Of a DNA stretch of 64,000 bases, positions 1-64,000 are shown in pieces; positions within the stretch are counted from its first letter, which is position 1, and each line of letters opens with the position of its first letter. The stretch is from Hypomesus transpacificus (Eukaryota; Chordata; Actinopteri; Osmeriformes; Osmeridae), in contig NC_061061.1 in the NCBI RefSeq assembly GCF_021917145.1, positions 14,981,705 to 15,045,704 of the forward strand, in the 5' to 3' direction. The position numbers and the translations under genes were made by a program. The notes under the pieces were generated by a model. The model made no database searches, had not been told where the DNA came from, and worked only from the letters and a program-made list of their open reading frames with translations.

Positions 1-1283
1 CATTTTAAAATATCCTTAATCTAAATGTACTATTCATCTTTTGAAAATGTCTTTGAATAACAGTTATCATTTTGTGGGGCATTATTCACTTATGTACCTG
101 TGTGAGATTCCTTCGGTTAAACTCACCACTATGGAATGTAAAAGGAAATCCAAAGTATTTTACACAAACTGCCTATGCTTATTTACTATACCATTCACAA
201 TACCATTGTAAGGATTAGGTCAACATTCGCTTCAGCGCTGTAGTGAAAATCTGTTGTAACAGATGTGTCAGCCCAAGTCATCTAACCATCAGCTTGCATT
301 TTCTCCTGTCCAGCCTAGGTTCGCTAGCGTATAGGTACAGCAGTCAGTAGTTATTCATCATCCATAATGTTAACGATCACAGCATGTCGATAGCAAACCC
401 AGGAGTTAAATGAGTTTGTGCACTCAGCTACGCTTGTGCTCGCGGTTCAAGGTCACCCCCTGCACCCTGACAGCAGGGATGATTCTCAGGATAGGTTAGA
501 AGACCACACATCTCTCCTCAAGGTCAAGTTTGCCACTATTTAGAACAAATAAATACATAAAGCACTCAATCTTGTGAGTGAGTAAAGTACGGGCCAGGAC
601 CTTGGCGGGGATAACGTTGGTAACAGCTCGTATATTTTGTCCTTTACTTGTATTTCAGGTTGACGTTAGTTTCATTGACGAGGCCCCTTAGATTTTAAAG
701 CCCTCTAATGGTATTGAATGTTACATTTTGCATAGATTTTTTGGCCATGCAAGAGCACACCGTTGTACAAAGGAGTCTTCTGATGAAAATGTTTATTTCT
801 CATTTCTACCTAGACCAGCTGTCTACATTTAAGCTATATGTCCTTAAATACGCTTGCAAATTCACCATAGCCAAAACTGCTTTTCACATATGGATGAAAA
901 AAAAAGAGCTTTGTGTTTGACCAAAGCGGGACAAGACAGCACGCGTGGCGAGAGGATACACTTGATTCGGAGTCAGTTAGCAACTCATGCCTAGCGTCAT
1001 GGACAATAGGTGAGGGCAAGTGTCTCCCTCCCCTCCCCTTTTTTCTCTCTCTTTGCATGTTTTCCCCCAGAGACACAAGCCGGGGGCTGGGTGCTCTGAT
1101 GGCCAAGCGTGACATTTAAACCCCTGCCCTCGGATGGCTTTAGGGGAAGAGGGGGTTGGGGGAATGGAAGGGGTGGATGTGTAGTGAAGGTGGGGGTTAG
1201 AGGTCCATCTGAGCACATAGAGAGACAGAGAAAAAGGGGGTATGTCCAGAAGCTCACCCTGGGACCCCCTTCCACCACCCCAA

Positions 1284-1309
1284 CCCCCCCCCCCCCCCCC
1301 CCCCCCCCC
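1284..1309. repeat. 26-base poly-C run
   Basis: This is an uninterrupted run of 26 C on the plus strand, inside a C/T-rich stretch (about 1.02-1.31 kb). The minus strand is therefore poly-G and could form G-quadruplexes. Its exact length is likely to be unreliable in an assembly. It creates spurious proline- or glycine-rich open frames. Confidence 0.9.
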
Positions 1310-3797
1310 TGTAGAAATCCTTGGTGTCAGAACTTGGGCGCCATTGTGAGCAGGCCAGCAGCTGAAGAAAAGATCCCTTTTGAGTAAACAATTCAGCTGT
1401 CTACTCAGATCACAATAGAAGCACATCCCATTGCTTTGAGCATCTGTTTCAAGTAGGTAGACATCTCCGCTGACCATATACAACCATCGGCTAAATCCCT
1501 GAATCTGTTAGCTTCCCAAACACCTGCTCGCAGAGACCCTTTTCACATTTCTAATTCAAATCAATAATATGACTCGGTAGTGTCACATACAGGCAATGGT
1601 GATTCTGGTGGTCAACTGCATTGTATTCAATTGAAACAAGCTACTGGAAGGTGTCCATTGATGTGTGCTGTTGATGTATGCTATAAAACATGCCTTACCA
1701 TGGTTCATACGCCATTGTATGCAGGTTTTAGTCTATCATCCTGACATTGTACAGCCAAACATCGCCACCTTGTGGTGAATTTGAGGAACGTAATTCAACA
1801 GCAAATTACTACATTGTTTTATCCTTGGTGCTATCTTCACATACATTTTGTTGGGAAAGTCATATTTTTTTCTTATTTTGAATTGATGTCAGATTTACTG
1901 TAAACATATTTATTCAGATATCATCCATTCAAAAGGGGTCAGCCTGATTTGTTTATGTTCTATATATTTTTATCTATGGTATATGATAAGAAGCCTCTCT
2001 TGCTTCTCATGTACATGGTACCACAGGGTTATCCACTATTCCATACAGGCGTTCATCAGCTCAGAAACATTTGCTGCCCTTCTGGCAAGGTCAAACAGGT
2101 CACGGTCTCTGGGATGAATGTCCAGTCCCCCCACTCTTTCTCCTAAATCGCAAAACCCCTCTGGGGGCTATAGGCCCTGCAGGCATAATCACAGCACTGT
2201 ATATGCTGTCAGAGCCACCCTTTAATCAGACCCAGGGATTGACAAGGCTGTCTGTCTGTCTGTCCGCACGTCTGTCTGACAAGGGCTTCCCTGCTGATCA
2301 TATGGATAGCCCTGGCCTTCTCGTATTGACTCAGGCTCCCTAGTCCTAGCCTTAGATGGGGAGGGGGCCTGAAAAACAGTCTTGTGTTTGACCAGCTGAT
2401 TGATCTGTTAACATGAGTGGTTCAATGTGTGTCCGTGAATTTAATTTCTGAATTCATTTTATTTCCAGACGTGTGTACAGAAATAATGCAGAGGGATATA
2501 CAGTAGGGAGGATCGGATGGTTGAGGTGAAATTTATTGAGACAGGGCTTTTTAATGCTTTTGCTGGATGTGGTTTTGATGTAATCAAGCACTATACAGTA
2601 ACTTGAAAACATTTTTTAATTTACATTTGTCTTATGAGTGAATATGGCGATAATTATAGTTATAATAGCTTCATAAATCTATTTTCATCCCATTAAGCAG
2701 TCAACTGCCAATGATTAAAATACCATGAAAGCAATCGTATTTTGAAAAGACCTTACATAATGCACACTCAACGCAATATAAAGCAAGATTGTAAGATTAA
2801 TTTGCCAGTTAAAATGTTTACTATTGGTGGATGCCAATGTTGTATGCGGGGTAGATGCTATTCATCATAGATACATAGGTAAATAACTACACTATATTGT
2901 TTAACACTACAGGGGAGTTTATTTTTAACTGTCGTTGCATTTCATACCTTATCAATACAAGCAGAAGCCCTGCTGTTTAAATGGAAAATTATTGAAAAAT
3001 GCCACCATTGAGTCAATATAAGGTTGGCTAACCCAGATTCATTTCACAGCTCATAAAGATCGCCAATTCACTGCTGTGTGTGCGTATTGTCAATGGTGCA
3101 GAGGGCATGGCACTGGATTTTGCAGTCCATTCCTCTTTATACTGGAATGTTATCTCCTGTGCCCATAAAAAAAACAGAGTCAATGACATAAACACATTCT
3201 TCAGTCCTGGAGACAAAGCCCTTACGTTTGGTTGTAAGAGTTGATTTGATGGATGCTTGCTTTCCCCTCCATCTCTCCCTAGACTGATGGAGAGAGAGAG
3301 GGGCCTGTTTGGATATGCATCACAAAGGCTTCCTCCAGTATTGATCTGCAGTGGGTTAAGGCAGTCTATCAGCAAATGTCCCTCTCTGGGAAAAACAACA
3401 TGAGATTAAAAACACACAGCCGACCGTCCAGGCGGCAGGTTGCTGATGGCCCCTTATCTCTGCCCAAAGGTCAGTGTGTACAGATATAATCCACTTTCAC
3501 TTAACAGCCTAATTTAAGACACATCGCATGCAAATGTAGTTAAGTCTCTCCCTCTGGAGCGCTATCATTTTCTAACTATTCAGTATGTTTGTCAATTTCA
3601 TGATTTATGTTTGCAAACGTGTCAGAAACAGAACCAGTTTTGCAGACAGGAAACCAGGGCTCTTTAATCTTACCAACAGTAGCGAGAGCAAGCTTTTTTC
3701 CAACCACAAGATGAATGCAGGTGCGACCAGGTTTGTTGCTGAAATGTGTAAAAGCTGCTGCGCCTAAACTAAGACTTTTGTTAAAAACGAAATAACT

Positions 3798-3803
3798 TTT
3801 ATT
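3798..3803 (-). terminator. Poly(A) signal AATAAA, probable hormad1 3' end
   Basis: TTTATT on the plus strand reads AATAAA on the minus strand, about 360 bp past the hormad1 stop codon. It is the first canonical hexamer I noticed downstream, so it is the likely cleavage signal. Confidence 0.55.
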
Positions 3804-4160
3804 TTGAATCAACATAAATACAATTATTGTAATACCAACATAAGGCTTACCAACGTAAGCACATTAAGACTATATGTAATTATAAAGATACCGTTTGGTA
3901 CATAAATGTTAAGTAACAAAATATGTAAACCTATTACATTCAAAAATCAACAGAAAACAACATGAATAGCAGTGTTATCCACACTCCATCTTATTTTAGA
4001 AAGCAACCATTGAACTAACAGTATTAACAAAAATAGGTGGACAGTATTTTGGAATCTCACAGAGAAGAGCAACTGAATAAGGGACTTAAGTTACATTATA
4101 CTTTGCTTAAAAACTAGTATTTTCCTAAAAATATTTCCAACTGAGGAATCTAGCATGATG

Positions 4161-7100
4161 TTAGTAACGCTCTTTAGGTTCACTGAACTTGCGTCTCTTT
4201 GGTGCCACAGATGGGACCTCTTGGCTGCAGGGGAACTCAAACTGGGACATCTACCAATCACAGAGGAGGTGATCAAGTCCACAGTTAACACAAGAGTTTG
4301 CTGCAATTTTAGTTGAGCTATTGGGGGGAATACTATGTTCAAACAATGGGTTAAAAATTCCTATTGAACAATATGGAAACTAATTATTTAAATTGGTGCT
4401 ATCGAACCTTTCAAGCTAACAAATACCACACTACATGCACCATGCTATACAGAAGGACTGAAGCAATGGAATTTTACGTGACAACAACCAATATGCTTAC
4501 CATTTTTTCTTGGACATGGGAGGACTTCATCTTGCTGACGCTGTGCACCTCTGTTTTCCCCTTCCTCTCCTGCACAGGAAAAAGACACGAGCAGTAAATC
4601 ACACAAGTGAAACCCAGCCAACTCAAAAGAACTCAGTAACTACCTCCGTTGTTACTACAACCCACCATTAATGTTTTCAGGTCATAGAAAACACATTTAA
4701 TTAGCTGTAACTGAGGGGATTAAAAAACAGAAGTCATGTGAGAAGAATAAAATGTAAACTGACGGTAGTCGACTGGATGACACGTCCACTCCTCGTCCTG
4801 CTCAGGGTCATCTCCTGGTCAGAGGTGTTCTTTACCACCATGTCCATCTGAGACACGGTGATGAGGGGAAGTGTCAGGATTACTGATATTGAATAACATG
4901 GAGCCTTTCAAGCTCTAATTCCTGTTTTCACTGTGACACAACTGACACACTCACCTGAGAGCGTTCCGTGGTTGTCTCGCATACTTCAATATTCTTTTGG
5001 CAGCTCACCAGGATATCTGTCAAGGGAGTTGTGTGAAAAAGACAGTACAAAGTGAGATGGGCGTCAGACTGCAATTGATAGGAAATGCACTGTCTGCAAC
5101 TGAGTTTGGCAAGGAACAGCTATGTGGAGCTCTTACCCGAGTTGTCAAAGTTAAGGTTGTTGTTTGGATCATCCACGTCCTTTATGATTGGATCATACAT
5201 TAGAAATAATGGTAAATTAAACACCTGGTGATGTCTGGCTATTGTTAGTGATGTAATTCTTCTACACCCATTATACTGCATTATGTTAAACCTTGTAATA
5301 TACTCAGAGCTTGATAGACAGAAATGTTGACATAACTTACTATTGTTTATCACATAGAACTGTGTCAGCTCTATGTAAAATCTATTTTCCTTTCCAGGGA
5401 ACCCAAGGTCTACCTCATACTTGCTGATCTGTCTCACAGTCCCCTCCTCCGCCATCTTCAGCGTCCACTTGTCTCTGACACAGACAGGTTTATCCTCATC
5501 CACCTGTGAAAAGTGGGTACCATAACTGTCAATCGATTCGCATTCAGACAGCAGTAGCATTGCAGTCATTTGATGCATATTCAACTCCTTATTCAAAGTA
5601 GCATTCAGTATATTCGAAAACCCGGTTCAAATCGCCCCCACGTCCAGCCTTACCTGTTCGAGCCTTCCTCTCTCTGTGGTCACGTCCATCTTCAGTGTGT
5701 GGAAGGGAGTGGCCACTTCACCCATGGTCAACCTGACAGGTTCCTTTTCAAACTCTATACTGTCGCTGTCTCCTTCCTTGAAGCCAGGAGGCTGGTAGTC
5801 TTCGGGGGTAACTGAGATGGCACACACACACACAAATGCTAGACCACAAAATAATAAATAGACTCTATACAAGAGGTACACTGAAGAGGGGTGTTGCTTA
5901 CCGTTGTCATAGTAGGATAGTTTCATATTGAGACAGACACTGTCAGGCAGGGGACCCAGGTTTTGCATAAGCGTATAGAGCTTACGCACCAGCAGGATGC
6001 TGGCCTTCTTAGTGTTGCCGCAAGCCATCATGGACACTGTATTACTGTTTTTGCTTAATGGAAAGGAAATATTTTCGAAGATAAAAATAATTGTCATGAA
6101 ATATTAACCGATTGCGGATTTACAAGTCAATAAAGCATCAAACCTTTCAAAGTCCATCTGAGGTCCCTTGTCAGTGTACTGTATCCTGAACTGGTAGCAT
6201 TCTGTTACCTTCTACAAATGGTTAAGACCAAAAACAAGTCAAAGTAAAGGTCTTACCGTCTAGAATTGTGGTGATTATTATCAACATAATGTTTGATGTT
6301 ACCAAGGTTTGCATCTTACCTTTGGATTATCTTGATCTGTATATATCTAGAAGGTGGCAGGTGAACACAGATTTAATGAAAACAACAAATGATTAAATCA
6401 AGGTTCACTTGCCAAAACATGAAATTATAATAACTTGTATTTAGTTTATATTAAACATAGTTTCATGTTTTGCATGTACTTACAGACAGGACCACCATTC
6501 GCAGCTATCAGATGGACAAGAACATGCATCAAAATATGTGACAAAAAAACAAAACATACCTAACTCAGTTATTCTGTCCAACAACTCCATGTAATGACTT
6601 ACATATTTCCGCTGAAGGGCATCAAAACATCCTTGCATCCTGTCCGGTAATGTTAAAAACCAAAAGAAGAAGAAAAAAAGAAAGAAAAGTGAATTTATAC
6701 TGAATGATCTAACATTTCAAGGGAACACTTCCATTCAGACAGACAGAGTGAGTGACTCATCAAAGTGTCCTGACACTGTTGCTTTAAGACCAGTGTGATC
6801 TCGCCAAGATAGAATTTCACTCAGTCTCCTTCTGGCCTTTGAAACATGATAGAGCTTTGGCTCAATATCATAATCATAGGCTATTGATTTTATAATGTCC
6901 TACTGAGACTAGATACTGACCACTGTACAATCTGACTGGCACCAGGGCAGCTGCGCTCCTCCCTAAGGATCATCACTTTTTGCTCTGTGGGAGAGGTGGA
7001 GGGATGGCAGGAGAAAATGCAAGCAAAAGATATCTCTAAATCAGATTTCCCAAATGCTCCATTCAAGATTATACAGTGGCTTTAATAGTAATAAACATTT

Positions 7101-7474
7101 GGATACTGAAAAAGTATCCAGTAACAGACAACAAATACTAAGCGAATAGAATAATTACAAGTGTTTCTTGCCTTCAACATATTTGCTTCCATAAGCCTTC
7201 TCTGGGAAAAGACCTCTGAGGTAGGTGATGCTAGACACTGCAATGGCAAGCAGTTTCTTCACAACAATCAAAGATTGCTGCTCTGTGGCAACCACATTAG
7301 GCAGTAATTGAGTACCCTAAAAGTGAAATAATTTACGTTAAAAAATGGGATGACATTAGATTAAAAATAAGTCAGATAAGACTGTATTTAATTGCCAGGT
7401 TGCCCAAAACCAGCTCCTAACTAGCTAGCTAGGGAACTTACTTGGCCGGTCCTCAGACGTTGCTCACATGCCAT
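4161..7474 (-). CDS. hormad1: HORMAD1, HORMA-domain meiotic chromosome axis protein
   Basis: The protein has 377 residues in 15 exons; human HORMAD1 has about 394. Coding exons, high to low: 7442-7474, 7172-7316, 6921-6984, 6603-6639, 6484-6504, 6320-6346, 6144-6211, 5902-6044, 5654-5811, 5414-5503, 5137-5179, 4955-5016, 4764-4847, 4501-4569, 4161-4250. The HORMA domain spans about residues 20-235, with family blocks such as TEQQSL, SITYLRGLFPEKAYG, LMQNLGPLPDSVCLNMKL and PEDYQPPGFKEGD. The acidic, variable middle and the C-terminal PKRRKFSEPKE end, which carries a nuclear signal and the region of the closure motif, match the family. HORMAD1 coats unsynapsed meiotic axes, supports double-strand break formation and signals to the synapsis checkpoint. 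The start lies in a short first coding exon, as expected. Exon 2 uses a GC donor and exon 5 is only 21 nt. The gene is head-to-head with ensa. Confidence 0.93.
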
Positions 7475-8418
7475 GTCAGGACAAGTTGTCAGAGAAAGTT
7501 GTCTTTAATTATGATCTACAAATAATCAGTTATCAATTCACAGGATTCAGCAAGAAATTAGAATGAGAGCTACACTGAAAACAAGGTGAAACTTAAGCTA
7601 GGCTATCTTAAGTTATCTAGCTAGCTAACTAAGTAGGCAAAGTTAGTCTAGCTAGCTATATGCCTACAGTTCTATCCACAGACAACACATCTACACACAT
7701 TACATTGCCTGGATAGCTCACAAAGGACAACATTGAACCGAGTGTCTCAATTGTCTATCTGAAAACTCAAACACAACTGACATAATTGTGTTATTTTGAA
7801 TGTCTACCTGCAATGTAGCTAAACTGCACGCTTTCTGAGGCCAAAATCTTTCCCGCGGTAGGGCTGCAGACAATATACCTGTCCTTGTTCACCCGCCTAA
7901 ATTTTTACAGCTGAATGAGCCAATCAGAAATCAAAATATGTACCGTTATTTACATCGTTTAAACTTTCCCTGAACGAAGTTTTGATCTCTGATCTTTGTT
8001 GAACTACATGTACGTTTGTATTATTTGAATTAATAAATTAATAGTTTTTGTGGCTTAATGCAGTGCAGCCCCAACACCTGGCGGTGACCCTTATCTCACC
8101 ACTGCGACGTTTTTGGATGAAGTACAGTCAATCACAATTTCTTTACGATTTTTGACCTTTGGTTGGCTGTTGTTGTAAATAGAAAGATAGGTTTCCATTC
8201 GCCCATTGGCTACTGTATATGTATATCACTTATGGGAACTCCCATATCATGATGTCACTATCTCGTCGCCATTTTTGTTGAGGAGCAGTCGTATGTCTAT
8301 GGTCGTGTCCATAAGAGGCGGATTAGGTTTAGCCAGAAAGCACAGGTATAAGAACAATACGTTGCATACATTATCCACTTTGCCAAATCGGACAGCCCTT
8401 GTCCACTTCAGCTGCAAA
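7475..8418. promoter_or_regulatory. Divergent promoter region between hormad1 and ensa
   Basis: Less than 950 bp separate the two start codons, so promoters and 5' UTRs of both genes must lie here or nearly so. Visible sites are an E2F-type TTTCCCGC at 7849-7856, a consensus CCAAT box (AGCCAATCAG) at 7918-7927 and an inverted CCAAT (ATTGG) at 8205-8209. CTAG/AGCT-rich stretches surround 7.4-7.7 kb. An E2F site would suit a germline gene repressed in soma and a ubiquitous cell-cycle gene alike. The motif roles are inferred. Confidence 0.6.
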
Positions 8419-11400
8419 ATGTCGTCAGAAAACCTGAACTCAGACACACATATGGATTACGACGACGAAAAACAGGTTGGTTTTTAATGAGACTGTTGAG
8501 TTGGCCAGCCAAAGCTAGCCTACCTAGCTAGCTTTGCCATGTATATTCTGCTCAACTGATGCTACAGTATTGTAGTGACATTGTAGCATCACGACCTAAG
8601 AATGTGCTAATAAAAGTTTGCAATAACTTTGACTGACCAACAGACGTACTGGAATGGTCGTGTGAACGACGGGCGATTGTGTACGTTTACTGTAAACATA
8701 AAATTGCATTAACTAGCTAAACCTTGCTGTCTTGTAGTAATCCTTCAGCTGTCCCTTGCTTGCGAGTCTACAGGTTGGGATATGCCAGGGCCTGTGATTG
8801 GTATAACACCGCAGTGAGTTGAGGCTTTCGCCTTTGCTCACGTCAGACCAGCTATAATTATGTTAACATCATTAATACAAATGGGCTTCCCCATATCATT
8901 TGCAATCCCTGTCAAACTACAACAGTCATCTATGCACCTATATTATGGTAATCTGCAGAATATGTTAATATCTTGTCGTTTTCATGTAACTTAATGCCTG
9001 CTGTGTGCATCTGTGTAGCGATACATTTAATAATATGGCGGCAAATGGCGGCCTGTTGTCAAAATGCTTGTACTATAGCACAGGTGTGCTGCAGATTTTT
9101 TTATTATTATTGTGGGGTCAGTAATGTTAGCATACCATATGGAAGACATTGTAATATGATGTTGTAACTAGGGGTGTCACGATACCAAAAATTCAGTAGT
9201 TGGTGCCAATACCATTCAAATAACACGATTCTCGATTCTCGCCAATTTCGATACCATGGTAAAAAAAAGAGGATTGTCTAAGATTCCATGTAGGCTACTT
9301 GAACCATGAACTTCTTTAAAATATATAAAAAATAGCAAAATGTCCTACAAAGACATACCATCATGTGCAATAGAGCATAGCACAACATAATAAAGTGCAA
9401 TTAAGCCATTCAGCGAACAAGATGAACATGACATGAGTTTACCTTCTAAGCTATGGGCTAACGTTAAAACTACAGCTAACCTAAACTATGTACATAAGCC
9501 ATTGTAACACACGTGCCCACCATCTCAAACATCATGTAACGTGTATTTTAGTATGACAGATTAAACAAACAGAAAAAGAGCATTCTTTGGATGTATTCAG
9601 AATTTCGCCGCGACTTCAACGAACATTGATTTATTTTGTATGATGCCAGATGTTAGCATCGGTGCTGCGCCTCTTCTGGAACTGAATCAGAACTTGCCTT
9701 GAATTCTTTAAACAAATCCAGATGACGATCTTTCAGGTGCTTAGCTAAATTGGAAGTATTCCCCCTTGGTCTGAAGACTGCGGTAGCAATTTTTTGCATA
9801 ATAGCTTCTGCGGATTAATTATAACGCCACGGTCATCTGCCTCAAACGCAAACTACTTTTTTTGCCTTTCTTGTCAACAAGTCGAAGCGGGGCGATCGAT
9901 AAAGCAGCAGTTTTTAACTTGTTTTTCTTAATGTAAACGTCGACTGGAACACTCCTGAAGGCGCAGCACCGATGCTAACATCTGGCATCGGCGCTCACGG
10001 TACTTACGGTGCTTCAAAAAAATGGGCATCGTCGGTGTTTTGTTATTTTAGCATCGGAAAGTACCGTAAGTATCGGTTCTCGTGACATCCCTAGTTGTAA
10101 TACTAAAGAGTGCACTAAATTCATTATAGCCTAATGGTACATTTGATTGGTTATTATAGTTGGTCAGATAAAACATACCAGCACACTTAAAAGTAGCTTA
10201 ACTGGGCCTCACATCTCTATTGCCATGTGTGGGGCTGAATATAGCAGCTCATACATTTTTAGGTATGGATCCAAGTGAATCAGCATAGTCAGTGCCACAT
10301 GTCCCCTACTCCTATGGAAATCTGTCCATCCATGCCTTGAGTCATGTTCATCCTTTTTGTTGTTGTTTGTCAGTATTCATTCAAAGATAGGCTTCTCTAG
10401 CCTAATGCTACCCTACAACTGAAAGGTGTTTCAAGTTTGGCCATGCCGACTGCACATTTCCATTTTGATAGAATTGTTTTGACCCAATCATTTGCTCTCC
10501 AGAAAATGGAAACAGACAGGTGTGTCTCTTCAACCTACATTTCCTTTGTCACCATTCCTTGCCTGTAACACAGGAAGTGACTAGAGAGATGGGTTAACCA
10601 GTTATACTGGTAGAGAAGGCTTCTCCAGGCAATGGCATTGTTTATAACAAAACATGCATGCATCATAGCCAGGGTATTTTTTTGCTAGGCGTTGGTCACA
10701 ATAACAATTGTCAAGTACTATACATTGGTTTGCCATCCCACTTAGTGTTACAGACCCTCTTAAAACTTATCACAACTCCAGTGTCAAATGTAACCAAACC
10801 CTACATACATAGATAATTCATGGTTGAAAGAATCAGGGCTTTGTACAAAAAATACAATGGCATTGCTGGGAAACTGAAAGACAAGGTTGTTTGTCTACAT
10901 TAATTGTGCAAGAGTGTGATATAATTGCTGTGAAGCTCTTGTTCATTCATTCTTTTTCAACAAGAGCAAGTTTGTCTTCTGAGGAAGCTGTTTATTTGCA
11001 ACCGTGAGGGCGTTAGGGATTGGTTTGTTGGAGATCATGCAGTGTGACTAATGATCAGAGACTCATAAGTCATTTCTTTGATTGTACCCAACTTCACAGC
11101 CAAAACGAATTGTGTACCCTGCTATTGTGATTGAGTCATCTTATTGTTTAGTAACCTGTAATGAAATGGCAAAGCTAGACTGCAAAGAAACAGTACAAGT
11201 ATTGCCCCAAATAAACGTAGTGAGAATGTTTGGATTTATATGTCTTTCTTTAAACACTGGCCAAGTCATAAATATTTCATACAAGACCTTTTCAAAATAA
11301 ATGTTTTCTTATTGGGTGCTGCAGGATTCCCAAGAAAAGAATGCCAACCCTGTGATGGCTGAGGAAGCCAAGTTGAAAGCCAAGTACCCCAGTCTCGGCC

Positions 11401-11867
11401 AAAAGCCCGGAGGTTCAGACTTCCTGATGAAGCGGCTACAGAAAGGGGTAAGTACTGCAAGTTGAAGAGGACAGACTAGGACTAAGCCACCAATCATGGT
11501 CTGCATGGTGTGCAGGCTTTTGTCTTGAGTTTTATAGTGATAATGATCTACTTCTAGCCTCAATGTAAAAGGAGTAAAAGGCTTGCACACCTTGTATCAG
11601 GCTCGGAAGACGGTACTGAGTTAAGTACCACTTTGTAAAGGGGGCACCTTACCAAGCCTTTCTAAATGCAATGAGCGTTTTTCTTGTCTCCATCTCCAGC
11701 AAAAGTACTTTGACTCGGGCGACTACAACATGGCCAAGGATAAGATGAACAAACAGCTGCCCGTGGCACGTCCTGACAAAAACCTTGTCACCGGGGACCA
11801 CATTCCCACACCTCAAGACCTTCCACAAAGGAAGTCCTCCTTGGTTACCAGCAAACTTGCTGGCTAG
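8419..11867 (+). CDS. ensa: Alpha-endosulfine, PP2A-B55 inhibitor
   Basis: Three coding exons (8419-8475, 11325-11447, 11700-11867) give 115 residues; human ENSA has 121. Greatwall kinase phosphorylates endosulfine at mitotic entry, and the product blocks PP2A-B55. The Greatwall site FDSGDY is intact (Ser66), as is the C-terminal PKA site RKSS (Ser107). The core block from [20 protein letters not shown] onward follows ENSA rather than ARPP19, notably SDFLM, KSSLV and VTSKLAG. The exon 1/2 joint falls at KQ|DSQEK, as in mammals. The protein stops at LAG, without the GQVE end of the main human isoform, and has one residue fewer in the AKDKMNKQ segment. The start is supported by length and junction; an upstream in-frame ATG at 8206 gives an unfamiliar extension and probably lies in the 5' UTR or promoter. 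Confidence 0.93.
9169..10093. mobile_element. Fossil hAT DNA transposon, internally deleted
   Basis: The ends are inverted copies of one another: TAGGGGTGTCACGA at the left against TAGGGATGTCACGA (reverse complement of the right). The flanks are near-identical 8-bp target duplications, GTTGTAAC at 9161-9168 and GTTGTAAT at 10094-10101. Eight-base duplications and TAGGGGTG ends are typical of hAT elements. At 925 bp it is too short for a full transposase. Inside lie a decayed BED finger on the minus strand and a perfect 28-bp inverted repeat (9643-9670 with 9961-9988). Confidence 0.85.
9690..9880 (-). pseudogene. Decayed BED zinc-finger fragment of hAT transposase
   Basis: On the minus strand one frame reads [14 protein letters not shown] and another, after a frameshift, reads [19 protein letters not shown]. 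Both are typical of the N-terminal BED finger of ZBED-type hAT transposases (the GNTSNL and H-x-K-D-R-H section). The first Cys pair is missing or degraded and the frame is broken, so no functional protein is possible. It lies wholly inside the element at 9169-10093. Confidence 0.75.
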
Positions 11868-14800
11868 CCTCCCTTCTTCTCTCAACCCAGGGCTCCCGGC
11901 AAATGTCTCTCCTCACCCTTCTCCCAAGATGTGCACATTCACCCCCCCCCCATTCATTTCCAGGCTCCACCTGGCTTAACAATATCGGGGAGAGCTGTTG
12001 AAGTCAGTCCATTTGCTTGTTTATGTACAATATGTGGGTGAGTGGGAAGGAAGAGAGGGAAGGGATGCAATGGGATGGTTGCCTGGGACCCTTGCCATCA
12101 TCTCTTCACTCACACATCAAACCGCCTTGCACTCTGCTCTACCGCTTCCACAATGTCTTTGTTTGGTGTTCCAAGGTACATAACAGTAGATGTGTCATGG
12201 GGAGTGAGCTGAGTTAACGCACTTTGTATCATGTAAAGTACGTTTTTACATCCTGAATGACACCAAAATAATGTTGTGTGAAGCAGTTAGGAACCACAAT
12301 TGCGTCTTTTGCCGCATTGCAATGTTGTGTTTCCATTGATGCTGGTGAAGTCAATCTACGATTATTATTGCTTGCATACCAAATTGGGGAAGGGAAGAGG
12401 TATCCTGTAAGGAAATGGATTGCTAAAATCATTGGGATAGTTGGTGGTGGAATGTAGGTTGTTTGTCTTTTAGGTGTCTAACAAGGTCTCCCTCCTACCT
12501 GACCAAACAGATATGAAACTGCAAATTCTTCTGCTCATGTTGCTTTATTTCTTGACTCCCTTAGCTCTTCTCTCTTTAAATATGCTGCATGATTGTAACA
12601 TGTAACATCAATGTTTGTTGAAGGTAAGATCAGTTTTAGGAAGTATGAAATGAACCATATTGGAGCGCTGGGATGTCTGTGGTACACTACACTCCTTATT
12701 CCTTCCCTCTTTTCCTTGTCCTGATGATTAATACACACTCATCTTCTGTACACTGACAATGGAAAATGTTGAAAGAATGCACCCTGTATTCATTTTCAAG
12801 GCTGGGAAGGGCACTGACTACTTAATTTTGATGTTACATTTAGGCTTTAATGCAAGCCTTAATGATTTATAGGGAATGATGCAGTATAATGCAATTAATA
12901 TATTTTATGTGTGCAGCCAGTGTTCAGAAATTACTTTTTGATCCTGTGTCTTTATAACATGGTCTTGGTGGTTAATTATTGTGTGGACTTCATCACAACG
13001 TTGTGTTTGATATCCTGTCTTACCAAGAAAGAAGATGAAACAGCAAGTTCTACATTTAATAAGTTGCTAAATCATTGTCTACATTATCTCCATCGGCTTG
13101 CAAAGTGGGGCCCTCGCAGTGCTAATTCTAGATTAGGATTTCCCTGTATTGACAGGCTACAGATATTCAAATCTAAGATCTCGGTTGTGTTTATGAGGTA
13201 AACTCTGAAAAATCTGATTACCAGGTGTCAAATGGTCCCAAGATCAACCTCTGCACACTCTAAGTGGGACACTGCATGCTTTTGGAATGTGCTCACTTTG
13301 ACACATATGGCAAAGTGTCGGAGTTGAATGACGTAAGGGGAGGGAGCAATGTGCTGGCATACACAGTCTTGACACCTGTTGGAGACATTTAACTCAGACA
13401 ACAACATTACAAGGTTCTGCAAGTGAGTCAAATAAATGTTGCATGCAGTCCAAAACAGATGAAGCAGGATCTTTCATTATCAAATGAATTAGCCCTATTC
13501 TTTTAGTATTTCTTGGGAAAATCACACTGAATGAGGTTGACTAAGGGTCACACGAACATTGAAAGAGACCCACACTTTCCTGTTGTTAAATATTAAGTTT
13601 GTGTGAAACTGGCATTGAATGTGCTTGTTTGGTGTAGTATGTATGTGCTACTTCCCAGCCATTGTACAGTAATATACTTTATTGGGGAGATGTTTTTTGT
13701 TCTTTCCCAACCATTACTACTTCTGCTTTGTCTATTTGTACTGCAGAAGCTATGTGAATCTGTATAATATGAATATATGTGTAAATGCTGCTGAAACGGT
13801 CGACAAATCTCGAACAGATGATTAAATTGACTCCAACAACATACATGTTCAATTAATATCTTGCTGAAATCTCACTCTAAGAATTGTAACCTGACAAGAT
13901 AGGCTTTAGGAAAAGTGTCAAAAATGTATTGATGAGAGTTCTTGAATGCTACTTTTTGTGCTCTGTCTTGGTTTTGTATGTTTTAAACTCAGAGGTATAT
14001 TGCAGGGTATGTTTAAATACCATGGCAGAGTGTATATATCCTGTTTGAGCTTAATAAATATGTGCCAGAATGTACAAAATAAATAGTAAATGGCAGACTG
14101 TGTGCTCTATAGTATCTTGTGCTGCTTACAGTTTATTGTTGTTTTGCAAAGTTTTATTTTTCATGTGTTCGCACTGCAAAACTACATAATTTTATCGTGG
14201 CCCATGATAACTGCAAAAATATCAGAAGCACTCTTGTTTCCAAGAAAACTAATTACGATGAGAATTTGATGACTGTAGACAAATCTAAATGTTTAAATTA
14301 AGAATTTAGGAAGTACAAGAGTACTGAGAATGTTTCATCTGTGTAAGGGTATAGGAGTGGATTTTTGTCAGTATTTGAAATAAACTTTTACATTAATACA
14401 AATGATTATGGGCACTGTATACGTTTATTGTAATGTTTTTGTTATCGTTATATTTGTCTTTGAACAGATTTACAAAGGGTTGGACTGCATGTATGGGAAT
14501 GTATTACAAACGTTTGACCTCTAGAGGGAAGTAACACCCTTTAGGATCTGTCCCAAGTTCTTCACTCAATTTACGTCAGATGCGTAACTGAACAACCGAA
14601 ATAAGCAGATTTTTTTTGCTGCATTTCTTGGAATCCTGTGTTAACATTAACCCAAACAATGTCAGGAATGCTGAGAGTTACTTCTAATTCAATAAAAGCA
14701 AGATCTGTGCAGTTTCCTTTTAAGACCTAGCAGATTAGGTTGTGGCTACCAAATTCATTTTTGAAAACCCCCCAAAACGTGTATACATTATAAATTCAAG

Positions 14801-15280
14801 ATTTAGAACTGGGGGAAAAACAAAGAACGAAAGAAAAAAAAGACCATATTTGGGCTTCCTCTTGCAGTCCCTCTAGCTGGCTAGTTACTGGTTTGTTAGC
14901 GTGACGTGTTGCACGACAATGTGTCTTTAAATTACCATGCATGTGTGCAATAGAAATGACAGCAAGCATGTTAAGCATAAAAATCATTACATTTCAGAAA
15001 GTGTATACAAAAATAATAATACAACAGTCAAAACAAAACATGTAAAAGGTAGCCTACGTCGTCGAAGTCAGCCCAACTTCTTCCTGGGCGTGGCCTCTTG
15101 CGTTATTAAGGCTTACCAACTCGGAATCACTTCCGTTCCTGCCTTACTAGTCAGCGATGGAGGACGATTCGGCATCTTGGTAAAAGCTAGCGTTATACGG
15201 AACACACGTTTATTAAATACTTTTCTAAATTTTCTTGATTCAAAAGCAGCGCTTTCATTTATTCCAAACTAAACGCCAAG
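11868..15280 (+). other. ensa 3' UTR and ensa-mcl1 intergenic region
   Basis: After the ensa stop comes a long AT-rich stretch that is probably 3' UTR, with AATAAA signals at 14053-14058, 14078-14083 and 14379-14384. A UTR of about 2.2 kb would be normal for ENSA. The last few hundred bases (from about 15.03 kb) become less AT-rich and carry a CACTTCCG ETS-like motif and GGGCGTGGCC, an Sp1/KLF-like motif. These fit the mcl1 promoter and 5' UTR. I see no other gene. Confidence 0.6.
14053..14083 (+). terminator. Paired AATAAA poly(A) signals, probable ensa 3' end
   Basis: Two AATAAA hexamers lie 25 bp apart in an AT-rich stretch about 2.2 kb after the ensa stop. A third copy at 14379-14384 is an alternative. 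Confidence 0.45.
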
Positions 15281-16735
15281 ATGAGTTTTTTCCTAACTAA
15301 ACGAGCAACAGCCAGCGTTTATAATCTGCTCGTTCCGCCTCAAAATGGAGTCGTCGAGATGCACTATGGCACGGCTACTGGAGCCCCGTCCAAAATGGAT
15401 AATCAAATGGAAACTTTGACCAGCGACAATCCAGTACGACCCAAGATTTTAGGAGTACACAGCGCCTGTAAAAGCGGTATATTGGAGAATCATGGGTCAC
15501 TCCAGAAAATCAATGACGACGAGGGTTCTTTGCCTTGTACTCCAGAATTGTCATCTTCTATGGAATATGGGTTAGATTTGACCAGCAGCTGCCCTTCAGG
15601 TGATAAAGTATTGGAGCATGATACCAGAGAACTAATAGGGAGTGTACTCCTGGACTACACGGGACAATCTGGGTCGCAACGTAGTCGTAACCAAAGCAAA
15701 TCTTTTTCGACTATGAAACGAGTGGTGGAAGACGTAATTGAAAAACATCAACTCGCGTACAAAGGTAAGCTCATTTTGAAAGTGAAAAAAGTCCAACCAT
15801 GCTAGACTAGACATACAGTCGCCCAACTTATCCGTGACTCATTGCACGAGGCCCGTTTTCCACTTCTCCTTTTAGTGACCCAGGACTTATGCTTTAGGGG
15901 GGAACCCTAGTAGACATGAGAGAATTTGTTATGACGAGGCAGGTATTGAGCTTGTGGCATTCTCAACATATTTCTTACATTTTTATCCAATGAAAAAGCA
16001 ATGTCAGAATCTGAAACGGATTTATTCGCCATGAAAGTTTGCACAGACAAGAAATTTGCTTTGGCAGGAAGGTGCATACAATAAATATATAGGAATCTTA
16101 CATTTAAATATGTAGTCTAACCTAACTATACTAAGGGTACATAAACTAGCAAATTTGTTTAAGTAGTAGGATTTGTTTCCCAAATAGTTTATAACAATGC
16201 TTGTAGGTCAATGTAGCTTGCTTAGTGAAGTTTCTGACCCAGACTTTGACACACAGGTATGATCTCCAAACTGAGTTTGGATGACCGAGGGGATGACATG
16301 AGTGTTATCACGTCAGTGGCCAAGAACATCTTCAGTGATGGGACAACCAACTGGGGTCGTATTGTCAGTCTGGTGGCTTTTGGGTCGGTGGTGTGCCAGT
16401 ACCAGAAGAAAAATGGCAGAGAGAACTGTGTTGAGTTGGTGGGCCAAGAGATCTCCAATTACCTCCTTGGTGATCAACGAGACTGGCTGATCAGCAACAA
16501 TTCATGGGTGAGTCATATTTTTTTTTTATGTCTAGCATGACCGGGTGTGACTTGCATAACTATTGTGTTCAACCTATTGCTCCACATTTCATCGAACTTT
16601 GTCAATGATCATTTTCAGGAGGGATTTGTGGAATTCTTTCGCATTGCCGATCCAGAATCCACAGTGAGGAACACCCTAATGGCATTTGCTGGAGTTGCTG
16701 GGATTGGGGCAACATTGGCCCTATTGATCAGGTGA
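15281..16735 (+). CDS. mcl1: MCL1 apoptosis regulator, BCL2 family
   Basis: Three exons (15281-15764, 16257-16507, 16619-16735) encode 283 residues, shorter than human MCL1 (350) but usual for fish. MCL1 is an anti-apoptotic BCL2 protein that binds BIM, NOXA and BAK at the mitochondrial outer membrane. In order there are a long variable N-terminus with Glu/Ser/Pro-rich, PEST-like patches such as DDEGSLPCTPE; a BH3 helix (about 143-163); BH1 with FSDGTTNWGRIVSLVAFG (187-204); BH2 with RDWLISNNSW and GFVEFF (about 236-251); and a C-terminal anchor rich in Ala, Gly and Leu (264-283) ending LLIR. Exon limits match MCL1, with the first intron just after the BH3 helix and the second at NSW|EGF. The BH3 core differs from the human LRRVGD pattern (MKRVVED here). 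The start sits at MSFFLTKRA, close to fish Mcl1 N-termini. Confidence 0.95.
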
Positions 16736-17040
16736 ACTTGTTGGACTTGGGACTTTTTTCTCTCTTTCCATGCCCAAGCAATGAAGCAAAGACTATTCCA
16801 TTACACTCTTCAACACCGAAGCGAATGATGTAGTTCACTGAATAATTTTCCTTTTTTCTTATGACTATATGAGAATTATTTTGAGGTGTGTGTAAATGTG
16901 TGCTTTTCCCCTACCCCCCCCAATCATGTTCCTTTTGTTTTGGGGGATGCATACTGTGTAAGGACACTTGAAACAGTTGGCACAAATAGCTTCTTATTTA
17001 TTAAAATCTATTTTTGTAATAAATGTATAAAATAAAATCA
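16736..17040 (+). other. mcl1 3' UTR with AATAAA signals
   Basis: The sequence after the stop is AT-rich and carries two AATAAA hexamers, at 17018-17023 and 17031-17036. These probably end a short mcl1 transcript; a longer form is possible because MCL1 mRNAs often use distal sites. Confidence 0.55.
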
Positions 17041-19466
17041 CTTTGCCAACTCTTTTGTACATTTGTACTTTTGAAATGGCAACTAAACACCCATAAATAG
17101 TCAATGCCATTTGTAACCAAGATGGAGGCCTCATCACTGCCTTAGAACCTTTTATTTTTTAAATGAGTTTCAGTTTGTTGCAAAATTGTTAGTCTAATAT
17201 CTGTTGTAAATCAGTAATGTCAATGGATGCAGAGTTAAAAATGAAAAGTGGAACTTTGCTGACTTTGACTAAGGATATGGTTGACTGTATGGTCAGACAT
17301 GCTACAGAAAAACCCTTTATTAGAAAGTGTAGGAAAGACTGGGTTGTAAAGGCTGTACTTTTAGCCCATCTTTCAACACAGCCCATCCACCATACCCGGG
17401 TCTATGGTTTTCCTGGCAGTTTACATGGTACAAAGGTAAAATATATGGGTAATAATATCCTGGTAAAAGACTGGTAATATTTGACAGTTTACGTTGTAAG
17501 ACTTCAACATTAGAGCGCAATACATTTCTAAATTCACCTTAGGTTGAATTTGTTTTTTTGTAAAATTATTTGTCTACCAGAAGGGCAATTTGGTAATCAT
17601 TGTCTGAAGCAAAATTCACATGGTGCTGATGGATGTATGATTGGAGACAGCCCTGTATTGAAATATTTCATGCTGAGAGCATTCTTAGTCATTTAGCTTG
17701 CATCACAAATCTACTCTAAAGCTACTGCTATAGTTTTTCGCAGCAATGTTTTTGGGACAATTTTTCAGCCCTTCATTGAGATTCAGTTAAATGGTGTCAC
17801 AATATTTCCTTTTTTGGTAGTGGCTTCGATTTAATAAATCAGACATGCTAAACTTGCTCTGAGTTTGACACCCTACATTATTCACTAAAGGGGTTGGAGG
17901 TGGGGGTGTCAACATTTCTTTCTACTGTAACACTCGTTTCTTATGCAGAGTAAGAACACTCCAGCTCTAACTTGAATTCCTCATTCACTAAACACATGAA
18001 GTATTTTGTTTATTCACACCACCCTAAAGAAGCAGACGGCTGTTATTTCCTCGAAACTGCTGCTGCTGCGGCAACGTTGCTTAGCTGAATGGTGCGTCAG
18101 TTTTGCACACCTAACCACAGGCTTGCAGTTGAGCCTCATTTGGCAGTAAGAAAATGAACATACACTCAAACATGTTTATGAATATGCTTAGCCAATGCCA
18201 TAAACAGAATAACAGTTTACAACATGATTGCTTGACACACCAAAGTAAACTTCCTTTAATAACATTTAAATGTGTGCAAACACTAAATTGCATCAAACTT
18301 GCATTGCAAGTTCATTATAGCAAATGAGTTCAGTTGATTATGTAAAATATTTCCAGTAAATTGTTTAGTCATCTGTGCCATGACTTGGTGGCAGCCCAAA
18401 ACTTCCTCATTTTATGTTTTTAATGAATTGTCATGCATATTTGAGTTTCAGTAACTGCAGTTTACTGAATCTTCCAGTTGTACTGGTCATGCTAGGCAAG
18501 GCCTTAAACTTCACGGCTTAAAATTATTAAAGGCTACTGATTCAAGACTGATGTCAATGTGGAAAGGAAGTTTGCATGTGTCTTTTTGAAGATTAGTAAA
18601 AAGGGCATCATTAGCTGCCATTTTACATAGGCTTCCCGATAACTTTAAATTAAATGCTCCAAATAAAATGGCCTAATAGGTGGATGGACACGATGACCTG
18701 TGATGTAAACTGCATCCTTTCAAACAGCTATGGAACATATCAATAGACAAGGTATTGTTGGCTTGGACTGGTGTCTGGTGAGTACAGTTTGCAATTTGGG
18801 AAATGTCCAAAATGTATAATTTAAGGCATTATTCTATTTATGTATTACAATAACAGCTTCTCTTTTAAAAGGTTAAATGACTTATTTGTGAGGGGTATGA
18901 AAAAATATGCCTTACATTTTGAGGATATTATTGTGGAAGCCTGCAGAAGGAAGCCGGTAATAAGGTTTGATCATGGGAATCCTTTGAAACAGTTACTGCA
19001 GCTTTGTCAGGCTGTGTGTGTCCCTGCGCCCTTGTTTGTTCAGATCATCCTTGTTGTCTCTGGTTACAGGACAAACACACTCATAGAGGTCTTATGAGGA
19101 AACACAGTATGTCGTGTCCATGGTGACTGCTCACACCAGACTTCACCTAATCCTCTCCAGAAGCTAATGACGTTGGCCACCTCTGTGGTTACCAGAGTAC
19201 AAGGACACGTGGGCCTTCTCAAACACCTTGGATTTAACACTGGGGAAATGAGCTGTGAGGTGAACATATATAGGGGTTTACACCATACACACTTTACATG
19301 GAGAGGTTAACCACAAACTACAGAAGTTTAAGAATACAGCAGTTAAAAAGGTTAAAAGTAATGACTTGCTAAACTCGTAAAATTATTGTAATTGGTTTTT
19401 CTTGATAACCATTTTGCCATACCTATGCTCGGCCAACAACTAACAGTCAACAAGTACTCTGTTTGT

Positions 19467-19495
19467 TCTACTGTTGTTAACTTAACAACAGTAGA
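19467..19495. repeat. Perfect palindrome, 14-bp arms with a 1-base centre
   Basis: Arm TCTACTGTTGTTAA is followed by one C and then its exact reverse complement. No transposon end or gene feature explains it. As RNA it could form a tight hairpin only if a few central pairs open into a loop. Confidence 0.85.
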
Positions 19496-19856
19496 GAGAA
19501 AGAGAATTGCTGTCAAACTTGAAAAACAAGGTTTTTGGGAAAAGCATAAACCAGATAATTTTTAAGAATGTTAAGTATATTCTTTGTAATCAAATACTTT
19601 TGACAAACCTCAAGGAGCTTGCTTTGTATATTTGCACCATGACCTCCTAGAAACCTTTTACCAGGAAATGTTTTGTCTGCATCTCAAATTCTTTACATAA
19701 GTAACTTCAAAGCTGCTGTAGTGCTTGACTGATTAAAGTAAAGTAACTTAAGACCAGTACAGACTTATTCCCTTCAGAAACACTGCATAGCTGAAGAGAT
19801 TAAAGTTTATTTACAAGTTAGGTAACTTGAGCAAAAGGGCAGGGATTTTTGTTTGT

Positions 19857-19877
19857 AAAAAAAAAAAAAAAAAAAAC
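19857..19877. repeat. 21-base poly-A run
   Basis: An uninterrupted A run sits in AT-rich intergenic DNA. It might be the tail of an old retroposed copy, but the sequence before it resembles no gene I know. Confidence 0.8.
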
Positions 19878-22489
19878 TAACTGTATGATTGGCTGACAGG
19901 TTCTCCACTTCCCCTTAGCAACAACCCGCCCCTGCAATTTAAAAAAAGCTACAGTTTCCCAGAAGTCAGCTGACTCAAGTTTATTGTTGACAGAGACTAG
20001 TGCAAAAAGACTTCTCTTCTTCACTGAGAATACTTTTTACTTGAATACTTTGGAATAATGTAATATAAGATGTCAGAAAAATCGTATTCAAGTTGAAGTT
20101 TGAGTGGTATTTTGCATTGTATACTGCTGTCTTGTATGCCTCCTCAAACAGAACTCTGAACCTTGTACTTCAATGACTTGGTCTGAGTGAGAGATCCTAT
20201 TCAATCCACAAGATCATGTGTCATGTGTTTATTCCAAAGTACACTGGTGAAACGTGTTCCTGTGTGTTATTCCCTGTTCACTCATAAATTATCAATATAC
20301 CTACTGATATTCTGCTTTGAACTTGCCCACAACTTACTTTTCTCAGTCTACATTTTTATGTAAGATAAAAGCCATCAACCTTCAGGGAATACAGTTAAAC
20401 ATTTGTCTTTCCTATTTATTGTATTCTAAAATATTCAAGCAACAACACCATTTTGTCCGTCTATTCTAATTCATGACTAGAAGCCAGGATAATGATCCCT
20501 AGGGAGGTTATAATGGACTAATAGCCTTTTTTCCATTTTCTGCAAAGCCAAAAATTTAGTGTAGTGAAAATTACTATAAACAGTTCGAATATAATATATG
20601 TATATTGCCAGTGATTTAATTCTAAATTTTCTCACTTCAAGTAGTGCAAATTGTGGCTGTAGTGACTTGTATCTTACGGTATTTTGATCAGGAGACTGGA
20701 TCATAGCAAAAAATAATGTTGACTAAAGTGGGTCACTCATTTTCTGTAATTTGATGTTATATAAAGCTAGTTACATGAGGATCCACATTTATAACTGCCT
20801 GAAAGGTTGTGTTTGCCGAGAGATGCAGCAGTAAACATTGTAAAGGCATGGTCGTCCCTTACCATGGTTTTCTGTATCTACAGGTCAATTTTTTTCAGGC
20901 CTAGGCTTGTTTGGTCCCGATGCTCTTGTGTGTGATATATCTGGCAAATCCATACAGCGCATTTGGGTCAAATGGTCATTGTCAGGTGACCCTTCACCTT
21001 TTGTTTGGAAAATTGTGATAAGGATGTACCATAATATCATGTTTTCTAATGCACCAGTTGGCTGTGTTGTCGTCTACCTGCGTTTTTATTTTGTGGATCC
21101 TTTTAGAATGTTGAGTCATTGGATTCATTGTAACGCTAAACACAGTGCTGCGGATGGACAAAGCACATCAGATCAGGGGGTCATTTGCCAAAGCACAGTT
21201 TTTGTGTTTGCAACAGTAGAGTCATTAGGAAGTAATACTTTTCATGTGACCCAGCATGACTGTGAATGACTAAGGTATTTGAGAGATTTCATATCTTGTC
21301 TAGGGATCAAGGATAATAGCAATGGAATTGTCCTTCTCTGTGTTATCTCAAAATAATCCGGAAAGCTTTGCAATTCAAGGGAAGTTTTGATCATTTTGTG
21401 AATGTCAAGTTCGGAGAGAAAGGTTGTCTGCAATGTTAGTGGTCTTTTTATTAATCAATCCATTACTTCATGATTAAAATTGATTCCCACCCTTGACCAG
21501 AGGGCATGCAATCTAAAACAACTGAAGGTTAACTTTGTTGTACCTTACTGGTGCTCATCAACTTGAGAAAAGCACTTAACCTTCTCAAGGGGCACCTCTG
21601 TCTGACTATATTCTCTGAAAATTATAATAATACGCCTACTATGTGGATAAACTAAAATGTGATTCACATTGTAAAACATGGCTACATTCTTTTCCTGACA
21701 GCCTAATCTAATCGTTCACACTTGTATTGTCAAATGACACATTTTCAATGCATTTCAATGCACCACTTGACACATCAGAAATGTGTTGCTTGGATTCCCA
21801 CTGTCAGGTTTGTCTATGCATGGTGGAAGATCCTTCTTGTCTTTTGTCTGCTTTTTTTTTTGTCTTTCTAGTGCAGTTCATGAATGTGGGTCAGGGCTGA
21901 TGTCTTTCATATTGGCAATGGGGATTACAACAGACAATATAAGCACACCTATTCAGCCCATGCCTTGTTTTGAATAGGTACTATTTGGTGTAAGAGACAG
22001 CACTAGCCTACCATGCAGAAATTCATTACAGCTTACATACTTGTGTTATTGTGGTAGCCTTTATGCAACGATATTCAGCTTATTTTTGCACTTAATACAA
22101 CACGAAAATGAAGGGCTAATAGGATGTGGAGGAATTTAAGAGTAGCCAGACAGATTTACCATATGTGATGTTGCTTTTTAATGATTTGTGGCAATTCATC
22201 TACCTTGCATGTTAACCTTTGAAAGATCAAACATTTACCAATAAGCACCGATTGGAATGATCATAAACAATTGCAGGATATTTCTGTCAAAATGAAACCT
22301 TATTGCATGATACCCATGATCAAATGCCAGCAGTGAATTTTGTGGTAATGGGGAGGCAGTGGGGCTTTTTAAAGTTTCGATTTCATAGAGTTCAGTCACG
22401 TGATACGAACGTTTCCATGACAATATCCCTTGACAAAGTTGCGCTCAACGATTTGTTTAATTTATCGAGAGGTAGGCTACTTTGACGGA

Positions 22490-23100
22490 ACGCTCAGCTT
22501 ATCTTCCTTATGATTGTCTTATCAGAAAAAGGGCGGTGACGCAGTTCCGCTTGGTCAAAAGTTTAACTCAAGCCCCCACCCCTCGCCCCTCGGCTTGAAG
22601 CAACGGCCCCGGTGGATGTAGGTGGTATTGCATGTACGGTTAGGTTTCCGACTCTTCCGGTCGTTTTTATTCTATTAACTCCATTCAACATTTACAAAAC
22701 TATCTTCCCCAATAATTTTTGTTTGATTCTCGAACCTGGCTCATACTACTAGCTTTTTCATAGAAAATTTTTTCCCGATTTTTGCTAAGTTTGAAATCAA
22801 TCCGAAATGGGTAAACTAGAAACCCATTTATTTGCTTAGTCAATGAAAGTTGCCTGCAAATGTGCTGGCGGATACTAACAGGGCACGAGCACAAAAGTTC
22901 AAATTGGCCGAGAGCCGATAGCCGATGAGCTCTCGGAGCTAAGGAAAAAAAGAGCCACTGTTTAAAGTTAGACAGGAAGACACGGAAGTGGAAAGATGGC
23001 CGCGTCCAGTCTCGCGATCTCGCTTGCCTCACTGCGCCACTGAGCACTTTTTATAGAAATGAATGGGGACGCCATCTTGGAAGATGCTAGAAAGATGCTT
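22490..23100. other. G+C/CpG-richer patch in the gene-poor interval
   Basis: Against AT-rich surroundings this stretch has many CpG dinucleotides, GC-rich clusters such as GGGCGGTGACGCAG near 22.53 kb, and CGCGATCTCGC near 23.01 kb. It may be an unannotated promoter, for example for a noncoding RNA or a distal 5' exon, or an uncatalogued repeat. The text AATGAATGGGGACGCCATC near 23.06 kb has a repeat-like look. I cannot decide between these. Confidence 0.35.
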
Positions 23101-26100
23101 GGAACTAGCTTACTCTAGTTATATTAACTCTATGGTTTAACTATTTTCAACAACTGAGCTCTGTTTATTTTCCAAAAAGCGATGCATCCGGTGCTTTTCG
23201 ACGAAGCGTCCACCTATCAGCTCCAGGCAGCCACTCCCATAGACATAATAAAGAATAGGATGTCATAGGATGAAAAACTGCTAATCAGATGTCCAAACAT
23301 CAAATGCTTGAGAAACGTTTAAACAAAAGCAACATAAATTGTCAAATCTAAAATATAACTTGTGTTATCCAGGCCATAAAACTGGTTGTTGGGATCAAAA
23401 TCCATATAACTCTGGGGGTGGGCCTATCTATGACAGTAAAATGTCTAAAAACTGTGATATGGAAACTAACTTGATGTGGTCAAACATTGTTCATGCTGAA
23501 TATAGTAACTACAGTTATTTTTAGTGCTTGGTCACATGCATGTTACTTCAAGTCATGTACATTTTGCACATCCACTTCATGAATTTACAAATACCTTTGG
23601 ATTTCACAATTTCGGACACGTCAATTGGAGAAATGTGTTGTAAACCCCTATCTTTTAGAATAAAAGATAAAAAAATAAGTCACATCAACTATTAACATTT
23701 CGGTTGCATAGTGCACAGGTTCCCCCAGCATGTAGAAATGGTGTAAAGTTTGTGCAAAGCTCAAGTTTTTCCTTGAGGTGGCTTGAGTATGTGTATGGTA
23801 TCTGGACTGCTTGTACCTGCATGAGCCAATATTTGTGTTTAGCCTATTTTAATTTGCATGGCAGCCATTTTAACACCGATACACCTGCCTACCATAGAGA
23901 ACGCACTAGTGAAAATAAACCGAGAAGGAAAACAAAGACTACACGTGAGAACCAACGAGGAAGCAACACAGTTACTGACACTGACTTACCTGAAGGACAC
24001 AGAAAGAGAATGCCACTGCCTATTATTGTTTGACAATTAGTTACATAACATTACTCCTTTCAACCCCATCATACCTTTTATTAGCCCAATTGAGATATGG
24101 GACCAACAACACAGTCTGGAAGTACCCAATTATCTGATGTTCAGAGCAGTGGCTTGTCTTGATGTATTGGTCAAGTATTCCACACCTACCATGTGGAGTT
24201 TATATGATTTAAGGTGTAGATCTATGTGCATATGGCAGTTTTACACTTTGCTGTTTTGTCCTTGGTGCTAGAGGATTATATTGGGGGATTAAGCTTTAAC
24301 CAGCCTGTCCTATAGTTTGCAAATATGTGCATGTTTATGACTTTTATCACTCCTTGTCTCCTTTATTTGAGTATTTCCTTTTCTGGCCAATGTTTATGTT
24401 AATGATCTGCATGTGCCATCTGCACATGATTATTGTGAGCATGTTTACGCCAGCCTTCCCAGTGTCTGTTAATAAGTTAAACCATGTTGGTTCTCTCTGC
24501 TACTGTACATGAGGCACTGACAACAGGGCACAACATATTGAAGCATATTTCACATGTTAAGAGGTGGAGCTGGAGTACTCTTCTACTATAAAAATATCAA
24601 AGGCATGGGTTCAAAATATTTTTTTTATCACATGTTTAATTAACTCTTTTCACTCCTTTCTCAGCCAGTAGAAGAGATACTATCATGATGAATATTTCTA
24701 GATCTGAAATAGAGATATGATTCATTGATTTTCACCAAGACAGCCAGGAATTCTTAAAGGTCAAAGGAACAAACAACAAACACAGTGGTGGGGAAGGTGT
24801 TTTGATAACCACACTTTATGATGGGAAACCATTATGTTTTGATTAAGCTGTAAATAATTACAGTTTTTTTATGATAAGATTTTATATTCTAGATTCCTTT
24901 TTAGAAAAAACGTAAACCCCAAGATCTGTTTTTTCATTATTTCCTGTATGACTGTTTCACCAAAGAGCTTTCCTAGGTAGGTGTTAACATAGGGTTAACC
25001 ACAGTGTTTTGGATACATTTGTATTCAACTCCCACTCAGTAAGTGGCTTTATTAAAGGCTGCTCTGTGGTGTTTTGCATCTTTAGACTGGGAAATTTATG
25101 TCTACGTTTACAGAAAATCTCTTGGCTCTCTGGGTTCGGCAAATTCTTTAACCCGCCCACACAGTTTCTCTAGTTTCGAACACTTCAGCATTCAGACTTA
25201 ACAGAGACCGACACTAAATAGTTTCCGTGGAAATTAAGGCCTTTATGGTTTACCTTCAAACGTACTTCTTTTAAGGTATCCTGGTTGGGATGGGAATCTG
25301 TTGATTTTCATGAAGCTTTCCACCTTTGTGAATATAGTATTGTCATTTGTAACACTAACATCAATCATATTAAAATTCCACATATTTTATGTAAAAGCAG
25401 TTTAGAATGATCTTGGTCAGGTCATATTTAGAAAGCAATCTTTGAAAACAGTATATTTAACAACCAAAATGTCTCATTTGACACTGTTGTTTATTTTTTT
25501 AATCTTTAGCATTTCTTTGTTGTTGTTTTATAACACTGGAATTCTTTTCCTGCTCAGCTGACTTACCAGTCCTGACAAGTTAAAATGATTTTGACAGTAG
25601 ACATCGACTCTCTTTCTTCCTCTTTCTAACTATCCAGTTTATTCAGTACCTTTCCCACCTGATGTTGTTGGTTTCCTTCCAGAGAAACCCTGGGACAGGC
25701 TCAAAAGCTGTCTTTTCCTTGAAACTCATATACCTGTTAGTATTTACACTAGTACCAATAGCCTATCCAGTGTCCCTTTTCATAGTTTACCAACATGATA
25801 AGGAAGTTTACATTGCATACCAGTAGGCCAATATATTAAATGGATTGGCCCATCTCCCATGCATCAAAACCACTTCTAAGGAAATTTCTAATCACATGAA
25901 TACCAGTCTGAGGCAGTACACTTTGCCCTCTGTCAAGATCCAACCTGTTCAACTGTAATCACACGCCTTTGGTTATTCCAGTTTGTTTTGTTTCCAGTTT
26001 AGGGGAGAGGCAGTCACATTTTCTGTTTCCTGGCACATAACAGGAGGATTTCACAGTGAGGCTTAGGTCATATTCAGTTACAGGTGAACTGAACCAATAA

Positions 26101-29100
26101 CATTCCCACGCAAGAAGATGAAAGACTTATGCTTTGTAAGCACTGTTAAGAACAGCACCATCAGCTGTCTGTGAGAGAGTAGAGCGTAAACAGGTTAGAA
26201 TACCGGGAGAAAAGAACAGGCCTTTAATTGCTTGAGGTGTAGCAAATCTAATCAAAAGGCTTTGGGATGGTTTGATTGTCTTCATGCTAACAAAATGGTG
26301 TAAGGTGACTATTCATGTTTTCTCAAACAAACACCCATGGGAGTTCATCTGAAAACATTAGAATTTGGTTGTAATGTACTTTTTTCCCACCTCTATTTTA
26401 TTATCTTCACTGCATGTCCGATGACTACTTTCTCACCAATGACTACTCAGTTTCAGGAAAGGATTCAAAATCTTGCTGTACACTGGCCAAAAGAAACTGA
26501 AATATTTTCAAAAAGTAGTGGGGGGTAGCATAAGCAAAACATTAATATGAGAGAGCAAGACAACGTTTTGTTTGCTGATGAGGTAAGTACCTAAAAGCCT
26601 ACTGCCAGAGTGAGATTGGTGAAATGTGGTGAATACATATTTTATGTGGTATCAAAAAGCATCAAAGTTAAATAAAATGAAGACAAAACAAATAAACACT
26701 TTTTTATTCCAGAATGTTGGTTTCAAGAAGGACTTGACTACAATACACTATCATGTGTGAAAATCATGAATCTGTCATTCAAGATCTTCATGGTAGGTGC
26801 CTGTATACTTCCTCATAGAACTAAATAAACCTGGAATTCAGTTTAGGCTGTGAACTACAGTATAAGGACTCAGCTTGCCAGTATTTGGCTCTGGGAACAG
26901 TCGTTTACCCTGTTCTCATCCTGTCATTGGCGTTGACACACAGCCAGATTTAAAGTGTTTACAGTAGCTGGGCCATGGATTATGGCTGTAAATCGCTCTG
27001 CAGTAAGGCGATGGATAGAGAAATATCTGAAAGGTTATTTGTGAATAAAGACAATGATTCAAAAGAGGGCTGCATCATTTCAATGTACCATCACAAGTTT
27101 TCACAAGACAGTTATGTGCAGACTGACCTCTGACCGATGTCTAGACTTGGGCAAAGGTCTCAGTTTATAAAGAACACTGAACATGCATGAATTTGCCAGG
27201 ATAGCATATTTTATACAGTCAGTTATGTGTGTGAGTTTGTGTTCATTCTTGTCTGTTCAAAACACCTTATATTAAGTTCTGCCTCACACCTCACAATGGG
27301 CAAAGTCTAAGATGTTGGTGTGGCATGTGAGAGATGACCATTAAAACAACTTGGGCTTGATAAAGACATGCTCACATGTTCTGTGAGCAATTAAACAATG
27401 CAGCACACACCTTAGTTAAGTCACAAGTTTACCCAACCCTGCACAAACATGACCACTTCCAGTAATGTGAAGGAAAGCACTATCAGGAAAGGAATGGCAT
27501 TGCGGCATTGTCTAATAATCAGATTGTGTTCCTTCCTTGTCTCAAGTATTTCAAACATGTTATTTCTTCACTACAAGTTGAAATGTACTTGTTGATGCTT
27601 GATGCACCTCCCCCTAAGATATGTATTAGACCCACAAGTTGCTTGTTTGACAATTAACAATTGTTCAGTAAAAGTCTTGAAGAAGCTTTTTCTACTTTAA
27701 CACGGGTGACCGTGGGTGTGATATGTTATCCAAAATGTCTGAGGCTGTCAAGAAGATTAAAGGGGATTTTCTTTGGTATTTTGGTAAATTCCCTAGACTA
27801 TTTTGCAAGAGAAGAAAACTAAACCTCCTTTCCAAAAAAACATCTGATGTAAAAGTACTGTACATAATGTAGTTATGGCATGTATAAAAGTGTACATAAC
27901 ATCACTGCAGACAAGTTTGGTGAGCATGCATACCAATCTATGTGGTTATACAATCAAGCTGTTTTGTATGACCCATGAGAACATTTTGATCCAAGGAGTG
28001 GATCTTGAGATCAGCTGGGATGAGGCATGACAGTGAGAACATGCAGTATGACGACTGGAATAAGCATGCAGGATTCAGCTTGTTGTGCGTGTATTGAATG
28101 GAACAGTTACGTCAGTCAATGGACAAGGAACGTCGTGTTCAGAACTAAAGCTTGGTTTGGGCTGGGACTGGAGCATGTCCTGACTTGCAACATAGACTCA
28201 CTTTAGGCAAAGAGCTCAACAGACGTTACGAAATGTTAAAATAACAAGGACTAGTAACAACGGTCGTTCATCCTGGCCAGACTAGATCTTTAAGGATGAT
28301 GGCGACATACCAGTGACACACCAAAACAACATTACAACACATCATTTTTTATGTTAGCAGTCTTTATGTAACCCCCTAAAAACCCTCACTGTCACCTGAA
28401 CCTTTTTTCACCTAATCCCCATGTGATTCTGTTCTGCTGCCACAGAACACTGTATGAAGCCTTCTGAAATTAAATTTCTGACAGTTTGTCTCAGGCTGAA
28501 GATTAGAAGACACAGGAACACACTTTGTAAGTAAATGTTGTCAGGGTAGTTTTGGACATGATGGATGTTCATTACATAATTATGTTTTGTTGTGTTGTCA
28601 ACACATGAGAATAAGCCATTTCATTTTAATTTTCCTGTTGTTCATTAGGGTTAGTAATGTCTTTCCTGAACACCCTTTGTTATTTAGTTTTGACCAGAAA
28701 CCTCTGGCGGACTTTTGGGGCTTTTCTGAATCAGTTTAATTGTACAAACATTGATCTATCTTGCTCATTGTGATTTGGGAAATGCCATCATCTTGTTTTC
28801 CCTCCCCTTTTTGTTTTCACTGGTTCTTTCTCTTTCACTTTTAATATCTAATTACAGAGATAGAATGTGATATCTGTTCTCAACTCTGCTTCATCAATTT
28901 AGTTTGACATGATTCTCCTTCTCCCAAACTACCAATTTTTCTGTATACTTCTAGCATACTCCCTTTTCTTGGACTTTTCTCATTCCCCCCCATATTCCCC
29001 TGCTTTCGCCTCTCTGTGTGGCATGTGGTTTGGATTCCAGCCCAAGGACTATTCAGTCGATGAGAACAAGGCCCCCCCAGTACATTCTGTTTTCCACATT

Positions 29101-29138
29101 CCAAACCCTTGACATCAGCTTGGCTGGAGGAAGGACAC

Positions 29139-29154
29139 GGGGGGGGGGGGGGGG
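29139..29154. repeat. 16-base poly-G run
   Basis: An uninterrupted G run on the plus strand, a potential quadruplex and a likely assembly-length artefact. Confidence 0.85.
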
Positions 29155-29470
29155 CTTCTTGTTTTGCTTTCAATGATGACTGTGTGCGGGAAAAGGCCCC
29201 TGACCCCAGTCTGCCAGGCAGACCCTCAACTACGGCCCCTGCCGGCCTACAAGAAGACGTCCACACAACAATACCATCAAAGGCATCTTTTAAGGGGGGA
29301 TGCTTCACATACCACATGTTGTTTTTCAGTATAAATTACGAGATGCCCAGATCCTGGGATTATCCTGGGAGTATGGAGATTCAGGTCACAGATTTAATGT
29401 AAACAATAAAACATACCCAAACCACTCTTGCTGTAACTTTGTATTGGGATACATATGTTTGTTTTATTAC

Positions 29471-29663
29471 TTACATTCACATATATGCATTCAGCAGATG
29501 CTTTTATCCAAAGCGACTTCCAAGAGAGAGTTTTAAAAAGTGCAAAGGTCACTGATCATAACAACGAGATAGCGCCAAACATTGCGGGTAGCCATCATGA
29601 AGCATACATTGTGAAAACCAAAAGAGTCCCAAAGGGAAGAACAATAAGAGCATGTAGTTAGAC
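29471..29663. repeat. Dispersed fish repeat with SINE/LINE-like tail motif
   Basis: It begins with a degenerate form of the motif CAGCAGATGCTTTTATCC and AAGCGACTTCCAAGAGAGAG, which I recognise as a recurrent teleost dispersed sequence. It runs through a stretch with TCACTGATCATAACAACGAG and AAAGGGAAGAACAATAAGAG. The opening resembles the tail shared by the SINEs elsewhere in this window, but the body is different. The ends are approximate. Confidence 0.55.
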
Positions 29664-32600
29664 AAGTTCCTCATCAGGGTATAGGTTCATGGTATATTTA
29701 CACGTATCATCGAGATTGAGAGCCCTGGCAGATGCTGTATTGTGTCTGCACTGCTTCAATGGAGAGCAAGGCAATGAGAGGGGAAAACTGAAAGAAGGGG
29801 AGTGAGGGAGTGAGAGAAAAAGAGAGGGGGAGCAATGTGGTAGGAGGAGACATGAAACGCAAAGGGAAATTGGATCCCCTCTCACAGACAAAGCAGCCTG
29901 TGAGGTTCAGGGACAAAGGAAATGCGATCTGCCATGTGACCATGAACGCTGGGACTTTGCTCACACGTAGCACATACCTCGGCCTCCATTCAACTTTCCC
30001 CCCATTCAGGTTTATACATATTTACAAGCACAGAGAAAAACAGTGGTAATAAGGTCATTTCAAATATACAAAAAATGCATTAGACCTTTCCAATTCTCAT
30101 TAACGTGACTACATTTGTATTTACCAGAGTAGACTTTTAATAAACTATTGTGTCAAATATAACTTAGCACGGGTTGCATATTTAGCCTGTTTGTCAAATG
30201 AGCTGCATACCTTAATGCTACCTGTTTCATGCCTCACCCAACTGAACCATGTATTAGATATGACTGCAGTACTTTGGGTGGAGAGAGAAAATACATCACT
30301 CATCTGAGTTTTAAGACATTTGAACAATGACAGGCATGGTGGGTGTGTGTATTCATTCCATTCCAACCTACCATCCAGTATCACTGATCACCCTAACTCA
30401 CCTCCCCACTGGGGCGTTATACTGACAAAGAACCTCTCACTCCCATAGATTCAAGATACGATGTAGATACAATAATATGTCATCTCACAACATGAAGAGT
30501 TGAATAGTCCATACTTGGTGACAACTAGCTAGTTAAGATAAGAAACAACCTTGTGGATGGCAGAATGAGTCAATGGGACGGCCGAGTCATGCATGCTGTT
30601 CAAAATTAAAATGTATTCATCTGTTAAAATGTATCTGATAATTGTTCAATTTTCATCAATATAATAATTGTGATTAACATGAATCCAGAAAAATCTACTT
30701 AAATTGCCCAAATGATAACTCGACAGACATAACACAACACCAGAGACTACAGATCTTGCCTTCCTGACACAATAACTTGATACAGTAAGGTAATCGTGAG
30801 ACAGCAACAGCAAACATGCCATGACCTTTTATAGTACCAAAGAGAACACACATACAAGTTTTAATCGAGCTAACTTTGTAGTACTTCCGAGCTATCAATA
30901 AGAAAGACTATTACATTCTATTGAATGTGCTTGTAGTTTCTGACACATGATTGGATCTTACAGTTTCAGGTGTTCCTGAACCCAAACTGAATAGGAGTCA
31001 CCTAAACAGATTTTTGTTTGCTGTAAACTCTCGTGCTCCGAGCACTTTCTGTATGTGTAAACTCTGAGAATAGACATATTTGCAACAAAGACCTTTTGTC
31101 TTTCAGCTTAACTTGTTCCTCGTTTTGAAGAGCGAGCCCATCTGGTGGCCAAATTGAGAATTACGTTTATTTGGTTAATTTCCTGTTTGGAAGCTTTTTA
31201 GTGACGCAAGAGACCTTAAATAAGGAAGTCTATTGTGTTTTAATGTCTATTACACATTTTTTCCAGGTGGCAAAAAAACTATTCTGTGCACGTCAATTCA
31301 ACATTTTCTGCATACGTAACTATTCACAAAACAGGGACCAGAAACTTCTGTCACAAGCGATGCCAGCTCATGTTGTGGTCCCCAATACAGTATTTGATAC
31401 AGTAAAGAAGGTTTATGATGAAGTAGGAGTACGAAAGAGTTTCATTTTATGGGGTTTTCCTGTTGACCATGTTAATCTCTCTCTCTCTTCCTCCCTCTCT
31501 CTCTCTCTCTTTCTCTCTTCGCACATTACTTTTATTGTCTCTTTATCTCTCTATTTGTCACCACGTCACTTTATGGGCAATGACTGGCAGAAAAAGTGAT
31601 TTAGGTATTTGTTGTTTAAGTTTTTTTGAATGAGTTTTAACATGCGCCCACTGAAATCAGTTGTGACAAGAAACACTGTGTAGGCTACTGGGCTTTTTGT
31701 CTGTTACAGTAAGCACATTGGTTGGTGCTATGTCAAAATATACCCAGTGCCACTTAACTGATTGAGTCAAACTTTGATTGAGTCAAAATGTATCTCAAAC
31801 TGATACAGATACAAAATACTGATACAAACTGATACTGATACAAAATACAGAATCAAAACTAAAGTTTTACAAAAGATTTAATCTGAATTGATCATAGATT
31901 TCTTTCATTTTTCAAGCATACGTAGCATATTGTGTAACACAGCAATGTTTCATCATGTGACAATAACGTTAGGTTGGTTAGTTAACTAGCCTAATGCATG
32001 CTTGAATAATTAATGTGTTGTAATATACAGAGCACAAGAGGTGTGCATGTTTCATTATTGCCACAATGGTGTTGATCTAACAGAGAGAACCCAGATCCTG
32101 AATGGAGATTTGCCGCCTCCTGGAGGGACTAAATTGTAATACAGAAGCATGCGGATGTATTGGATGTCACCACAAAAAACATGTGATTTAAAATGAAAAC
32201 CACACCATTTATGAAAGGAGCCTTTTTGCTATTGAGGTTTAAGGAACTTCCTATCAACTGTTAAAATTATATCAAATTGCCTATCCCTTAGCTTCATTAT
32301 AGCATTGCAAACTATAAAACAAGCCTTGCTCAAGCCTTATCTTCAGCTATTGCTCCTGACCTGTTGCATATGATAAGAAATGCTTTCAAAATGGTATTGT
32401 TTTATATTTTTTGCATCCACAGAAAATCTGCTGGGAACTATCCAACTAAACTAAGTGTCACATAATCCTGAAGAAAGAAGGACACATTGACTGTGTTGTA
32501 GAACACCGGAGAAGTTTCAGATACAAAGAGGGGGTTGGACTAAGCAAAGGAAGTGATAACTATAGAAACCCAAAGGCAGTGCTGTCTACAAATCATCCAA

Positions 32601-33002
32601 GAACTCAGATCAGGCATGAATTTATCAGAGAAAGAAAACAGGAGTAAAGTTAGGGAGATAGGAAAAGCATGGTTCCAATGACCAATATCATGACATAGAC
32701 ATTCAGTAGCGTATCTGTAACCATGGGTCAGACAGTCAAATGGTCAGATTCATTCAAATGACGACCACTAGGTGTCATCGTTTCCTTACAGCAGTTCCAT
32801 TCCCTGATGGCAGTTTGAATCCTGATGAGCACATGGATGGTCCCATCACTCCCTACACCCACCCCCACTCTCCAGTGATTCACAGTCACTCTTGCAAAGC
32901 CCAAATAATAAAATGCTGACCTCTCAAAACGCTGCCAGTATCCGTGTCTCGGCATCGCAGCCTAGAAGCCTGGCACACCAGAGACAGGGAGAGGGACAGA
33001 GA

Positions 33003-33200
33003 AAGGAAGAGAGAGAGAGACATAAGGAGAGGGACAGAGAGAGGACGAGAGAGAGAGACATAAGGAGAGGGACAGAGAGAGGACGAGAGAGAGAGGCATA
33101 AGGAGAGGGACAGAGAGAGGAAGAGAGAGAGAGAAAGAGAGACACAAGGAAAGGGACAGAGAGAGGAAGAGAGAGAGAGACATAAGGGGAGGGGGAGATA
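33003..33200. repeat. Purine-rich minisatellite, 38-bp unit
   Basis: Units start with CATAAGGAGAGGGACAGAGA at 33021, 33059 and 33097, continue with a CACAAGG variant at 33143 and end with CATAAGG at 33181. Spacing is 38, 38, 46 and 38 bp. The 46-bp unit carries an extra 8 bp of GAGA sequence. Nearly every base is a purine on the plus strand, so triplex DNA is possible. Long frames across it on both strands are artefacts. Confidence 0.85.
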
Positions 33201-35126
33201 GAAAAAAAAGAAAAACAGCCGGAGGGGGAGAGAGAAAAAAGAGAAACAACATTATCTGGTTTCTACTGTGGGCTTTGCCTTGCCGAGGGGCTCCACTGCT
33301 ACTTTGTGAAGGTAGGTGAGAGGCTGTTTCTCTCTCTGAACTAGTGTAATACTGCTGGCAAGGGGATCTCCGTGTTTAATCTCTCTCTCTCTTTCTTTCT
33401 CTCTCTCTCTCTGGCTGTCTGCTTGGGGCAACAGGTTACCAAATGTGCCACCGTGCATGAGTGACATGTGGCAAAAGCATGTGTATTTGAACACGTGATG
33501 AGCAGATTCATTTATGTACCATGAACAATTGTATTGCATTGTAGTGGAAATCAACTATATTTTAAATTGAATGCAATGTTGCTCTGTGTTCACGTGTGTT
33601 TGATAAATTGCATTGACAGATGGGTATGCATCTACCCAGACCAAATCCTTTTTGTTCTATTATTGCCCAGGCTAACGTTGCCCAAGAGTTGACATTTCAC
33701 TGGGGCATTTCCAATGAGGGGCGCCACAGGGGTACCTAAACTAAAATATTGTCACTCAAATGAAACTATTTTTTAGGCATGTTGGGGTTAAGTCATCTAA
33801 TAGCTGTCCAATGCTTTGCACTTAATTCATCATGGGGCTTTTTGTGATGTTGACTCAGGGGGACTATAGAATTAGAAGTGGGGGAGGGAGTAAAGTCCCG
33901 TTGTTTAGTTACAGTAACTTAGCGGCGCATGGAAGGAACTTGCTATGCCGGTGTATTGATGTGTAGAGGGTAGATGTTTTGCATGTAGATACTGTTAGCA
34001 TATCATTTGCTTCTCATTCACAATGTTTTGCTCTGTAGGAATATGAAATTGAAACAACTTAATTATCTTTTTATGTCATGAAGTACCATTCCACAAATGT
34101 ACTCCCCTTAAAATATTGTCGGTACATTTTGTAATTTCACGATAAACACTAAATGCTATGGGAAGATTTCTTCATTTCACTTTAGTCCATGTAGGCTACT
34201 CTATACACTACTTTTGTGACCTAGGCCTACATATTTACACCAACCATTTATATGAATTACAATGTTCATCGGCAAGCTCTTCCCATTCATTCCTTTGAAA
34301 CCCCTTCACAATGAACAACACCATACAGTAATTTTGGAATAAACATTCTTAGTCCTCCAAATGGCACTCTTGGGCTGGGTTGAGAGTGCAACCCAAGCCA
34401 AAGAAGATTTACGCCATTGCAAGAAGCTGACTTGTGAAGCTAAAATTAAGCTAGGGTTGATTTGGAATTTTACACTTCAGTGGTAAGGACTGAAGGAGCC
34501 GACCTGCAAATGGTGTGAGATCTCCTGATCTGCCAGCCGGACAAAGTGAGTCACAGCTTTGGGCACTTTGGACACCGTTTCTAATGTTCTTTCTACACGC
34601 CATGTTGCCTGTCATACAGGTAGTGTGTTAGACTCTCACCTTGACCTGAATTGCGTAATGCAGTTAGATCATATTGAGTCTTGCCAGATGTGAACAAGAC
34701 TATGGATTGTACAAAGTCCCTTGTACTCGAGAGACTTGGAAAAATCACTTTACATCTGAATATGTTGAGAGTACCTAAGAGTTTCAGTCTGGACAGTAAT
34801 TGTTGACAAAAACATGTTGTACAGTATGTGACAAAACATGTTCCATTAATATCAGAACTGTGCAAAAGAGGGACTACAAGACTTGAGATAAATCCATTTT
34901 ATTTTATACAGATTCCCTTCTGTGTCAACAGGTATTTCCATTTTTATCTCATGGATTAAAATGTCTTACCACCATTTTCCTTTAGGAAATGGAGAATGCG
35001 AGGGAGAGGAGCCAGCTAATAAATGCCTCTCCTGTAATGGTTTGGTTGTTAACTCACATTTGTGGATAATGCTTGTGGAAAGACACAATCTGACCCAGCT
35101 AGTTTGTAAGGTCTTCCATTCTCACA

Positions 35127-35320
35127 TTACATTTACATTTAGTCATTTAGCAGACGCTCTTATCCAGAGCGACTTACAGTAAGTACAGGAACATTCCCCC
35201 CAAGGCAAGTAGGGTGAAGTGCCTTGCCCAAGGACACAACGTCATTTGGTACGGCGGGGAATCGATCCGGCAACCTTCTGATTACTAGCCCCGACTCCCT
35301 CACTGGTCAGCCATCTGTCC
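35127..35320 (-). mobile_element. tRNA-derived SINE, copy 1 (minus orientation)
   Basis: Read on the minus strand, a tRNA-like head with a B-box relative (GGATCGATTCCCCG) comes first. Then come the body (CCTTGGGCAAGGCACTTCAC on that strand) and a tail with TCTGGATAAGAGCGTC and GCTAAATGACTAAATG. The same layout appears at 36314-36508 and 58630-58817, which defines the family. Limits are set by the homology between copies. Confidence 0.8.
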
Positions 35321-36313
35321 CCACATTGTTTTGTTTCCCATAAAAACCCATGGGAATTCTATAGACAGGTGTGCATTCATTAGCATCCAATCTGTTGTTT
35401 CATGGAATATGAGACATCCTATTTACAATGTTACTGCAAGTCAAACCATGACAGTTGAACTCTAGGGCCCAGTTTCACAGACATGGATTAAGCCTAGTCC
35501 TGAAGTAAGTGAAAAGTTCAATGAAGATCTCCATTGAAAACGTTTTTAGTCTAGGATTAGGTTTATATTCATCTTTGGGAAACTGGCCCTAGGTCATTTA
35601 TCTTGTATACGTGGTATATTCCAAATCACAACTCTTACATTAACTTATAATTAGACTTATTTCAATTCATGTATGGAATGGGCATGCACAAATATGATTA
35701 CAATTATCATGGCCATTTTGTTATGATTCATTATCATGTAGTTGGTTGCTGTTAATTGAAAGGCCATTTGGGCCTTGTCATCTGATCTCCAGGGCATGGA
35801 TATTATGAAACTCACAAAGTCACCATATTCATGTAAACAAAACCCCAGACTTAGGGGCTGCATCAATATGATTCTTTTTTTTGTCCAGTGAGATCTCCAC
35901 AAGTTAATTGAAATGGGTTGGAAAGCTTGTCCTAAAGCACCTCTGGCAAGGTAGAGGGGAAAGGGAAAAGGCTGAGAATGGTTACTATGGTTACTCCTTT
36001 ACTTATAAGCAAGTTTAAAGTATTCAGACACTTCAGAATGGCATCTGACATGAACCTAAAGTGTGACTCGGGTATTCTGCACCTTCTGTTCTTATCTCCT
36101 CTATCTTTCCCAAACAATCAGCTGTTTGATCCAGTGTATAAGTTGTTGGCTTTACACATTAGAGCACCACTGTGCAAATGTCATGGTGTCCATGGAACAC
36201 TAAGATTGTAAAAAACACAGACATGCACACACACCACGCAGGCACTTCCTGTCAAGATGAACATTTCAATTTCAGACATTGTATAAAATGGCATTGTGAT
36301 CCGTAGCACATTG

Positions 36314-36508
36314 TTTACATTTACATTTAGTCATTTAGCAGACGTTCTTATCCAGAGTGACGTACAGTAAGTACAGGGACATTCCCCCGAGGCAAGTAGG
36401 GTGAAGTGCCTTGCCCAAGGACCCAACGTCATTTGGCACAGCCGGGAACTGAACCAGCAACCTTTTGATTACTAGCCTGATTCCCTAACCGCTCAGCCAC
36501 CTGACTTT
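36314..36508 (-). mobile_element. tRNA-derived SINE, copy 2 (minus orientation)
   Basis: This has the same family and orientation as the copy about 1.0 kb to its left. It preserves the best head: on the minus strand GTGGCTGAGCGGTTAGGGA (A-box region, tRNA-Leu/Ser-like) and GGTTCAGTTCC (B-box). These are the internal promoter elements of RNA polymerase III. Confidence 0.82.
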
Positions 36509-37730
36509 ACGGGTACATTACTCTACTATACAGTCATTGTATTTAGTTTATGTTATAAATCCATAGTCAAAGACTGTGTACATGTGCCTTTCATCTAGTC
36601 ACAAGCTATGTGTGTGTCTACTAATAAACATTGCCATTGTAACCTGATCGGTGGATACATTCACCTTGTTGACATGAAGGCTAAGGGCGTATCACTTTCA
36701 GTGGACCTTGGTGAAGGAAATGTGACATTGACATTGCTATTAAAATGTGTGGGTACATTATTATTGTCCCTGGTGGTATTAAAGATTCGACACACCTGAT
36801 GAGTTACTTACTTCCACGCAGTTTCTCATCATCTATTTACTTTTTACCAGGTTATTCATCATTTACTGTATGCTGATTCTGAATCACAGAAACAGAAAGT
36901 TAGGGGTTTCTCTTGTTTTCATTACTTGATATGATTGATTTTGGAGAAGAAAAAAAATTGTTTTGACCAAGTTGGAATGGAATTTTGGCTGAACATTCAA
37001 ATGGATTTGACCTCTTATACGATGCTACATTACTCACACAGTGAGTCATCTACTTTGCCTAAGGTATTCAATTGTTATGGCATTTCCTCTTGTGGGCGCC
37101 CAGGCTTAATATAGTCATTGTTTCTCGTTTTTCCACCACTACTGCTGAAAATGTACTACAGACCAGTTTGTTGTACCAGTGTGTTGGTACTCTATCTGTG
37201 GTCATTCAGCGTTAGGTTTTGTGGCTTTTCAGGGGTGGGATCTAATATACTGTATGAGTGTCAGTCAGTGATAAAAAAGGAAACACCCTTTCCACCCCAC
37301 TCCTTCCCTTCTCACGTCTCTGCTCTGTAACTCTAAACCTGTTGCTCACTGCACTGGAACTAAGAATAGCAAAGAACTAGCTCTCTCTTTCTCTCTCTTG
37401 CTGCTTCTCTTTCGTTTTCCTACCTTCACCCAATTGCCTGAATTAATTCTCTTTCTCTCTGTCACTTTGTTTGTCATGGCGCGTTGAAGTTAGCATGTAA
37501 GATGTGTGAATCTGTGATCTGATTCCAGTTCAGCTTTGGCACATGTACATTAGTGTTGAATACAGTCCATTGTGCATTTCGTGTTGATAAGTGAAACTAC
37601 GATATCTTGTGTAGAGCCATTAAGCAGTGAGCTGTCTCAATAAACAAGTCAAAGTCAGTTAAGTCAAATTGGATATTATCTTCATAATATCTAAACTCAT
37701 ACCCTCTTTTTTCTCTGTCCCCTTTCGCAG

Positions 37731-37823
37731 ACAGTGCCCTCTTCAACAGTGGTGTGTGGAGCAGTGTGTGAGTGTGTGTGTGTATGAGAGAGAGCCGTAG
37801 GAGGCCCCCACCAGTCTGCAGAC
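37731..37823 (+). other. tmod4 5' UTR portion of the first coding exon
   Basis: A pyrimidine tract and CGCAG acceptor end at 37730, followed by 93 bases up to the tmod4 ATG. The gene therefore probably has at least one upstream noncoding exon, whose place I could not determine. Confidence 0.55.
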
Positions 37824-40800
37824 ATGTCGGACCCCCGGGACATAGACGAGGATGCGCTCCTCAAGGGCCTCAGCCCACAGGAGCTGGAGCAACTGGAGTT
37901 TGAACTACAGGATTTGGATCCAGAGGTACAAGCCTGGATAAGGAGGAACACCCAGGGATACTGGGGCTGTAGTCTCCAGTAGTAGGGGATGGAGAAAGAA
38001 TACACATCACATTTGGGTTGGGGTTCATTGACACACAAATGCCAAAGTTTAAAACAGGTAGAGTACCATAACTGTGTACTGTACTTTACCTCAACTGGGA
38101 CGATAACATATAAAGACAAAATGTCTATCCAGAGGGATTTAACCACCACCACATTAACCACTGTTTTAAATCGCTTTGGAAAAAAGTGGCAGCTTAATTT
38201 TTTATTGTATTTCTCAAGACTACAGCCATCTAGGTTGCCATGGTTGCTTTCAGTACAGCCAGATAAAACACGTAGGAAGACCAGCGAGAACAATCTGTAC
38301 TTGTCTCTGCCACATAAACATCACCTCTGCCCTCCCTCAGAACGCCATGCTGCCAGCCGGCTACCGCCAGCGTGACCAGACTAAGAAAAACCCGACAGGA
38401 CAGTTTGACCGTGACGCCCTGATGGACCACCTGGAGAAGCAGGCTCTGGAGCATGCAGACAGGGACGACCTAGTGCCCTTCACTGGAGAGAAGAAAGGTA
38501 GTTAACTGAGCTTCAGCAACCTTTTGAAAACTCTTGAAGGGACATCTGCACTCTAAATACTCAATATGCATAGATTTATGGCAGCATGCAGAAAACAAAC
38601 TCATATTGAGCATACAATCTTTGTGTGTCCATGTGTTGCCATGCAAATGTTACTGGAAGGAAACTGGTGAGAACTCACCATTATTAAGGTTTTTGGTCTG
38701 AAGACTACATCTTTAGTTCTCCCCTCTCTGCCCCTTTCTGTCTCCCTATATTTATCCAGGGAAGACCTTTGTGCCTAAGCCAGGTTCAGGAAAAATCCCT
38801 GATAGTGAACAGATCACCCTAGAACCAGAGCTGGAGGAGGCTCTGAAGAATGCCACTGATGCCGAGATGTGTGACATCGCAGGTGAGACAAACACACACA
38901 CATTTCTTTCATCGAAACTGGAGACTCAATATTTATCGATTCAAGTAAATGCATTTTTTCTTTGACAAGTGAGTACATGCTTGTGGTCCAAATTAATATG
39001 ACGCGGCCATTAAGCTGTAATCTTGGATTTCCTTTCCTGGAGGTCTATTCTTTCATGCAGGCTTGGAGTTACTATGACGATAGCTTTTGTGTTGTGGCCC
39101 AATGACATGATTGTGCTACTGGTCCATTTTATTCCATTGTTTTTGTTGGCACATTATGTGGCAATATTTAGTTAGATCAGTGTTGGGTTCACATAACACA
39201 TTGTAGTTGGATGAAACACCCCCCACTTAAAGACAAACATGGAACCATGGGATGTGGGGCATGGCATCATGGGGGTTCCAATTCCCCACACTCAACAATA
39301 CCAAAATAGGCCTGCATAGGTCCACCAAAGGCAGGGTGGAGTGGGAAGGGAGGAAGAAGGAGAAGGGGGGGAAGGGGGTTAATGAGTTGAATGTTGGGGA
39401 CAGATACTGTATCAATTTTAACCAGACACTGTGGCAATGAACAACTGCACACTCATTTGGACCAACCATTTTTGTGTTTATTTGCTGAGGCAATTGATCT
39501 GCAAAATGTTATTGCGGGATTATGTATTAAGTTAGCATGTTGGAGTTTTTTTTATATGTTTCTCCCCCAAGGTATTTTTTTTGTCTTGGTGGACTTCACC
39601 GATGTACTGTTAGTTTTTTGGCCCACACTGTTATTTACAAAAAGTCCTAATAAAGTCAATGCATTAACAGGAAGTCGGTGTATTAGCAGTAAGCTGATGC
39701 TTCCATGGAAATATTTATAGTATTGTACTGTACTGTATAAATCCATGGATTTCACACAAACTGTATAAGAAATGCAGACTTATTTTTAGCTATGGCACAA
39801 ACAAAAACAATATCTAAAAAGTAAATTGTTCCAAAATTCTTATTCTGTTATGTTTTCTTGTGTTCCTGTGTAAAGTTGTAGTTTCCTGTAGGGTGTTCTT
39901 AAGCATGCATTGGACAGTCACCCAGAAAGTGACAGTGGGGGTTTGGGGGAGTCTAGGCCAGATAGATTAGTCTGTCAGCCCTCTCACTGAGTCCACAGTT
40001 TTAACCATGGAGGGAGCCTAGATGGGGATTAGAACTTCGTTAGCCTCTGTCAATCTTTTGTTTTGGTGTCAGTGGGAGACATGTGTGTGTGTGTTTGTGT
40101 GTGTGTGGTGTATATATGTATGTCAAAGAAAGAGAGAGACACAGAGATATAGAAAGAGAGAGAGACAGAACGAAAGATGTAGACACAGTGTGAGAATATA
40201 AAACGAAGAGTGTGTGTAATCCATGATGGACAGGCTGGCCAGCTCAACAGGAAGGGAAGCTTTTTCCTTAACTCTATTTATCCCGGGAGAGGGGCGAGAG
40301 GGCAGCATGTTGCACTATGAAGCTAACATTGACCAAGGCTGCTCAGAACTGATATGGTGCCGTTGGCTCCTTGCTGCAAGCAGCTGTCTCTGCATCTCTC
40401 TATCGTCACAAGGCCATTCCCAGAGTTTCATGCTCCAGGTCAGGGGGCTGTTGGGGGTATGCTGTCGCAGCAGTTGGTGTGTGACACAGTTTGGTGGAGA
40501 TGGGCCGGCTGCAACCAAAAGAAGAGAAGGCATTTGAAGCACTGCCTCCTGCTGGTGAATCGTAACACTCGCAGAAGCAACAAATCTACTTAAAACTACA
40601 CTGCAAATTTTTTAGAAGGCCATTGTGATTTGCCCCATCTTGCAAAAGGAAACATAGCTGAGCTGTCCCAGCTCAAACACATTGTCGATTTTGTTATTCA
40701 AAGTTCTGATGCCCTAGCTAGTAGAATGCCACTGTACCATACAGTGTTTCTCTGTGCCTATATATGAACTCAAACAAGAAGCAAGACAATCCATCATTTA

Positions 40801-43096
40801 GTGTTGAACCATTATCAACAAGAAAAACACTGGGCTTTTCTACATCCCTCACATAATTGCTGGGTGTCTTAACATTTTAACAGCCTGAAATTTTATTGAT
40901 TTGATTGATTCCCAGGAGGGCAAATTTGGCTGTTACAGCAGCAGAAAAACTTGGACAAATAATACATCTATAATCTCAACACAATGGACATTTAAAAACA
41001 TAAACGACACAAACATATGAGCAAGAAGAAGCAGGAGTACATAAGCAGTAAGAAGTACATGGAATTCTTTGTACTACTCCTTTACTGTTTCCTAGCTACA
41101 GTATGTCCTTTATGAATTCTACATGTACATTTCTAAATAAATACTTATACTATAGTTTTGCTAACTAACAGTCTCCTCAACAATGTCTTTTCAGCCATCC
41201 TGGGAATGTACACATTGATGAGTAACAAGCAGTACTACGATGCCCTGGGCACGACAGGCACCATCGCCAACACAGAGGGAATCAACAGTATGTGGGAAAT
41301 ATTCAACCAGTCTTTCTTTAAAATATCTAGACAATGTTAGCAGTAGGCTTGAGTTTTTTAATTGTGATATAATAACAATCTACTAGAATTTTAGTGCATT
41401 AATTAATCCAAGGACGATGATAGCATTAATGCCCACATTCTAATGTAGACATAATGGTATGGATTCTTCGCATTTCTTCATGGACCTTGATTATGAATAC
41501 CCCACCATAGTAGCTTACTGCACAGCTCCCTCACCTGTGGTACTCTGGTACCTCCAGGCGTAGTTAAACCAGACCCGTTCAAGATCTTCCCGGAAGAGCC
41601 CCCCAACACCACCGATGTAGAGGGCACCTTGCGGAGTATCCAGAAAAATGACAGAAGCCTGACAGAAGTCAACCTCAACAACATCAAGGTAAGGGCAGTG
41701 GTTTCACACAGTATTGGGATCACACAACTTTGGTTTATAAATCTTCTTGAAGGAGTAGACTGGTGTCGATACTACAGTTCCAGTGAGGGGGTAGATTCGG
41801 TTTGAGCTTTGAATGAACTGAGAGCCTTTGAAAGTACTGACTATCCACTTTTCTTGTTTAGGACATACCCATTCCCACATTGAAAGAGATCTTTGAGGCG
41901 ATGAAACAAAACTCTTCTGTGGAGACACTGAGCATTGCTGCTACTCGTAGCAATGACCCTGTGGCCTATGTAAGTTTTCTGTTCATCAGGTGTGATATCA
42001 TAATAAATTAACTTTACTGAATAAAAGGCTATAAATAATGGACATAACAGACATACCTCTGTAGCTACTACCGGTGCTCCCCTTTTCATGAAAGTTTAGA
42101 AAGAGCTTCCTGAAATCAGTTTCTTCTTGTATGTTTGTGTGTGTGCGGTTCAGGCTGTTGCTGAGATGCTTCATGACAACACTACCCTTCAGAGTCTTAA
42201 CATTGAGTCCAACTTTATCACTGGAGAGGGTATGATGGCTATTGTCAAGGCCCTGGCCAACAATACAACACTACTGGAGCTCAAGATAGATAACCAGGTC
42301 AGATATCCCATTTTACTTTATGGACTTACATCTTACATCTACTTGTAACTTGTAAGTAGACTTACATCTACTTACTTATATCATAACATGAGTTACACAT
42401 CATTTAGTAATTTGTAACAACTGATTGCTAATGAATTTCATTACCTACTTTAGATATCCATGTCGTGACAGTTTTCGATTAGATATGTTCTGCTCAGCTG
42501 TTTTAACCAATTCACTCAATTTTGCTTTCCTTATCCATCAACAGAGACAGAAACTGGGAGACTCAGTGGAGATGGAGATAGCCACCATGTTGGAGAACAA
42601 CTCCAGCATCATTAAGTTTGGATATCATTTCACCCAGCAGGGGCCCCGCGCCAGAGCAGGCATGGCTGTCACCAGGAACAACGACATCCGTGAGTGTAGA
42701 GGAATTCACACATAAACCTTTAAACGATTGTCAGGACTACACTTCGAAGCATTCCAATTGTGTCCACAGAAGTACAATATTATTGATAGCACTGTATCTG
42801 GGAAGTGATTTACAGCTGAGAAAGTCAATCATTCTGATTCAACATAAAATGTTGCCAATCCAAGTATAAGCATGTTGATTTCAAAGTTGAATTTGTTTTG
42901 TAAATATGGTGTACAAGGACATGAAGTAGGAATAGAATGTTATGATAACCGTATACTCTTACTTAGAAGTCAATGTTAGTGACCATCAGTAAAGTTTGTG
43001 ATAATGTGTTAGTGTGGTGTCACAGCTCTTGGGTGACAGTCAGCCACCTGGTATTTCTCTCTCTTCCATCCAGTTCGCCAACAGAGAGTAGGATGA
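37824..43096 (+). CDS. tmod4: Tropomodulin-4, pointed-end actin capping protein
   Basis: Nine coding exons (37824-37925, 38341-38497, 38760-38882, 41195-41287, 41558-41688, 41862-41969, 42154-42297, 42545-42689, 43074-43096) give 341 residues; human TMOD4 has 345. Tropomodulins cap the slow-growing ends of actin filaments with tropomyosin, and TMOD4 is the skeletal-muscle form. The N-terminal tropomyosin-binding helix ([20 protein letters not shown]), the actin-binding stretch with [20 protein letters not shown], a second tropomyosin site around residues 105-140 and the C-terminal leucine-rich-repeat domain (about 155-335, with [16 protein letters not shown]) are all present. Family resemblance alone would not separate TMOD4 from TMOD1; the scnm1-lysmd1-tnfaip8l2 neighbourhood does. 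All donors are GT and the frame is continuous. Confidence 0.93.
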
Positions 43097-43490
43097 AGGA
43101 AGAGGAACAACATCCCCCTCTTTCTCTTGGCTATAAATTCAGCCCTTGGAGATTCTGACTGTGAAAGACTGCCCTTGACATCCTTGTGCTAGCTTTGACA
43201 GTGGGGTGCAACGAAGCTCACAAAAGTCCTCATCACATGCTTGGATTATAGCTACACAACTTATAAACAACATCGAGAAGAGCCAAATATTATTTTTTTC
43301 CTTCTACATTAACTGCATTCTGTAGAACATTAAACTCAATCATAAAGCATGTACAGTTCATCTAAATGTGATGTGTCTTTTCTGCTTCCAGAGCATGCAA
43401 TAACGACATCCAACAAAAACCAACAGATTTCCTTAATTCTTGCACATAATGTGGTGCTATAAATAGATGACAAAATATGTAAATACTTTA

Positions 43491-43496
43491 AATAAA
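43491..43496 (+). terminator. Poly(A) signal AATAAA, probable tmod4 3' end
   Basis: A canonical hexamer about 395 bp after the tmod4 stop codon, in an AT-rich stretch. Confidence 0.55.
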
Positions 43497-44946
43497 AAGT
43501 TTGAATAATGTGGTCTGACTGCATGGCTTCATAAACATATAACAAACCACTGCCAAACCATCTATACATTTCTTGTTTATCTGTTCCAAAACAAAATGAT
43601 ACCTTCTTTGTTTAACATTTTTGGTTCAGAAGGAAAACGATGTAAGATCTCAAGTATGGTACTTATGGGCCTGAAAAAATCAAAGTTAATTTGTTGTAAT
43701 CCCTTTACCTCTAAATCAGTTCACTCTTAATTTCCTCAGTCCTCCTGGTGTGCACCCCCAGCACCTGACCTATTTTTACAACCCTCTCACCATATACCCC
43801 CAAGCCACTGTCCTGTCTATGTAACTCAGTCCTCTGGGCTTGAGTTTCCCAGTTCCAAATATATGTAACAACTTTTCACAGCTCTGGAGCAGTGAGGGAC
43901 ATGCGCAAGTTGCCAACATAAAAATGATGAACTCATGAAGAAACAGCTGCTAACCTTTGAGGATTTTCACAGTCCTAAAGGAATCCACAGGCTTTGAACA
44001 TTTGACTTTCAAGAACATCCTTCTTTATGCAAGCGGCAGATGATTTTCACATGCAGTCTTGCATGGATCATGGTTGCATTGTCTTGTTTACATGGTGACA
44101 CTTGGCATAGAAACCAGTGTTCAATGATTTAAGTTCAGTATTGCCATACCATAATTTATTTTAGGAGGTATTTTTCCTTTGATAATTGTAGCACAGGAAA
44201 AAACAGGTATATTTATGGAGACTAAATGCAGGATAACATGCAGACTATGTTGTGCTTGACCTACTTTATCAACTACCCAGCTGAGAGGTGCCCGGGAACG
44301 ATCCGTTTCAGGTAAGTTCAAAGTTTCTGGTTAGCAATCATATATGGAGAGTATTAGAAAATCAAAGGTAATTGTATTGATTTATACCACACACAAACCA
44401 GTCAGTTTGTGCATGTCCAAAGATACATCAGTCATTAACAATCATTCACAGTATTTGCTTAAAAAGTTTACACCATCCTGTTTTTTGTTTTTTAAACCAA
44501 CCCATTCATAAAAGTTAGCTTAGACAGATAACAGATCAATAAGACATTATTCTACATCCTGAGACAATCACATGCTGAGTTCCAAAAGGACAGAGCGACT
44601 TTGACACATTATCAATTTCTAACTTATGTGAAGTCCACACAACCCTAACTGAACCCAGGGATATCGAATTCAAACCAACTGGTGATATGAGTAATAACCT
44701 TCCGAAAAATGTTAACCGGTGGCTCCACAACCTAAATTAGCAACTATATTGGCCATCTGATGACTAGCTGATTTATAGCTAACTGACAGGGGGCGTAGTT
44801 TGAAGGTGTTGGGACAAAATACAATAGGAGAAAGAGTAGGACACAAAAGGGACTGAAAATAGTTGCTGGCAGGTGGCAACAGTGTTTGCCAGGTGGAAAG
44901 TCACTGTGATCATCTTGCAACAATCTTTGTTAACACTTTACAACAG

Positions 44947-44952
44947 TTTATT
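44947..44952 (-). terminator. Poly(A) signal AATAAA, probable scnm1 3' end
   Basis: TTTATT on the plus strand, about 130 bp past the scnm1 stop on the minus strand, giving a short 3' UTR. Confidence 0.5.
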
Positions 44953-45079
44953 TTCTAGGGTCAATACAAAAATGGTTGTTGTTGTTTTTTATCATCTTCT
45001 GGTCATATATTATTTAAAAAACACAGTAGTTTTAGCTGATTTTCCCTCCAATGGGCTTTTGGAATCACTAACGGTAATG

Positions 45080-46910
45080 TCAAGGCTGGTCGTCTGGTCT
45101 GTTATTGGTTGAGTCACCGGGGGAAGACGGTACAGGAGCAGGTTCCTCTTCATCTGAATCAAACTCCACATTCTCATCCTTCACCCACTGACCACTTCGA
45201 TCCTGCAGCCACCCTGCACTGTTGATGATACAGAATAAAGAATGGTAGAAAAGGAATAGGGATGAATACTAAGAAAGGCTATACTGACACCTAGTGGTGT
45301 GATTTACAAGTAAAGGAAGAAAATCATAAACACGGTAAAAAGCTTGACTTGAATTCATGACCAGAACACTGTAAGCAGTACCTTTTCAACTTTAGATAAT
45401 GCTCCAACTCTCGTCTTCTCTGGGCTGTTAATTGTTCAGACTCATGGGACACTGTTGGATCTGATGTCTTCGACTCATTTTTCCTCTCAGATGGACACAA
45501 TCCCTGATTAACTGTTGAAATACATAACAATGGTCCAACTAAAGAATTTGTGAACATTCATGAATACACTCATGCATTGATATAACCAGGTTCCCAAAAC
45601 AATCATGCTGTAGACCAGGGGCTGTCCAATCCTGCTTCTGGAGATCTATAATATCCTCCTGTACATTTTCACTCCAACCCCTGTTGAAGCAAACATGTTT
45701 CAGTTTGTACTTCATCTAATTATTAGAATCCTGTGTGTCCTATTAGGGTTTGCATGAAAAGCTACAGGTCAAGCAGCTCTACAGGAACAGGGTTAGGCAG
45801 CCCTACTGTAGACAGTACCTGTTGGTGTGCTGTAGGCTGCATTAATTGAGGGTTGCTCTATTGTTTGGTGCTGAGGTGATGATGTTGTGCTGGAAGGGCT
45901 GATATTAATCTCAGAGCCTGAATTTGCTGGCCCTTTTTCAGACTTTGTGCTGGAAATAAATATTTTAACAATTGTTTTCTGCACAGTTTGACTTTTGAAA
46001 GTGAACCAGAGTAGTACACCGGTGTGTAAAATTTGTAATCACCATACCTGGTCTTTTTATGGCAACTGTTGTAGGGTGCAGTTTTCAGTAAGGCATGATG
46101 GGCAATCTTGCGTGTCTGTGTCAGAAGGGGGGCTAAACAGGAAGGTTCCTGGGAACAACAAAATCACAAACTAATGCCTTACAATGATAGTGGGCTGTTG
46201 ACTCCTATACAAGAAAAAACTATCCAAGTTTTACCTGTCTACTGTCCTCAGCTAGAATATAGTCCTGATGCTGCCTTTTTGCTATTTCATTTTGCAGTAG
46301 TTTTTTCTGTCCATAATACCACTTAATTCCTGAAAAATATGTACTGTGTAAGCAAGTTAAATCTCCACAGATAGTAGTATCCTGTTACTTAACAATGAAA
46401 AATGTTTTGCCGTCTCTCTCACCTTCAAGATGCCGTTTACCCTTCCGGTGTACTGTTAGCATGTCAACTGTATCAAAAACAGGACGGTAGGAGCACACAA
46501 GGCAAGTGTATCTGAAAAGGAAATTGAGAATCATTGATAAATTATCACACTACACATGCATGCAGGCTTCATGGTCTAAGCATCGAGCTAACACGCCGCA
46601 ATATACTCCCCACCTTCCATTTTTCAACAAGGCTGCTTCGTCTTCTGGAATAAAGTTAGATAGGAGATCTGCAACACGTCGTTTCTGGAAAGTAATCGTT
46701 TGGATACAGACCAGGCAAATTAGACTTCCCAGCTAGGTAAGTGGCTAATACTCTCTAGCTACAAAGCTGAACAAACAAGTAAAATATGCTGACAATTAGC
46801 TAGCCGTAGAGTAGAAAACGTTTTAAATGATTAGACTATGTGAAAACCACATACAGTACCTTCAGAATATTCAGTTGACTTGAGTCATTGCCTTCTCGTT
46901 TGAAAGACAT
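45080..46910 (-). CDS. scnm1: SCNM1, sodium channel modifier 1 (minor-spliceosome factor)
   Basis: Eight coding exons, high to low: 46860-46910, 46614-46684, 46423-46511, 46235-46329, 46048-46148, 45819-45949, 45382-45511, 45080-45218. They encode 268 residues; human SCNM1 has 230. SCNM1 was found as a splicing modifier of a sodium-channel allele and is now known as a U12-type spliceosome protein. The start MSFKREGND and the following KKRR(V)ADLLSNFIPEDEA follow the family. One zinc finger uses Cys44, Cys47, His62 and His68 (YTCLVCSYRP, HRKGKRH). LLTQTRKIAHHALLK matches the central block, and the C-terminus WVKDENVEFDSDEEEP is nearly diagnostic. The Ser/Thr/Pro-rich part in exon 6 is longer than in human. 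A MITE lies immediately beside the exon 6 donor. It shares a divergent promoter with lysmd1. Confidence 0.93.
45616..45805. mobile_element. Short hAT-type MITE with perfect 8-bp target duplication
   Basis: The element is 190 bp and flanked by identical CTGTAGAC copies at 45608-45615 and 45806-45813. The ends are imperfect inverted repeats (CAGGGGCTGTCCAATCCTG against TAGGGCTGCCTAACCCTG after reverse complementing). The duplication fits the hAT preference nTCTAGAn loosely. Related sequence occurs at 49680-49866. It lies in scnm1 intron 6, with the right duplication touching intron position +6. Confidence 0.88.
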
Positions 46911-47519
46911 GTTTATAGGCTACGCTTTATGTAGCGTTAGCTCTAACAGACTGACAGACTACAGTGAACGTGTTAATGTTTATTTCCGGGTTTTTGAAGA
47001 AAGAATTGTGGGATATGGGGTCTAATCACAGTGAGCATGCCATAGAGTTGGAGCATGCTAAGCATGAGACGAATTCGTCAATCGTTGAACTTCCTTGTTT
47101 GTTTTTAGAATAACATGAAGATTGCCATTGAGATATATAATACACAACACCTTATTCCGTAGCCAACCTTAGAGAATTTCGTTCACATTTGATGGTAACA
47201 TGCTTGCGAGCAAGCCTAGTTTATTGAGATAATCAGTGAAGTACTAGTAGTTCAGCGTGTTAAACTGTCCGAAGTCGAAATACCAAGAAGTTAGTTAGAC
47301 GAATGCTAACGCGGTGCGGTATTATTGCTAGCTCTAGCTATGTGACAGAGACGAATAGTTTAGAACTATTGCTAGGCTATTACGTTTAGCTACGTCTCTA
47401 GTTAGATTAGCTTGCTAACCTCCGTTTGCATGACAAAGCAGCTGACGGATCTTGATGGACGCAAGGGATTTGCAGAAGGCTGAAACCACCACACCATATG
47501 TTTCATGTAAAGTCTAGCT
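46911..47519. promoter_or_regulatory. Bidirectional promoter between scnm1 and lysmd1
   Basis: Only 609 bp lie between the two start codons, which face away from each other. Human SCNM1 and LYSMD1 are likewise divergent neighbours. There are several CpGs and AGCTAG-rich stretches, but I see no TATA box placed convincingly for either gene. Shared control is inferred from the spacing. Confidence 0.65.
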
Positions 47520-48541
47520 ATGTCTTCCCGTGTCAATGAATGTGCTCCCCTACCTACGAGTGGACTACGGTGTTCCCGCACTAGGTCGTATGGTAGTCTG
47601 GTTAAGTCTTCTCTTTCTCCACTTCGCCAAAGACGAATTGAACATCTAGTCCAACCAGGGGAGACATTGCAAGGACTTTCCTTGAAATATGGAGTATCTG
47701 TAAGTATAAAGCTTAGTTAGCAACGCTAATTAGTGCTAGATTATTTAATTAATGTAGTTACCTTTTGGTTGTCTTTAGTGTGCCTTGGAATTATATGGGA
47801 CCTGGCTTTCCCACAACGTTGTAACCTTACCTGGAACTATGTTCTCTCTTACAGATGGAAGACATTAAAAGAGCAAATAGGCTTTACACCAATGACTCAA
47901 TATTCTTAAAGACATCTCTGTCTATCCCAGTTTTTTTGGCACCTGGCTCTTACAATGGACCAGGTTTAGCTGAGGAGAATTTGAACCAGGCAAAGGACAC
48001 CATTTGCAACTCTGACCAACATCTGAAGCCAGTGAGAAACTCTGTAAAGGAGGATTGCCTTGAAGAAGAACTTTCGCCAATGGATTTCTTGAAAAGGATG
48101 GACAGAAGGATTAACCAGTCTAAGCAGGCCGCTGTCAAAAAATGTCTAGAAGGAGAAAAAAGGTAGCAATAAGTGTTATTCCACATATTCTGTATTCTTA
48201 AGCATTATGGTTTGAACTGTTTTAAGAGAAGACATGTAAATTCAAAAAATAAATAAATAATCAGACGATCATGTGCTGTGAATAGTATTAAGCTTTTCCT
48301 TGCCAAATATCAGTGACTTTAATGGACTGTTTCTGTGACTGTCTCTTTTCTTCATCACAGATTTGCCTCTCTGGAAGCAGCTTGTTCCAGCAGAGCACCA
48401 GACCGCAGACTCACAAGGTCCCGAAGTGCAACTTCAGCTTCAAGAATACACCAGCAAGCAGTACTTGGGGCTGTGCCCCTAACTATCACCAGATGCTCTA
48501 AGAAACTAATAGATCGAGAGGAAGAGATCTTTGAGTTGTGA
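47520..48541 (+). CDS. lysmd1: LYSMD1, LysM and peptidoglycan-binding-domain protein 1
   Basis: Three exons (47520-47699, 47855-48162, 48361-48541) encode 222 residues; human LYSMD1 has 227. A Ser/Arg-rich N-terminus is followed by one LysM domain (about residues 40-85): HLVQPGETLQGLSLKYGVS, the exon joint, then MEDIKRANRLYTNDSIFLKT and SLSIPV. The next block, ELSPMDFLKRMDRRINQSK, and the Arg/Ser-rich end are also family features. The intron after KYGVS splits the LysM fold. No signal peptide or membrane segment is visible, so the protein is intracellular. LysM folds bind N-acetylglucosamine polymers in other proteins; what vertebrate LYSMD1 binds is not established to my knowledge. Confidence 0.93.
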
Positions 48542-50138
48542 TGCCATTTCTCCCCTCTAACTATGGGACTGATAAAGCTAATACATAGGCTAGTCAAAGG
48601 GATTGACCTTCAAGATAATCTGGCTTGACAGATTTAGAGGAGGTGTTATTCCCGCGGAAGTATCACATCTTGCTCAATGGGCTCCTTACTTGAATGTGTG
48701 TCCATCATGTTTTGTTGGGGTTAGGGTTAGCTGCGGTGCTAAACTGGCATGTACTCCTTACCAGTAAGGGCTGCACGAGTTGTAACTGGTGATAATTTGT
48801 GAGTCACGATTTTGGTATTTTTGGATTAAATGAAGTCTGGAAGCTCAAAAACGGTTTCATGTTGTATTAAAACATTGTCTGAGCAATTATTTTGATGGAA
48901 TGCAAGGTGTTGCTTCCTAACTCAAATTAAGTAATCAGCTCATGACTTGAGTTTAAGTCCCTAAGTGTGTCTTGATTATTAGGTCAATTCAGTTTGCAGG
49001 CTAAACAGAGACTTTCTTGTGACAGGTTAGTGTTTTAAAAAGTGGCTGACATAGATACATGGTAGTGATACTTAAACTTACTAAACTAGTGGAAGGTTTA
49101 ATGTGAGGTCGCAGTACATTGACTTTGTTACTCATGTGAGGAGCAAATTCAGTACATTTCTGCAGTTCAGATGTTCCAGCATTATTGCACACTCCCACCC
49201 ATCTAGTCTGTCTGGATAAAAACATATTCATAAAATCTACAAAAACACATTAAATAACCAAGATTTATTGTTTAAATTGCATTGGTTTGAATATTACAAA
49301 ATAAGCGATTTTGGGATTCATATAAAATAAATCGCTATTTTTAGTTCTTCCTGAGCTGTAACATTAATTACTGATTGCACCCCACAGTATTTTGAAATAG
49401 ATGTGCAAAATAGTAACTGCATTTTTCTTAAGCATTACCTTTTTAACCACCAGATGGCAATGCAGGATCTTGGTATCAATTTGTGATTGGGACTTCAATG
49501 AAAAGCATTGGTTTAAATTCAGGTATCTTTTTGGTTTTCAATGCATCCAATGAATTGAAATGCACAGATGGTAATTCCATTTTTCAAATAGTGATTTTAT
49601 CCCATTCAAGCATATTTTGGACTTTCCTGAAACTGGAAGTCCTTTGACCTTTGTGTTTACTATAAAAAAAACAGTAGACCAGTGGTCTTCAACCCCTTTT
49701 CTGACTATCTGCCTGTTGGTTTTGGATCCAACCACACTTATTTGACCTGATTCAACACTAGTTACCCAATTAACCAGCTAAATATTAGAATCAGGTGTGC
49801 TAGATTCGTGTTGGAGCAAAAACCTACATGCAGGCAGCTCACCAGAAACAGGTTTGGAGACTCCTGTGTTAGACGTACCATTTAAAAATTGAAATATTAT
49901 CATTTACTAGCAACAAAAATGAAGGTCCAGATGCGCCCATGTCTTTTTCCCATTTGTTAAAAGTCATTTTTTTGGCATGGTAACACATCAGGGTCTGCTT
50001 CATGTAACACCAGTTCCAACTGTAACAGTCTTCAGTGATGTCACATCCTATCTGATCAGTCAGCCCAATGAGTTCTAAGCCAGACCTTTTTGAACACATC
50101 TCTCAGTGTCTCACACACGTTAGGCCATTGCAGGTGAC
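48542..50138. other. Convergent lysmd1/tnfaip8l2 3' region
   Basis: The two genes point towards each other across 1.6 kb. A plus-strand AATAAA at 49326-49331 is a candidate lysmd1 signal and a minus-strand AATAAA at 49264-49269 a candidate tnfaip8l2 signal. Used together they would make the transcripts overlap by about 60 bp. The second hAT MITE lies here. No other coding sequence is seen. Confidence 0.5.
49680..49866. mobile_element. Short hAT-type MITE, second copy
   Basis: The ends CAGTGGTCTTCAACCCC and, reverse-complemented, CAGGAGTCTCCAAACC are inverted repeats. The flanks CAGTAGAC (49672-49679) and TGTTAGAC (49867-49874) agree at 5 of 8 positions, a worn target duplication. Internal text such as ATTAGAATCAGGTGTG and GGCAGCTCACCAGAAACAGG parallels the copy at 45616-45805. 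It probably lies in the tnfaip8l2 3' UTR or just beyond. Confidence 0.75.
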
Positions 50139-50895
50139 TCATATTGTTCCCTCCTCTACCAGTTTGTTGAGTCCATTGCAGATCTTGATAAGGTTGGGCC
50201 GGAAGGGGCCATCTGGGTCATACAGCTTAGTCAGGAGCTCTGGGTCAGCGTAATGGTTGAACACATGGTTGATGCGGCCATGAGATTTGGCTGTGAGGTG
50301 AATGTTGACCAGCTTCAACAGCAGGTCCCTGCATCCTGTTAAGATCTCTGACATCACGGTCTTGTCAAAGGTGAACTCCACCTACACCACAGGAAGTGAT
50401 AGTCATGTAATTACCGTGGGATTTCAGCTTTATAACAATATGCCCGTCGTCTCAAATTTTTGCATTACTATCATCACATTGATTGATCCTCTTAAATGGT
50501 ACCCTTTGTCATTGGTTATCTAGACATTGAACTACACATGCTAAACATGAAACAAAAACTTTCGGGGGGCTTTTTACCTCATGGAAGCTAATGGCTGTCA
50601 TGGCTCCTTGGTGCAACTTCTTCTTGAACTCTTGAGCCAAACCTAGTTCGCCTGCATTGAAGCGGTTGTGTCTGAACAGCACACCAATCTTCACTGCAAT
50701 CTTGATCATATCTTTTATTACCTTCTGGGCCTCTGTACGATTGCCAGTATACTCTTTAGACACACGGTAGAGCTCATCCATGATCTCACTGCTGTTGTCG
50801 TCAATAAACATGTTGACCATGGACTTGTTAGCCATGTGGCTGAGGATCTTCTTCTGGGCCTGCATGGCCATGTCTTTGGAGCTAAAGGACTCCAT
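50139..50895 (-). CDS. tnfaip8l2: TNFAIP8L2 (TIPE2), TIPE-family lipid-transfer immune regulator
   Basis: Two coding exons (50578-50895, 50139-50381) give 186 residues; the human protein has 184. TIPE2 is a cytosolic six-helix protein with a hydrophobic cavity that carries phosphoinositides and restrains innate and T-cell signalling. The start [19 protein letters not shown] matches human closely. [40 protein letters not shown]-like [16 protein letters not shown], and [13 protein letters not shown] follow the family to its end. A CTCAG acceptor lies 6 bp before the ATG, so there is an upstream noncoding exon that I cannot place. The intron falls after SFHE, before the VEFTFDK block. Orientation relative to lysmd1 is as in human. 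Among TIPE paralogues the N-terminal MESFSSK favours L2. Confidence 0.93.
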
Positions 50896-57604
<6,709 letters not shown>

Positions 57605-60600
57605 TTACAGTATGCAGCAGGAAGTGCTACGCAAGGGCAGGTTGGTGGGTAGCTTGGCATACTGCTGCCGGAAGCTGTTTCTCTTGTTCAACACAGGGGC
57701 TGCATTCTCTGGCTTTCCCACTAGGGGTGCACTTTCCTGCACAGCATTCACTTGGGGTGCCTCAGGCTTAGCCCCTTTGTTGTTCTTAGTCTTTTTGGCT
57801 TTCTCCTTCTCCTGGGGCTCAGCTGAAACAGAGGGGGCCTCAGTGTTGCCTTCTCTCTGGGGTAAGGTTTCTGCAGGCATATCGGTCGGTGTGGGCTTTC
57901 TCTCTGCCTGCTCCTCATTGGGGATGTTGAGGTTGGAGGTGGAGCGCTTGGTGTTAGTGCAGGTGGAGCTGTTGACACACATACACAGTAAGGCTTAAAC
58001 AATAGGAGGGATGCTGCATCTGTCTACTATAGAAAGGTTGCTAATGTGGAGGTTTCCAACTCCAGTCTAACTGTAGTCTCCCCTTCCTTTCACTCCCCCT
58101 TTCCTTTTCTCTGCTCACCCTTCCTCCCCTCCTCTTCCACACTCACCCATGTGAGCTCCTGTCCTCTGAGTCTTTCTGTTCACTGCTGTAGCGCAGCTCT
58201 GCTGGGGTCTTGAACGAGAGGTCTTTTTTCCCTTTCAGCCAATAGGTTTTCATTTGGCCTTTACCCTGGGTTTAAGCAAAATCAATTATTGACTTACTGC
58301 TGTCATTTACTTTCTGTAATGCCAGTGAAATGTATGTTTATTGATACAAAAAGGAGTATTATGAAACAGAATGCTATTGTGGTATGTAGTTTTTTTCTTC
58401 AGTGTCAGTTGGCCCAGCATTCTTAAATATAAAAACTGACCTTGACAAATATCTTGCCCCTCTCCTCGATTATATAAGGCTCGTGCTCCAGATGATCTTT
58501 GGCGGTCTGGCTGATATGTATCTGCATACCCTTTATACACAAATAGTCAAAGGTTAAAGACTAACAGAAAGTAAAACATTCAGTCAGTCGTTACCACATA
58601 GCTAAGCCATAACAATAACAAAATAGGTGGTCAGATGAGTGAGCGGTTAGGGAATCGGGCTATTAATCAGAAGGTTGCCGGTTCAATTCCCGTCCGTGCA
58701 AAATAAGTTGTGTCCGTGGGCAAGTCACTTCACCCTACTTGCCTCAGGGTGAATGGGCCTGTACTTACTTTAAGTTACTCTGGATAAGAATGGATAAATG
58801 ACTAAATGTAAATGTAAAAACATATTGGAGCTTGTGGCAACATTCCTTACCACCCCATTGCTCTCCATGCGAGAGGCAGTATTCACTGTGTCTCCAAACA
58901 TACAGTAGCGAGGCATCTTTAGTCCTACCACCCCAGCAACCACCATGCCTGAGTGAATACCTACAACACATAATCAAACAAATAAGTTACCAATCTAATT
59001 TCTCAATATGGAAAAAAGCTATACCGTGAACATCATTTTATAGATTTTTACCAGGGTCAGAAAGACGATACTGTAAATTTGGAATGCCTAATGTGTGTAT
59101 TAGTATATTAGTGTTGGTATCAATATAAATTGGCACTTTCGAACTAAGATGTCTTTTCAATGGAAAATCTGTTTATTTAGATGTCCAGCTTGTCTTGCTA
59201 TTGTGTATCTTTGTGCTCACCGACTCGGATCTGAATGTTGTCCCCAGTGGAGGGGTCTTTGAGGTGGTCGATAGAGCTCAGCATGTCCAAGGCCATGTCA
59301 CATATGTGGTGGGCATGGAATGTGGTCTTGTTGGGCACACCTGCTACCACCATGTACGCATCTCGGATCGTCTCTACCTGGTAAGATTAAGTTTGGTTCA
59401 GACTAGCTGCTGAAAAAAACGTAATTTTCTACATCAGTATAACCACAGAACAGTTTAGTGTGGGGACCTTGGATTTGACAGTCAGCATAGAAATGCAACA
59501 CAATGTGAATCTAGTGGGTTTCCGGGACAAAATCAAGGCCCAAAAGAATAATGGAAAAAGTATTGTGGATGTTGCTATCATTACACATTTATTGATTCCA
59601 AGTCTTAAAAAAAATAAAAATATATTTTAAATCAAATCAAATGTATTTTTATAGCTATTTTTACATGCAAGCATGTCACAGAGGGCTTCACATACGCCCA
59701 TAGAACTGCCCCTTTAAAGATCAGAATCCTTGAAAACAATAGAACACTTCTTGAATTTCGATTAGAGGTTAAACAGTACCACCACAAATCTATTTAGGGC
59801 ACATAAGCGATTTTCCCCTTTTTGAGACTGAAATTGACAATTTCAGAACAGGACATAACATCTAAAGGACCATATAATGGGAATAACAGTCGTGATTGTT
59901 TTCACCTTGTACACGTTGTGCTTCTCACTAAGCGTGTCAAAGACGATGTAGATCTCATTGAGCATGTCCACCACCTGCATGGGCGTAATGTGGATGCAGA
60001 TTTCATTGAACTTCACCACGTCGCTGAACAGGATGGTTACATCTGGGAAAACCTGGCAAGAAAAGGCAGGAACAGTCACCTTGCAGTGTTCAGCAGTTTA
60101 CCGTAACAGTTTAATGGGTATTTTTAGATCTGATGAAGGGCAAGCCATAATACCTATAGAATATAGGAGAGGTTTACAAAAAGGACTGAAGTAATAGCAT
60201 GCTCTTTGTGAAATATACAATATATTTTTAAGATAAAGCCTGAATCATTGCAGGGTTCATTGGCCCTAATAGCAACAACGAAAATACACCAAATTACAAA
60301 AGACTTCTCTGAAGTTTTTGAAAGAAAACCAGTTGGTTTGCATCCATGTAGCTCTACATGTTCCAATGTCTGTCTGTTACCTGACAGGTCTCCAGGGCAG
60401 TGATGCCCTTCCTGAGACGGTCGGCCACAGCCTTTGGGATCATAGCATAAAGCAGGGAATCCCCCCTTTTTTTCTCCTCGTCCAGCTTCTTGATGATCTC
60501 CATCAACTGGGCATACTTCTGCTGCTCCTGTAGTTGTACACAAGGTTGAGAGACACTCGAGCATATACAATATTCCTCAGCTTCTTTAGGCCTAAGCTTT

Positions 60601-63600
60601 TCATCTTATTCATGTGGCAAAACATTCTTTTCATGCACTGTATCTGTACGTGCAATGTAAGAGCCAATATTAGTGTCGGCATAATATTTATACAAACAGT
60701 ATTGTGGAACCCCTAAAGGGACATGAGCGACTTGAATTATAATTTATTTATCATTTATAAATATTATTTATTTTCATTGTAGTTAGTCATCGTAGTATCG
60801 AGATCTCACAAGACAGTTTCACGTGTGTAAGACAAGGGCATATTCTAATGGAAAATAGGTGGAACGCGCACGGAATGGTACCAGTAAAATAAATAACTGC
60901 TTTTCCTGTTACAAGAAGAAATATGTTACCTGATCCAGAGCCAACTGCAGTTCAGCCGACTGCTGCGTACCAGCTAAGATGAGCTCTCTGCTAGAGTCAT
61001 GGAGGTTTAAGTCGTTCACATATACCCCCATTTTAATCATGTCCTCCACGGTTTCTATGCTGCATGAACAAAAGGGAGTAAGAGGACAAGGCCCCAGAAT
61101 AGGAGAATAGATCAATAGAAAACAGTAGTGTGGGGAAGTAAGACAGTGTTGAGGTGACACAGGTTTGTGTAAACAGTTTTTTTTAACAGCATTCTAAGAT
61201 TGACTGAATTTCAGTTCTTGATTTATGTAACTGTAATTTACGTTTATACTTGTTTTCTTAAATATTGTGAAGGATCTTACATGGGGGTGGAAAGGAAAAT
61301 GAGAGAGTCCCACTGAGGGACATACTTCATCTGACCCTTCAAGTGGAGGGGCTTCTTCGGGGGTTCCCTCATATCCTCAAAGATGGTTTCACTGCACTTC
61401 CCTGGACATGATAGAGATCAAAACCTGTGTGTGATTGACATCTGAATGATTGAAGTGGTTTTTGAATAGAGAATAGATTCTCACCAGTGACAGTCTGGAA
61501 GGCCAGGAGCTCAATGTCCTCGCCTCCAGAGTTGGCGGAGCTGTTGTATTGAGTTAGGGCACCACTGTACTCCTGGTCCGTTCCCTTCATATCCTCCACG
61601 GACTTCACATCTAACGGTGGTAGGGATGAATGACTGAATAAATGAGGAAAGAAAGGCTTCGAGAGGGGAAGTGAATCGATGTGTGAATGAGTGAGTGAGC
61701 AAGCGAGTGAGTTATGACTGAGTGAAGGAGTTAGTTGTGAGTGCCTGAGTGAACCACGGCAACATGAGTGAATGTGCAACTGATATGCAAGCAAATGTGT
61801 GAGAGACCGATACAACATAGATTTTTTAATTGCAATTGTTATTGATAACTTTATCCATCATCTTCTCATAGACATCTTAAATGACATGTTGTAAGTCAGT
61901 TGAGTGAATGGTTGGTATGGAAAAACAACGGTTGAGGTACTCCCCTTTCTTTTCGGCTGCCTGTGTGCAAAGTCGGAGTAGGGCATGGACCCTTGCCAAC
62001 TCGGTACCTCTCTCTTCCTCTCGATTCACTTTCTCGCACTCCTCTTTCTCCTCAGGCTCCTCCTTACTCAGTTTTGGGATGTTGACCTTCTGTTTGCTCT
62101 CTACCACAGCTTTGGAGAGCAGCTCAAACACATTGTTCAAGTGGGTATAGATCTAAGGGAGCAGAAACATTGGCAGAAAACAGAAATACTAATATGAAGG
62201 TGTAATTCAAAACGACCATGTAACTACATAGCATTACCTACTGTAACAACATGCTAGACTGGTGTAGAGGTACAATATATTACAGTGAAACAGGAAGTAT
62301 AGCTTTCCATGGCCAATTGGATGCTAACTTTGGTCTTGTTTAGGTAATTACATGGAACATGTAATTTCCTTTAAATCTAGACTTACATTTTCCCAGCTAA
62401 ACTCCAGCATGGGTCGCACCAGGGTGAACTCCTCGTTGACCTTCTTGCCCTGCAGATCGGAGAAGACCTCCTTCAGGCCATCGCCGATGCGATACATGGT
62501 CATGTCCCGTCGGAAGATGACACTAAAGGGGAACATGTCGAAGAATATGCCCCTCTTCATTGGGAGCTTCTCATAACCAGGGGCTGTCTTCTGTTGAGGC
62601 ATGCGGTGCTTGAAAGCAGCATTGTCAAAGTTCATCTTATAGATCTGTGGGTGGATAAAGTACAGGCGATGGTAACTGCAACAGTACAGCTGTGAGGCAT
62701 TAGAGTTAATCCAGTGGTGGTTTGACAATGGAGCTGATATCACTACAGAAGTGATACATTTGTGTCAAACAACAGATTATTCCAGATTTCCTAGTCAATG
62801 CCAACCTAAAACCTGGATAAGTCCTGTCCAGTCACAATGACCACGCACCATTGGCCAGGAAAAAATACTCCTTTCCTAATCCTTACCACATATGTCATTT
62901 TCTCAGTCTCCTCTTTTGACAGGATTTCCACTTCAATGTCTGTGTTGTAGAACTGTCGTCCCACTTGGGAGAGCTGGCCTGTGTCAGTAGAGGAGGAACA
63001 ATCATCATGAGGAACCTGGCGGCTCCGATCAAAATCTCAACTGTAGACCCAGGGTTTCCACTGTCACATACCTTTGACAAATTGGGTGAACCCTTTGCGG
63101 GTGCTGCGGTAGTGCAGTGTGAGGCTAGTCTCACACTCCTCCTCCACACAGAAGCTAGGCGGCTGCACCTTGGGGAAGGAGAAGCGGAAGTACTCGTGCA
63201 GGTTGTCCAGTTCATTGATGAAGTCACGCACATTACGCCCCAGCACCTGCCACAGATAGGAAATTATATATTCAGACATCTTTCGTATTGGCTGGGATGC
63301 AATGTACTTCAAATACAAATCAGGAAGTTTAATGTTTGTGCGTTTGTCTGACATGAGAGTCTTGTATTAAATATTGAATTCATCCTTCATAAAATTGTAA
63401 TTTTTCATAGATTGCTATTAATTCCGAAGGTTGCAAGTCCACCTTCAGAATCCTCTCATAGCCATAGTTGCCGATCCTCTTCACCATGTAGACTCCAAAG
63501 GCATACATCAGCTCGTCGTGGGTTTTCCCCAGTACCTCGCCAGCTGCCTTGGCTAACCGTAGGATGAGGTTGTCACTGAAAAAAAAAATAAGAAATCTAC

Positions 63601-63898
63601 ATCACTATAGGCACAGCTTTCTATATTGCGTTAACATCCAAGTTTACGACTCAAAATATATTTATTTTCATGTTAAAGCGACAAAAAGTGAAAAAAGTAA
63701 CCAACATCGTGGTGATTAATGTGAAAGAGCATGACGATGACCGTACTTGTACATCTGATGGCGGACAAACTTCAGATGGGGTATTTCTGCTCTGGCCTCA
63801 ATCAGTCTCCATACATCCTCCCCATAGGACTCATTGATGTAATCATTTACTGCTTCCAAGTACAGGCCGTACATCTTAAGGGGGTTAGGGACCTCCAT
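57605..63898 (-). CDS. Atypical soluble guanylate cyclase, Gyc-88E-like
   Basis: Sixteen exons, high to low: 63747-63898, 63443-63575, 63072-63246, 62887-62978, 62387-62644, 62008-62152, 61485-61610, 61281-61401, 60930-61059, 60381-60527, 59906-60052, 59221-59377, 58851-58960, 58441-58530, 58147-58265, 57605-57968. The product has 821 residues and should make cGMP from GTP under haem-gas control. Domains: H-NOX (about 9-190) with proximal His112 (NLHEYF) and Y141-x-S143-x-R145; HNOXA/PAS (about 225-430) with an acidic, low-complexity insert; a signalling helix (about 425-480); cyclase domain (about 490-665) with metal residues Asp504 (ILFSD) and Asp548, and the Asn-Arg of [26 protein letters not shown] is far closer to Drosophila Gyc-88E than to GUCY1B1 or GUCY1B2. 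Both metal Asp in one chain would allow a homodimer. Odd points are Arg547, where Gly is expected, and an unrelated 120-residue tail ending CCIL. The MEV start has a good context; MYGLYL at residue 9 is the alternative. Confidence 0.9.
58630..58817 (+). mobile_element. tRNA-derived SINE, copy 3 (plus orientation)
   Basis: The head carries GAGCGGTTAGGGAATC and the B-box GGTTCAATTCC, followed by the body and the tail TAAATGACTAAATGTAAATG. It belongs to the family of the copies at 35127-35320 and 36314-36508. It lies in intron 13 of the cyclase gene, antisense to it, and its tail ends about 30 bp from the exon 13 splice donor. Confidence 0.82.
59630..59712. repeat. Fragment of a dispersed fish repeat
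   Basis: The text AAATCAAATCAAATGTATTT, then a TTTTTACATGCAAGCATGTC section and a CACAGAGGGCTTCACATACG section, resembles a very common teleost repeat that begins ATCAAATGTATTTATATAG and has GTCACAAAGTGCTTTACA. It lies in intron 11 of the cyclase gene. The class is unknown to me and the ends are approximate. Confidence 0.5.
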
Positions 63899-64000
63899 TT
63901 TTATGCCTTTGTTAACTGCTCAACTGAAATATTGAAGGACGATAAGATATTGACAAAGTTGGTGATTAATTATAACATTTAGGTGAACATAGTTTTTGTT
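63899..64000 (-). other. 5' flank of the guanylate cyclase gene
   Basis: Upstream of the cyclase ATG the minus strand is AT-rich and could be 5' UTR or promoter. Upstream noncoding exons may lie beyond the window. Confidence 0.4.

Follow-up and report, generated by a model that had tools for sequence, protein, structure and literature searches.

The closest known systems to the gene analyzed here are the atypical soluble guanylate cyclases (sGCs), represented by Drosophila Gyc-88E (with Gyc-89Da/Db), Manduca MsGC-beta3, and C. elegans GCY-31/GCY-33. Fitzpatrick and others described an O2-regulated basal clade with a Tyr in the predicted distal heme pocket, where β1 and β2 carry Ile, and the same source reports active Gyc-88E homodimers (PMC1435932). 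In flies, Gyc-88E reportedly functions as one half of heterodimers with Gyc-89Da/b (PMC9075734). Four human subunits, α1, α2, β1, and β2, are listed in a review that also mentions an extra C-terminal isoprenylation sequence in β2 (PMC8200204); three human sGC orthogroups have been counted elsewhere (PMC10073611), and the human β2 gene is on chromosome 13 (PMC11432225). In pikeperch, a gene has been annotated as "soluble guanylate cyclase 88E-like" (PMC12673963), and therefore this kind of cyclase is already known in a fish. Among the matches listed in searches of the open-access literature, one fish paper names such a gene, and no study of the enzyme, its structure, or its partner was found.

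The window, a 64,000-nucleotide stretch of the Hypomesus transpacificus genome, contains on its minus strand a 16-exon gene (57605..63898, read from 63898 to 57605) that encodes an 821-residue protein and a stop codon in a single open frame. Exon boundaries were placed by hand at GT-AG sites. None of the 16 exons has an internal stop in the called frame, and an in-frame stop lies upstream of the first ATG. The initial annotation of the locus gave the same coordinates and protein length as this hand-built model, and all four peptide blocks that it quoted are present in the protein. Most of the H-NOX domain is encoded by exons 1 to 3 (63898-63747, 63575-63443, and 63246-63072), and its end and the HNOBA region are encoded by exons 4 to 10 (60381..62978), comprising exons 4 to 7 (62978-62887, 62644-62387, 62152-62008, and 61610-61485) and exons 8 to 10 (61401-61281, 61059-60930, and 60527-60381). 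The cyclase domain lies in exons 11 to 14 (60052-59906, 59377-59221, 58960-58851, and 58530-58441), and exons 15 and 16 (58265-58147 and 57968-57605) encode the end of that domain, a low-complexity tail, and a C-terminal CCIL. Pfam matches to HNOB (residues 10-171; E value, 5.5e-51), HNOBA (212-482; 3.1e-69), and Guanylate_cyc (493-673; 9.9e-67) fall in one chain, in the order found in soluble guanylate cyclases.

A spliced alignment guided by a provisional, non-database Gyc-88E sequence recovered 14 exons, of which 10 agreed with the hand model at both ends and 4 (exons 1, 6, 8, and 15) disagreed at one end. Exons 7 and 16 were not recovered in this alignment and are also missing from the provisional guide, as is a Glu-rich insert at about residues 293-360 (62086-61485). 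The best-scoring solved chains for the whole protein were human and moth β1, and the H-NOX part alone scored 115 bits with cyanobacterial Alr2278 versus 87 to 93 bits with the β1 chains. An NCBIfam search returned a single weak match, far under the cutoff.

Across the window, Pfam also matched Bcl-2 (MCL1-like), tropomodulin, SCNM1, TNFAIP8, and HORMA domains, and a LysM match fell slightly below the cutoff. The TNFAIP8-family gene (50142..50937) has PF05527 in two open frames and, like the HORMA match at 5630-6103, is on the minus strand; the latter is perhaps part of a HORMAD1-like gene. The gene order resembles human 1q21.3, a resemblance that was set aside as evidence of descent and retained as a lead only. 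The window also contains a UnaL2 LINE 3' element (35137-35190, minus strand), a purine-rich tandem array (32980-33193) with periods of 38 and 84 among others, and, downstream of the cyclase gene, a TC microsatellite of 55 copies (54696-54806). The neighboring genes mark the host as a vertebrate, and the UnaL2 element suggests a fish, most likely a teleost.

H-NOX cyclase genes were searched for across the same genome (assembly, 437 Mb). Contig C22 holds a β1 gene whose product is 90% identical to human β1, adjoined by an α1 gene (69% to human α1), and contigs C12 and C15 each hold a β2 gene, 73% and 68% identical to a provisional, non-database rat β2 and 70% identical to each other. The window protein is 37 to 39% identical to these two β2 proteins, 35 to 36% to the α1 and β1 of its own genome, and 36% to both human and moth β1, which are 62% identical to one another. 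A further gene was found on contig C1. In a main tree of 10 proteins, all of whose letters came from tool outputs, with exon choice in the C12, C15, and C1 models steered by provisional, non-database proteins, the window protein grouped with the C1 protein at a support of 100/100, as did the β2 pair, the β1 proteins, and the α proteins, each among themselves; the 88E pair joined β2 at a lower 86/88. A tree of seven tool-derived rows placed the window protein outside the human and moth α1/β1 group (96/93).

That the window gene is simply gucy1b1 or gucy1b2 is extremely improbable. The domains are common to both, and a CaaX end is β2-like, but separate β1 (C22) and β2 (C12 and C15) genes are present, and forcing the window protein together with β2 (p-AU, 7e-41) or β1 (p-AU, 7e-4) in the 10-protein tree was rejected. 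As an independent check, the printed zebrafish gucy1b2 primers (PMC4480006) were translated in their β2-compatible frames; they encode NQLKEG and WMESLN, for each of which the best match anywhere in the window protein was 3 of 6 residues. An identity as gucy1b1, gucy1a1, or gucy1b2 was ruled out by the separate genes and the trees. The initial annotation had assigned the gene to a type outside vertebrate α, β1, and β2 and had named a position inside GUCY1B1 or GUCY1B2 as evidence against this; the 10-protein tree bears out the assignment, and the AU tests reject the alternative position.

The sequence comparisons make it highly probable that the gene encodes an 88E-type soluble guanylate cyclase. 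The window and C1 proteins are 51% and 54% identical, respectively, to Gyc-88E, and the family name is partly provisional because the Gyc-88E sequence compared did not come from a database. When two provisional rows, Drosophila Gyc-88E and rat β2, were added to the tree, the window protein, C1, and Gyc-88E grouped at 100/100; within this group, neither the pairing of the window protein with Gyc-88E (p-AU, 0.061) nor that of C1 with Gyc-88E (p-AU, 0.153) was rejected. Domain trees built without C1 joined the window protein to the provisional Gyc-88E at 99/97 (H-NOX) and 74/78 (cyclase), and a nine-row tree that included two short cyanobacterial rows did so at 91/98, with weak support for the deeper branch. 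A scan for relatives in prokaryote contigs found one cyanobacterial cyclase, and the scan of viral contigs found none.

The second 88E-type gene, with catalytic changes complementary to those of the window gene, is new here. It lies at C1:3743330-3738553, with its tail near 3737702, and its product is 58% identical to the window protein (349 of 597 residues). Its core frame is free of stops in a gene model that is uncertain for the short exons of the insert region. The GT-AG introns of this model are a built-in trait because the program that made it permits GT-AG alone. Five consecutive C1 exons (147, 147, 157, 110, and 90 bases) match window exons 10 to 14 in length. TNFAIP8 neighbors beside the C1 gene would have suggested a whole-genome-duplication pair; the genome has at least eight TNFAIP8-family matches, and among the eight listed none is on contig C1. 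Reading frames that by eye look ARL3-like, profilin-like, and RBM22-like flank the C1 cyclase (C1:3731922-3734596 and C1:3751513-3752269).

Six catalytic residues are present in the window protein: Asp504 (codon at 60022-60020, minus strand, as for all codons given here), Glu544 (59374-59372), Asp548 (59362-59360), Cys614 (58904-58902), Asn621 (58883-58881), and Arg625 (58871-58869). Their roles are assigned from class III cyclase structures. Beside the metal-binding Asp548, the protein has Arg547 (59365-59363), whereas Gly occupies this site in every one of the other 10 cyclase rows with tool-derived letters. The changes in the two 88E-type proteins are complementary: the window protein has MPRYC..TVN..ASR but VETIRDAYM, whereas C1 has ILFSD and GDAYM but MPRYG..TVH..ASA, with Gly, His, and Ala for Cys, Asn, and Arg. 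With the α rows and C1 set aside, all seven remaining tool-derived rows, one of them the window protein, have the catalytic Asn and Arg, both of which are missing from all three α rows; the first metal Asp is missing from all three β1 rows.

Loss of activity in a gene decaying toward a pseudogene would be another explanation for Arg547, a radical substitution at a site that does not otherwise vary, and no such subunit appears in the human counts of PMC10073611 and PMC8200204. However, 16 exons with splice signals and 821 stop-free codons argue against decay, which we consider quite improbable. The initial annotation had also supposed that mammals lost this cyclase; that supposition is in line with the same human counts, a comparison drawn from the literature.

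The complementarity of the window and C1 proteins parallels the α/β division in ordinary sGC and suggests a heterodimer, a reading to which we give an even chance. A homodimer is the principal alternative. The initial annotation had proposed an O2- or gas-sensing, Gyc-88E-like cyclase, of a type that can work as a homodimer, and the complete set of six catalytic residues on a single chain, an intact heme site, and the homodimers reported for Gyc-88E (PMC1435932) are consistent with this proposal. Yet Arg547, the complementary C1 gene, and, for O2 sensing, a Phe in the distal pocket speak against it. Homodimer action of the window protein is doubtful because of Arg547 and the C1 gene, and we regard the proposal as a whole as unlikely.

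The heme-ligating His112 (63198-63196) and the YxSxR residues Tyr141, Ser143, and Arg145 (63111-63097) are retained in the window protein. At the distal-pocket site, it has Phe151 (63081-63079), C1 has Tyr, and all five tool-derived β1/β2 rows have Ile, so the window protein lacks the Tyr reported for the O2-regulated basal clade. The missing Tyr bears on O2 sensing, a functional trait, and leaves the position of the protein in the tree unaffected. O2 sensing by the window protein is doubtful because of Phe151. The O2 sensing supposed in the initial annotation is weakened for this protein and fits the Tyr-bearing C1 better.

The same pocket could instead indicate an NO- or CO-responsive cyclase, without the Tyr and in this respect like β1 and β2, and loss of the Tyr has been linked with NO ligation (PMC1435932). 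However, Met81, Arg84, Ile85, and Gln155 depart from β1 at aligned sites, Ile85 being at the site of the NO-linked Cys78 of β1. Retention of the second β1 cysteine depends on the alignment, as window Cys128 falls opposite either Cys122 of human β1 or Arg121 of chain 9oxn_B. This reading appears rather improbable.

The window protein ends in CCIL, a CaaX-like sequence with Cys818 at 57619-57617; an ending of the CaaX type would be expected from the composition of the protein in about 6 of 10,000 proteins. Unspliced open-frame readings downstream of the gene cores end in CNLL and CVLL for the two β2 genes, in both cases right after Arg-Phe, and in CSVS for C1, after an AG acceptor. The window protein, C1, and both β2 genes thus seem to end in a prenylation motif. 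The C1 tail is the least sure of these because the same scan also gave three chance-like CaaX hits, two short ones next to β1 and a third within the window. Given the likely prenylation motif at its tail, the enzyme is probably at the membrane.

Taking these features together, we lean slightly toward explaining the window protein as a membrane-anchored, 88E-type, catalytic β-like partner of C1 in a heterodimer. From this one genome, we infer the dimer partner, the activity, the gas, and the membrane anchoring as follows. In the window protein, a linker joins the N-terminal heme H-NOX sensor to a class III cyclase domain, and the tail probably holds the enzyme at a membrane. The window protein would most likely be the catalytic, β-like partner and C1 the other chain. 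The single live active site would be a composite, with metal-binding aspartates contributed by C1 and Cys, Asn, and Arg by the window protein. Its mirror counterpart would be inactive, and the window protein's own metal loop would be unused and free to drift; Arg547 beside Asp548 could be tolerated for that reason. Gas would set the cGMP output, O2 acting via the Tyr-bearing heme of C1 and perhaps NO or CO via the Phe-bearing heme of the window protein.

A broader and more tentative possibility, which we put somewhat short of an even chance, is that fish have a third sGC system beside α/β1 and β2: a membrane-anchored, obligate 88E heterodimer that would combine one O2-type heme with one altered heme, would have split its catalytic residues independently of α/β1, and would be absent from mammals. 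If the heterodimer reading is true, catalytic division in the style of α/β1 arose twice in animal soluble cyclases. According to a single-author 2025 paper (PMC12755159), the direct O2 receptors of vertebrates have yet to be identified, and O2-regulated cyclases of the insect type that fish retained would be candidates. At the same time, a fish protein labeled "88E-like" need not bind O2.

Comparison with known systems places the window protein closest to the atypical sGCs of the Gyc-88E group, with which it shares six catalytic residues in one chain and Ile85 in place of the β1 Cys78. It differs from them in Phe151, in Arg547, in the Glu-rich insert, and in having a paralogue without Cys, Asn, and Arg. 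That paralogue, in turn, shares with the window gene the run of five equal-length exons but, unlike the window protein, retains both the Tyr of the distal pocket and the Gly that precedes the metal Asp. With GUCY1B2, the window protein shares the retained metal Asp of ILFSD, and the tail of the window protein, like that of GUCY1B2, carries the apparent prenylation motif. The NO-sensitive α1/β1 sGC, encoded by a separate gene pair on contig C22, has the same domains, and like it, the window/C1 pair divides catalytic residues between two chains. The division differs in detail, in that β1 is without the first metal Asp, whereas the window protein is instead without the Gly.
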